From positions 310,001-374,000 of the forward strand of contig JAJKFJ010021420.1 in the NCBI GenBank assembly GCA_027382625.1: a stretch of 64,000 nt of DNA, in the 5' to 3' direction. Made by a program: the position numbers and the translations under genes. Source of the stretch: Tetmemena sp. SeJ-2015 (lineage: Eukaryota > Ciliophora > Spirotrichea > Sporadotrichida > Oxytrichidae). Position 1 is the first letter of the stretch. Every line of letters begins with the position of its first letter. Shown piece after piece: positions 1-64,000 of this stretch. The notes below the pieces were generated by a model. The model made no database searches, was not told the origin of the DNA, and saw nothing but the letters and a program-made list of their open reading frames with translations.

Positions 1-1167
1 CTTCAACAAAAATTACATATTTTTTAATTAATTAAACTCTATTTTTATACATATTAAAAGATTATTATTAAAGTGCAACTAAAATTTATAATTTATATAT
101 CTGCTTTTTTCCTTTAAAAATAATTAAGGAAAATATATTTTAAAATATATGATTAAAACAGACTCAGACTTTATATATTTATCTTCAGTGCTACATTAAT
201 TTTAAATCCTAATTATTATAATGGAGTTGCACCAATAGAGAAATACTAATTATTCCTAATAAGTAAAACTTTTTAATAATTTAATTAATTCCTTTATTTT
301 ATTTTAACTTGAAAGTAATTAAAAATAAATTTAAAATGTTTCTAAATAAAATAATAAATTTAAATATAATCATTTGCTTTATGGTAGTAAAGAGAATTTA
401 TAAATTTTAATTTTCTAAATTTACTAACTTTTATGATAGCGTGATTAATTTTTTAATATAATAACATCACTTCAGTATGTTTATACTACAATCCGATGGT
501 TTCTTTCTTCGCACTGAGTTTTACTACTTTAAAATAAATTAAACTTAAAGTTTCAATTATTAGAATTGAGAATATCTTTTCTAAGTAAAACAATATATCA
601 CCAGTAAATTGTAATTTTAATTTACTTGTCTTCTAATTATTATTCCTTAAAGTTAAATCTCCCAAACAACTATAATAATATTTTCTGTCTCTGCTCGCAT
701 TTTATTTTAGTTATATCATTCTCTCCTGACATAAAAATCCATCTCCCAATTTATCTCATATACCAAATATAATGATGAGAGGATGAAGAGACAATTTATA
801 AATATAGTATAGACGTAGGTAGTTAATTTATATTAGGTTTTTATAGACTGAGAAGTTTCTATTATCTTTAATTTTGATTAAGCTAATACTATTATCTTAT
901 TTATTCCTATTATTGCGAGAATTAATTTCCTCTATTTTTAAAATATTGAGGTTATAAATTAACTTACATTTAAAATAGAGCTGACCAACTTAAATTCAAA
1001 ATTAGAACTCTCAATGATAAAAAGAGACTCAGAGGATTGGCTTGCCCTGCTCGATCGATTAAATTATTTTTTCACACTTGAAGAGATATATTAATACTAC
1101 TTTATAGTAAGAGGAAAATTAATTCTGTATTAAATATCATATTTTATTTCTAAAGACAACCATAGTA
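1..1167. other. AT-rich stretch, no gene seen
   Basis: Very AT-rich, with frequent TGA in the frames I checked. I see no coding-like segment, RNA gene or repeat. The bases just before 1168 are likely the 5' flank of the RRM gene. Confidence 0.5.
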
Positions 1168-2887
1168 ATGCCTAAGAACGACACAAAGGTAAGAATCCCA
1201 TTCCCTCTTTAATTCAAAACACATAAATCTTAAACTATAAGAGCCATATGCAAGTTGCAAAGATTGCTTAAGAAAACAGCTCTAAGTTTATGCACTCTAT
1301 TGAATAAGCATATGCTAAAAGATATTATAGAAAGCCCAACTCGCAAAGAGAAAGACATCTGTGGATTCCAACCCAGCTGCAAGAACTAAGAGCGCAGAGT
1401 CATCTCGCAGACAGTCCCTTGACGAGACCAAGGCAGCTCTGAACAGAAGACAAGCTAAAGACAAAAAGACAGGCCAACAAGCTTAGACTAAAGCCAAATA
1501 GCCAGTCAAGAAGGTCGTCCAACCAGAGAGTGAGATATTAATTTAAGGGTATACATAGTTTAAAGTGAGGACGAAGAAGAAAGCGAAGAGGATCAATTAT
1601 TAAGACTAGACTCCTTATTTGTTTAATGGAAGTTCCCATTGCTAAGACAGCCGGAAAGAGATCTAGAGGCAACTCAAATGTCAGTGCTACTCTAAAGTCA
1701 AAGAAGCAACAGGCTGTCGCTGAATCTGATAGCGAGGGTGATGATGATGATTCTCAGCTAGATGATGACTCTGAAGAGGATTCAGATGCCGATGCTGCTA
1801 GTGGCAGTGATGAAGAAGATGACGAGAGACCTGACAATGCATATGTCTCGATAGATAAGTAATAGTTATGTAATGCTACTAAATTCGCTGAGTCAAGTGA
1901 AATCTTCGTTGGAAACATTCCCTTTACCACTACTCCCGAGGCACTCAAGAAAGTCTTCTCTAAGTATGGAGAAATCGAAAAGATCTCCATCCCCATGTCA
2001 GGCAAGAGAATGAAGGGCTACTCTTTCATTAAGTACTCGAACAGACAAGAAGCCGAGGATGCAGTAGAAGGCATGCACGGCAAAGAGTTCGAAGGAAGAG
2101 ACCTCAAGGTAAATTTCTCAAGCGGCGCAGCAACTGAAAAGGAGCCAAAGAAACAAGATTCATCAGACTCCAAGCCATAAGGCGAATCTCAGTCAAAGGT
2201 AGTTTACATTTAAAAGAATTCTTATGAAGAAAGTCTTAAACATCATCTATTCAAAATGAGGATTAGTCTTTATGGGAAATATGAGCTATAGCACTGATGA
2301 GGCCAGCATCAAGAAATTCTTCAGCTCATGCGGAACAGTTGTTGGAATCAGAATTGCTCTTCAAGATGATGGCAAAAAGAAGGGTTTCTGTCATGTGGAA
2401 TTCGAAACACCCGAAGCTGCCAAGTTAGCAGTTGCTCTTAATGGAAATGATCTCGATGGAAGAGCTGTCAAGGTCGACATTAGTGAAAAGCTTAAGAATA
2501 AGAGAGCTGAAGATGGAAGTTGGGCTGAGCGCAGAGGCCGCGGTGGTTTCAGAGGAAGAGGAGGCGACAGAGGTGGCTTCAGAGGTGGAGATAGAGGAGG
2601 ATTCAGAGGTGGAGATCGCGGTGGATTCAGAGGCGGCTTCAGAGGAGGCGACAGAGGTGGCTTCAGAGGAGGCGACAGAGGTGGCTTTCAGAGGAGGTGA
2701 CAGAGGCGGCTTCAGAGGAGGCGACAGAGGCGGATTCAGAGGTGGAGACAGAGGTGGATTCAGAGGCAGAGGAGGTGATAGAGGTGGCTTCAGAGGCAGA
2801 GGTGGTGATAGAGGTGGTTTCAGAGGAGGTGATAGAGGTGGATTCAGAGGCGGCTCTAGAGGTGGCTTCAGAGGCGGCAGAGACTGA
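1168..2887 (+). CDS. Nucleolin-like protein: acidic N-terminus, two RRMs, GAR tail
   Basis: A Lys/Ser-rich then Asp/Glu-rich N-terminus is followed by two RNA recognition motifs and a long Arg-Gly-Gly-Phe tail. RRM1 has RNP2 EIFVGNIPF and RNP1 [11 protein letters not shown]2 has RNP2 VVFMGNMSY and RNP1 KGFCHVEF. This is the nucleolin/Nsr1 plan, a nucleolar rRNA-processing factor (family knowledge). The gene holds a GT..AG intron at 1189-1330 and three IESs (1529-1569, 1585-1632, 2200-2267). Internal TAA/TAG are read as Gln. The GAR region shifts frame once at a TTT at 2686-2688, where the neighbouring repeat units have TT, so one T is probably extra. ATG at 1168 is the first in frame; TGA ends at 2887. 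Confidence 0.88.
1189..1330 (+). other. Spliceosomal intron in the nucleolin-like gene
   Basis: GTAAGA..TATTATAG, 142 nt. Removal joins ACAAAG to AAAGCCCAA in one frame that stays open to the next IES. Treating the AAAG repeat at its ends as a pointer gives the wrong frame, so an intron is preferred. Confidence 0.7.
1529..1569 (+). other. IES, pointer AGTGAG
   Basis: AGTGAG at 1529-1534 and 1564-1569, 35 bp apart. Excision joins Pro-Glu-Ser-Glu to Asp-Glu-Glu-Glu in frame. Confidence 0.88.
1585..1632 (+). other. IES, pointer GAAG
   Basis: GAAG at 1585-1588 and 1629-1632, 44 bp apart. Excision moves the acidic frame into the frame that begins [10 protein letters not shown]. Confidence 0.85.
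2200..2267 (+). other. IES, pointer TAGT
   Basis: TAGT at 2200-2203 and 2264-2267, 64 bp apart. Excision rebuilds the RNP2 motif of RRM2 ([10 protein letters not shown]). A GT..AG intron at the same place gives the wrong frame. Confidence 0.9.
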
Positions 2888-2945
2888 GAATGTCAAAAGT
2901 TTGGAACCATACTATACTTTAATTAGCACTATACATCTTCATATT

Positions 2946-4417
2946 TCAATCTAAGTCTAGACTTCCACTCCATTATAATGATAGATTTTGTAAATTTAGT
3001 TTAATTAATTATAAGTTAGAGATTAAGACTAATCTTGCCCGAGATGTGAGCAAGTTTTTATTGACTGAGTGATAGCTTAAATAACTGATAGAACACATAT
3101 CTAAATAAGTAATGTAATATGTATAAATACCTATTAGATTTGTAATAAAAATATCTTTAGTTGACTATATGGTTGCTTTTTTAACTTGCTTCTTTATATA
3201 TTCTTCTATAATTTCCACTGGTTGCTTAATATATTTGGATATGTTTGGTTGCCCATATTTAAGTAAAAATATTCATTCTCAAAACATATCTCAAATTTAG
3301 AAATAAATATCATAATTATGAGCCACAATTGTTATAGTGAACTATGTGATATTTTTTTTAAGAAACTCTGAGACTCACTTAACTAACTCTCCAGAGCTAC
3401 AAAAATCTGTGAGCTCCTCTAATAAAAGTAGCTTAATTAAACATGCAGCTACCTCGTGCATACTTGTAACTTTAGTCTTTCAGCTTCAAGGTTTCGAAGT
3501 AATTGTGATAGCTAGCATGGAATTTTAAATACTGCTTAGCTTTTTAGTTAGTAGTCTGGGGCAAACCATTTATAAATAGTTATTTTACTTTAGTATATAA
3601 TCTTCTCTCAATCTCTATCTCTCTTTAGTGATATTTATAATCAAATAAATGTTTAAAATGTTTTCATAAATATTCATTAATTACTTTATAGAAAAATTAT
3701 AATGCTCTCATGCGTTTCAATTTTTTGTTAAGTGAGTTAGTGAATTGAAGTTTGAATTATTGATTATATAATAGGAGAATTTCATTACTCCAATTCTTCT
3801 TTATAACATATACTTATAAAGAAATTTATATTACATCTTCTTTATTTTTATTTATTTTCGCTCATTAGAAAGATATTCATTAGATGTGATTGCTGCTTTA
3901 AAAGGCCTTGAAGACGCTCTTATTTGGTTATACTCTTTCAATCTTAAATATTTTTACCTCTTAACTGATTCTTTCATCATAAGTAATTTAGAAATAAAAT
4001 TTTCATCCTTCTATTTTACAAGTTAGAACAACTTGCCGAAGTATTTTTTGTGAGACTTTAGAGCTTGAATAAATAAATTAATTATAACATTTCTAGAACT
4101 ATGAAATTATATTTGAATAAGTTCTATATCTTTAAATTGCTTTCTATCCCAGTTCCATTTGTACACTTTGCAAAAATAAATATAAGTAAGATTTTATTTA
4201 CATCTTTTATAAATAACATGCTTGGGGATAAGCCTGTGACTTAGGCAAGTGAGGCTATCTTTTCTTTACTCCATCTCTAATTTTTTTCATACTCCTGCCT
4301 CAATATCTTCAGCGCATCCTTTAGATAATAAATATATTCTTCTTTTAACACAAAAGTTGTTTAAAATTAATTCCTTGCTCTTCTTACCTATGTTTTTAAG
4401 GTCTCCTAGCTTCTCAT
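2946..4417 (-). CDS. Homeodomain-like protein 1
   Basis: From ATG 4417 the frame gives a homeodomain-like fold: helix 1 region YLKDALKILRQEYEKN, helix 2 SKEKIASLAQVTGL, then (after an IES at 4169-4221) helix 3 SKVYKWNWDRKQ. KWNWDR stands where classical homeodomains have WFxNRR. The downstream part comes as separate open frames: 4168-3717; 3590-3330 (NGLPQTTNQKAKQYLKFHA); and 3290-2946 (KYGQPNISKYIKQPVEIIEEY). I infer these are one gene joined by IESs I could not place. Probable role: DNA binding. The gene is convergent with the RRM gene, 59 bp apart. A paralogue lies at 16350-17228. Confidence 0.6.
4169..4221 (-). other. IES in homeodomain gene 1, pointer GCA (TGC on +)
   Basis: TGC at 4169-4171 and 4219-4221, 50 bp apart. 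Excision joins TGLSPS to KVYKWNWD. The paralogue has an IES at the same codon pair. Confidence 0.82.
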
Positions 4418-4683
4418 TTTTGCTGCTTGACTATTTTTACTTCTCTGTTAATTACAATTAACGAAGAATAGTTAATTTATTTATTTATTATTATTATTTA
4501 TTGTTGAAGACAGTGCGATATTTTTTAATTTGCGTGACGTGGTGGTGTTGAGCGCGTTTGGTGGGGCGTTTTTGCTAGGGCTTGAGATCTCGTCCACTTT
4601 TTCCCTATCTTTCAGGTGTTCAAGATTTGTATTTAAATCCAGAGAGGACCTTCCAACAAACACTAAATCTCAAACGATTTATA

Positions 4684-5137
4684 ATGGTAAATAATTTATA
4701 TATCGAGGTCTGAAGGAGAGAGAGCAGCAGATCTCTAAGCATTTGCAAGGAGGAGGAATCCAAAAGGAATTACTTATCATGACTTTTGTGATTCGAGATA
4801 TGAATTTGCCGTAGAGAGTCATTCACAGATTCAAAATAAAAGCTCATTTAATAGTAAATTAATTAACCTTTTTCAGGATATTATGCAAATATGCAAAGTA
4901 TTTAAATGTGGGTTTGATTATAGTTTTACACCCCAGAGGTTTAAAAATATTTAAACTTCATTAAAACAAAATTATTAAATTTATTTTTAGAATACATTTA
5001 AGATAGGTCTTCATCTGTTTATATTTATGATAGCTGCATAAATATAGTAAAATATAATTCTTATTTAAATTTTGAATGATAAATATAATCTATAAATTAA
5101 AGGTGAGAAAAGTTTATAGAGAACTAGTCTGGTTTGA
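4684..5137 (+). CDS. Small unknown gene, divergent from homeodomain gene 1
   Basis: ATG at 4684 is followed by GTAAAT..GAAG, a possible 29 nt intron. The frame then reads EREQQISKHLQGGGIQKELL and on to RVIHRFKIKAHLI, a possible 23 nt intron (GTAAAT..TTTTTCAG), then DIMQICKVFKCGFDYSFTPQRF. The rest to TGA 5135-5137 is AT-rich and less convincing. I do not recognise the protein. Confidence 0.35.
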
Positions 5138-5311
5138 CTGGCACCTAATTTTATTGTAGGAAATTTTTTATTTAGAATCAATTTTTTTAAAACTACACTC
5201 TATATAAATAGTTATGATAAATCTTAAAATATTTTTGAGGTTGAAAATTTTAGAATAATTTTATTTAAATTCTAAGAATATTAATTTTCAAAACTTTGCG
5301 ATTGCTAATTT

Positions 5312-5886
5312 TCAGCAGGTATAAAACGATTTAAAAATATTTTTGACAGCAGGTTCATCGTAACTTATAGAATGGAGCTGCACTCTAGACTAATTCTCAA
5401 TTCCCTCATTAATTGATGAAAATAAAAATTAAGATTTAACTGATGAGTTGATAGGTGAACTTTTCGGTGTGAATTTTCCAAGATAAAATATAAAAATAAA
5501 AGCTAAAGAAACCATAGAAGATTAAGAAAATTTGAGTTGAAAAAGAAGTCTTTCGCTATCGGTTATTTTTCTAATGCCACACCAGTCTAATTTCAAGCTG
5601 CAATAAACAATAAATTTTAATTAATTTTTATTGTCTTGATTTTCTATTAGGTAGTAGGGGTGGTGACTATGTCAGTTTTTGAGCTGCGCTAGGATATGAA
5701 AGCCTCCCAAGGAAAGTTTTTAAGGCTATAATTCTTTTTATTCACTACTTGGCTGCAGTTTTCATCTCCTACTTATTGTAGTTCACAGCTCTATGTCAAA
5801 ATAAAAATCTAATAAATGAAATCCAATAAATGATTTGTATTATGTGTAATCTTCCTCTAAAAACTTAGAAAACTACTATAATCCAT
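5312..5886 (-). CDS. Unknown small protein
   Basis: ATG 5886 starts MDYSSFLSFQRKITHN; the frame continues through QVVNKKNYSLKNFPWEAF. It crosses an IES at 5565-5643 to reach KITDSERLLFQLKFSQSS, then a hydrophobic stretch (SMVSLAFIFIFYLGKF) that may be a membrane segment, and ends at TGA 5312-5314. Several in-frame TAA/TAG are read as Gln. No family recognised. Confidence 0.55.
5565..5643 (-). other. IES, pointer AAAAT (ATTTT on +)
   Basis: ATTTT at 5565-5569 and 5639-5643, 74 bp apart. Excision joins TTPTTQQK to ITDSERLLFQ. The longer overlapping repeat TAGAAAA is 73 bp apart and gives the wrong frame. Confidence 0.6.
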
Positions 5887-6390
5887 TAAATAAGATTATA
5901 TAACTCAGCACTTATATCATGCTAGTTCCAGTGCATTGCATATATTGGTTTTGAGAATTTAGAAACTTCCCAACAGTTTTAGTCTGCAAAATTAGTTTCA
6001 AATACAAATTTATGAGAATGGCTGCCCAGCTAAGCCATCATCTCACAGCTTTAAAATAATTACTGCTGGTTTATAAACTCAGCTCAACTAAGGCTCAGAA
6101 GGTGAGATGTTTTATGACGAGCTAAATTTAGAATCCATTAAATTGCTTGTGACAAAAATAGATTAATCTAAATCTCTTTTTATTTATAATAAGCTAATTT
6201 AATTAAGTAATTGTGTGTATTAGAGAATTACTTCTATTTTAGGTAAAATATTCATTAAATTGTAAATGAATTTGGTATGTTTAGGTAAGTTATTATTATG
6301 GGAAATGTGGGAGCTATTATAAATTTCTCTACGATTTTGTATGCACATCGAGGAGTGAACCATCTTCAGCAGCGCCAAATTTCCATTCAG

Positions 6391-6468
6391 CCTCTGCATT
6401 TATAAAAAGAATTTTAAATAAAATATTCGACAGTTATCGATGCAAGAATTGCGAAAACTCCTCTGCAT
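6391..6468. repeat. 9-bp direct repeat pair, candidate IES
   Basis: CCTCTGCAT at 6391-6399 and 6460-6468, 69 bp apart. The DNA between is AT-rich and the flanks are coding-like on both strands (plus SEPSSAAPNFHSASASE, minus DAEAEWKFGAAEDGSLLDVH). It looks like an IES in an isolated gene segment, but the host gene is not identified. Confidence 0.4.
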
Positions 6469-7849
6469 CTGAAATTAAATAAATTGAGTTAAATTTTTGG
6501 TGCCTATTTCATAATAATATGCGAGGAGTCATTATGTGAATAAAACTCGAGAATTTAAATGGTTAATGAAATTTCATTAATATATTCTTGAATGATAAAT
6601 CTTAAAATATAAGCTTAAATATTTGATGTTTTAAATTCTGATACAAAGTTTGGTTTTAGAAAATTGCTAATTGATTTTGGGAAATTGATAGTGTATAATA
6701 AATAAAATATTTGTTGTTGATGATGCTGAAGAGATAGAGATCTTGTTAGTCCTTAAAAGATCTTAATTTTGAAATTTGTGTAAAGAAAGTGCCTCACCAC
6801 CACAATATCCCCATAGACCCATCTGCATTAACGTGCTTCTAGAATTACCTTGATCACTTGATGTCTACATAGATTGCTTTATTTCTTTTTAAGGTCTTGC
6901 GATCATAAAATATAACAAAGTTTATTATATTTTAAGAGATTGAGTATTGAGAAAAGACGAAATAGACTTGAGGGCAGAGAGAGAGTGCAATTATTGCAAA
7001 TTGTTAAATATTATAAATTTAATATACCTACAAATTATAATTTAGAATAACCGTATATATTCTAAATAAATAGATGTGGCAAAGGATTTTAATTTGGAAG
7101 AATATTTTTTGAAAATTAATCAATCTAGATACTTCCTAACTTATATTTCCAATTTTTTATTTTAAAAATCGTAGATCATTTAAGAACTAAAGAAGAAGAA
7201 AATATTTATTCACGGCAGAAAATATAAATTTGCCAAACTCAAATTATATTATAACCTAAAAAGATCAATAATGAATTTTTTAAAAAAAATTATTCATTCT
7301 TATTTTGAAATTACCTGATCCATTTCTTTATTATAAAATATATCTGTCTTTATAAATAAATTTTTTATTTTAATTTATATATTTTAATTTACCTATAGAA
7401 TTAAAGGAATGTATAATTTTATTTTTGAGGGATTCCAAGTGGGGGTGTGTAATATAATAGATATTAGAGGTAGCATTAAAAATATTTTTTGAAAAAGGTC
7501 AGAAATTTAATGAGAATATTGTGGGATATTAATTATCAAAATAAATAAGAGTGGCCTATCTTCACAAAAATAATTAAAATAAAATTAAAAATATCTCTTA
7601 GAATTTTAAATAAAAATATAATTTTAGAAGAGTAAAAAATATTTTATTTCATTAAGACTGTAAAATATTTAGAATTTTCAGAGCATCACTTCCAAGAATA
7701 ATTTTATAATTAAATTATAGAAACTAATTTAAAATTTGCATTTGAACTTTGAGAAGAAATATTAACCATAAATATTATTTAAATTCTCGTAAGTATAATA
7801 GAATTGTTCATATATTTTTATCTTATCAAAAGTTAAGTAATGAGGGTTT

Positions 7850-8890
7850 AGTCCTCGATCTAATAACCAAAACTGCAACTGCTTATATTTAAGCGCAATT
7901 AAATTTATTAAATGCGAGCTGCAGATTATGAAGCAACTTCAAAGTGCTAGTTAATAGTAATCATTAAGTTCAAATCAAGACAGAAACTTGTAGAATTCCC
8001 ATCCTTTGAAGAATAAGGGAGGGTTCATCAAAGAATCAACTCAAAAGAATTCAGAAGTAAGGGAAATAAATATTGGTAGAGTTTAATTAAAATCATCAAT
8101 TAGCTATATTTATTAAATGAGGAGTGGTAAAATTCGTGAAAAGCGGTTGACTATGATAGTAGATATTTAGAAGGGTATTTATAGTATAAACATTTTGAAT
8201 TTTATTCATTTTTTATTTTTAAAATAATTTTTATGTAGGGGTTAAAGTTAATTTTTGCTCATAGTTTTAGTTGGAAATATTATGATGAGGGGTTTATATT
8301 TTCACTTTATTTAAAGTAATTTAATGCGTAACATTCTTAGCAATATATGGTCAACTTATTGATCTATAAACTATCTGCAATCATATCAACTAATTCATAA
8401 TGAATTGTATATTTTTCTGATTAATATAATGGAATTTATTCTCTTATTAAATAAATATGGGAATATTAATTTACGAAATTAGCTTTAATAATCTATTCTA
8501 AACTTTTTCACCTCTTGAAATCTCATTTAGCACACATAAACATATTTTTGGAAATATTTTATCTATCAGTTTTTTCTAATTATATCTAATAACCTTCAAT
8601 TAAGGCATATACGCATTCAAATATAAGTTTGCCTAAATAATACAGTAAAAAATAAAAGACTTCAGAACAAGATGAGAAAAATAAATCTAATTAAATATAG
8701 GATAATGAAGAAGCATATAAAGTTTCATTTGGAATGAAGTATTTTTAATTATCATTTTATAAATAAATATATTCGGTAGTGAGAATAAATACTGTAGTAC
8801 GCACTCTTCTAAATAAAGACTTGAATTACTAAAATCCGTAATTATTGCAGGACAACAATAAGTATAAAAATATAAAGGATTTATGAAGTT
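7850..8890 (+). CDS. Coding-like region, unknown protein
   Basis: Two long TGA-free frames follow each other on the plus strand. One reads SLSSNQDRNLQNSHPLKNKG then FIKESTQKNSEVREINIG; the other reads KKQKTSEQDEKNKSNQIQDN then EEAYKVSFGMKYFQL and ends at a TGA near 8882. Composition is Q/N/S/K-rich, like other hypotrich proteins. Start, IES positions and whether this is one gene are unresolved. A second open frame (from an ATG near 7838) overlaps the first part. Confidence 0.35.
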
Positions 8891-9234
8891 TCTTTAAATA
8901 AAAGATTTTTAACAGAATTAATGAGTATAAAAGATTTGACTAAAATAGTTCTGAAGCACATACATTAACTCTTACATTATCTTAATTTTATACTATCATA
9001 ATGGAAAATTATAGGCCGTAGATTTAAATTTTGTAAATGAGCGGCTCCAATAAAATTCGTATTTTCTCATAGCAAAGACATTTAAAATGTTAATGTAAAA
9101 ATATTAATCTAACCATAAGTGGTCGCTTGCATTTATAACCCTATATAATTCCATTTCCTAATGTCACTTTATTGATATTAAACTTTAGTTTTTGCTCTTT
9201 CTTATTTACGATATTAACTTAGGAACCAAATTCT
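8891..9234. other. AT-rich spacer
   Basis: AT-rich, no convincing frame; probably the 5' flank of the histidine kinase gene. Confidence 0.4.
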
Positions 9235-12200
9235 ATGACGAATAGAGACTCTTAAAATGAGGAGGAATTAGATGCTGCTGAATCTTCTTCACAGGTAGAC
9301 CAAGGTCACAATTCTATAGAATCACAATCCTTTCAAAAGCAATAAAGCGAAGATAAAATTATAAAGCAAGTCCTTAACTCTATCATCGAAAATCTCTACT
9401 CTTTTAAAATCATTTAAAGTCTAATTAAAATAAATGGCTGGTTATAATAGTTACCGGAGAAGTTTAAAATGGAGGATGTTGAAATATTTTATTTACCCTT
9501 GAATCTGGAATCATTTAAATTGCCAATCAAATTTTGATATGAGTTTCTTGCCGAAAAATCTCCTTAGTACCTTAAAATCATTTATTGCATCCTGAAATTT
9601 GAAGCTAATTTATAAGATCTATGCTATGCAGCGAAAATTTGTAAAGATTGTAAATTTTATAAATTATAATATAATTCGATTGTTATAAATTTATTGATTT
9701 TGATTTTCCTATTCTCTATACTTTGAGCCACTTATTGTTTTAAAAAAAGTGAATTCTATCGTCCAAAATTATATTATCTTTTTTATTTTTAAAAATGTAT
9801 TTATCTTCATTCGATCAAGAGAGGATAACGCAGAGATTTAAAGACACAGCACTTGAGGAAGAATACAGGAAATATCTGTTCTTTATAAATTTATTGTCAT
9901 TACATTTTAGTATTAAGAGTATTTATATCTGTACAAATGGATTAAGAAGTTTTCTAGAATCTACATGCTCGAGGTAGCAGCTGTTATCCTGATATTTCAA
10001 TCCCTATATCTGTACTCTTTAGTGAATGAGGGGTTCTAATATGAATATGGCTTCTCTTTACTCTCAATAAGTTTAATTTAAATAGTTAATGAGCTTTATT
10101 TCCAATATTGCTGCTGGTGTTAGTCCAAACGACATTTTACAAGTGTACCATGAGATTTCAGGCTTTTGCTTTGTAGTTTTGTAACATTCAAATGATCTTC
10201 GTAATTGTCGTAATTACTGAATTGTCTGCACTTATAATACAAAAATAAGGAGAGAAGAATTTTTTCTGACTTAACTAGCCAATTCCTAGAGTAGATGGAT
10301 TCACTAGTGCACTCGCTCTTATAGTTTCTTTGTCATCCATAAGTTATTGCTAAGCCGAGCTTTAAAATTTAAATTGATCTTCTCTCTATTTATAAGCTTT
10401 TAGTAGTCCTCTTAATCATGAGCATCTATGTAGTATACAAAAAGAGTAATTTAACTTTATAGAATATGAACTTCGCTCTAATATTTTTAGATTGCGCAAT
10501 AGTGAGAGCTTACTTCTTAAAATTTGTATTAGAGAGAGATATATATCTTATTTTTTTATCTGGGTGGGGTTAGGATATGAAAACGCTCGCTTTAGCTCTT
10601 ACCTTGTGATGTCCCTAGTCTTCATCTTTTTCTTCGCGAGATAGTAGTCCACCCGTGACCGCAAGATGTTCCAGCAAAAGTAGAATCAATGTGTAATGAA
10701 TATTAATATTTTTAGTTAAAATCAGAAGCAGCTTCTGAAGATCTTTCATTCGTTACTCCGGTCACACCATGATAAAAAAATGTAATTAGTTTGTGGTGGT
10801 TTTTATTTTGTTTATTGACGATGGGATAATTATAACAGCGGGTGAAAGCATAGTATTCCATAATTAAAAAATAGAGACAATCTTCAATTACTCCCAAAAG
10901 AAGAGCAATTTTAAGAATTTCAGTAGCTTATCCTAACCAGCCTATAGCAAGAAGAGTAATGCAGGCATGGTGAACAGCGGGAATTAAATCAACAACAGCT
11001 CTGTCAGAAAAGGCAGTGGCCAGTCTTAAGATAAATAGACGATAGACTTTAGAGAAGTTAAAGATATAAGCTTAAAATTTTATATTAAGACTCAAGGAAA
11101 ATTAAGGGTTAGGTGGTTAAAGACAGATAGGGCATCCTAAAACATACTCAGACTTGTAAACCAAAAGACATTTCACTATTCTAAAAATATATCACAATTC
11201 GATCCTATATCTTTTCTTATATTCGAAGACTTGGATTAAGAATTCTTTGAAGATAGGAACCAATTATCGTTAAATTTCTGTCCCAATTTAAGCAATTTAG
11301 AATTTTCATTTATTACATAGTGAATAAAGAATTTAAGGATTCCGCTAAGATGCCTGAAACTGAGTAGATATCTTTTCATCGCTCCTGCACTCAGGCCCCA
11401 AAGATCAAGTCAGTAAAGTTTCCTCAGTAAACTCATTAAGAACTCAAAAGGATTAGAAGCTTTGAGAAGAAGGGTCTTAAATTAGGAGAGCAAAGACAAT
11501 CCTTTGATCCAAGTGAGATCTTTGAAGAGATAGACCTTGAAAATCAGGAATCGTAAACCTATTTTATCCATCTTATCTATCTTTAAATGTCTGACAAATA
11601 GAAACTGTTCAATTTTAGGTTTAAAGGATTGGAAGAGCTAATCCAAAAGAAAAGGGAAAAGTCAACCTATTCATGAGTATTTTGCGAAGATTATGCTGCA
11701 TGAAAGAACCTAAAGATAATGAATAGGAGCAGCCATCGGCTGATTAAGAGTTCTAAAAGGAGAGGTGAGATAATTTTATTTTGTCTTTAATTTTTGGTGC
11801 GAAGAGTTTATTAAACAATGCTTACAGAACTCAAATGTAATATTGTGACACCTTAATTTAATTAAGAGCTAAACATAATGTAAAAAAGAGCTAGTTCAAG
11901 AATGACATTCTTAAGGACAATCATTCAATTTAATATGGAATCTAGCATATGATAAACAATATTTACAGAGAAGAGTTACTGGCGAAGAAAGGGAAAACTA
12001 TCTGGGACTTTATCTAACTCACTAGTACTTTGAAAGGGTCGAGATCTGTATTAGATGATGACTCCACTGGAGTCTAAGTTTTTTAATTACTGATTGATTC
12101 TTATTTCAAAAAATTCGAATGTCTACTTCAAGTTCGAAAATCTAGACTTTGATGGGACGATAAATCAAAAGAGAATGCAAGTTTTCAGACAGACACATCA

Positions 12201-14986
12201 AACTGGCTGCAAATCTCTAGTTATCACAACAATCAGAGACATGTCACACCTCATAGAAATCGAAAGACAAAATTAGATCATTACTACTTATCATAACTTC
12301 ATATTTAGACAATAAAGCTTGACCTTGTTCAAGACTTAAGCTTTCGCTTCAGCTGCTCATGAATTCAGAAACCCCTTAAGTGCTATCATTCGCTCTCTAG
12401 ACTTGATGGAGAACTATGTTGACACCTCTCGAGTAGGTCTCTTCTATATGACGGCTAAAAGTTGCTCCAAGCTCATGCTCTATCTAGTTAACGATATTTT
12501 AGATTACTCACAACTAGAATCCAAGAAGCTTCACACAAATCCAGAGATAGTCAGTATTGACAAAGTTTTGAAGGAATGTATAGGGATTCTTAAGTTTAGA
12601 GCAGAAGAGAAGGGGCTAGAACTCAGCTACGATATTCTTCATAGAGAGTCTTTCAAATTTAGGTATTTTACATGCGTTAATATTTTTCCTAATTTATGAC
12701 TGATGAAAACAGGCTGAGATAGATTCTTATTAACCTCATCTCCAACGCTATTAAATATACCCACAGAATGTTATAGCTTTCTAATGCTTTCGAATATTTT
12801 AAACAGAGGCTTCGTGAAGATTACGGCTTCTCTGAATAATATAACTCAGACTGTTGAGATAGATGTGGAGGATTCAGGAGTGGGAATAGATGAGAATGAT
12901 TAGGCTATGCTCTTTCACGCCTACTGTAAAATCATGAAGAACAGAGATCTCAATAAGGAGGGCTGCGGCCTCGGCCTTACTATCTCACGAAATCTGGCTG
13001 AAGTTTTGGGAGGCTCGATTACTGTCTAATCAAAAGTGGGTGTGGGCTCAAAGTTTTCACTAGAACTGCCCAGTAATCTGGAAAAGCAAGACTTTGAAGG
13101 AGCTAGAAACCCACTTTTTACCAATAAGATGAGATCAAAGCCTGAGACTACTCATTAGGAAATAGAATTGGAATTTGAATAGTAGGTTTTATAAGGATAT
13201 TTTATATATGATTCAAATAATATGATATATTTTCTCTAAAAGTCCATAATAAAAACCAAGGAAGCAGTCTGTCTAGTTTCAGAATCCATAGAGAAGATTT
13301 TCCAAGAACAATTTTAAGCTTAGCAAATGTATGTATTCTAGATATCTATGTATCTTAGCAGCTTTTAGTTAAGAGACTCTAAAACTTTTGGTCCGGATTC
13401 AAAACCTCAATCCATTAATACTATATTTTAATCCGATAACGTAAACGATGACTCACGCTCAGCTTTTCGGAGAAACCTATTTGATCATCTCCATGATAGT
13501 AACCTAGTCTTAAGCGACCTAAACTACACCCCTGAAGTGATGGATGAGCAGTTAATTTATCAATTAAATGAAATTACTAAACTCATTTTTGCAGATAAGT
13601 ACTTTTAATAGCATTAGGAAAAACTCGATAATCGGGAGCAGAATACCTCGATAGGTTCACATACAATCATAGTAAAGCTTAACTATTCAAAATAACTCCT
13701 CTATACTCAGGTTGCCAGCTGTGTAAGAGGAATTGTGCTCAAGCTAAGAATCAAGAATTCAAAGTCCAATAAGTGAAGTGAATATAAGGTGTAGAAGCCT
13801 CTCCTCCTAAGTTTAATCTTGCACTCATGCAAGAGTGCTCATAGTTGATGATGACCCTTTTAACACCGTCGTTAAAATAAGACTATATAACTCTTTATTT
13901 CAAAGTCTTGAATAATTATGCTGATTGTCGCTGGCATGCTATAGCAGCTCGGACTTTAAACAGTTGATCGATGCTTCGATGGTTAAACAGCAATACATAT
14001 AATCTAGCAATTTTTTTATCTCATTTGAATACAGAGGATGACAGAGAACTATCAGATCTGCTTCGAGTGCAACTTCCTCACTCCTCGTATGCAGTCAAAG
14101 TGCTACCAGCATATTCCTTACACTTTTTATAACTTTGTAGTTTCGATTTTTTATTCCCTACAACCTTATCATAATAGACAATTAAATGCCCCAAATGACG
14201 GGAATATAGCTGGGTAAAATTTTCAGAGAGAAACAAGAAAAGGGAGAACTGGGATAGTAGACTGAGATCATGCTTTTGACAGGAGTTGTTTAATTTAAAT
14301 TTTATTTAATTATTAAATTAGAAAGTTAAAATTCAGGACGCACACGACCGGCACTAGGCACCGGTCGCCCTTTCCCAGAAGGCTTTCTGGTTTGGTAATC
14401 CATTGGCTGGTGGGTGAGTGCTTAAAAAAGGCAAGGGATAATGGCAGCCGAAGCCCTGGGGAAGGTGGTGAGCTGCTCACTGGAGAGATAATCAAAGGTG
14501 AGTGGTTCCCACTCACCTCCTAATCCTTGTAGGCGTGGAGGGACGAGATCTATGGGCAAACACTCAGTCATGCAGCTGGACAGCGAAGCCAGACGCTACG
14601 GAGCAGCGACTTGCTCTCGGTCCGAAGCTACCGGATTTTTTTTCTCCTTTTAGGTTTTTTTTGGATGGTTTGCAGAAGCAGGGGGCTTCTGCTCAGAGTG
14701 TGAGGTGGCGGGGGTGCCACGTGCTTAATATCCCTATTCGGCTGGTAGGTTTGTGTGCGTCAGATAAGTGCGTCACAGCAATATCATTGACGTCACGGCC
14801 TATCTTATTTATGCCGGGGCCCTTTAATTCCCTTTAATTCCCTTTAATTATAAATTTTATTTAGAGATGAGAGACTTATAGAAGACTCAGAGGCACAACA
14901 AATTTTCGATTATAAACCTTATGCCTTAGTTTAAATTAATTTAAACTTCTGAAATAGTTGTCCATTTGCTTTTAATTATTTTGTGA
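9235..14986 (+). CDS. Hybrid histidine kinase with C-terminal receiver domain
   Basis: A membrane-type N-terminal region of about 1.2 kb leads to a HisKA domain with H-box AHEFRNPL, an N-box RLRQILINLISNAIKYT, G-boxes DSGVGIDE and GCGLGLTISRNLAEVLGG, then a receiver domain (VLIVDDDPFN; DNQMPQMTG around the phospho-acceptor Asp; LLTG). This is a two-component phosphorelay sensor (family knowledge). IESs with checked pointers lie at 9406-9583, 12656-12696, 12763-12807, 13978-14040 and 14119-14161; more must exist between 9700 and 11600. A SINE-like element sits at 14309-14850 close to the 3' end. The frame after it is open to TGA 14984-14986, but the expected Lys-Pro of the receiver domain is not obvious, so the C-terminus is uncertain. 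Confidence 0.8.
9406..9583 (+). other. IES, pointer AAAATCATTT
   Basis: Perfect 10-bp repeat at 9406-9415 and 9574-9583, 168 bp apart. The insert contains an in-frame TGA. Excision joins NLYSFKII to YCILKFEANL, which then stays open. Confidence 0.6.
12656..12696 (+). other. IES, pointer AATTTA
   Basis: AATTTA at 12656-12661 and 12691-12696, 35 bp apart. Excision joins ESFKF to MTDENRLRQIL just before the N-box. Confidence 0.88.
12763..12807 (+). other. IES, pointer ACAGA
   Basis: ACAGA at 12763-12767 and 12803-12807, 40 bp apart. Excision joins NAIKYTH to RGFVKITASL inside the kinase ATPase domain. Confidence 0.92.
13978..14040 (+). other. IES, pointer GATG
   Basis: GATG at 13978-13981 and 14037-14040, 59 bp apart. 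Excision joins KQLIDAS to MTENYQICFECN in frame. Confidence 0.7.
14119..14161 (+). other. IES, pointer TAC
   Basis: TAC at 14119-14121 and 14159-14161, 40 bp apart. Excision joins CYQHIPY to NLIIIDNQMPQMTG, rebuilding the receiver phospho-acceptor strand. Confidence 0.82.
14309..14850 (+). mobile_element. SINE-like retroelement, copy 1
   Basis: A 542-bp GC-rich block in AT-rich DNA, flanked by a perfect 13-bp duplication TAAATTTTATTTA (14296-14308 and 14851-14863). There are no terminal inverted repeats. It starts ATTATTAAATTAGAAAG and ends in three copies of a CCCTTTAATT tail unit. Strong hairpins lie at 14345-14367, 14497-14517 and 14672-14692. A tail repeat plus duplications of different length in the two copies points to target-primed reverse transcription. 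No convincing pol III A/B box and no protein of its own were seen. It lies in the same reading frame as the end of the histidine kinase. Confidence 0.78.
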
Positions 14987-15394
14987 GAACTTACAGTATT
15001 CTGTCTTAGTTTATCTCCTGCAAGCCAATATCCCAAGACGATTTAATTTAGATTCTATCCTCTTGCAGAGTTATTGTTTGAAAAAGAATAAGACTGAGAA
15101 TATAAGAAATAGTTTGAAAATTACTGCTATAAGTCTAGTTTTGCATTTTAATTAAGAGATATATCTCTCCTTCTTTATTTTATAGTTATCTCTATTTAAG
15201 AATTATTTGCCTCTTAAATGTTGATAGAGACTCTGATTTTTTTGGACTATTTAGGTAAAAGAGATTAATTTAATAGATAAAGCAAGGGAGAGATAAGCCC
15301 CTATGTATAATTTGTTTATTTGCTAGTAGTAATATAGCTGAGATAATTTTAATAAAAAAGAGAATTAAATTAGATATTAAAATAAAATAGAAGA
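14987..15394. other. AT-rich spacer
   Basis: No convincing coding frame or RNA; AT-rich with scattered TGA. Confidence 0.35.
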
Positions 15395-15780
15395 AATGAG
15401 TGATAGTTGAAGTGTGTCCAATTTAAATAACAATTAGACCATTCGATTCAGCATGAAATTCTAAGAACTTTCATCCTTGCAATTTTTTTGTGGGAACACT
15501 CAATTGAGAGTTATAAGCGACACAATTTCAGACGAAGTGATGATGAGGATGAAGAATAATGCGTGAGTTATATCTCGCTGCTGAGAGGGACTAAGACGAA
15601 GATTTTAGAAGAAACTAATATTTGATTTGCTATCGAGCAAGCTATAAATCTGGGAGTGAATCTGCGATTTCAACTGACACCAAGTTGCAACTCTCCATTT
15701 ATTATTTTAACAAATCTTCTATTTTAATTAAAATTCCTACTATAATACTTTCTTAATCTCTTTGATTTATTTATTCACTA
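15395..15780 (+). other. Coding-like segment, unassigned
   Basis: Three plus-strand frames each contain open, charged stretches, for example ELSSLQFFCGNTQLRVISDT and AAERDQDEDFRRNQYLICYR. Their frames conflict, so an IES or an indel near 15560 is likely. Host gene unknown; it could be a missing part of the kinase or a separate gene. Confidence 0.3.
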
Positions 15781-16349
15781 AGTTTATTATTCCAAATGGC
15801 AAACAAAAAGCATACCTGTCCCTTCTCCTCCTTGAAAACTACTTATAGTTTAGTTTCAACATTTCAAGGATAAAAAAATCAAAATTTATATAATATAATA
15901 AAGTTTAATGAGGCGAAAAATAAATTTATAAGGAGTCTTTTTACTTAAGAATTTGGTGGTTCGCTAATTTTATCAGAGTGTATTATAAATTAATAGCATT
16001 TAATTATTTTACAAGTGAGTGAGGTGGTTCAAGAATATTTTTGATGCCCTTAGTTTATTATTGGTCAGAATTTAATTGAAATCTAAGAAAAAGTAAATTG
16101 ATGTGGGAAGCTTAGATTTGCTAATCCAACTCCCATCTAGTTCTTGTTGGTAATCTAATAAAAATGAAAATTGAAAGTTTTTAGAATTAAAAGTACTATC
16201 AAGAGAGTATATTAGCAATTTCAATTTTAGAAACTGCATCAATCACCTTCTTAATCCATTTTAATTTAAAGCAACAAATTCTCAATTATATCATAAGACT
16301 CATAGTTACAGTGATGAGCTATTTAAGATTTGTTTTTATTATATTCATC
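15781..16349. other. AT-rich spacer
   Basis: No convincing gene seen; includes the 3' flank of homeodomain gene 2. Confidence 0.35.
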
Positions 16350-17228
16350 TCAAATCATGTTGGAGAGAGATTAATAATTTGCAATCTCATTATTTGAAAA
16401 GAACTCTCTCCACTTTGAATAAATCGCTATGTCTTCTAGAGTAGCTACCATTACTGCTCTCGATTTAAATTATTATGGCACTAAATATGTAAAAATAAGA
16501 AAATATTTGATTGAGAAGAGGCGGCCAGTGTAAATACCCTTCTCAACCAAGTCCTTGATGCAGATCTTGTCGATAAGCGAACGCTAGTCCCAATTCCATT
16601 TGTAAACTTGGCATCAGAATGAAAGTTAAGTAATAAAATAACATTTTGGCTAACGGTCAAGCCGGTTACTGAGGAAATTTATTTAAGCTTGTCCCTATTC
16701 CAGTTGGGATTCCTGTCGAACTCATTCTTTAGGATCTATAGATGGCTCCCATTTTTGGGTTATCTATCATTATAAAAATCCTCTCAAAAGTTATATTCGA
16801 TAACTAAATTTATCTGTGACTGAAGGGCCTCTTTCTCTGATTATAATTTAATAAAAGTAGATTTGTAACTATTAGGATTTGTTATTTATTGATTGTCCTT
16901 AGAATTGTTATTTGGTATAGATTTGGGTGCAGTTTAATCAGAGCCCGTGTCCTGCCAAATGCTCTCGCTCTGCTCATTACTTAACGAAAGCTTGCTTAAA
17001 TAATTATAGTGAGGTTTTAATGATGATTAAATTGTGTGTGTATATTATTTGTTTTTGCGGCTTGCTTGATAGCTGCTCTGACTTTTCATTTTCTCGAGTG
17101 GCTGAATTTATTTATAGACAGCTGTCCACATCAATTCTATCCCCATTCTCAGAATCATTAATTTACATGCTCTCGCAATTAATTCAATTAAATACTCATA
17201 TTCTAAAGCAAGATTCCTCACTCTGCTA
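16350..17228 (-). CDS. Homeodomain-like protein 2
   Basis: The frame is open from a TGA near 17230. Usable Met codons include 17089 (MKSQSSYQASRKNKQ); an upstream open part (LALEYEYLIELIARACKLM) may also be coding. After removing two IESs (16734-16815, 16608-16650) it reads SEKEALQSQILKNEFDRNPN, then WNRDKLKQISSVTGLTVSQ and VYKWNWDQRSLIDK: three homeodomain helices with KWNWDQR in helix 3. It then runs in frame through KSRAVMVATLEDIAIYSKWR to TGA 16350-16352. Likely a DNA-binding regulator (inference). Paralogue at 2946-4417. Confidence 0.7.
16608..16650 (-). other. IES in homeodomain gene 2, pointer GCCAA (TTGGC on +)
   Basis: TTGGC at 16608-16612 and 16646-16650, 38 bp apart. Excision joins TGLTVS to QVYKWNWDQR. 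Confidence 0.9.
16734..16815 (-). other. IES in homeodomain gene 2, pointer AGAT (ATCT on +)
   Basis: ATCT at 16734-16737 and 16812-16815, 78 bp apart. Excision joins EKEALQSQ to ILKNEFDRNPNW and so completes helix 1. Confidence 0.85.
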
Positions 17229-17848
17229 AAGAGAGTCAAAATAATAAATAAGACTATTTAAATAAAGAGACTGTGTGATCGTTTAAACATCTGAATCTCT
17301 AGAACTCTGGAAATCTTCACTCATCTCAATATATAAAGATTGAATATAGAAGAGTACATGAGATAGAGTAAAGCATTTATTTAATCAATTTAGGTTACTA
17401 CATTACGCTGGTTAGTGGAGTAGTTGTCGGGTTAAGCGTTAGAACTAAATAGTCCTTCTCCTCTTTGATAAACCCCATAATTTAAACTACCCTCTTTCTT
17501 CAAACAGGAGTCGATTCAATTTTGCACATATTTATTCAATCTTATAATAAAGATAGGAGTCTATTTTTTAATGATTTTCGCAGTTTATAATTTAATGAGG
17601 GCTTTGATTTTAGAAGAAGTTACTTTTAAAAGAATCTATAATTATATTGTAATAAGGAGCGTTTTGTTTTTTATTAAAAAATTATTTTGTTGAACTTTAA
17701 GGATCCACCTCATGCTATCTCTGAAAGGCTGCTTTAAGTTAAAAAAGTAAATTAAATGTTGATAATTAACTTACAGCGTCATTTCAATCAGCGTTTCATT
17801 AAAGCTCTCATACATTTCCTTAAATTACTAAAGATATAAAATTATTTT
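17229..17848. other. AT-rich spacer
   Basis: No convincing gene. Lies between the 5' end of homeodomain gene 2 and the 3' end of the next minus-strand gene. Confidence 0.35.
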
Positions 17849-18790
17849 TCACAGTGATTTTGAGCTTAGCAAATATTGCAATAAGATGATTTTCAACGCA
17901 GAATTAATTATCTTAAAAAATTAATAGAAACCACAAAAAAAGTATTTCATTTGCATTGTGCCATTTGATATATATTAACCCTATATCCACCCACATATGA
18001 AATGTGAATCAAATATATTGATTTGGCGTATATTAGCAAGCTTGGTAGGATTTTTGATTTAATCCAGCAAGCAATTGGTGTTGCATGTTGGGAGATATTT
18101 TTGATATTTTTAATGCGAAGTGGCTGCGGCGGGATCTATTATAATATTTTATCGCTTTTCAGCACCGCCCTATAATTATGAATCATATCCTAGCTGCGAG
18201 GTCTCTGCAAAACCAAGCTTATTTAACCTTGCTTGATCCCCCTAGTTCAGCTGGTTCATCAAGTCTTTGGTCTACGCCTTAAAGGAAAAAAATGCAAATA
18301 CTTTGACACACCTTAAGCAATGAGATAAACTGGGTGTCGTTCAAAGATAAGAGTTGCTTTACTTTATCCTAAGTCATTTAAAATGTAATGATGATTATTA
18401 TCATATTTATGGTAATTATGGTAATTATGATAATGAAAATTTGATAGATATATTGAATGTGTATAAAATGTCTATTAGATTTGTCATTTGCGGAGCATCC
18501 GTTTTAAAGAATTGTCTTGAGGGTACTTCCTATTGATTTTGAGCGATCATCGAGGCGAGCCCAATATTCTGCTCTTCAAAGGTGGTAGCTGAAATAACTC
18601 TTCGCTCACCCCCACCGTTCATCTTGCCCTGCACTTAAGCCGAATCCAACAGCTTTCTCTCGCTGCTGAGAATACTCTCTGCGAAAAGAGAACCGAACTA
18701 AGGTTGGTTTTCTATTCTCAAATTAAAATAAGCAGATACTCTTTCAGCAAGTGTAATTAATGATTGGGGGCTGTTCGAGAGATTTTACAT
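17849..18790 (-). CDS. Unknown protein
   Basis: ATG 18790, just downstream of an in-frame TGA, starts MQNLSNSPQSLITLAERVSA. The frame continues through FNLRIENQPQFGSLFAES and GERRVISATTFEEQNIGLAS. An IES (18373-18489) and a 34 nt intron (18278-18311) follow, then AQTKDLMNQLNQGDQARLNK and LGFAETSQLGYDSQLQGG. The stretch after AEKRQ to TGA 17849-17851 is more AT-rich and may hide another IES. No family recognised; hydrophilic, possibly helical. Confidence 0.6.
18278..18311 (-). other. Intron, 34 nt
   Basis: On the minus strand GTGTGTCAAAG..TTTCCTTTAAG. Removal joins FISLLK to AQTKDLMNQ in frame. Confidence 0.75.
18373..18489 (-). other. IES, pointer AAATGAC (GTCATTT on +)
   Basis: GTCATTT at 18373-18379 and 18483-18489, 110 bp apart. 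Excision joins FFKTDAPQ to MTQDKVKQLLSL. Confidence 0.82.
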
Positions 18791-19584
18791 GCGAAATATG
18801 CCCCCTCGTCATTTGTCCTTGTTAAGTGTGCTGCGCCAGCTGAGAATAGTAAGAGCTGAAGCTTGACTATTTAGCAATCTTTTGTCCTGTAATTTCAGCC
18901 CCTAGGTGCAGAATAATTTGAAATAAATTAGCTGAAATCCTTACAAGATTTTAGCTCTAAAAAATTAAAGAAGTTTGTCAAAGGATGGCGAATCGAGGTC
19001 TTTGTTAAATTAGTAAAGGAAATTTTAGTTAGAGAAAGAACTGGTGGCTAGTTCTTGCTCGTCAGCTACTAGTAGCATTTGTAAGTTAATAGCTTCTTTA
19101 CTTGGTTGAGTAGATTTAATAGCTTGCATCTTCGTAAGTTATTATAAGTTTATTTTTTATTTGCTTCACAAAAATTTATAAAGCTTTAATACAAATTCAT
19201 ATGAGAAATGATCATGACAAATAATATTTTATTGTGCTTGATGATTAAATAGTGCTTAGGAATTAGGGAGCGAGGTTTATCTGTATTTCAGATCATAATT
19301 AATTTTTAAGCTCCCTATTTTCTATAAGGTGGAAATTGAGATGGTATTTTCAGTTAGTGATCTTGATTATCACCATCCTTAATTTGAGATTATTAGATTT
19401 TGACCACAACTATCACCACTACCACCATTTCCTATTTGCTACTTTTTTACTTTCACTTACGCGAATCGATTGCAAACTTAAGTTGTGGAATTAAATAAAA
19501 TAAAGGAGAGGGGGAGGAAGATATTCTGATTACCACCCACGTCAAATTATTAATATCTTTAATTAAACAGAGAAAGTAGCGAAA
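18791..19584. other. Spacer with no assigned gene
   Basis: Mixed composition; some GC-richer patches near 18810-18860 and 19040-19080 but no frame I can defend. Includes the 5' flank of the hydrolase gene. Confidence 0.35.
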
Positions 19585-20518
19585 ATGGAAAGTTCCGGAC
19601 CCCACCTACGCTGGCTCGGCCATGCAGGCTTCAGACTCCAATTCTTATTTAAATCACAACAATCATAGGCAGACATAAATTTCAATTTTTGAAGGTTTAA
19701 ATTCTAGGACTCATAGGATGCCAGCAAGACTAGAGTAGTCTATTTCGACCCATGGATTGCAGGCAACCCTAAACTGCCAGCTGACTTACAAGGCACTATG
19801 CCAGATGACGCAGATCTAGTGCTGGTCTCTCATGGCCATTTCGATCATGCAGGTTCGGCTCCAGACATCATCAAGGGCTCAAAGAAGGCGGAGCCTAAGG
19901 TCGTTTCAAACTACGAGATCTTCACATTCTACAAGACTCACCATGGACTCACTGATGCCCATGCTATCGGTATGAACAAGGGAGGCGCCGTTGATTTGGG
20001 CTGGTGCAACATCCAAATGGTGGGCGCTGATCACTCTTCAGGATGTCTGGCTCCCGATCAACACCTGACTGTAGGAGGAGAGGCTGCTGGCTATGTGTTC
20101 TCAGCTCACGATTTCGCCATCTATCACGCTGGTGACACCAATGTGTTCTGCGACATGGAAATCATCAACTATCTCTATAAACCCACTCACCTTCTCCTTC
20201 CCATTGGAGGTCACTTTTTTGTTAGAGATTTTATGCAGAATATTAGAATATAACTTCACAATGGGACCAAGAGAAGCTGCATTGGCTATTACCAAGTTCT
20301 TAACTCACGCTTCAGTTGTGATCCCCATGCACTACGGCACCTTCCCTCTCTTGAAGGGCACCCCAGAATAACTCCAAGAAGAAGTCAACAAACTCAAGGC
20401 AGAGTTCAAGAGAGCTGATTTCAAGCTAGTTGATCCCCACACCCTTCAGGAGAAGGACTCTCTTCTTCCATTTTTATTAAAAACTATGAAAGATACTAAT
20501 TAAGTTCTTCCTAAGTGA
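19585..20518 (+). CDS. Metallo-beta-lactamase-fold hydrolase (UPF0173/UlaG-like)
   Basis: MESSGPHLRWLGHAGFRLQF opens the fold. The zinc motif SHGHFDHAG (HxHxDH) is present, followed by GADHSSG, IYHAGDTN, LPIGGHFTMGPREAA and IPMHYGTFPLL, as in the single-domain UPF0173 family of metal-dependent hydrolases. The substrate is unknown. The family is mostly bacterial, but two IESs (19648-19702, 20213-20256) and TAA/TAG Gln codons show this is a ciliate gene. About 290 residues after joining; no signal peptide seen. TGA at 20516-20518. Confidence 0.88.
19648..19702 (+). other. IES, pointer TTTAAAT
   Basis: TTTAAAT at 19648-19654 and 19696-19702, 48 bp apart. It carries an in-frame TGA. Excision joins FRLQFLFK to FQDSQDASKTRVVYFDPW. 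Confidence 0.88.
20213..20256 (+). other. IES, pointer ACTT
   Basis: ACTT at 20213-20216 and 20253-20256, 40 bp apart. Excision rebuilds GGHFTMGPREAA. Confidence 0.92.
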
Positions 20519-20564
20519 ATGGAGCCTTGATCGATTATAGCTACAAGAATATCCGATTCTCATG

Positions 20565-20757
20565 ATAATATATCAATAATCCTCTAAATTAAGAAGAAAA
20601 AATATTTGATAAGATTTCTTTCAGTATTGATGTTCCAGAAATCGTGATGCAAGCACTAAAAACAGCAACTAACATTATTTATTCATACGCATATTAATAT
20701 CTTTATACAGCCATCGCCGAAGATTAAATACTAACGTTCAAAGTTGATTATTACTAA
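20565..20757 (+). other. Coding-like segment, unassigned
   Basis: Open frame reading NNPLNQEEKIFDKISFSIDV then PEIVMQALKTATNIIYSYAY, ending at TGA 20757. It is not in frame with either neighbour and has no clear start. It could be a small gene or an isolated gene piece. Confidence 0.3.
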
Positions 20758-20892
20758 TGAGCAATTAATTTTTGCGTTATTGGATTTTAAATAGGATCAA
20801 AGATTTGTTAAGTCAAGGCATATGCGTGATATATCAAAAATAGTAATCTTATTCTTGATTAGTGTCTCTAAATTATATTTAAGCTAAATAAA

Positions 20893-23800
20893 ATGATATC
20901 TGCCCCAACTACCAAAGAATCAAACCTGAAGAGTGTCTAAGAGCTTACTTAGCAACAAGTAGCTGATATTTCCTTGAATCAAAAGAGCTAAGCATAAAAA
21001 GGGCAGTATTCAAAGCCTTTATTTGCGAAGGCTGCTGTTAAAAAAGGACTGCTGAGAAAAGTAAAGGAAGCAGCAGTCTAGCTCATCAAGCACACTCATA
21101 GGAAACCATGAACAACAATTTGCAGTCAGACCACTAAGAATTGCATCACATGGAAGATCATGATAAGAATGACTAGAATAATCATTAGAATGAGATAGCT
21201 AACTTTTCTAATGGAGACAGCACTCTGCACGAGATTAATATTCAAACTATCTAGGACACTAGAGCTTGTTCTAATTAATGTTTTATGCGTTTTAAGCTTC
21301 CAGGAGATCCCCTGAGGTCTTTAACATTAATGAAACTGCAGAAGGCCATTATGATGAGATTATTATAGACGATTCAAATGGGGAGGAAATGCAAGATTCG
21401 CTTCCAAATCTGGATCAAAGTCAAATCAAACTCCCGCAGAAGTCCAACCTAGATTAATCTAAAGCTCCTAATAAAGATTAGAAGTAGGGAATGCACGACC
21501 CAAGTTTAGCTTCTCCTTTGATTCTTAAGGTTCGCAGAAGCTTGATTAAATTTTAAGCTTTTTTAAGATTTTCGCTTGAAGGACTATAGATACCGAATGA
21601 CTACACAGATCACTATCAAGAGAATCAAGTCTATCAAAGGAACACCAGGGGAACCATTTCAAACAAGTCAAGCAAATCCCAAGCGAGTAGAAAATCAAGG
21701 AAGTCCAAAAAGAAGAACCACAATCAACAGTAACAGATTACTCAACCTTGGGAGATTTATGATAAGAATATGCTCGTGAAGTAGTAGCAATAGAAAGAAG
21801 AGAGGGGACTTCAAGCGTCTTATACAAAACTAACTAAGAGTAATAAAAACCTCTTGATGAATAGTCAAGATCAGAGCAGTTACTCGCAAAGAAGCAGAGG
21901 AAAAAATTAGAATACTCAACCATCAAACGACAACAAGATTATAAAAATTGAGAGTGAACTTTGAATTTAAAGTTTATTTAAAGACCGTTAGGTCTAGAAC
22001 TTAGCTTTAGGAGGATAGTAGTAAAGAGATTTAAGAAGAGGAAGAGGACGACTATCCAGGATTCCATTAGTAAAGACCAAACCAATCTTATATGACTATA
22101 TAAGATACTACTCATTTGAAGAGTGCAGACATTTCTACTGTAAACTACAAGACAATTTAAAACAACAACTCAGCTTTAGGAGACTCCTAATAAAGCTCTT
22201 TAATACTTAAGAAGGGCGATGGTCTGACGATGATGAATTAAACTTCCTAAGATTTCACTATTTTCTCAACTAAACTTAACTCCAGCATACATCATCATTA
22301 AATGCCCTCCACATCTGCTCAAGTTAAAAGGCAGTCACTTTAAAATCCTGCTATTAAATCTAACAAGCCAAGATTCTCTTAGACTATATCACAATTTTAG
22401 ACTTCTATATCCTATAATAATTAAGGGAATTAAGGGCCCCCGGCATAAATAAGATAGGCCGTGACGTCAATATATTGCTGTGACGCACTTAACTGACGCA
22501 CACAAGCCTACCCGCCGAATAGGGATATTAAACACGTGGCACCCCCGCCACCTCACATTCTCAGCAGAAGCCCCCGGCTTCTGCAGACCATCCAAAAACT
22601 AAAGAGAATAAATCGGTAGCTTCGACGAAACAGTCGCTGTTCCGTAGCGTCTGGCTTCGCTGTCCAGCTGCATGACTGAGTGTTTGCCCATAGATCTCGT
22701 CCCTCCACGCCTACAAGGATTAGAGAGGTGAGTGGGAACCACTCACCTTTGATTATCTCTCCAGTGAGCAGCTCAACCACCTTCCCCAGGGCTTCGGCTG
22801 CCATTATCCCTTGCCTCTTTTAAGTACTTACCTACCAGCCAATGGATTACCAAACCAGAAAGCCTTCAGGGAAAGGGCGACCGGTGCCTAGTGCCGGTCG
22901 TGTGCGTCCTGAATTTTAACTTTCTAATTTAATAATACTTCTATATCCTAGTTTTCAAGCCAGCAATCCTAAAAATTGAAGGCTCTTAAAGAAGAAAGAG
23001 AAAAAGAACCTCCCTATTTTAACCCAGTGGGTCCAGGTTAGTATGATGTGCGGGGAAAACTTGATATCGGAAACAAGACCCTCGTGTAATTTTATTAAAA
23101 CACTCCATAGTATTCATTTCCCAAGTAGAGATACCCCAACAAAGATGAACTCATAGAGCTTCAATAACAAGAAAGAAAATCTAGACAGCAAGGAGTTCAG
23201 CATTCGAAAGGACTTCTGTATATGCAGCAGAGGATGAAAAGTTAGACGAAGAAACTAAGCGAGATCAATCCTAAGTTTGAGAAGGTAATGGAGAAATCTT
23301 ATTTGTGGTATTTTTTTCATTTTTTGTATCCCCAGATTGGAGATTCGGTAGTCAACAACGCGGAGAGCTTTTCCCAGTTCCAGAGCACATTAGAAATGCG
23401 TAAATTCCATTTCCATCTTTATTTTATCTCTTATAGTCCTCATTCTTTACTAAGCTCCTCTGTCGATTGGCAAATGAGAAGTACCACTAAAGTTTATTCC
23501 TTCCCTAAGGATAGAAAGTTCTATGATTTCAATCAATAATTTTATAAATAATATAAAAGAATTTAATTACTCTAATATTTATTGATGAAAATAGTTTATC
23601 TTTTATAAATTTATTTATCAAAGAAAGTAGTCCTTAGAGAATCCAGAATATATAAAAGCTTAGTCAAGTCTGGACTATAGTTAGTTATCCACAAGCTAAC
23701 GACGAAGAATATATATTTTTTAGCGACACTAGTTTTTGTTATAGTTTGAAGTTTCTATGATTAATTTCATAACTGTAAGTTTAAATTGCTTTGACTTATC

Positions 23801-24349
23801 TTGACTAGAAAGCATGAGATTGAGTGGGGTGGCCTCTTCCTTCGGAAAGGAGAAACGAGACAAGCTTAGACTCTACCACCCAGACTTCAAATACGATAAC
23901 CTTAACGGGGAGACTGAGAGTCCAGGCCCGGCTGTTTACGATCCACTCAGAACCATCAGTTTTAAATTTTATCTATGCTATAATTAGAAAAATAATTTGC
24001 TCAGTGCACTTGGAAAAGCTAGTCATCTCTCTTTCCCCAAAGTCTTTTAAATTAAATTAAATTAAATAGTCATTTCATATTAAGAACTGACAATTTTAAA
24101 AGCTAATCGGCGGCTTGACCCTAAGAGCATTTCTTTGAGCGCCAGTAAGATGGCAGCCTTGCCGGGGCCAGACTAGTACTACTCCGAGATAGCAGAGAAG
24201 AGTATAATTATCAGAGATCCTCAACCTGCTTTTTCCAAAGCTCCCAGAAGAGTGGACATGCGTCTCTGTAAGTTTTATTAAAACTTTATAATGTTTGCTT
24301 TATAGATGACTCAAAGAACTTAGCCATTCTCGAGAGAGGACTTTATTGA
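20893..24349 (+). CDS. PG-rich repeat (STPG/ODF3-like) ciliary protein
   Basis: A long low-complexity N-terminus (Q, N, S, K, acid) leads to repeats with Pro-Gly-Pro and Tyr: PYFNPVGPGQYD, ESPGPAVYDPLRT and ALPGPDQYY. This is the pattern of sperm-tail PG-rich repeat proteins, thought to line axonemal microtubules (family knowledge). Breaks: IESs at 21263-21299 and 21959-22008, a SINE-like element at 22415-22936, introns at 23285-23335 and 24268-24305, and others between 23600 and 24100 not placed. An A-run at 21040-21045 probably lacks one base: VKKGLL versus a frame that leads straight into MNNNLQSDHQE. TGA at 24347-24349. Confidence 0.72.
21263..21299 (+). other. IES, pointer AGCTT
   Basis: AGCTT at 21263-21267 and 21295-21299, 32 bp apart. 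Excision joins IQDTRA to SRRSPEVFNINE. Confidence 0.85.
21959..22008 (+). other. IES, pointer CTTT
   Basis: CTTT at 21959-21962 and 22005-22008, 46 bp apart. Excision joins IKIESEL to QEDSSKEIQEEEEDDYPG. Confidence 0.82.
22401..22950 (+). other. SINE insertion bounded by a pointer-like duplication ACTTCTATATCCTA
   Basis: The 14-bp target duplication is at 22401-22414 and 22937-22950, 536 bp apart. Removing one copy plus the element joins FSQTISQFQTSIS to QFSSQQSQKLKALKEE in one open frame. The element therefore sits inside coding sequence and must be removed from the soma, or the gene is dead. Confidence 0.85.
22415..22936 (-). mobile_element. SINE-like retroelement, copy 2
   Basis: Reverse-orientation copy of the element at 14309-14850, 522 bp, with several substitutions and small indels. 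It begins at the same 5' base pattern (ATTATTAAATTAGAAAG read on the minus strand) and ends in two tail units instead of three. Flanked by a perfect 14-bp duplication. The hairpins GGTGAGTGG/CCACTCACC and GCAGAAGC/GCTTCTGC are kept, which suggests the RNA fold matters. Both copies look full length. Confidence 0.82.
23285..23335 (+). other. Intron, 51 nt
   Basis: GTAATGG..TATCCCCAG. Removal joins INPKFEK to IGDSVVNNAESF. Confidence 0.65.
24268..24305 (+). other. Intron, 38 nt
   Basis: GTAAGTTTTATT..GCTTTATAG. Removal joins VDMRL to YDSKNLAILERGLY and stop. Confidence 0.75.
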
Positions 24350-24872
24350 GGACATCAAGCAACCACTTAAAATTCATATGAATTCCTTAGAATCTTATAT
24401 CACAAGCCATGATGCATCAAACAGACAACAATCTAATCAATAATTTCATTTAGTTAAATTTCTACCCTTTTTGCATTTTGTGACTACTTCACCTCGAGAG
24501 TCCTGATTAATTAAATTGTGGAGTTAGTGCTAATAAATTAACATCTAAGTTTAAATAAATAATAATATATAAATAGATAGATTGATTGATTGATTTATTT
24601 ATTGATTGATAATGCTATGATTTTTATTTTTCAATTCTATTTGTCGATTTTATTTTAAGTTTTGGTTAGTTGTATCCTATATAAAATAGCACATCTAGTG
24701 GGCAGTTAAAGATCGCTAGCAAATATAAACCCGCATTTCTTAATAATTTATTTCTTCAAAGCTTAATAAAAAAGTTAAAAAAAAAATAAATAAAGATAAC
24801 TTATTTTATTGATGCAAGCTAATAAGTTAAACCAAAGAAGAAAAGAAAAAAAACAAAGAGAAATAGAACACC
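24350..24872. other. AT-rich spacer
   Basis: 3' flank of the STPG-like gene and 5' flank of the chromodomain gene; holds a GATT-rich patch near 24585-24610. No gene seen. Confidence 0.5.
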
Positions 24873-27358
24873 ATGGTGAAGAAGACTTCAGCGAGACTGC
24901 AGAGCAATGGGAGTGCCAACATGGCCTACTCCATGCAAGATCAGTACTTAGACGATATAATAGGAGGGGATGACAAAGCTAAGGAGGCAGCTGCCAAGCA
25001 AACAGTAGCTGTGTAAGGGGAGGTTGCCGCCAAAAAGGGTCGCTCCAAAATACTCCTTAAATTATCAATTTTGTCCATTTTTCTCTTTAAAATGGCCAAC
25101 AAGGAGAAGAAGGAGACGAGGGGCAATGACGGGGAAGCGGAGGAGAGCAGCGATGATGATTTCTTTTCAGTAGAGAAGATTTTAGACAAGCGGATGAAAG
25201 GCAAGCGAGTGCAGTATCTAGTGAAATGGGAGGGCTATAGTGAAGATTAGAATACTTGGGAGCCAGCTACTAACCTAAAAAATGTGAAGGACCTGGTGCT
25301 AGAGTTTGAAAGCAAGCTCAAAGAAAAACTAGACCAAGGCCCTATAATGCAGAGTCTGAGTAATATGAATAACCAAGGCACCAGCACTTGCATATCTAAC
25401 CAAGCTGTGAATCATCAAATATTCATTCTCCCTTTTTTGTGAACGGGTAGATTGAACTAGTTTAACTTACTAACTAGGAACATTAGATACCGCACTCCGT
25501 TTTAAACCACAGTACATCTTCTCCACTTAAAGCAGCTTAGCCTGCTATATCCCTGGCCTCTAAAGTAATCAAGAAGCAAATCAAGATGGCTACAATCAAA
25601 GACGGGAAAGAAGATTAGTAAGGAAAACCAGGCCAAGCAAAGGGAGGACCTAAGAAAACTAAAGCCAAAGCCAAAAACTTAGCTAAAAATAAGCAAGATA
25701 AAAGTGTGTATGCATTCATTCAAAGTAATATAATTGAAGATGATGGGTGCAGGGGCTCTCTTGACTAGTTAATGAGTCCAATGGCTATGGACAACGAAAT
25801 AATGGACCACTAGAATGAGCCAATGATAGTTGATTAGGTAGGTTAATAACTCTCCACTGAAGTTCCTATGTCAGAAGAGATACAAACTTATTTTCCTATA
25901 TTCCACTTTTTCATGTTTTATTTTGGTAAAGAGGTGAAGATGAAGATGCTTGAGATTCAATAAGAGAAGGAGCGACTAATCTAGTAACAGAAGATTATCC
26001 AAGAGAGAGAAATGATGATGCTGCAGATGATTGAATAGCAGCAGCAACTTGAGTAGGAGAGAAAGATCTAGGAGGAAAAGGAGCGGCAACTCAGAGAGCT
26101 TGAGCTTATTTTTTATTTGTAGAAATTCATATTGAGGAGAAGAGAGAGGCGTAGAACTAAACAAGATATTCTTTGATTATAAGATTTAGTTAATATCTTA
26201 AGTTTATCAACTAAGGTTATAAGAAGAAAAAGGGTAAGAGCAGTCAACAAACCAAGAAAAGACAAGCAAGGATAATGAGACTGCGAACTCGAGGAAATCA
26301 GCAAAACAGTTCTTCGCTTAGAGGAAGAATGCGATAGGGGGCCCTGCAAAATCAACCAATAACAGCTTACCTCGTCCAATTTTATAAATGTGGTTTAAAT
26401 TTTAAGATTTATCCTAATGCCGCATAGTAGAACGGATAGCAAATAAACTTGGCTAACTAAAATGCTATAAATCAATCTCTAATTCAAGCATCTATGACTT
26501 CATCCTTGCCAGAAGGAAACTCTTAGATAAGTTCGGACCCTATAGTAAAACAAATTGAAACTCGAAATAATTAGGAGCAGAAGAAACTACCACAAGCATC
26601 AGGTCCTGCTCAAAAGGCCAGAGCCAACCGTAAAATGGGTTCATTGAGATAATCTTTGGCATCCTAAAATACCTAATAGACTTCTGTTACTGGTGAATCC
26701 TACATAGAATATTAATACCAATAAGCAATCAGCTTCATAGCAGCATCCGTAAATTCAAGAAATACAAGATGACGAAGATGTTATGCAAGATACGGTGCCA
26801 ATATAAGCTTAAAATAAAAATCCTGTTTCACTAACTGCTCCAGGATATCAAAACTAATTAGTGACTCGACTTTAGCAGCTTCCTATTTAATCTGAAGTTC
26901 AACAAGTAAATCTAAACAACTTAAATCAATCATAAGAAATAAAAGGAACCTTCGAGACAGATGAGCCAGAAAAGGTTGCAAGTGCAAAGATGTCTCGGTA
27001 GTGCATAGAGGTGATTATTGATTGGAAGACAAGACCTAACGGATTAAAACCAGCAAGCACTTAATACACAAACAATGAAGTGAAAGAAAAGTGTCCTAGA
27101 CTGCTCGTTGATTACTACGAAAGTCGCATAAATGCAAGATCAAGATCCTAGTTAACCTGTATAGTCTATGGGCTAAGGGGTCAATCCAACAGGTATCAAT
27201 AATTGAGAAAAAGGGTGAGAGAAGCTTCCTTTCCCGACTTTCATATAGACTCTTAATTTTCATTGATCCTTGATTCTCATGATTTTAAAAGCCACTATGA
27301 AGTTCAAAATGTGTTTTTGTTCTAGAGTTTTCTAATAAGTTCACATTATTTGCTATGA
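24873..27358 (+). CDS. HP1-like chromodomain/chromoshadow protein
   Basis: The N-terminal chromodomain reads FFSVEKILDKRMKGKRVQYL then VKWEGYSEDQNTWEPATNL, with the aromatic-cage residues Phe/Val, Trp and Tyr in place. A long Q- and charge-rich middle with a glutamine-rich coiled coil follows. The C-terminal segment reads IEVIIDWKTRPNGL and EVKEKCPRLLVDYYESRI, which matches the chromoshadow core (CPxxxixfYExRl). HP1-type proteins bind methylated H3 and dimerise; in Tetrahymena, relatives such as Pdd1p take part in DNA elimination (established), so such a role is possible here but unproven. IESs at 25047-25093, 25406-25443, 25875-25933 and 26668-26719; another is likely near 26110-26200. Confidence 0.82.
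25047..25093 (+). other. IES, pointer AAAAT
   Basis: AAAAT at 25047-25051 and 25089-25093, 42 bp apart. It is in frame and without a stop, but hydrophobic and AT-rich inside a charged region. Excision joins KKGRSK to MANKEKKE. Confidence 0.7.
25406..25443 (+). other. IES, pointer TGTGAA
   Basis: TGTGAA at 25406-25411 and 25438-25443, 32 bp apart. Excision joins CISNQAVN to GQIELVQLTNQ. Confidence 0.88.
25875..25933 (+). other. IES, pointer AAGAG
   Basis: AAGAG at 25875-25879 and 25929-25933, 54 bp apart. The insert is in frame but reads as an aromatic run (YFPIFHFFMFYF). Excision joins VPMSEE to VKMKMLEIQQEK. Confidence 0.75.
26668..26719 (+). other. IES, pointer AATACC
   Basis: AATACC at 26668-26673 and 26714-26719, 46 bp apart. 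Excision joins RQSLASQNT to NKQSASQQHPQIQ. Confidence 0.85.
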
Positions 27359-27464
27359 GCCTAATGCATTTAAATCCTTCTATCAAGTGTATCTTCGATC
27401 GAAATATAATAGCCTTAAATTAATTAATATAGAACAACATACTGAAAAGTTTTCATTAATCATC

Positions 27465-29187
27465 ATGTTAAGTAAAGTAGTAAAATCGGCTTTTCTAAAA
27501 AGCTCAAGACTCCAAGAACAATCCTTTAAGAGCATAGTGAAAGAAGACTTTCTATAGCTCTTAATTACAACCTCATTGTTAAAGTAAACTGCTTATCTTT
27601 TAGAATCTAAGATATTTCCATGCCGGCTGCTAAAGCGAGAAGCAACCTAATTAGCAGTAGTAATAAGTAACATCCGAAGCTAGAGAGGAAGTAGTGAGAG
27701 CTCTGAGAGAACTTAAGGATGAAAACTGGAAAGAATCTAGAAGAACTCAAGCTCTTGCACTCCCTTGAAGTTGAACCTCAAACGGGCACTGTTAACATAA
27801 AGCTTAATCTCACCCAAGACTATAGAAAGGCAAAGCAGCTCGTGTAGGATAAATTGAAACTTTCATTACCTTGGGTTTCAAAAGTTAATGTAAGCATGGC
27901 TCCGCAGCAACAGACAGCTAAACCTACTCATTAAGGAAAGAAGGGATTGACGCAAGTCAAAAATATCATTGCAGTGAGTTCTTGCAAAGGTGGAGTAGGA
28001 AAATCCACAGTAGCAGTTAATTTAGCATTCTCGATTTACAAACTAGGCTTCAGGGTTGGAATCTTCGATGCAGATCTCTATGGACCTAGTTTGCCAACCA
28101 TGATAAGCCCTGATGCTGGGCAGCTTTTTTAAGATGAATAGGACCCTTCTATGATAGCCCCAGTTATGTTCAATGGTGTTAAGACTATGAGCTACGGGTT
28201 TGCAAACTCAGGCAAGAGTGCTATTATGAGAGGCCCAATTGCTTCAAATCTATAAAGCATTTTATAATTTGATAGGGGATGAAATAATTATAGTGTCTCA
28301 ACTTATTGGAAATACAAATTGGGGTGAATTGGACTATCTGGTCATTGATTTATAAATGAGATTATAGTATTTTTTTTTTGATTTCCCTCCAGGAACCGGA
28401 GACATTTAAATTACCCTAGGTCAGGAAATAAATATAAAAGGAGCTGTGATAGTGACAACCCCTTAGAAGTTAGCATATGTGGATGTGGTAAAAGGAATCG
28501 AGATGTTTGATGCTTTGAAGGTGCCAACTATTTCTGTAGTGGAGAACATGTCTTACTATAGATGCAAGAGTTGCGATGTGAAACATAAACTCTATGGAGC
28601 AGGTTATACCAACCAACTAAAAGTCAGCTTTGGTATAAAGAACTCTTTTGAAATACCCATCATGGAAAGGAGATCTCTTAGATGAGTGACTCTGGAACGC
28701 CATTCGTGCTTGGACTTCCAGACAGCTTAGAAGTCGTAGAGACCTATCATCAAATTGCGCATTAAGTCACTGCAGAAGTAGATAACTTGAGCAAGGCATC
28801 TATATCTCTATATTATAAAATCCTCTTTATCTTAGGTACCACTTGTGCACTATGATCCTAAGTCAGCTAAGATTCAAGTCACCTAAGGAAACGGAAAGCA
28901 AAAGCTTATTGATCCTTTCGAGTTGAGAATCAAATGCAAGTGTGCAGGCTGCATTGACGAGATTGATGGCAGACAAATCCTGAAGATAGATAAAGTACCT
29001 AAAGATGTCTACCCCACAAACATTGAATATTATAAGTAAATCGAGTTTATTATCTTATCTTGATAACATAGTCTAGAAAGGAAATTATGCGGTGGCCATG
29101 GTGTGGAGTGATGGCCACAAATCATCAATTTATCCTTTCGAGAGAATTCTCTCACACGAAGTGGAGGGAAAGATTATTGAAGTTTGA
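27465..29187 (+). CDS. HCF101-type P-loop Fe-S assembly protein (DUF59 + Mrp NTPase + DUF971)
   Basis: Possible mitochondrial presequence [20 protein letters not shown]. Then a MIP18/DUF59 domain ([24 protein letters not shown]), an Mrp/Nbp35-type NTPase with deviant Walker [33 protein letters not shown] and [16 protein letters not shown], and a C-terminal DUF971 domain ([25 protein letters not shown]). This three-domain order defines HCF101, best known from chloroplasts as a 4Fe-4S carrier. Ciliates have no plastid, so a mitochondrial or cytosolic role is inferred. IESs at 28251-28292, 28347-28384 and 28794-28836. Single-base slips near 27730 and 28665 break otherwise conserved sequence. TGA at 29185-29187. 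Confidence 0.87.
28251..28292 (+). other. IES, pointer TA
   Basis: TA at 28251-28252 and 28291-28292, 40 bp apart. Excision gives [20 protein letters not shown], the same length as the conserved segment in HCF101/Mrp proteins; other repeats there give the wrong frame or extra residues. Confidence 0.78.
28347..28384 (+). other. IES, pointer GATTT
   Basis: GATTT at 28347-28351 and 28380-28384, 33 bp apart. In frame, but it splits the invariant Walker B-like motif; excision gives [11 protein letters not shown]. Confidence 0.93.
28794..28836 (+). other. IES, pointer AGG
   Basis: AGG at 28794-28796 and 28834-28836, 40 bp apart. Excision joins VDNLSK to [12 protein letters not shown]. Confidence 0.75.
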
Positions 29188-29314
29188 GAAGACAGTAATA
29201 GAAAGAAGCTATTAATTTCTTATTTAAACTTAAATTAAAGTTTTAAAAGTGTAGTTAAATAACATTAGAATTGTTTTTTGTCCAAAAGGATGCGGGAGTG
29301 GGTATCCAGGCGCA

Positions 29315-31865
29315 TCAATCGTCATCTCTAACTCCCAGAGAAAGTGGATACATTGATTTACTGTAGAGCACAGATGTTGACTCTAGCTTGATCCTGTCAC
29401 TGACTGGTGTCTTAAAAGATTGATCATAGTAATCCTATTCATAGTAATCTCCCTCGTCATCCTCATCATCGTCCTCGTCGCTATCACTGTTAATATATTC
29501 ATATTATCATTTTAAAATTTAACTATAATGAATAATTAATACCATTGACGTTATTGTTTCTCTTTCTGAGAACTGATTCCTCACTCTGTCTTGAAAGAAG
29601 GGGCCCTCTCTAGTCATTATCTAGAGCGTCGAGAGCCACACCTCCTTGTGATTCAGCGTATTTCTTGTGATGCTTCTTCTTTTCATCTCTCTCAGTTATT
29701 CTAATCTTGAAATAGAGGACGACTAAGAGGAGATTTGAAGCGAGGGCAGAATTGAAAAAAATGGAATAACAAAAAGTATAAGAAGCCTATAGAGCTAGCA
29801 TACCAGCTCTACTCTTTCCACCTCCGTTCGCCTGATACACAACACCATAAATGTAAGGTGCTGGCAGATAGCCAACTAAGTTTTGAACGAGATTTGCGAT
29901 GGAGTTTGCAATCGTGCGTAGTTAAGGAGGACATGTATTAAGTAGAATTCCTGTCAGCACTGGGATACAGAAGCCTCCAAAGAAGAACTAGAACCATAAG
30001 AGAGCTGCTGCAGCTATGAAATTTGTTACATAGACTATGGGGAATCCAGTGGATCCTGCCATACACATAATGAAAGCTGCAAGTGGAAGTGCTTTAGGGC
30101 TGTTGTATCCTCCAATGAGAGTGAATACCCAACCACCAGTCAACACTCCTAAAACTGGCCCTGTGAGCGAGCATATAGCAAAGGTAATAAAAGCTGTTTG
30201 CTGTTTCTAGCCGAGAACAGACATGAAATAGTCAGTGATCCAGAATTGGATTCCTGTAGTTAAGAAGTAAACTCCAGTCAGTGAGAGAAGTAAGCACATG
30301 AAATTGAAGTTTGTCAATAGGAAAAATATCTTTTAGGTCAGTGTGTAATTTTCAACTTTCTTTGCCAAATGCCTCATCTTCTTCTCTTATTGCTTTCTGA
30401 ACTTAAAAGTCATATTTGATACTCTAGAGTCAGCTCTTGGCCTCAAACCTCTTCTAAAGCTACTGCTCTTATGATAGCCTCCTTGCTCATATTGCCTCAT
30501 TACTTGATCATTATGAGAAACTTGCTTCTTAAAACCTGGAGTTTTCTTGGAATAGTAACTTCCTTCAGCTCTTTCAAGTCTCAAAGATTCAGTTCTTCCA
30601 TCCTATTAAACAGGAGTGTGCATGAAGTTCCCGTATCTCTGATCTATCGCTTTCATTATTATAAAGCAATAAGACATACCCATTTACAAAGTTTTATAGC
30701 TTGCTTCTTATCAATTGTAAAGCTATGTTCCTCATTTTGAGTTTGATTGAGTGCGAATGTTGGTGAGTCATCCGGGTTACGTTAATTAGTGCTCTGCTAT
30801 ATTGAGTGTCCGATTATGGAGTTGTCACGAGGATAGAAGTTATTGGATTTTATCTGGTAGCTAGCTGCTCTCTGCGACTCGAAGTTACTTAGATTATAGT
30901 GGTTCAAGCTCTCCGTGAATTTACTTAGGTCATCATGGCTGAACTAACCATTGCCCGTGAATACTATATATCTGGCAGGTGTGAACATGAAACATAGAGC
31001 CAGGGGAATCAGCAATGCGCTCTGGCCGTAGAAGGTCCATCTCCACTAAAGCCAGAAAATTAATCATGAACTATTCTTACGTCACTGTAGAGCACAATCA
31101 GAGAAGTGATTATGTATCCAGTGATGATTCCTAGAGGCACTCCTAGTAAGAGGAGTGTTAGCCACATTGTCTTCTTCTTTTAATCAGCAAATAAATCGAC
31201 CCACACTGGGAAATAGATGCAGAAGAAAACCTGAAAAGAATCATGATATAGAGGAATATCATACTTGGAAAAAGCCAACTGAGACTCGAGAAATGACGAG
31301 CACGTAGAATTCATTAGTGAAGGTAAAGAGTAGGAGGGCGAAAGAATTAAGGAATAGGCAGACGATGAGTACAAATTTAGTATTGCAAAAGTTAAACACA
31401 GGCATAGCTACCAAGGATCCTACAAGAAAATTAAGATCCAAATGAAAAGTTTACCCAAAACGAGTCCAACATATACCAGAGAACCGAGAAGTCCAAGATT
31501 TGCGTTATCTAAATGAAGATCACGCTTGACTTCCTTAGTACAAGCTGGCAATATTCCATGATCCACATTTATCATCAAGTTAGTCGTGAATATAATTGCG
31601 AAGATGAAATTGAGAACCTTCGGTGAGATCATTGCATTCACATAGTTGCCATTATTCCTTTCATCTTGATTTAAAGCGACCTAGTTTTCGAAAACTTGTG
31701 GGCCTGTTGCAGGTTCGATAGATTAAGATTGGTACCCCTCGAATGGTCTCGTGTTTCTTCGAGGTTAATTTTCTGTTGATTGATAGGGGACTTTCTGTGC
31801 ATTAAAGTCTACTTTAATTATACAGATACTAAAGTCAAAATAATTAAATTGAAGTCTGACATCTC
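29315..31865 (-). CDS. MFS transporter (spinster-like)
   Basis: The N-terminal cytosolic region is followed by membrane segments typical of a 12-TM major facilitator: NFIFAIIFTTNLMINVDHGI, LGSLVYVGLVLGSLVAMPVF, VLIVCLFLNSFALLLFTF, ISRVSVGFFQVFF, then a large loop of about 150 residues and a second half with GVLTGGWVFTLIGGY and GILLNTCPPQLR. The loop-split fold and VDHGILPA resemble spinster/SPNS-type lysosomal transporters; the substrate is unknown. 35-nt introns at 31046-31080 and 31420-31454; an IES at 29490-29541 in the acidic C-terminal tail. The start is unclear because the frame continues upstream past 31650. TGA at 29315-29317. Confidence 0.8.
29490..29541 (-). other. IES, pointer TATTAA (TTAATA on +)
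   Basis: TTAATA at 29490-29495 and 29536-29541, 46 bp apart. Excision joins RNNNVNGIN to SDSDEDDDEDDEGDYY. Confidence 0.85.
31046..31080 (-). other. Intron, 35 nt
   Basis: GTAAGAATAG..CTGGCTTTAG on the minus strand. Removal joins LIVLYSD to WRWTFYGQS, the conserved turn after TM4-5. Confidence 0.85.
31420..31454 (-). other. Intron, 35 nt
   Basis: GTAAACTTTTC..TTTTCTTGTAG on the minus strand. Removal joins YVGLVLG to SLVAMPVF. Confidence 0.82.
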
Positions 31866-32112
31866 CTTACCTCTACTTCATTCCTAGAAGTAAGATAGTA
31901 GAATAATATTTTTCTTCATTTTCTCTGGAATTGAATCTTCACATTTCTTAGAAATGAAAAAGAAAATCATTACTTGTCGCGAAATGAGAAGAAATGTATG
32001 AGCCTAAGAATATTACAAAGCGAATATCATTTTCGAGCACTGTCATTATTTTTGTACTGCAGGATTTCTCACACTCACTTAAAAAGGAAAAGGTGCCCTA
32101 AGATATCGATAC

Positions 32113-32117
32113 GCCTG

Positions 32118-32168
<51 letters not shown>

Positions 32169-32185
32169 AATCCCGGGTCTAGGCA
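32113..32185 (+). tRNA. tRNA-Phe (GAA)
   Basis: 73-nt cloverleaf: acceptor GCCTGGA/TCTAGGC (one G-T pair), D arm with AGCTCAGTTGGGAGAGC, anticodon loop CTGAAGA with anticodon GAA, T arm with GGTTCAATCC, discriminator A. The internal A box (TAGCTCAGTTGG) and B box (GGTTCAATCCC) are present; a T-rich run follows at 32190-32199 as a pol III stop. No intron and no CCA encoded. Confidence 0.95.
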
Positions 32186-32290
32186 TACCTTTTATTTTTT
32201 CTAGAAATACGCACCTACTCTTTTAAGTGTTATTTAATTCGTTATCGAAAGTGCTTTAATATAATAAGACTTATATTTTAAATAAAGAGA

Positions 32291-34060
32291 ATGAGTGGAA
32301 CTAAATCAGGGCTTTTATAGAGTATAAGTGAAGAGTTTTGTTTGGATGAATTGACTACTCTATTAGGAAAAGGAAACCTATATTTTATCTTTATTTCGAA
32401 AAATCACTCTCTCTTAAAATATTTTTCCTTCGATTTATAAATACTCATTCAATTGTACTAAGACACTATGCATTAGTTCTTATAGCTAAAATCTCAAGCC
32501 TCTTATATATAAACTACCCTTGAATGGTAAATAGTCGCTAAAACACCTTCGGGAGTAGAAGCTGCTCAGAGGATGAAACTAAGCAGCAGCAAATATTTTG
32601 TAGAGAATAAGTTTTAATCTAAGAGTTTAATTATAAATTACATTTTCTGAAAAGTCCAATTATCATACTCCTCTTGTGTTGCAAAAACATACACTAGCAT
32701 CATTTTATTATATTTCACAAATAATGGAGCAAGAATTAGCAGAACTTATGAGTCCTATGAACTCGACTACTAAGAAGATCAAAGTCAAGGGGAAAATGCA
32801 AACTTTGACTGAGTTTAACAAAGAACAAATAGCAAAAATTAAATTATATCTTACTTTTTTAGAACCACCTAAAGGAATCTACACCTCAACTATCATAATT
32901 GTATTGTTTTTACTAAAACTGATTTCGGAAGCAAGGGATTATACAAGGACACCACCACTGCTTTAGGCGGAGCAAAGTCATAGTCAGTTTTCAAGGAAGT
33001 GGCTAATCTGAGACTTGCTGGAACACTTTCGACGCACACCACATGGACCGCTTCCTTAACACCCAGTTTTGTAACAACTCCTCGCCTAGTAGAGTTTTCA
33101 TGACTCAAACTAAAAATCCTTACAGCCCAAAGGCCGCACATCAATAGTATTTTTAGTTTCTAGTTAATTTTTAACTTTATGGACATCTACGGATGAGTCC
33201 CAGAACTTTGGTGCGCTAGTCCAGCACCTTCACTTCGATAGATAGAGAGCACAAGGGGCAGCAACGCATATACATCGACTAGTATGACGGTCCCTCTTCT
33301 TTAATCAACAGAGGCCAGGATCTGAAGACTTTGAAAAACATCACTGGGGGAGATGCTAACATCTATGACCTCGAAAGGCAAAAATACGAAGCCATGAGCA
33401 AAGACTTCTCAAATCTCCAAAATAAGATGAGAGAGGATGATGGCGGTCTCAAATCTTCACATTTAAATTCCCTCATGTGAAAATGTATTATGAATTTAAA
33501 CAATTCAAAGTAGAGATTTTTGGAGGCTTAAGAGACGAAAGCTTAATTGAAACAGCTCCAGGATTTCAAAGAACAATAGAAATTCATTGGCAGGAGAGAT
33601 AGACTTTTCAAAGCTGGCTGGAGACATGGTATACTTGGAGTGGAAAATGTCGATGACCCAGGCACTCAAACCTATTAAGACTTGCAGCAGACTAGGAACT
33701 ATTAACAAGCAGATAAAGATCACATTAATGGCAGGAGATTTAAAAGTAAGAAATAATTTGTGTCCCTCTTATAATTGATCTTTAGAAATGGTAAAGGCAG
33801 GTGGTGTCTCTTCATAGATAGATTTCGCAAGAGCAGGTGTATTTAATGAAGTGCGTAAAGATGATCACAACGCGGTGGAGATGTATCCCGAATGGAAGCG
33901 TAAGCAGGTGAGCCCTGTTAGGTTCCAAGATACTCACAAAGATATATTCATCCCTCTGGATGTTCCTTACAACCCTCTTAGAGCTTCAAAGCTAAGACTC
34001 GAAGAGAAAAGAGACAGGCCCTTCAACATCATCTCAGGAGAGAGCACTAGTCTGATTTGA
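32291..34060 (+). CDS. Unknown, conserved-looking protein
   Basis: ATG 32291 starts MSGTKSGLLQSISEEF. Later segments read QEQELAELMSPMNSTTKKIK-like charged sequence, FGSKGLYKDTTTALGGAKSQ, SPRTLVRQSSTFTSIDREHK, INRGQDLKTLKNITGGDANI, VYLEWKMSMTQALKPIKTCS and EVRKDDHNAVEMYPEWKRKQ, ending PLRASKLRLEEKRDRPFNII and TGA 34058-34060. Frame changes between these blocks imply several IESs and introns that I did not place. No family recognised. It may be more than one gene. Confidence 0.5.
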
Positions 34061-34350
34061 GTGTAGATGATAGAGAGAGATTGATTAAAGTTATAAAATA
34101 TAATGGTTATAATTCTATTAGAAAAGTTAAGAATAAGTTATTTCGAAATCCACTCTTTAATCAGAGGTCTGAAATTATTTAAGTATGTGCATTTTGAGCC
34201 ATCACTGCATGCTAATCAGCAAGGCTTTCTGTATTTGGTCCTTGAGAAAGTAAGAGCTTAATTGCTACTATTTCTCTTTCAAGCTAAAGATCTTTCGGCT
34301 GATTCATATATAGATTAAAGAACTGAAAGAGATAGATAAATTAATAAGAA

Positions 34351-36757
34351 ATGACATCAAGCCAGCAATTACTGAGGGAGTAATTCAATCTTCCCAAAAA
34401 TGTAAGTGCCCTTAACTTATCTAAAATTTATTGCAGGAAGATATCTATGACGACTTTGGATGCTCAATAGTGTAGACTGTTCCAATTACAGGAAGGCTCT
34501 ACCTCACCTAAAACTATATCTGCTTCATTATTATAAAATTTCTATTTATTCTATTATACTTCATGAGCAGTATTTTGGGAATAAATAAGAAAGTAAGGAG
34601 ATCTTATTAAACCCTTTTTGCATTATGCTTGAAACTAAATTTAGTATACGATTCAATACGTGGACGTCACAGATATTCAACGAAAGAAGATGCTTGGAAT
34701 TTTAGACTCAGGCATTGAACTGTCTCGGACTGGCGGACAAGAGCCACTGATATTCTGCTCTTTCCAAGATAGAGACATGGCTTTTGAAAGAGTTAAGACC
34801 CTCTGGCGAAACGTGTCGCCTCATGCAGCGGCGAAGTATGAATCAGATGTGGATGAAGATGCACCTGAGAGGTCGATGCCTTCTAGTTTCGATCCCTCAA
34901 ACGTCATCGATAAATCTTATTTCACTTTGTTTAATTACACTTGCTTTTTAATTTGAATCTAGGAAGAGTACAACGGGCCCTGATGAGAAAATGAAGCAAA
35001 TAATCAGAGCCTCCACTTCAACAATCTTAGAATTGGATGCTTTTTCTTATAAGTGTTATCCGAACCAATATTTACGCAAAAGTACAGTAGCTTCATCACA
35101 GCCAACTTTGTCAAGGAACATAAGCTCACAAGACTAACCTCTCTCTCAACCAAGCACAAACAGTAGTAAAGTTGCTAATCCTTCCTAAGACAAGACACCA
35201 CTGGTAAATAATAACTCAAATGAAAAACTAGCTTTAAATCAAGTTGTTGTTAGTCCCTTTAAAAACTCGGATTAGGACTTCACGTTTAGCAACAATCAGT
35301 CGAAGAGTAGAAAGAGCAAAGAACTTAAAATTTTGGAAGAGGTTCCTCCCTTGTATGTTGAGAGTAAATCTTCTGATGAAGAAGTAATGAAGACTCTAGA
35401 ATAATCCTATCCTGTTCCATCGAAGGAGTGGAATATTCTCCTAACGAAAGTGGTTCCATTAACTGTCTCTTAATTCTATGATGCCTTCTTTGCGGATAGC
35501 GCACCCTTCGGGTTTGATAAGTTCGCTGCAAAGATGGATAGGAAAGATATAGAATTAAAAAAGTATGGTCTATAAATCGAATTTCATTTTCTATGATATC
35601 AAACTTGAGGAGTGGAACCTATCTTCCTCTTCAACTTTGGATGGGAAGGATAACTTATCCGAATTGCCTCAGCGATGGCTGAGATCCATAGTGCCAGTAA
35701 AAGGAGTGCCCTTCTTGAGCTAAACACGTCATTAAAAGCATTTCAAGCTAGTAGAAAAGAACGATAAGGCTCTTGTGATAGAGATGCAGAATAAGAGCTT
35801 GGACATCCCATATGCAGACTGCTTTCACATTGATGAGACTTGGTGGGTTACAAGTGACCAGCCCAATTCTTAAATTTATTAGAGTTATTAAAACATCTAT
35901 TCTTGAATTTTAATTCAAACAAAAGCGCTTTGAGAGTGGCCATAAACATAGTGTTCGTGAAAAGTACACTTTTTAAGGGAAGGATCACTTCTAAAACCCT
36001 TGAGGGCATGAAAGAGAATATTGAAACTTGGTTTAAGCTCGCGAGTGAAGGTAACTTTTTAGAGATTAAACCACTTACATATGATATGCTTTGTCTATAT
36101 AATGAGAAAAGAAAAGTCGTTGAAACAGTTCCACCAAGGGATTAAATAGAGAATCAAGATCTAAGAGAGGGTAGTGGTGCTGGTCTTGAGATAGATTAAC
36201 AACTCTAAGCTCTGGAAACACCAAGGCCCATTTAGCGATTTATAAATGATACTGTGCACTATGAATCTGAGACAAGAACTCAAAGCCAAAACAAGGAATT
36301 AACAAGGCAACCAGTGCACAAAAGATCTAGGACAAAGACATACTAGCAATAAGACACTCAAGACGCCACCTAAGTTCACTAAACTCACGAAGACCTAGTT
36401 TCAAGGAAAATAGGGGGAGACTCTATATCCCCAATAAGGTCCAACTCAAACTATGGAACAATAGATGCTTTGGCAAATGAAGAAATGACTTCCAAGATAT
36501 AATCCCAGATCATTAGGAAGCAACCTAAAAAGCAAATGGAGACATAGGTTGAGCCAAAACTTAATAGCAAAGAAGACAAAGAGTAAAGTGAGTTGCAATA
36601 ATTAAGAGAGGAGAGTCTAAAGCTTAAATTCAGACTCCTCTTCCTTTTCAATATCATAATGGTCATCCTATTTGCTTTTGCCGGTTACTTCATCTATTAG
36701 GGTCTATAGGGAAGAATTTAAACTCTTGAAAGAGAAATAGGATCTGCATTTCCTTGA
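34351..36757 (+). CDS. GRAM-VASt membrane protein (Aster/Lam-type lipid transfer)
   Basis: MTSSQQLLREQFNLPKN precedes a GRAM domain (GCSIVQTVPITGRLYLTQNY, VDVTDIQRKKMLGI, LIFCSFQDRDMAFERVKTLW). A linker and a VASt/StART-like domain follow (PLTVSQFYDAFFADSAPFGF, KLEEWN, VAINIVFVKSTLFKGRITSK, IETWFKLASEG). It ends in a coiled coil and one membrane helix (FRLLFLFNIIMVILFAFAGY). GRAM + VASt + C-terminal TM is the plan of Aster/GRAMD1 and yeast Lam proteins, which move sterol at ER-plasma-membrane contacts (family knowledge). Introns at 34402-34436 and 34593-34644; IESs at 34523-34564, 34913-34960 and 35865-35916. The T-run 35587-35590 is probably one base too long. TGA at 36755-36757. Confidence 0.85.
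34402..34436 (+). other. Intron, 35 nt
   Basis: GTAAGTGCCC..TTTATTGCAG. Removal joins FNLPKN to EDIYDDFGCS. Confidence 0.85.
34523..34564 (+). other. IES, pointer CTTCAT
   Basis: CTTCAT at 34523-34528 and 34559-34564, 36 bp apart. Excision joins QNYICF to MSSILGINKK in the GRAM domain. Confidence 0.88.
34593..34644 (+). other. Intron, 52 nt
   Basis: GTAAGGAG..CTAAATTTAG. Removal joins GINKK to YTIQYVDVTDIQ. Confidence 0.8.
34913..34960 (+). other. IES, pointer AATCT
   Basis: AATCT at 34913-34917 and 34956-34960, 43 bp apart. Excision joins DPSNVIDKS to RKSTTGPDEKMK. Confidence 0.85.
35865..35916 (+). other. IES, pointer AATTC
   Basis: AATTC at 35865-35869 and 35912-35916, 47 bp apart. Excision joins WWVTSDQPNS to NKSALRVAINIV inside the VASt domain. 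Confidence 0.85.
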
Positions 36758-37170
36758 GAAGTTAAAGTTGTGGAAATGTTTAAGGTTAAGAAATAAAGTG
36801 GTGGTGATTATAAACACAAGCTAGATATTTACGATTGTTAATGATAAAGGCATTATCAGTTTTCACTGATTCTTGCAGACTTAGTGTTGGAGTAGACCTA
36901 GCCATCTCTAGATTAACTTATAACTTACAATACTTAACACAATGTTTAGATGAGTATCTGGGAAAGCATTGAATCTTCCTCCTGATAGTTATAAGTAGTT
37001 TAAGAAGCATTGCGTTGTGGATCCATCTTAAACTCTAGTTAATATCGTTACAATTAGGAGTTGTTGTATATAGAGTCTCTGAGAGTAGGCAAACAAAAGC
37101 TTGCTCATCTAAGACTCTCTTATTAACTTTTGACATCTTTCTCAGGTGTTCAGGTGTCAATTACAATTGA
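36758..37170. other. Spacer between convergent genes
   Basis: AT-rich 3' flank of the GRAM-VASt gene and of the Yippee-like gene; nothing else seen. Confidence 0.45.
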
Positions 37171-38713
37171 TCACTGAGGGAAAGAAGCCACTCTTGATGA
37201 TCTCACAGTCAGCATGTATGGACCTCCTGAGTTTTAAGGGCCGTTACTGTTGCTAGACAAACTTAAAAGCTTTTTTAAAAGCAGTCAAATAAATTTTGAA
37301 CTTCCCATTGTCGAGTAAGAGGATGCCTCGTTATTGAAAAAAGCGTTGATGCCATCTTCCTCAACAGCCTCATCAAAAGTTTGGACATTTTTCTTGGGCT
37401 GATGCGCGAGAGGAGGCACCACAGTCTCGTGCTTCTTTCTTATGTAGTATTTTTCAATCACAGACTTTCCCTCCTTGTACTTTAATAGATCAGCAATTAA
37501 ATAAGACTAGTAGTAAATTAAAAAGTAACTTCTCACTCTGGACGTAGGCTTTGACCTATAAAGAATATAAAAGTTTGCTCTGTCAGAAAGCAGTAGGAAT
37601 ATCTCAAATCTCATCAGAATTTCAAGTTTGTGAGTGATGCATGCTTATTTAATTTGGCACTGGATTCTCATATAAGTTCTTTCTTAGCATCAACTTATTA
37701 TCCCAATTCCTTCTTATAAGGGTGAGCCCTTCGAGTTAAGTTTGAAAAGGTAATGCTTGAAATTGTTAGAGGGGTGATTCGGGTTGACTTACATAGGTCC
37801 AGCCAATCACTTGAAGGCATTAGACGCAGAAGAGGTCCCTCACCTGATGTAAACCTGTGGCTAGTTGCTTATCTTCAGGAGGACCAGCCGACACATTCAT
37901 ACTTACAAAAAATTAAGGCAGCCTTTTCAATTTTATACTATATCAGAAAGTTCGAATCTTATTTAGAATAGGAGTTTATCAAATGATTAAGACCGCATAG
38001 CGGAAAATTAGGTCCCTCCTTTTCCCTTCTTTTAAAGAGAATTTAGAAGAAAATGAGGGGAGAATTTAAGTGACAGTAGAAAAGAGGAGTTTAGAAAATT
38101 CCATTATCTTAATGGTAAATGTTTTCACTAAAGCAATAATTTCCGCTTAGTTTGAAAATTTATAGATGTATTTGTTAGCTGAAGTCTTTAGTTATTACTC
38201 ATCTATATAAAATATAAACTTTTATTAATTTTTGATTAAGTCTTTGAAGATTAAGGTAGCTTGCTTTGATATAATTTGATGAACTTACACTTGATCGAAG
38301 AGATAGGCCTTCCCTGTCTTCCCATGGAAAGTCTAAGAATAGTTCAGGTTTAATAAATCTCCACAAATACTATTAAATACTCTTTTAATATTTTTTGCTG
38401 ATTTGAGGTATGGAAAGCAGAATGGAATAAATGGAATGAAAAGCAAAATAAGGATGAGTGTCTACATCTTTGCCGGAGAGCGGTTGAAAATTTCATTAAT
38501 TTTTCAACCTTCATTCATTATAATGAAATCTTGATTATTGTATATGTGTATTGAAAGATGCTTACTCTCGAGACTATTTGACCAGGTGTGGTGATGTGAG
38601 TGTGGCAGTTCTTGCACACATACACTTAGTCTTCATCACCCTAGGAGTACTCCAAAAATAGTTGACCCACAAATAAAAGACACATATCGAATACAATATA
38701 AAGATAGACCCAT
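37171..38713 (-). CDS. Yippee-like zinc-binding protein
   Basis: After joining, the protein reads [84 protein letters not shown], then [20 protein letters not shown] and a C-terminal tail of about 85 residues. The CxxC pairs (KNCH preceded by VYVCK; FCVQC), [10 protein letters not shown] and GWTY..KYKEGK are the Yippee (YPEL) hallmarks. Function of the family is poorly defined (nuclear/centrosomal). Introns near 38333-38565 and 37556-37792; IESs at 38664-38712, 37479-37531 and 37260-37303, with one more unplaced between LFDQ and NVSAG. The tail after [20 protein letters not shown] is longer than usual for YPEL proteins. TGA at 37171-37173. Confidence 0.88.
37260..37303 (-). other. IES, pointer AAGTT (AACTT on +)
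   Basis: AACTT at 37260-37264 and 37299-37303, 39 bp apart. Excision joins [10 protein letters not shown] to [13 protein letters not shown]. Confidence 0.8.
37479..37531 (-). other. IES, pointer AAGT (ACTT on +)
   Basis: ACTT at 37479-37482 and 37528-37531, 49 bp apart. Excision rebuilds [14 protein letters not shown]. Confidence 0.88.
37556..37792 (-). other. Long intron, about 237 nt
   Basis: GTAAGTCAACC..TATTCTTTATAG on the minus strand. Removal joins VIGWTY to VKAYVQSEK. It is far longer than most introns here and may carry an IES inside. Confidence 0.6.
38333..38565 (-). other. Long intron, about 233 nt
   Basis: GTAAGCATC..GAACTATTCTTAG on the minus strand. Removal joins GQIVSR to [12 protein letters not shown]. 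May carry an IES inside. Confidence 0.65.
38664..38712 (-). other. IES overlapping the start codon, pointer TGGGTC (GACCCA on +)
   Basis: GACCCA at 38664-38669 and 38707-38712, 43 bp apart. The pointer begins at the second base of the ATG. Excision gives [14 protein letters not shown]; unexcised DNA starts [11 protein letters not shown] and stops. Confidence 0.88.
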
Positions 38714-39190
38714 AGTTGCAATTGTTTGAGAATCCGCAAAACTTTATCGCAATTTAAAAGTTGGTTCCTTTTGTTGTGATTAGTGATGATAAGATGATGA
38801 TTCCGAGTTATCTTATAATTTGCCTATTAATATTCTCAGAATAAATATAATTTGTGCTTATAAGAATGACTATTAAAAGTGTTCTTTATTATAGCAATAT
38901 TTATAAAATTTAGGAGGTAGGAGAACTTTTAAATAATCTTTGATAAATTGTGCCGAGATTCAGGCATGCGCTTTCAGAGAAGGACGCTCTAGAAAAAGGG
39001 ATATTTTATTTACTACAGAATATTTAAAATGACATTCACTCGAAAGAGAAGTTTCATAAACGATGGTATACCATTAAATTAACGAAAGATGGAACAAATT
39101 TTAGGAATCAAATCAAATTCTATTAGCATCCACATAGTTTTCCAAAATTAAATTTCAAATTATCTTCTTTCATTTAAAATAAGGTAAGCA
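38714..39190. other. AT-rich spacer
   Basis: 5' flank of the Yippee-like gene and 3' flank of the WD40 gene; no gene seen. Confidence 0.45.
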
Positions 39191-42100
39191 TCATCTGAAT
39201 CTAGAAAAATCTTAAGTCCTCTCTCTTGAAGTCATAGTGTTGATTTGTTGAGTGCCATCAACTGAAGCATCAGTGAAGTCTGACTGCGAAGGCTGAATGA
39301 ATAAAAATCGTTTTCAGAGTTTAATTAACAACTTTAGAATGACTGGTTGAAACTAAGACACTGACTATTAATTATTCCAATCAATCGAGCAGGGTGCAGT
39401 TGAAACATCAGCTCTTCTTCTGTATGTAATAAACTGATTCCCAGTGATGGCTGAGTTAGGATCCTAATTCTCCTGGCCGTAGTCTTCACTTTCATCAAAA
39501 TCATCTTGCATTACTTAATCTCTTTTGAATTATGCAACCTTTCGCTCACCTAAAAAAACAGTCATCTTATTTCCAATATAAATTTCAAGAGTTTAACTTA
39601 CTGCTGAAGTCAGGATGGTAAAAAACTAGATCTTGATTAGGTGGCGATCCAAAAGCAACCTCAGAGTGTCTAAGCTGCTCTTAAAGATAATTTATATTCA
39701 TCTAATGTTTAATGATATTAGTTGCTCACTTTTGTAGCTTGCTCTTTGTGAGGAATCATCTTTAAAACTCTCATGACGTTTTCCTGAAAAGGAGTTCCCA
39801 AACATATCTTCAGGCCTGACTATCTAATCAGAGGGAGTCTTAAAAGTAAATGAGCAGTCTTTGATAGCACTTTCAGTCATGTCACAAACATGATCCAGCT
39901 CTTCACTCTCTGAAATAGCTTCAAACTCAGAAACTACTTGTTGAGATAAACACCTTATATATTGATGGTTAAATTTATCTGTGAGATGGCTCTCTCATTT
40001 GATTCAGTCGATGCTAGTGAGTGAAAGAAGAGTTAATTGGGGAAGTGAAACACCAAAAGCTGATTTATCCCTGCAGATTTACTGAGACCAGCATTTGGCC
40101 AGTAGCTGACTCTACCATCTAGAAGATAAGCTAAGGATTCTAGCCATCCACTTCTTGCCAATTATCTTCATCTCCTGCTTGAGAAGAACGATTCTTCAAA
40201 GTGAGCGATGAATGCCTCAGTATCTTAGTGTTAAAAATAAGGTGAATAAAAGGAGTATCTTGAGTTGATGACCATTGCTTATTTAAAGTTTCACAGTATT
40301 GAGGCAGCCATCCACTTATCCTATGATCAAAAGCTCCTCTTAAGTTTGATTAAAGCTGCTTGAACTAGATTATAATTACAAATTAAAGAGATTGGAACAG
40401 AGAAGCTCTCCTCGCAATTTAACCATCTAACCTCAATTGCCCCAAACTCTAGAGTGACTGGAAGCAATTTATCTTCTAAGCACTATTGTAGTGCTTGCGC
40501 TATTCTTAGCTCGCATCATCTTGAGAGAGAAATTTATTGACACTGAAAATCAAAGTAGAGATACGAGTCGCCGATTGTATCGTGTACAGCAATTACTTGC
40601 AGTTTACGTTATAGAGACAAACCTACAAAGAATTTTAAGTTAGACAAATAGTGAATACTAACCTTAAAATTTAGATCTTCTGAAACTTTCTTCATTTAAG
40701 ATAAAATGGTTATCAATAGTTTTCATATTTTCTTGCTGTCTAAGATCTACTTAGACCTGTCAACATATTCAACTCCTAACGCAAAGATAGAATAAGTTCT
40801 GGGCGACCAACTCAAGCAGCTAAATATTTCCGCGTAGCTCTCTTCATTCCTCGCCATCAAAGTGAAGTACTCTTGATGTTTGAAATAACTAGGCTATACT
40901 TCAAGGTCTTGGTTGCACTCAACTCTGTGAATGCACAAGCTGAGATGAGAAAATAGAGCTAAAAATCTTTGATCATAAGAATAACTGCATTGACAATTCT
41001 CTCCCACTTCCAGAGCCCGGAACTAAGACACCAGAGGGCTTCTATTTCTCACATCAAAGACATATATTTGGCCATCATCAGAGGAAGCAGTCAGTAGGTG
41101 CTTAAACCAATTTAAATTGAAGCAGGAAGTCTTGACTACATCGATTGTTCGAACAAGTACTAGTGATTAAGTCTCCCATATCTATAGAAGACCATCAGGA
41201 AAGTTGGTCGAGATAGCTAACAGAGAGCTGAGATTATGATTGAAGTTGACAGAATCTTTTTAAGAGTGAAGACTCAACCACTTCAAACAAGTCACCGAGT
41301 AGTCTTCGGGACAGAGCTCAATCGACTTATCATAATCATCTTCGATAAGTGATGCCTCAGCAAACTCTCTTGGCAGATTTGTCCTCTCTAATCCCTCTCG
41401 AACGAGGCTTGAGAAACTTGAAATGTAAACCAAATTTTTCATTCCCAGAGCAAGTAATCCATTTTATCCCCAATCCATTAACTAAGGGAAAGTTCCTCTG
41501 AGTTCGGGCAATTATAAGCAATCAAGAAACTCATAGAGTTCTTTTTCAGCCTTAATCTGCTTTTAAGCCTTTTAAAGAACCTTTTGAGCTGTCCTAAAAG
41601 GCTTAGAGGTTTCATCAGAAATCTCGTCAAACAAATCAATAAATTTATTATAATGAATTTGATGATTAAATAAGGCTGACTCTCCTCATGATTCTTCTTT
41701 GAGTGATTCTAGCTGAAGGACATAACTAAAGGTCGCTTTAAGTTAGTTCTTTTCCTTCTTTCTGTGAGACTATCATTAAGGTTGAATGAGTCGTTTCCTG
41801 CTTGACGCTTATACTATGCTCTGTTCTTGCTTTCAGCAAAATAATTGCGTCATTAATTAACTTGAATCAATATAAAATTTCAGCTCGAGGTACAGTTTAA
41901 TTCTTATTGCTTGGTTGATGAACCTCTTCAGGAGAGAATTGAGTTGACTCCAAGCCATTGATGGTGAACTTTTGAGTTTTGAGGTCCTAAAGTGTGTTCT
42001 AGTAAAGAATAGCTTTGTGAAGCTGCGCTTATTGCATCTACTGGAATTAAGAGCTTGCTTGTTGATTAGCTTACTACAGTAGTGGCTTCTTTTTAAAAAA

Positions 42101-42602
42101 TTCAGTAGAAATTAGATAAAAAATTGGCATTTGAGGAGAATGGCTTTGGCCAGATATGGCAGAACCATCACTTGAGCTATAGCACTATGCAGCCTCAAAA
42201 TTCTATTGATGGTTTGTAAGCCCACGAAACGCCATCATTCTGTCTCCAAGAAATCGTGGCTGCTCACTCTACCTCTACTTCAATAATTTATTATTTTAAA
42301 GTATGGAGTAATGTGAACATAGAAGTAAATAATCCTTGATTCAAGAGAGTCTGATGTTCGAGTAAAGAGTTACCAAAGTTGCCTTGAGGTGCCGGTGTGC
42401 AAATTTAAGGTCTGTTCAGATTCTGTCCAAAGCTAATCTGTGAGAGTCTAAAGTTTGAAGCTCCTTGAAAAGTAGGAATTTATTAGATGGCGCCCCCAAA
42501 TCTACCCTGGGGAGTCTGAAATTAGTGAGGTTAGAAAGTGGCTGAACTTCTAACTGAGTTAGCCGCAAAATTATTGTTCTATCCTAACTGCTAGTGAGGC
42601 AT
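39191..42602 (-). CDS. Cdc20/Cdh1-like WD40 protein (APC/C activator family)
   Basis: ATG 42602 starts MPHQQLGQNNNFAANSVRSS, a Q/N/F/G-rich N-terminus. It leads to RFLGDRMMAFRGLTNHQQNF, like the conserved GDRFIPxR segment of Cdc20/Cdh1. Then come LMDWGQNGLLALGMKNLVYI (the entry to the propeller), CLKWLSLHS, GLLQIWETQSLVLVRTIDVV, DGQIYVFDVRNRSPLVSQFR and LSWSPRTYSIFALGVEYVDR. These WD40 blades fit the Fizzy family, which recruits substrates to the anaphase-promoting complex. The C-terminal third (EAISESEELDHVCDMTESAI, QDDFDESEDYGQENQDPNS) is low complexity and could be a separate gene. IESs are implied by frame changes but not placed. TGA at 39191-39193. Confidence 0.62.
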
Positions 42603-42921
42603 TTAAACGTTTGATGCTAGTTCATGTTGTAGAAGGAAAATTAAAATCTTGAACTGAGTTATCGATAAAAAGAGTCAAGGGTTAGCAAAGATTAAGTCGC
42701 AAAAAATAATGGTGATTCAAAATGTAGTTGAGGTTGATCTATTCAATTACATATATTGATTCAAGCAGGATATAAGAATAGAGAAATAGTCAGTTATGAA
42801 GTGTAACTAGGGAAGCATTAATTTAAATAAGAGTAGACGATCTCAGTCATGCCTTAGTTTTCCTTTAGTAAAGTTAACTCCTTGACTATTTAGCGCGCCT
42901 TGGTGTGCTAATTAGAGACTT

Positions 42922-44580
42922 TCACTGGAACTGATTGAAGGCGCTGAAGGAGTTAAAGACAAAGGAGCTGTTGAATTTGTTAGTGAGGAACTGTCTTCTT
43001 CTCTCCATGTTGAGTTGCTCCTCTGTGCTCATTTAGTTGACTGGTATTTGGTTCACAGTAGAGAACAGACCGTGGTGAGTAAATCCTCTAGAGAGTCTAG
43101 TGTACTTCACATGCTTCTTGGTCTTCATTTTGACTGGGATTCTTGGTGGGGCGTTTGGATTAATCTAATGACCCTTGAGTGCTGAGTGCATGAAGTAGGG
43201 GGAGACTCTTGACAAACCGAAGCTGTAGGAGGTATCGTCCGCGTTGGGCTCATTGAGATCAGGGATCTTAGTGATGTAGTTTTGAGGTGGTATGTAAGTA
43301 GCTGCGATTAAAAGCATATGTGAATCAGATACTATTTGATAAGCGGCAGGTGCTGAGGTGTAACTTCCAAACATTTCGAAGTCTGTGACCTCCTCGATAG
43401 CATCTAGTACTGTAAACCATTGCTTTCCTAGCAAGTGCAATTATTTAATGCACTTTTTTAATATCTTAAACAGTATTAGGATAAGTACAGGTTGACTTTC
43501 TCTCTGTAGAGCTTCATAACCTCATCTCTGAATACATCGGTCTCTGAGAATTCTTGAGGAGTGGGATCGAGATTTCTTTGGTAGCGCTTGGAGATGTCTT
43601 CTGTCATCAATTTCATAGCGTTCTTTTCATAGTCATTGCCGTTTACCATCTGCTCGTACATGAGGGTCAGCTCCTTCACTGAGGGCTAGTTTTCAGCATA
43701 CATAGTATAAGGGCAGTTAGCAGCGAACAAGTAGCCGGCTCTAGTAATCTAGAAGTACTCGTCGAAGGTGACCTCCTTGTTCACTAATGCAAGAGTCAAT
43801 TAAAGTTAAGATATCGAATGGAATGGGAGAAGAGCTTAACTTACTGACGTTGTGATAGTCTTGAATTGTGGAGTTAGGGTAGACCTGTCTGTAGTTCTCG
43901 TAGCTCTCGAAGTGTCTAAGGCCGGGTGGATACCTTCCTGTGTGCTTGTCCAAGTACTCGTTTATTCTGTACTGATCATCATAGTCCTCATTGTCATTAT
44001 CGGGGTCGTCAGACTCGTAGTTGATCTTCACAAAGTCCATCTCGTCGTGAGCACCTGCCTCGTAAGGATCCTTTTCTAAATTCTTCAGGTTTCTTCTATC
44101 GTGGTGCTTAAAATGAAGTTTGAAATACCTTCCCCCCCCCTTTCTAATATTTTTATTAATCAAAACCTCAAGTCCCTATATATCTTCTTATTTGAAAATA
44201 ACTTTTTGCAAAAGCTTCTTAACTTCGTTTAGTTTGTTTAAGAGTTAGAAGAACTCTTATACCTTCTCGTCCGTGATATCCTCAGCCTTCTCTTCTTCGA
44301 TGCTTGAGAGGAATGCATTAACCATGTCCAACTACTTCTTGGCAAAGCCTTCAAGTTCAGGGATTACCTCTGATTCGTCCCCCTCCTCGTCTGTGATTTG
44401 TTCCCAACGAGAGTCCTTGGCCTTGGGCTTTGAGTGACTGTAGTATTTAAGACTCTTCTTCGTGAGTTTCTGGAATTGCTTCCTCAGCACATCTAATAGC
44501 TCAAGATAGAAGTTAATTGCGGAAGTAGAATAACTTAATACAAGTTCTTTTTTATTTCACTGACTCGTTTTATGAGGGGG

Positions 44581-44624
<44 letters not shown>

Positions 44625-47600
44625 CAGCACTAGTGCCAGAAGACGAGTCAGTGAATTCTTAATTAAAGTCCAGCCACCCTTACAAACTCTGATCACATTA
44701 ATAATTAATCGCCAGCCACTCCAATCTCTTAAATTTTAATCGACCACTTTTTAATTAAAGGTGGCTGCCACCTCGACTTAGAATTCATTCATTATAATTA
44801 ATTTCAAACACATTTTAAAACAAAGATGGAGTTAGAAGACATTCAAGGAAATTCCAGTCAAAGGAGGCACAGCTTTTCAAGTTTGACTTTTGATTTCAGT
44901 TGATTAATTTCTACAATCTACCTAATAAACGACGATCGCAAGCTATAAGTCAACTTTGTTAAAGTTTTTGCGGTTAAACCTATTCTACTCCTCATCTGCA
45001 TCTTCAAAGTCCTCTTGTTCAAATTAATTGACTGCCTCAGGGTCTAGCTCTTCCACTCCTGCCTCATTTTCTATATCTTCCATGTCTCTTGCTCTCTTTG
45101 CCACCTCTTAGTACTTAGGGGGGATAACCTTGCCGTACTCATCATAGTTATAATGCAAACCAAAGCATGAAATGCATTTACTATTCGATCACAACAATCA
45201 TCATTAGCTCTCTTTCACTCACATTAATTATAAGCCTTGGATAGATAATAGTCTGTCTGTAGAAACGCTTGAGGTCTCTCATGCTGTAACCACCCTTTTT
45301 GCCAAGGAAGGCTCTTGCTGGGTCGATTCTATTCTCCTTCAGGAAGGCCAAAATTTTTAAATAGTGCTCATTCCCATCCATGTCCTCTTTATCGCCGCCT
45401 CTGTCACTATCATATTCTCTCTCTCCATTTTCTTCTCTCTGGAATTCCCTCATTACATCGTATAAAAGCAGTAGAGTATTGATGGGAATAAGGTATATTT
45501 GCTATTCTAAGAAATCGTCAGAGTCGATATCAGAGTCGAAGCTATTTGGGATGTGCACGTCCAAGCCAAGTTAAGGCATGTATTCCCTCAAATGTTAGAT
45601 CTTTTCATCTTCATTCATCTCTGAGAGTTAGTAGCTAGTGAATATGCCCTGAGCGTCGAACTCTGGGTTAAGATTCTCCAATCTTGGGCTCTCTCTTTGT
45701 TCCTCCTTATTCCTGATATACCTGCTACTGTTCTCCTCAAACTCAAACTCATCCTCTACCTCATCTCCAATCTTGAGAGCAGACTTGCCCTTTCCTTGAG
45801 TTCTGGTTTGCTTAGCGCCAATGAAGATATCGTCAAAAAGCTTCACTAGCTCCTTCTTCTTGGCCAGCTTTTCCTACCTGCGCTCATTTCTCTCTTCACG
45901 CCACTATCTCTTGTTATTCCTACTAGCTTCCTGATAGTTCTTGTAGAAGTTCTCATCTTCTTATAGAGTAAGATCGATTTAAATTGAAAAAGTAGAATAA
46001 CTTTAATACAAGGTCGCTCTAAAAATGTTGGTTGAATGATACCAGGGGTAGGAGGAGTAGTAGCAGTTGTAATATAATTAAGTAGTAACATACCCATTCT
46101 GCCAAATTTAATCTGACCCCAGCCACCTAATTTATCACCTTTTAAAATAATTAATTCTTCACAAATCAAATTATTAATTAAACATGGACGCTTTAACTCC
46201 ATCTCCATTTATTATCAAATACAAGGATTTGAATTTCATTAATTTTAACATGATCCCAAATACACGTCGATACTTTACTATTAGCCCTCGAACAGGTTAT
46301 TGTAAAACTCCTCCACATCGGTGGTGAGGATGTCGTCGATATCCTCTCCACGCTTGAGCTTGTTCTTTTCCTCTTTGGAGAGGGCTTTGTAATTCCTGAT
46401 GGCGAAGTCGAAGGCGTTGGTATAGTATAAGTTACCCTATATGCGCTTGCGGAGTTCGTCCAAGTTGTCAATCTTCTTGAAACGGTCCTGGTACTCCTAG
46501 ACCTTCTTCTGGAACTCCTCGGTGCCCGCATAAGACTCAAGCTCACGCTGCTCCTCGTCGTTAATAACCTCCAGGCGGGCAAAGATCTTGTCCAGCAACT
46601 GGATCTCCTCGGTGCTCTTCTTGGGGTAGCGAGGGTAGTTGTTCTTGTAGAACTTGGCGTCCACGTTCTCCCTGATCCTGCCTCTCACTTCCTTAGCGAG
46701 CTGCCAGTACTTCTCAGTGAGCATCTTCACCTTCTGAGGTCTGTAGAGCAAGTCCTTGATGTCCTTGGTGAGCTTCTTGGGATCATAGCGGGTCAAGTCC
46801 ACTATGAATGAGTTGGAGGTGATTGTGCCGAAGTCAGATGGCTGGAAGATGTTCTCATCAAGAGTGAGCAGCATCTTTATCTACTCGAACTCCTTGGTGG
46901 ACACGTTGGCGGCCTTGAGGTCCTTCTTAGTTATCTCATTTACATCGACTGGGAGATTCTTGTTTCTGTTCTTGATCTCCTCCTGGCGGTCTCTGTACAT
47001 GTTTTGGACGAGCTGGAAGTTCTCCAAGTCCACGCTCATGTACTCTCGCATGTTCTCCAAGTAGTCCTTAATGGTTTCTCTGTCCTCGTTAGTGAGAAAA
47101 GCGGCAGCCTCTCTTCTGAGCTTGTAGATCACGTTGTTAGCCTCCTTGACCTTGATGATCTTAGTGATACGCTGTTGCTTCTGCTCTGGAGTCTCATCAT
47201 TAGGTCCAGCTGAGAGCAGTGCTCTATACTGAGCTTCATCAACTTCAATATGAATAAAGAGATAATGATATAATCAATCTTGAGGTTGTCCTTGGCATAG
47301 AGTTCGAAGTCTTAGTTGATATGAGAGAATGCCTTCAAGTTGTTTACATAGTCTCTGTAGGCTTCTATGTCCAGGCCGAGGTCGTGGCGAGTGAGCTTCT
47401 CAATCTTGCGCATGTAGATGTTGAATCTGAGATCGTTACCTCTGAGGTGTGCCTTCGCACGTCTATGCTTCTCAATCCTCTTCACCAGGTTGTCAAACTT
47501 GCGCTTCCTCTCGAAGATGTCTCCATCTTCAGATTCGATGTCAGTGGTCTTCACTGCATCCAAGTCTGGCAAAGCATAGTCAGCTTGCGCAGCTCCCAGT

Positions 47601-48260
47601 GCTTCAGTGGCTTCAAAGTTGAGGCGGCGCTTGCGCTCAAGTAAGTTCATCTGCCCTTGCATCATACTCTGAATTTTTCTGGCTCTTCCTTCCTCGGCCT
47701 CTGCCTTGAACTTATATCTCAAGATACATGCATACACACATATCTAAACTTAAAGTAGGGAGTAGGTTGCTTCTTCTCTGGCTTCTCATATAGGTACTTG
47801 TTGCCAAAGGGTACTGGTAGCTTTGGGACCATCCCAAACTTCTCAAGTATTCTGTGCACTCCCCTTGTAGGAGCAGCTCCATTCTAAAGCAATAGTTAAT
47901 ATTTTCAGAGCATTTAAGTGAGATGATGATTGTGATGATGGCTTTGTGTACTTACACCTAGCCAGTACTGAGCACGCATTTTGTTGAGGACGATTTGGCG
48001 CTGCACCATCTTGGTCTTTCTGGGAATCCAATAACCCAACTTCTCTAAGTATCTACCCTTGAGGTTCTTATTCTCTGGCTGCACCAGGATCCACCTACGC
48101 ATTAACCATTAATCACTGACTCCACCAGCACACAATTAAGATAAAAGAGAGAGCGCGTTAGCTCGTAAGAAAGCAGAGAGGATTAATTAAAAGAGCGTGC
48201 TACTCACCAGAAGGGGTGGTTGGAGCAACCCATGTTCCTAAGTCTTAGTCTGACTCTCAT
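42922..48260 (-). CDS. Mitochondrial ribosomal protein bS16m with giant C-terminal extension
   Basis: ATG 48260 gives MRVRLRLRNMGCSNHPFW, then WILVQPENKNLKGRYLEKLG, QRQIVLNKMRAQYWLGNGAA and PTRGVHRILEKFG: a complete bS16 domain (compare RxRLxRxGxxxxPF, GrxiexLGxY, YWLxxGAxPT). Bacterial S16 is about 80-100 residues; here the frame continues through charged, partly helical sequence for well over 1,000 residues to TGA 42922-42924. Joins that keep it as one frame: introns 48095-48207 and 47884-47955, IESs 47714-47745, 47238-47277, 45961-46283 and 43433-43486, and an intron near 43802-43868. A join near 45200 and the insert at about 44510-44990 are not fully resolved, so two genes remain possible. 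No stop or clear new start separates them. Confidence 0.75.
43433..43486 (-). other. IES, pointer ACTT (AAGT on +)
   Basis: AAGT at 43433-43436 and 43483-43486, 50 bp apart. Excision joins LYREKVNLY to LLGKQWFTVLD. Confidence 0.85.
44510..44990 (-). other. Large insert (probable IES) with (AGT)14 inside a 13-bp inverted repeat
   Basis: An AT-rich block interrupts the bS16m-extension frame between RFNRKNFNKVD and NFYLELLDVLRKQFQ. It holds (AGT)14 at 44582-44623, flanked by the perfect inverted repeat TTCACTGACTCGT (44556-44568) / ACGAGTCAGTGAA (44643-44655). Its edge shares AGTAGAATAACTTAATACAAG (44524-44544) with the insert at 45961-46283. The exact pointer was not found. Confidence 0.55.
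45961..46283 (-). other. Large IES, pointer TAA (TTA on +)
   Basis: TTA at 45961-45963 and 46281-46283, 320 bp apart. Excision joins EEFYNNLFEGQ to EDENFYKNYQEASRN. It contains AGTAGAATAACTTTAATACA (from 45991), nearly the same motif as the insert at 44510-44990, so the two may come from one element family. Confidence 0.65.
47238..47277 (-). other. IES, pointer TTGAT (ATCAA on +)
   Basis: ATCAA at 47238-47242 and 47273-47277, 35 bp apart. Excision joins YAKDNLKID to EAQYRALLSAGP. Confidence 0.88.
47714..47745 (-). other. IES, pointer AGATAT (ATATCT on +)
   Basis: ATATCT at 47714-47719 and 47740-47745, only 26 bp apart, the shortest I placed. Excision joins TPYFKFRY to KFKAEAEEGRAR. Confidence 0.85.
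47884..47955 (-). other. Intron, 72 nt
   Basis: GTAAGTACAC..TTGCTTTAG on the minus strand. Removal joins AQYWLG to NGAAPTRGVHR inside the S16 domain. Confidence 0.88.
48095..48207 (-). other. Intron, 113 nt
   Basis: GTGAGTAGCACG..TTAATGCGTAG on the minus strand. Removal joins CSNHPFW to WILVQPENK. Confidence 0.8.
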
Positions 48261-48783
48261 CTTTGAAAGCTAATATATATATTATTTAAATAACAATAAA
48301 TATAATACCCTCTGTGTGTGGTCCTCATTATTCTATCACAGATCCAATCTAGAGTAGTTATGATTAAGAGATAGTGATTATTATGATAGATAAAATAAAA
48401 ATTATTTATAAGCTGAGTACTAATTCAAATGGGAAATGGAGATCCCATAACTCTGCCTTAAATTAGTTAAGCTTGGAAGATAATGATTCACCCAAAAGAG
48501 AGACTTCTACAATATGAGACATAGATAGAGAGAGTGCTTGTGTTGTTTGAAGTTTTAATTTGAAATCAATCTTATTCTTATTCTCTTCTCTGCTTGAGGC
48601 GAGTGAGAGGAAGCGAGTGAACTTACCCAACACTCACCCTAGAGCTCACTCACCCAATCAGACCTCCTCCATTTACTTCTTTCTTTCGAACTTTATATTA
48701 TATATCTTGGATAACTATCCACCTAAAAGTTGATTCTGCTTCTTGACTCACAACATTCAAACTTTAAGCGACAGCCAGTTTCA
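48261..48783. other. AT-rich spacer
   Basis: 5' flank of bS16m and 3' flank of the kinase gene; no gene seen. Confidence 0.5.
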
Positions 48784-51274
48784 TCAGTGCGTGTCGTTTG
48801 CTGCAAATCCAAACTTCTCGAATGCGTCCTTCTTCTGCTGTATCTTTTAGATCCCTTCCTCAGGCAGCACTGACTCTGTTAGGTCTAGCTTCACATACTT
48901 CTGATCGAAGTTGCTCAAGTCGTACTCTGATTGCAGAGAAGGAATGAATGGGGGTGGTAGTTCCTTCTTTAGAAGCTTTTCTAGGTCTAAACCTGCGAAG
49001 AATGGATGGGCTAAGACTTCGTCAACATCATTCTTCTGCCCTAAACGCTTCTTGCGGTCCTTTTCGAGTAACTAAACAGAGTTAGCAATTTTTATAAGGA
49101 TCATTAAGATATTTCTAATGTTTGGGAGGAGAGATAGAGAGTATTTTCTTACCTTTGAAATGAGGTCCTTTGCTTCTTCTGAAACGCTGATTCCATGGCG
49201 TTCTTTGTCTGGCCATCTGATGGGGGCGTGTTGAATCAAGTAATACATCTGATGCTTGTTCTTGTTGTAGAAAGGCGGGATTCCAATTATCATCTCATTT
49301 ATTAAAGATCATATTCGATCACAATTAAATGTTACTCATAGAGTAGGATGCCTAGTGCCCACCAGTCGAGGGTGTGATCATGTCCTGACCCCACAATCAT
49401 TTCAGGTGCTACAATTTAAGATCAGATCAACTTTTCCCTCACTGAACTTAAACTTACATAGGTATTCAGGCGTGCCGCAGAAGGAATTGGGCTCATCTCC
49501 ATCCAGCTCATTAATTTTGGCTAGTCCAAAGTCTGCAAGTAGGATGTAGCCATCATAGTTAACTAGGATGTTCTCTGGCTTCATATCACGATATATGATC
49601 CTTGCCTTATGCAAGTAACCTAAAGCCATAGCAACCTGCGCTGAATAGAACTTAGCTCTGTCCTCCGGGAATCTCTTCGACTCTGATAAGTGCTTGAACA
49701 GCTCTCCTCCTCTGAAAAAAGAAGTTAATCAATAAGTTTAAATGAAAAAGAGTGAAGTGTGTACCTGATGAAATCCATGATGAAATAGATTCTGAGGGAT
49801 TTGATGAAGACAAACTCCATGCTAATGATGAAAGGATGATTAACCTGCAGCAGAATCAACTTCTCTAAGTGCAAGTTCTCCAAAGAGTCGTGCTCTATCA
49901 CTATGTCCTTTCGTATACTCTTCATCGCATAGAACTTATGAGAAGCTGTGTTCTGGACTAGGTACACCTAAAAGAAGAGGTTAAATGAGTGGATGTAATA
50001 AAAGTTTGAAATGAATGTGGAATAATGATATGACTATTTGCTGATCATCTAAATAAGGTAGTACTATAGCTTACCTTTCCAAAAGTTCCCTTGCCAACTA
50101 TACTCAGAATTCTAAAATCATCAAAGTTAACTTCTCCATCGCTGTTCGACCTCTAGAAAAGAGTTTGGACATCTCCACCTTTTTATTCTTCTTCAGGAGG
50201 CATTTAAGGCCTCGTGTATTGTGATCCTCTATTACTCATTGCTCTAGATCTTCTTGCAAGATCCTTTGCAGTATTAAATTACGAATAACTAATTTATCCT
50301 TTGCGTAGTCGTCAACTATCTCAACGGATTCAGCCAGTTTTTAGTCGACTATGATGTCATCCTCTTCTAAGACGTCCTCCTCATAAACTCTGGCCAACTG
50401 CAGAGGGATTCTAGATATTCCCTTTTCTATATCCTTCTCAGTTGTGGCAAACTCTCTCAAATCCTTGTTCTTTATTCCATAGATTTGAAACTAATATTTT
50501 TTATAAGAAAATATTAGATGGGAAGGTTTTGCTTGCTCTTTGAGGTGAATGCCATCTTAATGACTTGAAATATCTTGTCTCGCCTACATTTTCAAATTTA
50601 GTAAACTCGCCTTGAACTTAAATTTTATTGTATGTCACTGCAAAGATAGATAAACTTATATCAAACTTTTCGTCTGAATCTCTCTTAAGAACTCCTCCTT
50701 AACTTACATCTCCGATTTGAGTCTGTAGTCATGCTCTTTCTTGACATGCATCACAAACTCCTTAGACTGTTTATGTTGCGAACGTGTGAGCCCTGCCAAT
50801 CTGTCGATGGGGATGATTCGCTTCACCTCTTTAAAGCAATCAATCATTTAGAATGGACAAGTCAAAGTTAAGAACGAGATTTTCAAATATCATAGTTCTC
50901 CTTTAAGATGCGTGGACTTACTCTTCTATTTGAAGTTGTAGATGTGTTCGTTTGTGATGATGAGGTTGCGTTCTTGCTACCAATTGTACTTGTTGAACTT
51001 GCTCACCTTGCAACTCATCAAAATTATCTCGCTATCTATTCAAAACAACATTAGCTATCGTTTCTTTCTCAAAAGAGGAGGAAGTTGATCCTCTCATTAG
51101 AGAATGGATGCATTTGGACTTGGAGTAGCTTGGACTAACCTTTAACGAGACCTTTGACATATTCCGCATCTGCCTCTTTAAATAAAACCAACTTAATTCA
51201 TAAATATATTTAAAAGCCTCTGCGTTGAGCTAGTCAAGCTCAATCTTTTTTTCGCTGTCCTTCCTCCTCTCCAT
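48784..51274 (-). CDS. AGC-family protein kinase with N-terminal PH-like region
   Basis: ATG 51274 starts MERRKDSEKKIELDQLNAEA. A lipid-binding-type region follows (NLIITNEHIYNF; FKEVKRIIPIDRLAGLTRSQ; EFVMHVKKEHDYRL). The kinase domain has GKGTFGKVYLVQ, AMKSIRKD, DMKPENILVNYDGYILLADF with DFG, CGTPEYLSPEMIVG and WWALGILLYE. The C-terminal tail GVEYDL-like PFIPSLQSEYDLSNFDQKYV is typical of Akt/SGK/S6K-type AGC kinases. An IES at 51172-51221 and several introns (one at 49712-49764) break it. The PH-like assignment rests on pattern only. TGA at 48784-48786. Confidence 0.85.
49712..49764 (-). other. Intron, 53 nt
   Basis: GTACACACTTC..CTTTTTTCAG on the minus strand. Removal joins YFIMDFI to RGGELFKHL. 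Confidence 0.85.
51172..51221 (-). other. IES, pointer AGAGGC (GCCTCT on +)
   Basis: GCCTCT at 51172-51177 and 51216-51221, 44 bp apart. Excision joins IELDQLNAEA to DAEYVKGLVK. Confidence 0.85.
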
Positions 51275-51601
51275 TGCTTCAATTATAATATCCTTATTAA
51301 AATTTCCTCTATCTCTTAAGCCTGCAATATCAATCACATTAGAAGTTGATTCTACTTTTTAATTATGAAGACAACTAGGGATGAGAATCGCCTGAAATAG
51401 TGAAATAATTAAATTCAATATAAAAAGAGTGAGCCAGTCTGATCCGAGGAATTGGAGAGGGCAAGATTAGGAATTTAACTTGATTTAATTAGGCTTCAAA
51501 CTAAAAAATTATATTGCCAAAATTTAAAAGTAAAAGTTCAACAAATTGCTATTTCTATTTGTGTTTGAGGATAATTAATATCTCTTATCCTACAACTAAA
51601 T

Positions 51602-52175
51602 ATGGTAAGTGAGCAAATCCTTCATACAAGGCAGCACAGCTCCTCTCTCTTAAAGCCTCCCTCTATTGTGTGAGCTAGGATTCCTTTACCTAAAGAGAAG
51701 CCAAAAATAGCACACTGAAGTGGGCTGTTAAATTGCAACTTCCCTTTAAGGCCTTTCTTGGGGAGGAGTTACAATAGAACATCGCTTCAGATTCCTCCTG
51801 GAAAAATTAAAGGAGCCATAATATTGCAACGCCTGTGCAAGTCATTCCCTTTATTGCGCTATTTTACTAGCTCTCTACGGATCTGAGAGAAAGAGGCCTA
51901 TTAAGAGAGAGCGAGTATTCCTATTTCAAACCCTTTCTTTTCTTAACTAAAATTCTAACCCTCTTTTATAGGCTACTATTGTTGAAAGTGGACTTGGACT
52001 CCACAACCTGTGGATCTTCTGGTACTTCATCTATCTATGGGGAGTTGGCATTGGCAACTTCATCTCCTTCTGGCAGGGACTCTTCGGCGGACTCAAGGAC
52101 AACAACTTCGTCCAAGTCTACGAAGATCAAACCAGATACTGGTACACAAAAATCATCACTGACTTCCTCTACTGA
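51602..52175 (+). CDS. Small membrane protein A (tandem paralogue)
   Basis: Exon 1 is the ATG alone; a 367-nt intron (51605-51971, GTAAGTGAG..CTTTTATAG) follows. Exon 2 reads ATIVESGLGLHNLWIFWYFI, YLWGVGIGNFISFWQGLFGG, LKDNNFVQVYEDQTRYWYTK and IITDFLY. One hydrophobic, aromatic-rich membrane segment, about 68 residues in all. It resembles small supernumerary subunits of ciliate respiratory complexes in size and style, but that is only a guess. Shares HNLWI(F/V)WY with protein B 335 bp downstream. TGA at 52173-52175. Confidence 0.75.
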
Positions 52176-52509
52176 GCAACCCCTCTCTGCGGACAAAAGT
52201 TTGAATCTTCCTCACACTACTCATCAATGAGTAATTTTATAAGAACTTTAAATTCACATCTTGTATTCCTCAATTCTCCCTACGCTCGTTCTTCATAATC
52301 TCTTAAAATAAACCGCCCTCACTCTCTCAGATAATATTCACATAAAATCGAATCTATTTTAGCTGAGTAATTTATTTCAAAATAGATTACTCGATAATGT
52401 GAGTTTGAAGAGGAGAGAATTTCTATGTCTGTGTATGGATAATAGGGGCGTCTTAAGGGGAGAGAAAGATTCTTTTATAAAAATAAAGTTCAAATCAATC
52501 AATACTAAT

Positions 52510-53157
52510 ATGGTAAGTCTATCGCACTTCATTTGCTTATCTGAAATGGCTCTTTCATAACGGCAACTCCAACCCACTTTATTTTGAGCTATTGCAACTG
52601 GCTTCTGATCGCTAATTTGTGGGGTTCATTTAAATTTATAAGCTTTTTAGCAGCTATATAAGTTCACTGCCGCTAGTATTCCATTGCATAAAGAAGCTTT
52701 TCTTTGAGTGCATGAGTGAAACTGCCGATGGAGATATCTCATCCATAAATTTATTTTTAGATCTTTTGATTTAGAGATATCTACACTTTTAGTGAATCAC
52801 TCATGTTTGAGTGGCAATCTAAACTGTTGCTCCTTCCTTCCTTCTTTTCTTTACGATCTCTTGCTAATCCCCTTATTTTTAGACTCAAGTAATGGAAAGC
52901 ATGGGACTCCACAACCTGTGGATCGTCTGGTACGTCATCTTCCTCTTCGGAAACGGACTAAATAAATCAACTGTTTATATTAATAATTGAATTGACTTGC
53001 CTCCTTCATCGCCTTCTGGGTTGGACTCATCCAGGGAATCACCAAGAACCATAAACTCATCAGATAAGTGATTATATTTTAGAACGATTGGGATGGTTCA
53101 TGGAACAAGGCCTTCACCGAGTGGCAAAACAAGATCGTCTACGACATCTTCTATTGA
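52510..53157 (+). CDS. Small membrane protein B (tandem paralogue)
   Basis: Same plan as protein A: ATG-only exon 1, a 370-nt intron (52513-52882, GTAAGTCTA..TATTTTTAG), then TQVMESMGLHNLWIVWYVIF, LFGNGL. An IES (52956-52997) and ASFIAFWVGLIQGITKNHKL follow, ending WNKAFTEWQNKIVYDIFY. An 18-bp in-frame stretch at about 53068-53085 may hide a 15-nt GT..AG intron. Tandem duplication is clear from exon sequence and intron placement. Function unknown. TGA at 53155-53157. Confidence 0.75.
52956..52997 (+). other. IES present in paralogue B only, pointer GACT
   Basis: GACT at 52956-52959 and 52994-52997, 38 bp apart, carrying an in-frame TGA. Excision joins FLFGNGL to ASFIAFWVGL. Paralogue A has no insert at this point. 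Confidence 0.88.
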
Positions 53158-53996
53158 GCTCAATACCTTCAAACAAGCAAGCAACCTTAGACAAGCTTAA
53201 TTCTTAAGATTTAAAACTTCTTCATACTCGCTCCTCCTCTTTAATTCCTTCCTTATTCCCTCTCTCCCTCTTTCACCTTGACAATTAAACGTTGATATCT
53301 TTGAGTGAAAAAATGATTGACCCTAGTTAACACTTATTCTCCTAATTGCAAGCTTAATATCTCTGAATTAAGTTGCTCCATCTCTTAAACCCGCTCATTC
53401 ACTCTATCTTAGTAATTCAATCAATAGTTCTACTCTTTGTTAAGCCAAAAAGGAATTGAAAGCTGAGCTCTGACTCATCTAAGTATTGAATTCAACTTAA
53501 AATATTGCAACTTAAATTCTTGGAGTAGTAATTATTCCCAGCTCAATTAAAAGGAAGATAATGAGCAGATCAGAGACAGGTAAAAATTGAGGCGGTAATT
53601 ACTCAATATCTTCAAAATGCGAATGCATACTTGCAGACTTTGTCTTTTAGAGACTGAAGTTTTGGTAAAATATAAGAATTCTTTTGCCTCTCTATATAAG
53701 CAACTTGGCAGCAAAGTCCTATCACGCTTCAGTCTTAAATTCAAAGAATAAAAGTTCCATATTATAGGTTTCATGAAGTCAAAAGAGAGATTCTTCATGA
53801 GGTGGCCTCTTAATTATCTCTAATTCAATATAAAACTTAGTATAAAACAGTAGAGTCATTTTATTGAATAATTCATTACAAATAAAATTTGACTCAAGTC
53901 CATCATCTAGATATTAGATTTCAATAATAGCCACTCATTTCACTTTAGAATAAAGTAACATTTAAGAAATAAATAAATTGTCTCTCTCACTCGACA
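53158..53996. other. Spacer, one doubtful minus-strand frame
   Basis: A minus-strand open frame at 53547-53798 (MKNLSFDFMKPIIWNF) exists but has no supporting context. Otherwise AT-rich with no gene seen. Confidence 0.35.
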
Positions 53997-55795
53997 ACTC
54001 CTTTCTCCTTTCTAAAGAGCTCCGTATCTTTCTTTGGAACTCTAAACCCTGGCTTATCTCTCAGCTTAAACTGAAGTTCTAGCTTTTTACTTTCCTTCTC
54101 GTGAATGACCACCCTCTCGTCCACTTTCAAGGGAGTAAAGAAACCCTTCTGCAAACTATTCCAAGCCCCTTGTCCTTTTTCGTTCCCTTCCTCTGCAAAT
54201 AGCCATTCAAAAATTTAAGAATACATATTGCAGTTGGGTTATGGACGCTGTTGTAAATCCATTTGGGGCTGTTATTATATCTCTCAGTCGCTTCTTGCCT
54301 CCTCACCTGGTACCTAGCTTTCTCCTCCTCCATGAGACTGCCTCAGCTTTTGCTTGTAGTCTTCCTGGGACTTGAGTAAACTCATCTGCGCAGCTGAGCT
54401 AAGTGTGGGTTTGAAAATAGTGCCCATGAACAACTGCTTTGGTTGCTTCTTTTCCTATTGGTGGTGAGGCAATGTTAAGATCTATAAGCCAAAAGGTTGA
54501 GGTGGCTACTTTTCTACTATGGAATTTGTTGGATTTAAATTTAGCTCTTGCAGTTGATTTTTTTGTGCTTGCTCTTGATGAGTTCTTCCAGAGTTCAGTG
54601 GCTGTTAGAAAAAAGAGGAAGTCGATAAATAATATATAAGTTTGAATAAAAATATCGAGGTGATATGTGGCTGATTCATTTCGTTTTAGGATACCTCGTC
54701 TACTTCTCTGTTGTATTAAGACTTTTTGGAGGGTGTGAATAATTGATGATTCCCTGCTGGCTTATTAGCCTGAGAAATAACTGAGTGGTGAGATACTGAT
54801 TTCGTGTCGTTGAAGTCTATTTGCTTTAAAAAATAAGTAAAAAAGTACTTTATCATATTATAAATAATATTAATACAAGTGGTAAATATGTATCAATTCA
54901 ATCTATATATTTAATCTTGTCTTTATCTCTTTACAATATGAACTCTTAAATATTAATTTGCTGTTTATCAAGAGCCTTTGCAGTGTTATGACCAAATAAA
55001 GACTGGGACTATGACTTAGCGAGTTCCATCCTATGATTAAAGCTATTTCCACTCTGTTGAGTTTTGAGCATGTCAGTTAGCTGCTACTACTGCTTTTGAA
55101 TTTGGTGCAAGACTCCTTGACTAGGCTAAGCAAACTTATTGATGCCGCTCGATGTAGAGTACTTAGGCTCATATGGATGAAGAGGATCTACAATCTCATT
55201 CTGGAAGAGGGACTTCCCATTTCCAGCATGCTTGATGAATGGAGCTCCCACCTGATTCTTCTCATCTTTATAAGATCTCGGAAGCAGGTTGACTTTCAGA
55301 TGCTACAGAATTTATTTACTTACACACAGATAGAAAGGTTAATCTTACCAGCTCTGTGTTTCCCAAGTCCTCATTCTTCAAGTAACCGACTTTGTTATTG
55401 AGCTCATAAGAATGCTCAATCGTAGTCAGCCAAGCCGGCGATTCGTTGCTCACATACTTTTTGTACTGCTTGAAAGTAGGACTGCGAGAGTTATTGGAAT
55501 TTGATCTCTCCTTGAGTGGCACTGCATCTACTAGTTTCTATTCCAAGATTTGCTTCTTTCTGTTCTCTCTATCAAAGTGCTTACTCTGCTTCAAACAAAT
55601 AGACTTCTCAAAGTTTACTGACTGCTGCATGAACTAAGACAAAAAAGTTAAGTAGTGGTTGTGGAGATGAGGAGGAGGAGGTAGAATTTTATTTGGTCTT
55701 ACATCTTTCTTGTTCCTAGATATCTCATCGAGTAAAATGGAAAAATCCTTCTCTGCTTGAGAGAAGAGATCTCCTTGGGTAGCTGATTTTTTCAT
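53997..55795 (-). CDS. Unknown protein
   Basis: ATG 55795 starts MKKSATQGDLFSQAEKDFSI and continues LLDEISRNKKD. After an intron come FMQQSVNFEKSICLKQSKHF, SRSPTFKQYKKYVSNESPAW, LTTIEHSYELNNKVGYLKNE and, near the C-terminus, EEEKARYQVRRQEATERYNN, SPKWIYNSVHNPT and HEKESKKLELQFKLRDKPGF. Basic, partly coiled-coil; no family recognised. Interrupted by introns/IESs I did not place between 54400 and 55300. TGA at 53997-53999. Divergent from the next gene with 132 bp between start codons. Confidence 0.6.
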
Positions 55796-55927
55796 TTTAT
55801 CCCTTATTTATTAAATCTTGATAAAAAGAATATTATGATGAGAAGAAGTAGAAGGCGATGAATTTATCTATTGTGAAGCAGAAAATAACTGCTTTGAATA
55901 TTTCTCATAAATAAATTAATTTTGAAA

Positions 55928-56785
55928 ATGGTTTCAAGACAGCAGGCAAATTATGAAAAGCTATTCCAGTTAGCTGTGCCTCTCTACTGCCCAACTGAGG
56001 ATCAAGATGGCAATCTCTACACAGTCTCAACCAATGGAGACGTTTACCAAGTGACTGAGGGTCAGATGGAGGTCGCTTTCACCACTGGAGGTCAACCCAC
56101 AGGCTTGGTATTTGATATGCAGGGATCCTCTTTCATCGCAGACTAAGCTCACTAAGCCATTCTCTCGCAAACTTATACTGATAACAGAATTGAGATTACA
56201 CCAGTGATCAAGGATTTTGATGGCAATGCACTCAAGGGACCCAATTCAATGATCCTCTCAGAGAAGAACAACGCGCTCTTTTTCACAGACTCAGGCCCTC
56301 TTGGAGAAACTTCTTTAGAAAACCCATCTGGCTCTGTCTTCGCGATTGACTTGGGAGTTTCAATGCTGAAGCCTGTTATCTACAACAAGCTCGCTTACCC
56401 AAGTGGACTTGCACTATCAAATGATGAGAACGTTCTCTATGTGTCTGAGACCTATGCAAATCGCATATTGAGGATTGTCTGCCACTCCTCAGGTGTCTAT
56501 CACACATCAGTCTTCCATCAATTCTCTGGGCGCTTGGGGCCAACTGCACTTGCTATGCACCCAAGTGGTAGACTATTTGTGGCACGTTATGATTTCAACG
56601 AGTGCTCGAAGAATGGAGTCATCTCGATGCTCAATGAAAACGGAGAGCTCGAGGGAGAGCTACTTGTACAAGACTGTCCTGAAATAACTGGTCTCTACTT
56701 CTCAAAGGTTCAAGATGATATACTCTACGCAACGGAGAGCACAAGCAACTCTCTATTAAAAATACAAGTCAATCAGGGTAACTGA
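55928..56785 (+). CDS. SMP-30/strictosidine-synthase-like beta-propeller
   Basis: One uninterrupted frame of 285 codons: MVSRQQANYEKLFQLAVPLY, CPTEDQDGNLYTVSTNGDVY, GLVFDMQGSSFIAD, ALKGPNSMILSEKNNALFFT, SGLALSNDENVLYVSETYAN, RILRI, ALAMHPSGRLFVARYDF. These are the repeated blades of the six-bladed propeller family that includes strictosidine synthase, APMAP and SMP-30 lactonases (family knowledge). The substrate is unknown. No IES or intron, unlike most neighbours. In-frame TAA (GCAGACTAA..) are Gln codons. TGA at 56783-56785. Confidence 0.87.
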
Positions 56786-56903
56786 GTGCATAAGGGTCTA
56801 TATCGTATTTTGAGTGCAGAAGTTTCATTATTTAAGATATTGTAAAGTTACACAGCACAACTTTGATAATGATTGCGGAAAATAGAGATAATAGAAAATA
56901 GAC

Positions 56904-59321
56904 TCATTCATCCTCATCATTTATTAGATCTTCCTCAGTGATTTAATGAACTATGTCCGCATCATCTTTGAACCTAACGATCTTCCTCTTCTTCTTATTA
57001 TCATTTTCTTAGTCTACTTCAAAAGCAGAAGTTATAGTAGTAGAGGAGTTCTGTTGCTTCATTTTCAATATAGGAGTGGTTTCTTATTTCATTCTCCTTT
57101 CTTACTTAATAGGAGAGTTCTCAGCACTCTAAGAGTGATGATGACTATTAAGATCCCCAGCTTTACCCTTAAATCCGACAAACTTTTACTCTATAGTGCG
57201 TGCTTTATTTTCCGGTTCCTTATCTCTTGTGTGGACCACTTTTGAATTCATTGTAACACTTGAACTGTTAAGAGTGCTACTGAATGCAGTGGATTAGCTA
57301 CTCATCATTTTGTCAGCTGTGTCTTCTCCTTACTTTGACTAAGATGAGGCTTACTTTTCCATGACTTTCTCAAGTGCCTTCACTCTTTCGTTCTTGGCTG
57401 CAAGTTGGACTTAACTTCGCTTAGAGTTATTCTTCTCTGCTTCAATTTGAGCTCTGAATTCTTCATTTAGTCTCTTCAGTTCAAGCATTTCCTCATCTTT
57501 CTTCTTAGAAATGTCTTGCCAGTGCTTTCTGGTCTCTTCTTCTTTCTTAAGCTTAGTCTTAAGTTACTTGTTCTCTGAGAGCATCCTGTTTAGTTCTTGC
57601 TCTAGTCTGTGAACTGAAGCAGATTAACTAGGGTCAGGCTTTGTGGCAGTACTATCTTAGATAGGCTCATTAGTGTCTATTACTTTGGAATTGCTACTTA
57701 GATGATCCATATCCGCATTCAATTCTTGTTTCATCTTTATTTGGCTTTTCTTTACTATTAACTTTTCGTTTGTGGAAGGAACTCTTTGCTATTTATAAAT
57801 TTAAATTAAAAAAGTGTGATTATAAAAGAGAAAAAGATCAATTTTAATCCACCTTATTTAATTTTAATTTTGTTTATTAAAAGTAGAAATCTATTATGGG
57901 ATTTATAATAAATATAAAACAGCATTATATAAATTTAAATTCATATTTTTATTACCAATACTCACTCGAATCATTAGAAGAACCTTTTATTGTTGTCTGA
58001 TTAGCTTTTTTAGCTTCCTTAATTGTCTTCATCATCATTTGAGATCTTTGCTTTGTTTCTTTATTAGATAAAATTTAAACTCATTAAATAGAAAATCTTT
58101 GAGCTCCTTCTCAAGGGTTTACCTTTAGTTCTCTCCGATTTATTTCTCCTCTTAAAAATTAAGAAAATCATTATCGCTCTCTATTTATAATAGTTTAAAG
58201 TTTCTCCTCTTGAATTTATTTGATATGGCTCTTAAGTTCTTAACTCTTCTGCGTCTCCTCCTTCAATTTAAATTCTATATAAGATAAAATCTAAAAACAA
58301 GCTCTATACATTTATCTTATTCTATAGTCTGTCTCTTATTTACTTCACTATCTGCTAGAGAGGCCATTTCGGTGCACTTTTACTGCAGGAATTGAATGAG
58401 AGAATCTTAAATGGTGTTTGCTGTCACGTTTATCCCATTTTGATAAGGATTCTACTCTGTCGAGTTACTATTCTTTTAAAACATGGAGGGAATCATCTGC
58501 TTCCCTAGTTAAGGCTACTCTTGCTTGAGTGATAGAGTCTGAGACTAGGATAACTGCGTCTATCCAGGAGACTAATTCTTAAGTTGTGAATTAGTTAGCT
58601 GATCAAATTACTTGGCTTGATTCTGAGAAAATTTATCAACCACTACGACTGAATTTGACCTCTCATTAGCGTTTTTAAGAGCCTTCATCCCCGTTGTAGA
58701 AAATTAGGTTTGACTGTTAAGCCTCTGAGACTTTGAGTTAGCTTTAAGTTCTTACTGAGTCTTTGAAGATGAACTCAGAGTCTGAAAGCTATTTTGAGAA
58801 ATTGATGCAGCTGGAAAATTGGTGGGAACATCAAGTTTTAGTTTAGGGCTTAAGTATTGTCGAAATATATGGGGCTTAATTATTGCTATTGGTAAGGGTT
58901 TACACTCCAACTCCATTAATTTAGGAGCTTATCGTATTTGAATAAGCGGAGTTATTTTGAGGATAATTAAACACCTCTTAAGATTAAGAGAGCTTAACGA
59001 AGTCTTAGAGTTCATGAGCATATTCTCTTATCCAGTTGATGAAAAGACGTTTTGAAATTAAGTCTTGGCATTTGCAGTTAGTCCCTTGCTCTAATCTATA
59101 GTGCTAGTCGAGACTCCTGTCGAAGAAGAAGATGCATTTACTAATCTTCTTTTTAAAGTCTTCTTTTCAATTGTACCGCCCACCAAGTCTCTCCTAATCC
59201 TGGGTGATGTCGCTTTTTAAGGTGAAAAGTTTCTGTTAAGAGTAGAGGATAGCCCAGTGATAGGTTATTGAGATGGTTGCACAATTGTGCTTTAATAAGG
59301 AAGCTGAGATGTAGCGTTCAT
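56904..59321 (-). CDS. Ser/Gln-rich coiled-coil protein
   Basis: ATG 59321 starts MNATSQLPYQSTIVQPSQQP, then a long S/Q/N-rich basic region (ATSPRIRRDLVGGTIEKKTL). A middle part near 57950-58080 reads QMMMKTIKEAKKANQTTIKG. The C-terminal part forms a strong coiled coil: LEQELNRMLSENKQLKTKLK, EETRKHWQDISKKKDEEMLE, LKRLNEEFRAQIEAEKNN. It ends with an acidic tail DLINDEDE. Stretches of hundreds of codons have no TGA, so IES density is low. Some introns/IESs between 57780 and 58350 are likely. Function not recognised; cytoskeletal or basal-body roles are common for such proteins. TGA at 56904-56906. Confidence 0.7.
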
Positions 59322-59425
59322 TAAAAAGATGCAAGTATAATTATAGATAATTTTTATTTGTAAATTAAGTAAATTGATTAACTAACTAATTACTGTTTAA
59401 GAGATTAACTAGAGCAATTGGTTTA

Positions 59426-60898
59426 TCATTTTTTCTGCCTCTTACTTCCATCATATAACCCACCTTCAGAAAAGGCATTATCCTCGCCGAGAAGTTTCTT
59501 CTCAAATTCAACTGGCTTTGCTCTAGCACCTTTGGTGTGATCAGTTCCCTCAAATCCTCTTTGAGGCTTTTTGCCCCCTTCTCCTCCCTATTCTGCTGCA
59601 TTTTAATCATCTTCGTCATCGTCATGAACCTCTTTCACATTCTTGTAGATTGATGCAGCAGTTCTATCAGCAAACAGAGGCTTATCATAGAGATTATAAT
59701 CATCCTCTGCTCCGAATCCTGAGTCTAAGCCACTTGTCTAGTTAAAGAGCCTCTGATCGAACATTGCTTCTCTAGATGTAGGCTATGCCTAGCCTAGTGC
59801 AATCTTTTCAGAGATATCTCTTTCCTCATCTCTAGTGGTCTTAGACTTTTTCTTGCCAGCTACTTCCATTCTCCTATCCCTCTCGATTTCTCGCTTTCTT
59901 TGGTACCTTAGCTCATCTCTTTCTCTTTTTGCCTCTTCTAGCTCTTTCTCTTCTCTTGATCTCTTTTTGCCGCTCATAATATCCTCAGTTGAGATACCTG
60001 CTCCTCCTTTTTAGTTATCATCTCTTCTCATTTCACTATTGAACTTGCTAATGCTCGATGCCATCAAACCTGCTTTCTCTGCCCTAGCTAGAGTTGCAGC
60101 TTGCTTGATTTCCTTCTCCTTCTTCATAGCTAAAGCCATTTTTATAGTTTCTTGCACCTTAGCTCTCTCTTCCACTTCCTTTCTCGCTTGCCTTTCAGCC
60201 ATGTAGAGGGAATCTGAGAAAGAGGAAAATCTCTCATTGATAGAGGTGTCCTGCATATTTCTACCATCGGCTTGCAAACGCATGTGTAGAGGTTTTGTAA
60301 AACCCTTTGCATTCTTCCAATTCGAGATGCAAGGTGGGACCTTCCAGTCTTGCATGTCTTTGTTGGTAAGTTTACGAGGGGGAGATCTCAGAATTTGAGG
60401 AGGAGGGCTGGCGTGTGGATTAGGGATGCGCTTATGCTTGAACCTAGGTGGCTCAAGTGGGTCCTCCTAAACAGAAGAGATCTGAATTATCCTCTGCTGA
60501 GCTTGCTGTCTGGGGTTCAAGTTCTGAGGAGTGTATCTCACATAAACTTATTTAGAGTAAAAATTATTGCTTGAAATCTATAATAGGTTATTAAATAAGG
60601 TTTACTGGATATCACTCTATGCTTTATGCGCTACTGTTGAAACCTAAAGAATTATTGGTTAGCAGCTATTGTAGAGTTATAAAGGAACATTTTCAAATTA
60701 TGTCGATAATTTCGCTAAACTTACATAAGCTGGTTCAGTCTTTTTGGCCACCTTAACACCGAGTTCTAATTTAGTTTTCTCTAAATTTACGAGCCTCTGT
60801 TCCTCGGTGGGCCGTGAGAGGTCTGCATTCTACAAATCTTTAATGCTTCTGTTAGGATTAGCTAGGCCATCATGCCTCACCACTGAATATGATTTCAT
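59426..60898 (-). CDS. SNW1: SNW1/SKIP (Prp45) splicing factor
   Basis: ATG 60898 starts MKSYSVVRHDGLANPNRSIK. The SNW core is unmistakable: DPLEPPRFKHKRIPNPHASP, PPQILRSPPRKLT, DWKVPPCISNWKNAKGFTKP, LHMRLQADGRNMQDTSINER and SDSLYMAERQARKEVEERAK. A basic MSGKKRSREEKELEEAKRER segment, DQRLFNQTSGLDSGF, YDKPLFADRTAASIYKN and an acidic C-terminus follow. SNW proteins are Prp19-related spliceosome components (established). One IES at 60540-60728. Two further frame shifts (near 59600 and 60000) suggest another insert or intron. TGA at 59426-59428. Confidence 0.93.
60540..60728 (-). other. IES, pointer TTATGT (ACATAA on +)
   Basis: ACATAA at 60540-60545 and 60723-60728, 183 bp apart. Excision joins VAKKTEPAY to VRYTPQNLNPRQQA. 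A GTAAGT..AATAAG intron at the same place gives a TGA. Confidence 0.85.
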
Positions 60899-61440
60899 TG
60901 TAGTAGTCTTTTGAATATATAATTATAATCATTTGAGAATGAAAAAAATTTTGCTTACTGAATTTTCGATTCCTTATATCGAGAATCCCTTTCATTTAAA
61001 AGAGATCTATCTTTCCTTGAGGACAGAAATTTGGGGACAATATAAATTTATTACATATGGAGTGTTTACAATTAAATTGAGAAAATGAAGAGAGAGAGAA
61101 GGAGTGAATTTTAATACTTATGTAAATAATCCTTTATATCGGAGAGCTTCTGAGAGAAAAACAACACTAACACGCCTCTATTAATTCTCATTCTTCAAAA
61201 CTAAATCAATCATATTGCCGAAATTAGCTATAAGACATTTCGGTTTAGATAAATGAATTGTTTTCTCTGATTATATAACTCTTTGAGATATGATTACAAA
61301 GGAGAGACTCTCAGAGTGATAGCGAGGAACTAGCTTACTCTTCGGCTCTCAATGGCGTTAATGCAGATTTAGTTAATATTTGATACATGATGATGTGTCT
61401 TCTTTATTCTTACTCTCTTATAGTCCTCTCCATTCTCATT
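60899..61440. other. AT-rich spacer
   Basis: 5' flank of SNW1; no gene seen. Confidence 0.45.
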
Positions 61441-61460
61441 CCTACTACATTAGCTTATGA

Positions 61461-61598
61461 AGGCGTGAGGCCTCTTGTGGGGCCTCGCCTGTTATAATCA
61501 CTTAAATTAGAGAAGGCTCATTCTGAGGGAAGAAGCGTTACTCCCTTGTACAAGCTAAATAGACGTCGACGACGCTTGTGTATCTTTTGCTACACAAG
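61461..61598. other. Two strong hairpins, possible structured RNA or 3' element
   Basis: Hairpin 1 pairs AGGC/GCCT and GAGGCC/GGCCTC (61461-61490). Hairpin 2 pairs CTTGTGTA with TACACAAG (61575-61598). Both are GC-richer than their surroundings and lie at the 3' end of the zinc finger gene. No match to a known snRNA, snoRNA or ribozyme core that I can name. Confidence 0.3.
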
Positions 61599-64000
61599 TA
61601 ATAGCTTTCTCTCACTGAGGAGTCTAGAGACTTTAAAGTCTAATATAAAAAGAGATAGAAAGCGAGAGAGAGTGTAACTTTAATTATTTTGTAGTCTCAG
61701 AAGCTCCTTCTTAATTCTTGGGAGATACATGGAACCCTCAAGTATCACCTCTAACTTCTCATCCTCCATCTCTCTGAGTTCTTGCAGTGAGATTTTAGAG
61801 TTCTCGCCCGTGAAGTTCTCAGCAAGAAACTCCAAGTCGATACTTTATAAAAATCTGTATACCTCTTCATTAAGCTGCACATCCATCGATGGTTTCTCCG
61901 CTATAATTTCAAGAATTTTAAAATCATAGACACAACATAGACATACATTAATTATGATGAATTCTGGCCTTGGCGTTATTTCTGCTCATTTTGTTACCTC
62001 CATCGCTGCTAGCAACAGAACCCTCGCTCAGATTTTCCTCTCGCTCATCTACGAGGAGCTAGTGGAAGGAACCTGGCTTGAAATTTGATTGCCATCCCGA
62101 ACGACCGAGCTGCTAACCTGAGTCACCGCCTCCAACTAGATTCGACTGGATCTGCTCAAATATATATTAACCATGACATGATATATACATTCTAACTTTG
62201 CTGTAATTAAGTTGATTGCTATTATTACTATGCGAAATCTATATTGAATAGTAAGTTATTCAGCATCAAAATATATTATTTTCCCTCATTAACTATTATG
62301 TGTGATTGATTGTGATAAGATAGAGAGCGCTTAATTTCAAATATTTTTGATCATATCGGATATTGATTTAAATAAGGAGTTAATATTTCTCTTTCTTCGC
62401 AATTTAGAAAGACGACACCTTTAATCTGATCTTCTCAAATTTCTGCTGATACTTACGAAATTTGTCTTCAAACGTGGGGGACTAAGAGTTGCTGGAGTTC
62501 TTGCTTGGGTGTTGCTGCTAGCCATAAGATTGGGGGAATTAAGCTGTCTATTGTTGTTGCTTCTAAGCTTGATACTTTTCGCTCGAGGTAAAGATTCCAC
62601 TCAGGGACTGGTCTGCGGACTGGCAGGAAAGCTTTCTTAGCTTTTGCTACATTAAGAAGGACGATAATAAAAATGAGTAAGGAATATATATATTCACATT
62701 GTGTCAAGTGCACTTGGATTCGAAAAAGAGCTTTGGCCGCTGCTCATGCCAAATAAAAACTTCTCTTGGTTCTCTAGACTGAGCTGAGTCATTTAGTCAT
62801 AGGGGATACCTCCAGCATTCAAGTGCATCTGAGTGGAGGCCTGGTTCTGCATTCTCAAGGGTGAAGAGGTAGAGTTTGTAAAGATAGTTGGGTTCATCCC
62901 CATAGAAGCTTGGTACTACTACTGCTACAGAAGTTGCTTATAATATTCTAATTCTTAAAGATAATGAAAATAGAGGATGTTTGCTATTGGTAGAGCTGTT
63001 ATTGGAACTGCTATTATTGTTACAGAGGATTAGCAGAATTCTAGGGGTTAATCAGCTGCAAATTAATTACGAAAGTAATACAAATTCCATTTTAAAATTG
63101 GGCATTTGCCCTTAATATTATAATTGCTACATCTGACTCGGAGTTACATATATAGCTTGTTGAAATTATGTCTATTACTATTAGCCTTAATTAACCGCGC
63201 CTTGACTTTGGAAGAAATAATTTGACTTTTGTGGGTAGAAATTACCCTCGGATGCCTTTCTATATGAAACTTGCTAACCTACGAAAAGGGGTTGTTGTCT
63301 TGGCATCTCTCTCATCATTGGTGGAATAAATACTGTTATAGTTATTTTTTTCAAATATTCAAATATTAAATCATGGTGGGCTTTGAGAGAGCTGTATTCC
63401 ATTACTATTATGAATTTATGGTTGATTCTAATTGAAATTCAAATGACTTTTTTAGGTTGATTATTAGTTATTGAATTGAAAAGGTTATGACAAGCTATTA
63501 AGGCCGCCGCTATTATTTATGGGGGTTTACTATTCAAAATGTTGAGAAGGTGTTGAATATTAGCTTTGGTGAGAGATATTTGCTGACTATGGAGAAAGGT
63601 TTGCCTATAATAAAGAAAAAATGTATGTTAATTAATCTATAAGCAAATATATTATATTCGCTTAGCAGCAACTAGTTGCAAATAAGTTCGGTGGTCATTT
63701 TAGAAAAAGAGGTTTGCTTATGCACCACGCTTACATTTCCAAGGACTGGCACATAGAAATTTGTGGGGAACGATATTGTTCTAGTTTTGGGAAAGTATTT
63801 AAACCAGCTTGATAGCGGATATTTCCTATCGGTGTCTGAGTGATAATAAGGACAGTGAGGCTTCTCGCAACCGTCACCATGCAGGCACTGTTTGATTTTG
63901 AAATAGTCAGGATGGAATTCCTATTCTTTCCATCCGTGACTGTAGGGGCATCGATACTCGTTTTGGCAGCCATCTTTATAGGAGGTGATGAAACCTTTCG
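61518..64000 (-). CDS. CCCH tandem zinc finger protein, partial (runs off the right edge)
   Basis: Entering from the edge: ITSYKDGCQNEYRCPYSHGW, KEQEFHPDYFKIKQCLHGDG, CEKPHCPYYH. The spacing is C-x5-C-x3-H-x16-C-x5-C-x4-C-x3-H, that of plant RR-TZF and Unkempt-type RNA-binding fingers. A 130-nt intron (63605-63734) follows, then a Q/N/S-rich low-complexity region (ANLSPQSANISHQSQYSTPS). The C-terminal part DVQLNEEVYRFLQSIDLEFL, AENFTGENSKISLQELREME, YLPRIKKELLRLQ resembles a SAM domain. Such proteins usually bind mRNA and control its decay or translation. The N-terminus is outside the window. The end at TGA 61518-61520 is uncertain; IESs between 61930 and 63600 not placed. Confidence 0.72.
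63605..63734 (-). other. Intron, 130 nt
   Basis: GTAAGCGTGG..TCTTTATTATAG on the minus strand. Removal joins NFYVPVLGN to ANLSPQSANISH in an open frame. Confidence 0.65.

What the first reader, a model, noticed from the sequence alone, without database searches (positions are those of the whole stretch)
22401..22950. A SINE-like element sits inside a coding sequence and its target duplication can act as an IES pointer
A 522-bp element interrupts the STPG-like gene. It is flanked by the perfect 14-bp repeat ACTTCTATATCCTA. Deleting one repeat plus the element gives one open reading frame on both sides with no residue lost. Target-primed retroelement insertion makes just such a repeat, so the duplication could be used at once as a pointer. 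This would be a route by which IESs are born from retroelements, whereas the IES origins I know of involve Tc1/mariner-type DNA transposons.
Basis: partly seen in the sequence, partly recalled or inferred. Interest (0 to 1): 0.92.

Follow-up and report, generated by a model that had tools for sequence, protein, structure and literature searches.

The report
Retroelement inserted in a ciliate gene
A short copy-and-paste element sits inside a protein-coding gene of a ciliate's germline genome, and the duplicated target it made could let the cell cut it out precisely when it builds its working nucleus, which would be a way for removable germline DNA to be born from retroelements; the removal itself has not been seen.

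Summary
A 522-bp element (22415-22936) lies between perfect 14-bp repeats; without the element and one repeat, one reading frame runs through. New here: (1) the same assembly holds another germline haplotype (C971) that lacks exactly these 536 bp and keeps one repeat: an insertion polymorphism. (2) The element is one of at least 268 copies with a (TTA)n tail and target duplications of 11-18 bp at 32 of 48 sampled copies, the marks of target-primed reverse transcription. No Pol III promoter above chance was found, so 'SINE-like' is the safe name. (3) Of 35 copies that could be scored, 4 interrupt a coding frame that continues in phase (focal, L029, L036, L081); 3 more lie inside short pointer-flanked interruptions of genes. 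No empty allele of L081 was found. (4) The host genes at the focal, L029 and L036 sites show purifying selection on both sides of the junction. No somatic DNA or RNA was available: excision with the duplication as pointer is inferred, not shown, and a broken allele masked by an intact one is the main rival. If excised, this is an IES born from a retroelement, a new variant of transposon-derived IESs.

The parts
22401..22414 (.). Left copy of the 14-bp target duplication ACTTCTATATCCTA, the proposed pointer
   Evidence: single copy in the empty haplotype C971
22415..22936 (-). SINE-like element; head at 22936, (TTA)n-type 3' tail at 22415
   Evidence: family and tail; window copy 26 substitutions from a 27-copy consensus; G+C 0.498 against 0.356 in the window
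22937..22950 (.). Right copy of the target duplication
21990..23300 (+). Host coding segment of the STPG-like gene (element 22415-22936 excepted) that the insertion interrupts
   Evidence: the only database homolog P0001 aligns from about 22 residues downstream of the junction
20900..24427 (+). Approximate extent of the STPG-like gene, several coding segments; extent inferred from the coding model and not otherwise tested
14309..14839 (+). Second copy of the family in the window, with 13-bp target duplication at 14296-14308 and 14851-14863

Best explanation
A member of an abundant family of short non-autonomous retroelements was inserted by target-primed reverse transcription into a coding (macronucleus-destined) segment of an STPG-like gene, making a 14-bp target duplication. 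Shown: insertion, duplication, coding position, germline polymorphism, family. Inferred: in the developing macronucleus the element is cut out with one repeat copy by the existing IES machinery, the duplication acting as pointer. In Oxytricha, maternal small RNAs mark the DNA to be kept, so an insert absent from the old macronucleus would be deleted by default and needs no excision signal of its own.
For: Frame and codon pattern across the junction: 14 synonymous and 8 non-synonymous differences between C971 and the window over 675 bp, other frames 5/17 and 2/20; one coding segment across it. No stop or frame-breaking indel in the STPG coding segments compared among the three haplotypes. Three further in-phase exonic copies (L029, L036; L081). 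L081 has no empty allele in the assembly. Exonic copies are not younger than others: private substitutions 2, 4 and 4 in L029, L036, L081 against 0-13 in 40 non-exonic copies. No significant avoidance of coding DNA: 6 of 35 sites against 43 of 174 control positions, P = 0.39. Short pointer-flanked interruptions exist in genes here. Precedent: TBE excision removes one target repeat and restores frames (PMC3731211, passages); maternal 27-nt RNAs protect retained DNA (PMC7599177, passages). DDE_3 transposase matches: 150 scored of 921 candidates.
Against: No somatic DNA or RNA. Three of the four exonic sites (focal, L029, L036) have an empty allele that could supply the gene. The window/C4953 comparison cannot prove constraint after insertion because C4953 looks mosaic. 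The family of the host gene is conserved only downstream of the junction. The element is G+C-rich, unlike the short AT-rich interruptions.
Confidence: 0.64

Rival explanations
1. An ordinary gene-breaking insertion that is not excised: a null allele, tolerated because an intact allele or paralog supplies the macronucleus.
For: Empty alleles exist at three of four exonic sites and at 8 of 13 loci examined. Polymorphic, low-divergence copies fit recent insertion.
Against: The focal insertion is on two haplotypes with 7 shared differences from consensus, 5 of them seen in no other of 27 copies. No stop or frame-breaking indel in the occupied haplotypes. L081 has no empty allele in the assembly. 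At L029 it is the empty allele, not the occupied one, that shows a 1-bp gap in the frame, though this may be a sequencing error.
Confidence: 0.22
2. The element landed inside a pre-existing very short, in-frame IES and is removed with it, so the pointer is the older one and not the duplication.
For: Three other copies (L019, L032, L065) do lie in short interruptions of genes. At the focal site a 21-bp in-frame segment bounded by TTTT spans the target.
Against: Such repeats span 383 of 400 random positions, so they say nothing. The nearest difference between C971 and the window at the focal site is TAA/TAG, both Gln (sequence reading). At L029 the changes beside the junction are synonymous.
Confidence: 0.1
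3. The insert is removed from RNA as a spliced intron (introner-like).
For: Introners also create duplications in exons (recalled; no call).
Against: No 536-bp removal beginning GT, GC or AT and ending AG or AC restores the frame exactly; the repeat holds no GT or AG. Exonic copies lie in both orientations to their genes: L029 differs from the other three.
Confidence: 0.04

Closest known systems
TBE elements of Oxytricha (Tc1/mariner), precisely excised from genes
   Same: Germline insertion in coding DNA; one copy of the target repeat is kept on excision and frames are restored (PMC3731211, passages).
   Different: TBEs are DNA transposons with telomere-like inverted repeats, a 3-bp ANT duplication and their own transposase. 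This element has 7 of 30 matching bases between its ends, 11-18 bp duplications, a (TTA)n tail and no transposase.
Mobile IES families of Paramecium and the IBAF model
   Same: Families of homologous non-autonomous inserts colonising exons (PMC8354472, passages; PMC8384191, first of two parts).
   Different: TA-bounded, tied to Tc1/mariner-like transposons; the words retrotransposon, non-LTR and SINE do not occur in the text held of PMC8354472.
Retroelements in other ciliate germlines
   Same: Putative SINEs and LINEs in Paramecium germline DNA (PMC5405496, passages); some Tetrahymena IESs resemble non-LTR elements (PMC3731211).
   Different: The passages seen do not describe exonic insertions with the target duplication as pointer; most Tetrahymena IESs are removed imprecisely and rarely interrupt exons. 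Blepharisma keeps retroelement sequences in its somatic genome (PMC9942856, passages).

Membership tests
LINE-mobilised short element (SINE-like) | Target duplications of variable length | tested here: met
   11-18 bp at 32 of 48 sampled copies; 4 more of 9 bp are TAA-rich and may be chance
LINE-mobilised short element (SINE-like) | Variable simple-repeat 3' tail, shared with a LINE | tested here: met
   Variable (TTA)n-type tail; two LINE 3' ends stop at a TTA-rich tail. The bodies share no sequence, so the partnership is inferred
SINE in the strict sense | Internal Pol III promoter; tRNA, 5S or 7SL head | tested here: not met
   A and B boxes no better than shuffles; no tRNA; one Rfam match only, far below its cut-off
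IES | Flanked by a direct repeat that can serve as pointer | tested here: met
IES | Interrupts macronucleus-destined coding DNA | tested here: met
   destination inferred from coding
IES | Absent from somatic DNA, one repeat kept | not testable with these tools
   No macronuclear sequence of these loci was found in the assembly
Tc1/mariner (TBE or Tec) | Terminal inverted repeats, ANT or TA duplication | tested here: not met
   7 of 30 end bases match; 14-bp duplication
Introner | Splice sites that remove the insert exactly | tested here: not met

The most novel reading that the evidence does not exclude
A recently active family of LINE-mobilised short retroelements is seeding new IESs in coding exons of a spirotrich germline. 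Each exonic insertion is born with an 11-18 bp pointer and is deleted at once by the maternal-RNA-guided machinery, while occupied and empty germline alleles still segregate.
Probability: 0.53. Interest if true: 0.82.

Novelty: new variant of a known kind. Interest (0 to 1): 0.63.

Why it matters
Where IESs come from is an open question; the model in print derives them from Tc1/mariner-like transposons whose own enzyme first excised them (PMC8384191). An element with no excision function that becomes an IES on arrival would mean that this kind of genome editing accepts any insertion that brings a target duplication. The paired occupied and empty alleles make that testable with a few PCR primers.

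Tried and rejected
Macronuclear origin of the empty copy: rejected. C971 differs from the window by 435 substitutions in 12,514 aligned bases spread over the alignment, is otherwise collinear, and keeps the short interruption in the MBL-fold gene, which could, however, also be read as an intron. At L019 the empty contig C504 keeps a short pointer-like interruption. Constraint after insertion from window versus C4953 (16 synonymous, 11 non-synonymous, pN/pS 0.18): not used as proof, since 89 of 101 polarised differences fall on C4953, which suggests a mosaic. Age from the window copy: its 19 private changes lie mostly in one cluster, read as gene conversion or an assembly patch. Homologs of the L029 gene: none at E <= 0.01. 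Pfam: nothing for L029, one sub-threshold match for L036. 'GH25' for the L019 gene is my reading; Pfam and PDB gave nothing for its pieces. A first coding model was dropped because it did not learn TGA as a stop. The first 40 scored copies were picked by similarity to the window copy and the second set by an intact head, so the sample leans to full-length young copies. The reversed control for the C4A4 pattern reads the same as the pattern, so it controls nothing.

Full report
What the genome is. The window is C2499:310001-374000 of a 146-Mb, 5213-contig assembly. The genes examined read with code 6 (TAA and TAG as Gln). The 20-base motif C4A4C4A4C4 occurs 67 times, at base 1 of 9 contigs, and a TTAGGG/TTGGGG-type pattern 0 times. 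This fits a spirotrich, probably hypotrich-like; the species is not identified. Genes carry short pointer-flanked interruptions. In L032 a pterin-binding domain and a segment that aligns to methionine synthase 9ssp from its residue 611 are separated by about 50 bp bounded by AAT. Removing one repeat and the insert gives the contiguous protein, while a GT-AG intron there leaves a stop (sequence reading). So I take the long contigs as germline DNA.

The insertion. Element 22415-22936 lies between perfect 14-bp repeats. A 300-bp left flank finds four places: C2499, C3698 (identical over the 3 kb compared), C4953 (98.7%, element present) and C971 (95.4-95.7%, element absent). In the alignment of C971 with 13.2 kb of the window the one large difference is the 536-bp absence; next come 44 bp in a simple-repeat stretch and 13 bp in the short interruption of the MBL-fold gene. 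C971 keeps one repeat. The insertion is therefore polymorphic among germline haplotypes.

The family. The element gave 702 first-look candidates, of which 40 were scored; all 40 full-length matches are 92-100% identical. A 31-bp piece of the head matches 268 places with at most one mismatch, 0 for the reversed control. I examined 48 copies: 28 with long flanks and 20 with shorter ones, some cut by contig or request limits; the focal insertion on C4953 and the duplicate contig C3698 are not counted. A duplication of 11-18 bp was found at 32 of 48, and a 9-bp TAA-rich one, possibly chance, at 4 more. One end is constant in most copies; the other is a variable (TAA)n or AATTAAGGGG-type repeat. 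Read on the minus strand the element ends in (TTA)n. Of 14 reverse-transcriptase matches I fetched the 3' sides of two; their shared sequence stops at a TTA-rich tail and is otherwise unlike the element. This is the anatomy of LINE-type target-primed insertion.

Is the site coding? A three-periodic model trained on the window and fetched loci scores 21990-23300, without the element, as one coding segment. C971 and the window differ by 14 synonymous and 8 non-synonymous changes over 675 bp in this frame, against 5/17 and 2/20 in the other two. Right of the junction the count is 8/0, left of it 6/8, so the left side is the weaker part. Over the whole gene pN/pS is 0.17 (57.5 and 36.5 changes). 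The single homolog P0001 (369 aa, SHIPPO repeat below its cut-off) aligns only from about 22 residues downstream of the junction. No ATG lies between the junction and the conserved domain (sequence reading). If the element stayed, the frame would end at TGA 22494.

Other copies. Of 35 copies that the model could score, 4 are coding in phase on both sides. Focal, L029 and L036 have positive phase scores of 1.7, 2.9 and 3.1, while the other sites of that set lie between -3.7 and -1.3. L081 has both flanks scored coding and one open frame, but a neutral phase score of -1.5, so it is the least certain. At L029 the occupied and empty alleles differ by 43 synonymous and 7 non-synonymous changes in the frame that crosses the junction; at L036 by 11 and 5. 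The L029 empty allele also has a 1-bp gap 213 bp from the junction, which breaks its own frame or is a sequencing error. Three copies (L019, L032, L065) lie inside short interruptions where the two flanking frames agree only when the small interruption goes too; for L065 this is a reading without the empty allele's letters. The other 28 were not assigned to an exon. By the looser rule, both flanks over 0.7, 6 of 35 sites are coding against 43 of 174 control positions taken from the first set's flanks (P = 0.39): no significant avoidance, with small numbers and an AT-rich target preference that could hide a trend.

Empty alleles. Joined flanks of 10 loci and 2 loci were searched in the genome. 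Full-length matches were found for L019, L023, L026, L029, L036 and L065 at 90-97%, and for L025 at 80%, perhaps a paralog. None was found for L032, L038, L040, L042 and L081. With the focal locus, 8 of 13 have an empty relative; the sequences of six besides C971 were read.

How it most likely works. Shown: insertion, duplication, coding position, polymorphism. Inferred: precise removal in the developing macronucleus with the duplication as pointer, as TBE excision keeps one target repeat (PMC3731211), with maternal small RNA protecting only DNA present in the old macronucleus (PMC7599177). No somatic molecule was seen, so this stands at about 0.64.

Literature. Seven searches listed no paper on a SINE or LINE insertion in a hypotrich exon removed with its target duplication as pointer. 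Seen: passages of PMC9942856, PMC5405496, PMC3464196, PMC9797194, PMC3731211, PMC8354472, PMC7599177, PMC5182062; abstract and one results section of PMC10901763; first of two parts of PMC8384191. Only open-access papers are held, so absence is weak evidence.

Noticed in passing
L079 (G000:C1728:65930-67395): A copy lacking about 90 bp of its tail side is flanked by a duplication of about 130 bp in a cathepsin-like gene; unlike the usual short duplications.
   Followed up: partly
L085 about 1030-1100 (G000:C3247): The TTA-rich end of a LINE directly abuts an FN3-like open frame, so a LINE too may sit in or beside coding DNA.
   Followed up: no
L019/L041 and L018/L020: Pairs of copies share one flank and differ in the other: recombination between copies or chimeric assembly.
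   Followed up: no
window 22600-22645 and 22724-22726: Clustered differences of the window's copy from the C4953 copy, while 22131-22400 and 22937-24500 show none: gene conversion or an assembly patch.
   Followed up: partly
G000:C770:1-20: Contig with the empty site for L023 starts with exactly 20 bases of C4A4C4A4C4; it may be macronuclear or a chromosome end.
   Followed up: partly
L065 (G000:C209): The element appears to sit in a 17-bp interruption with pointer TTCAT, most of which became its target duplication.
   Followed up: partly
window 20215-20253: Short interruption in an MBL-fold gene, 13 bp longer in C971; readable as an IES (pointer CTT) or an intron.
   Followed up: partly
G000, C3698 and C2499: C3698 looks like a contained duplicate of the end of C2499: identical in the 3 kb compared, and the offset fits the contig lengths.
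   Followed up: partly
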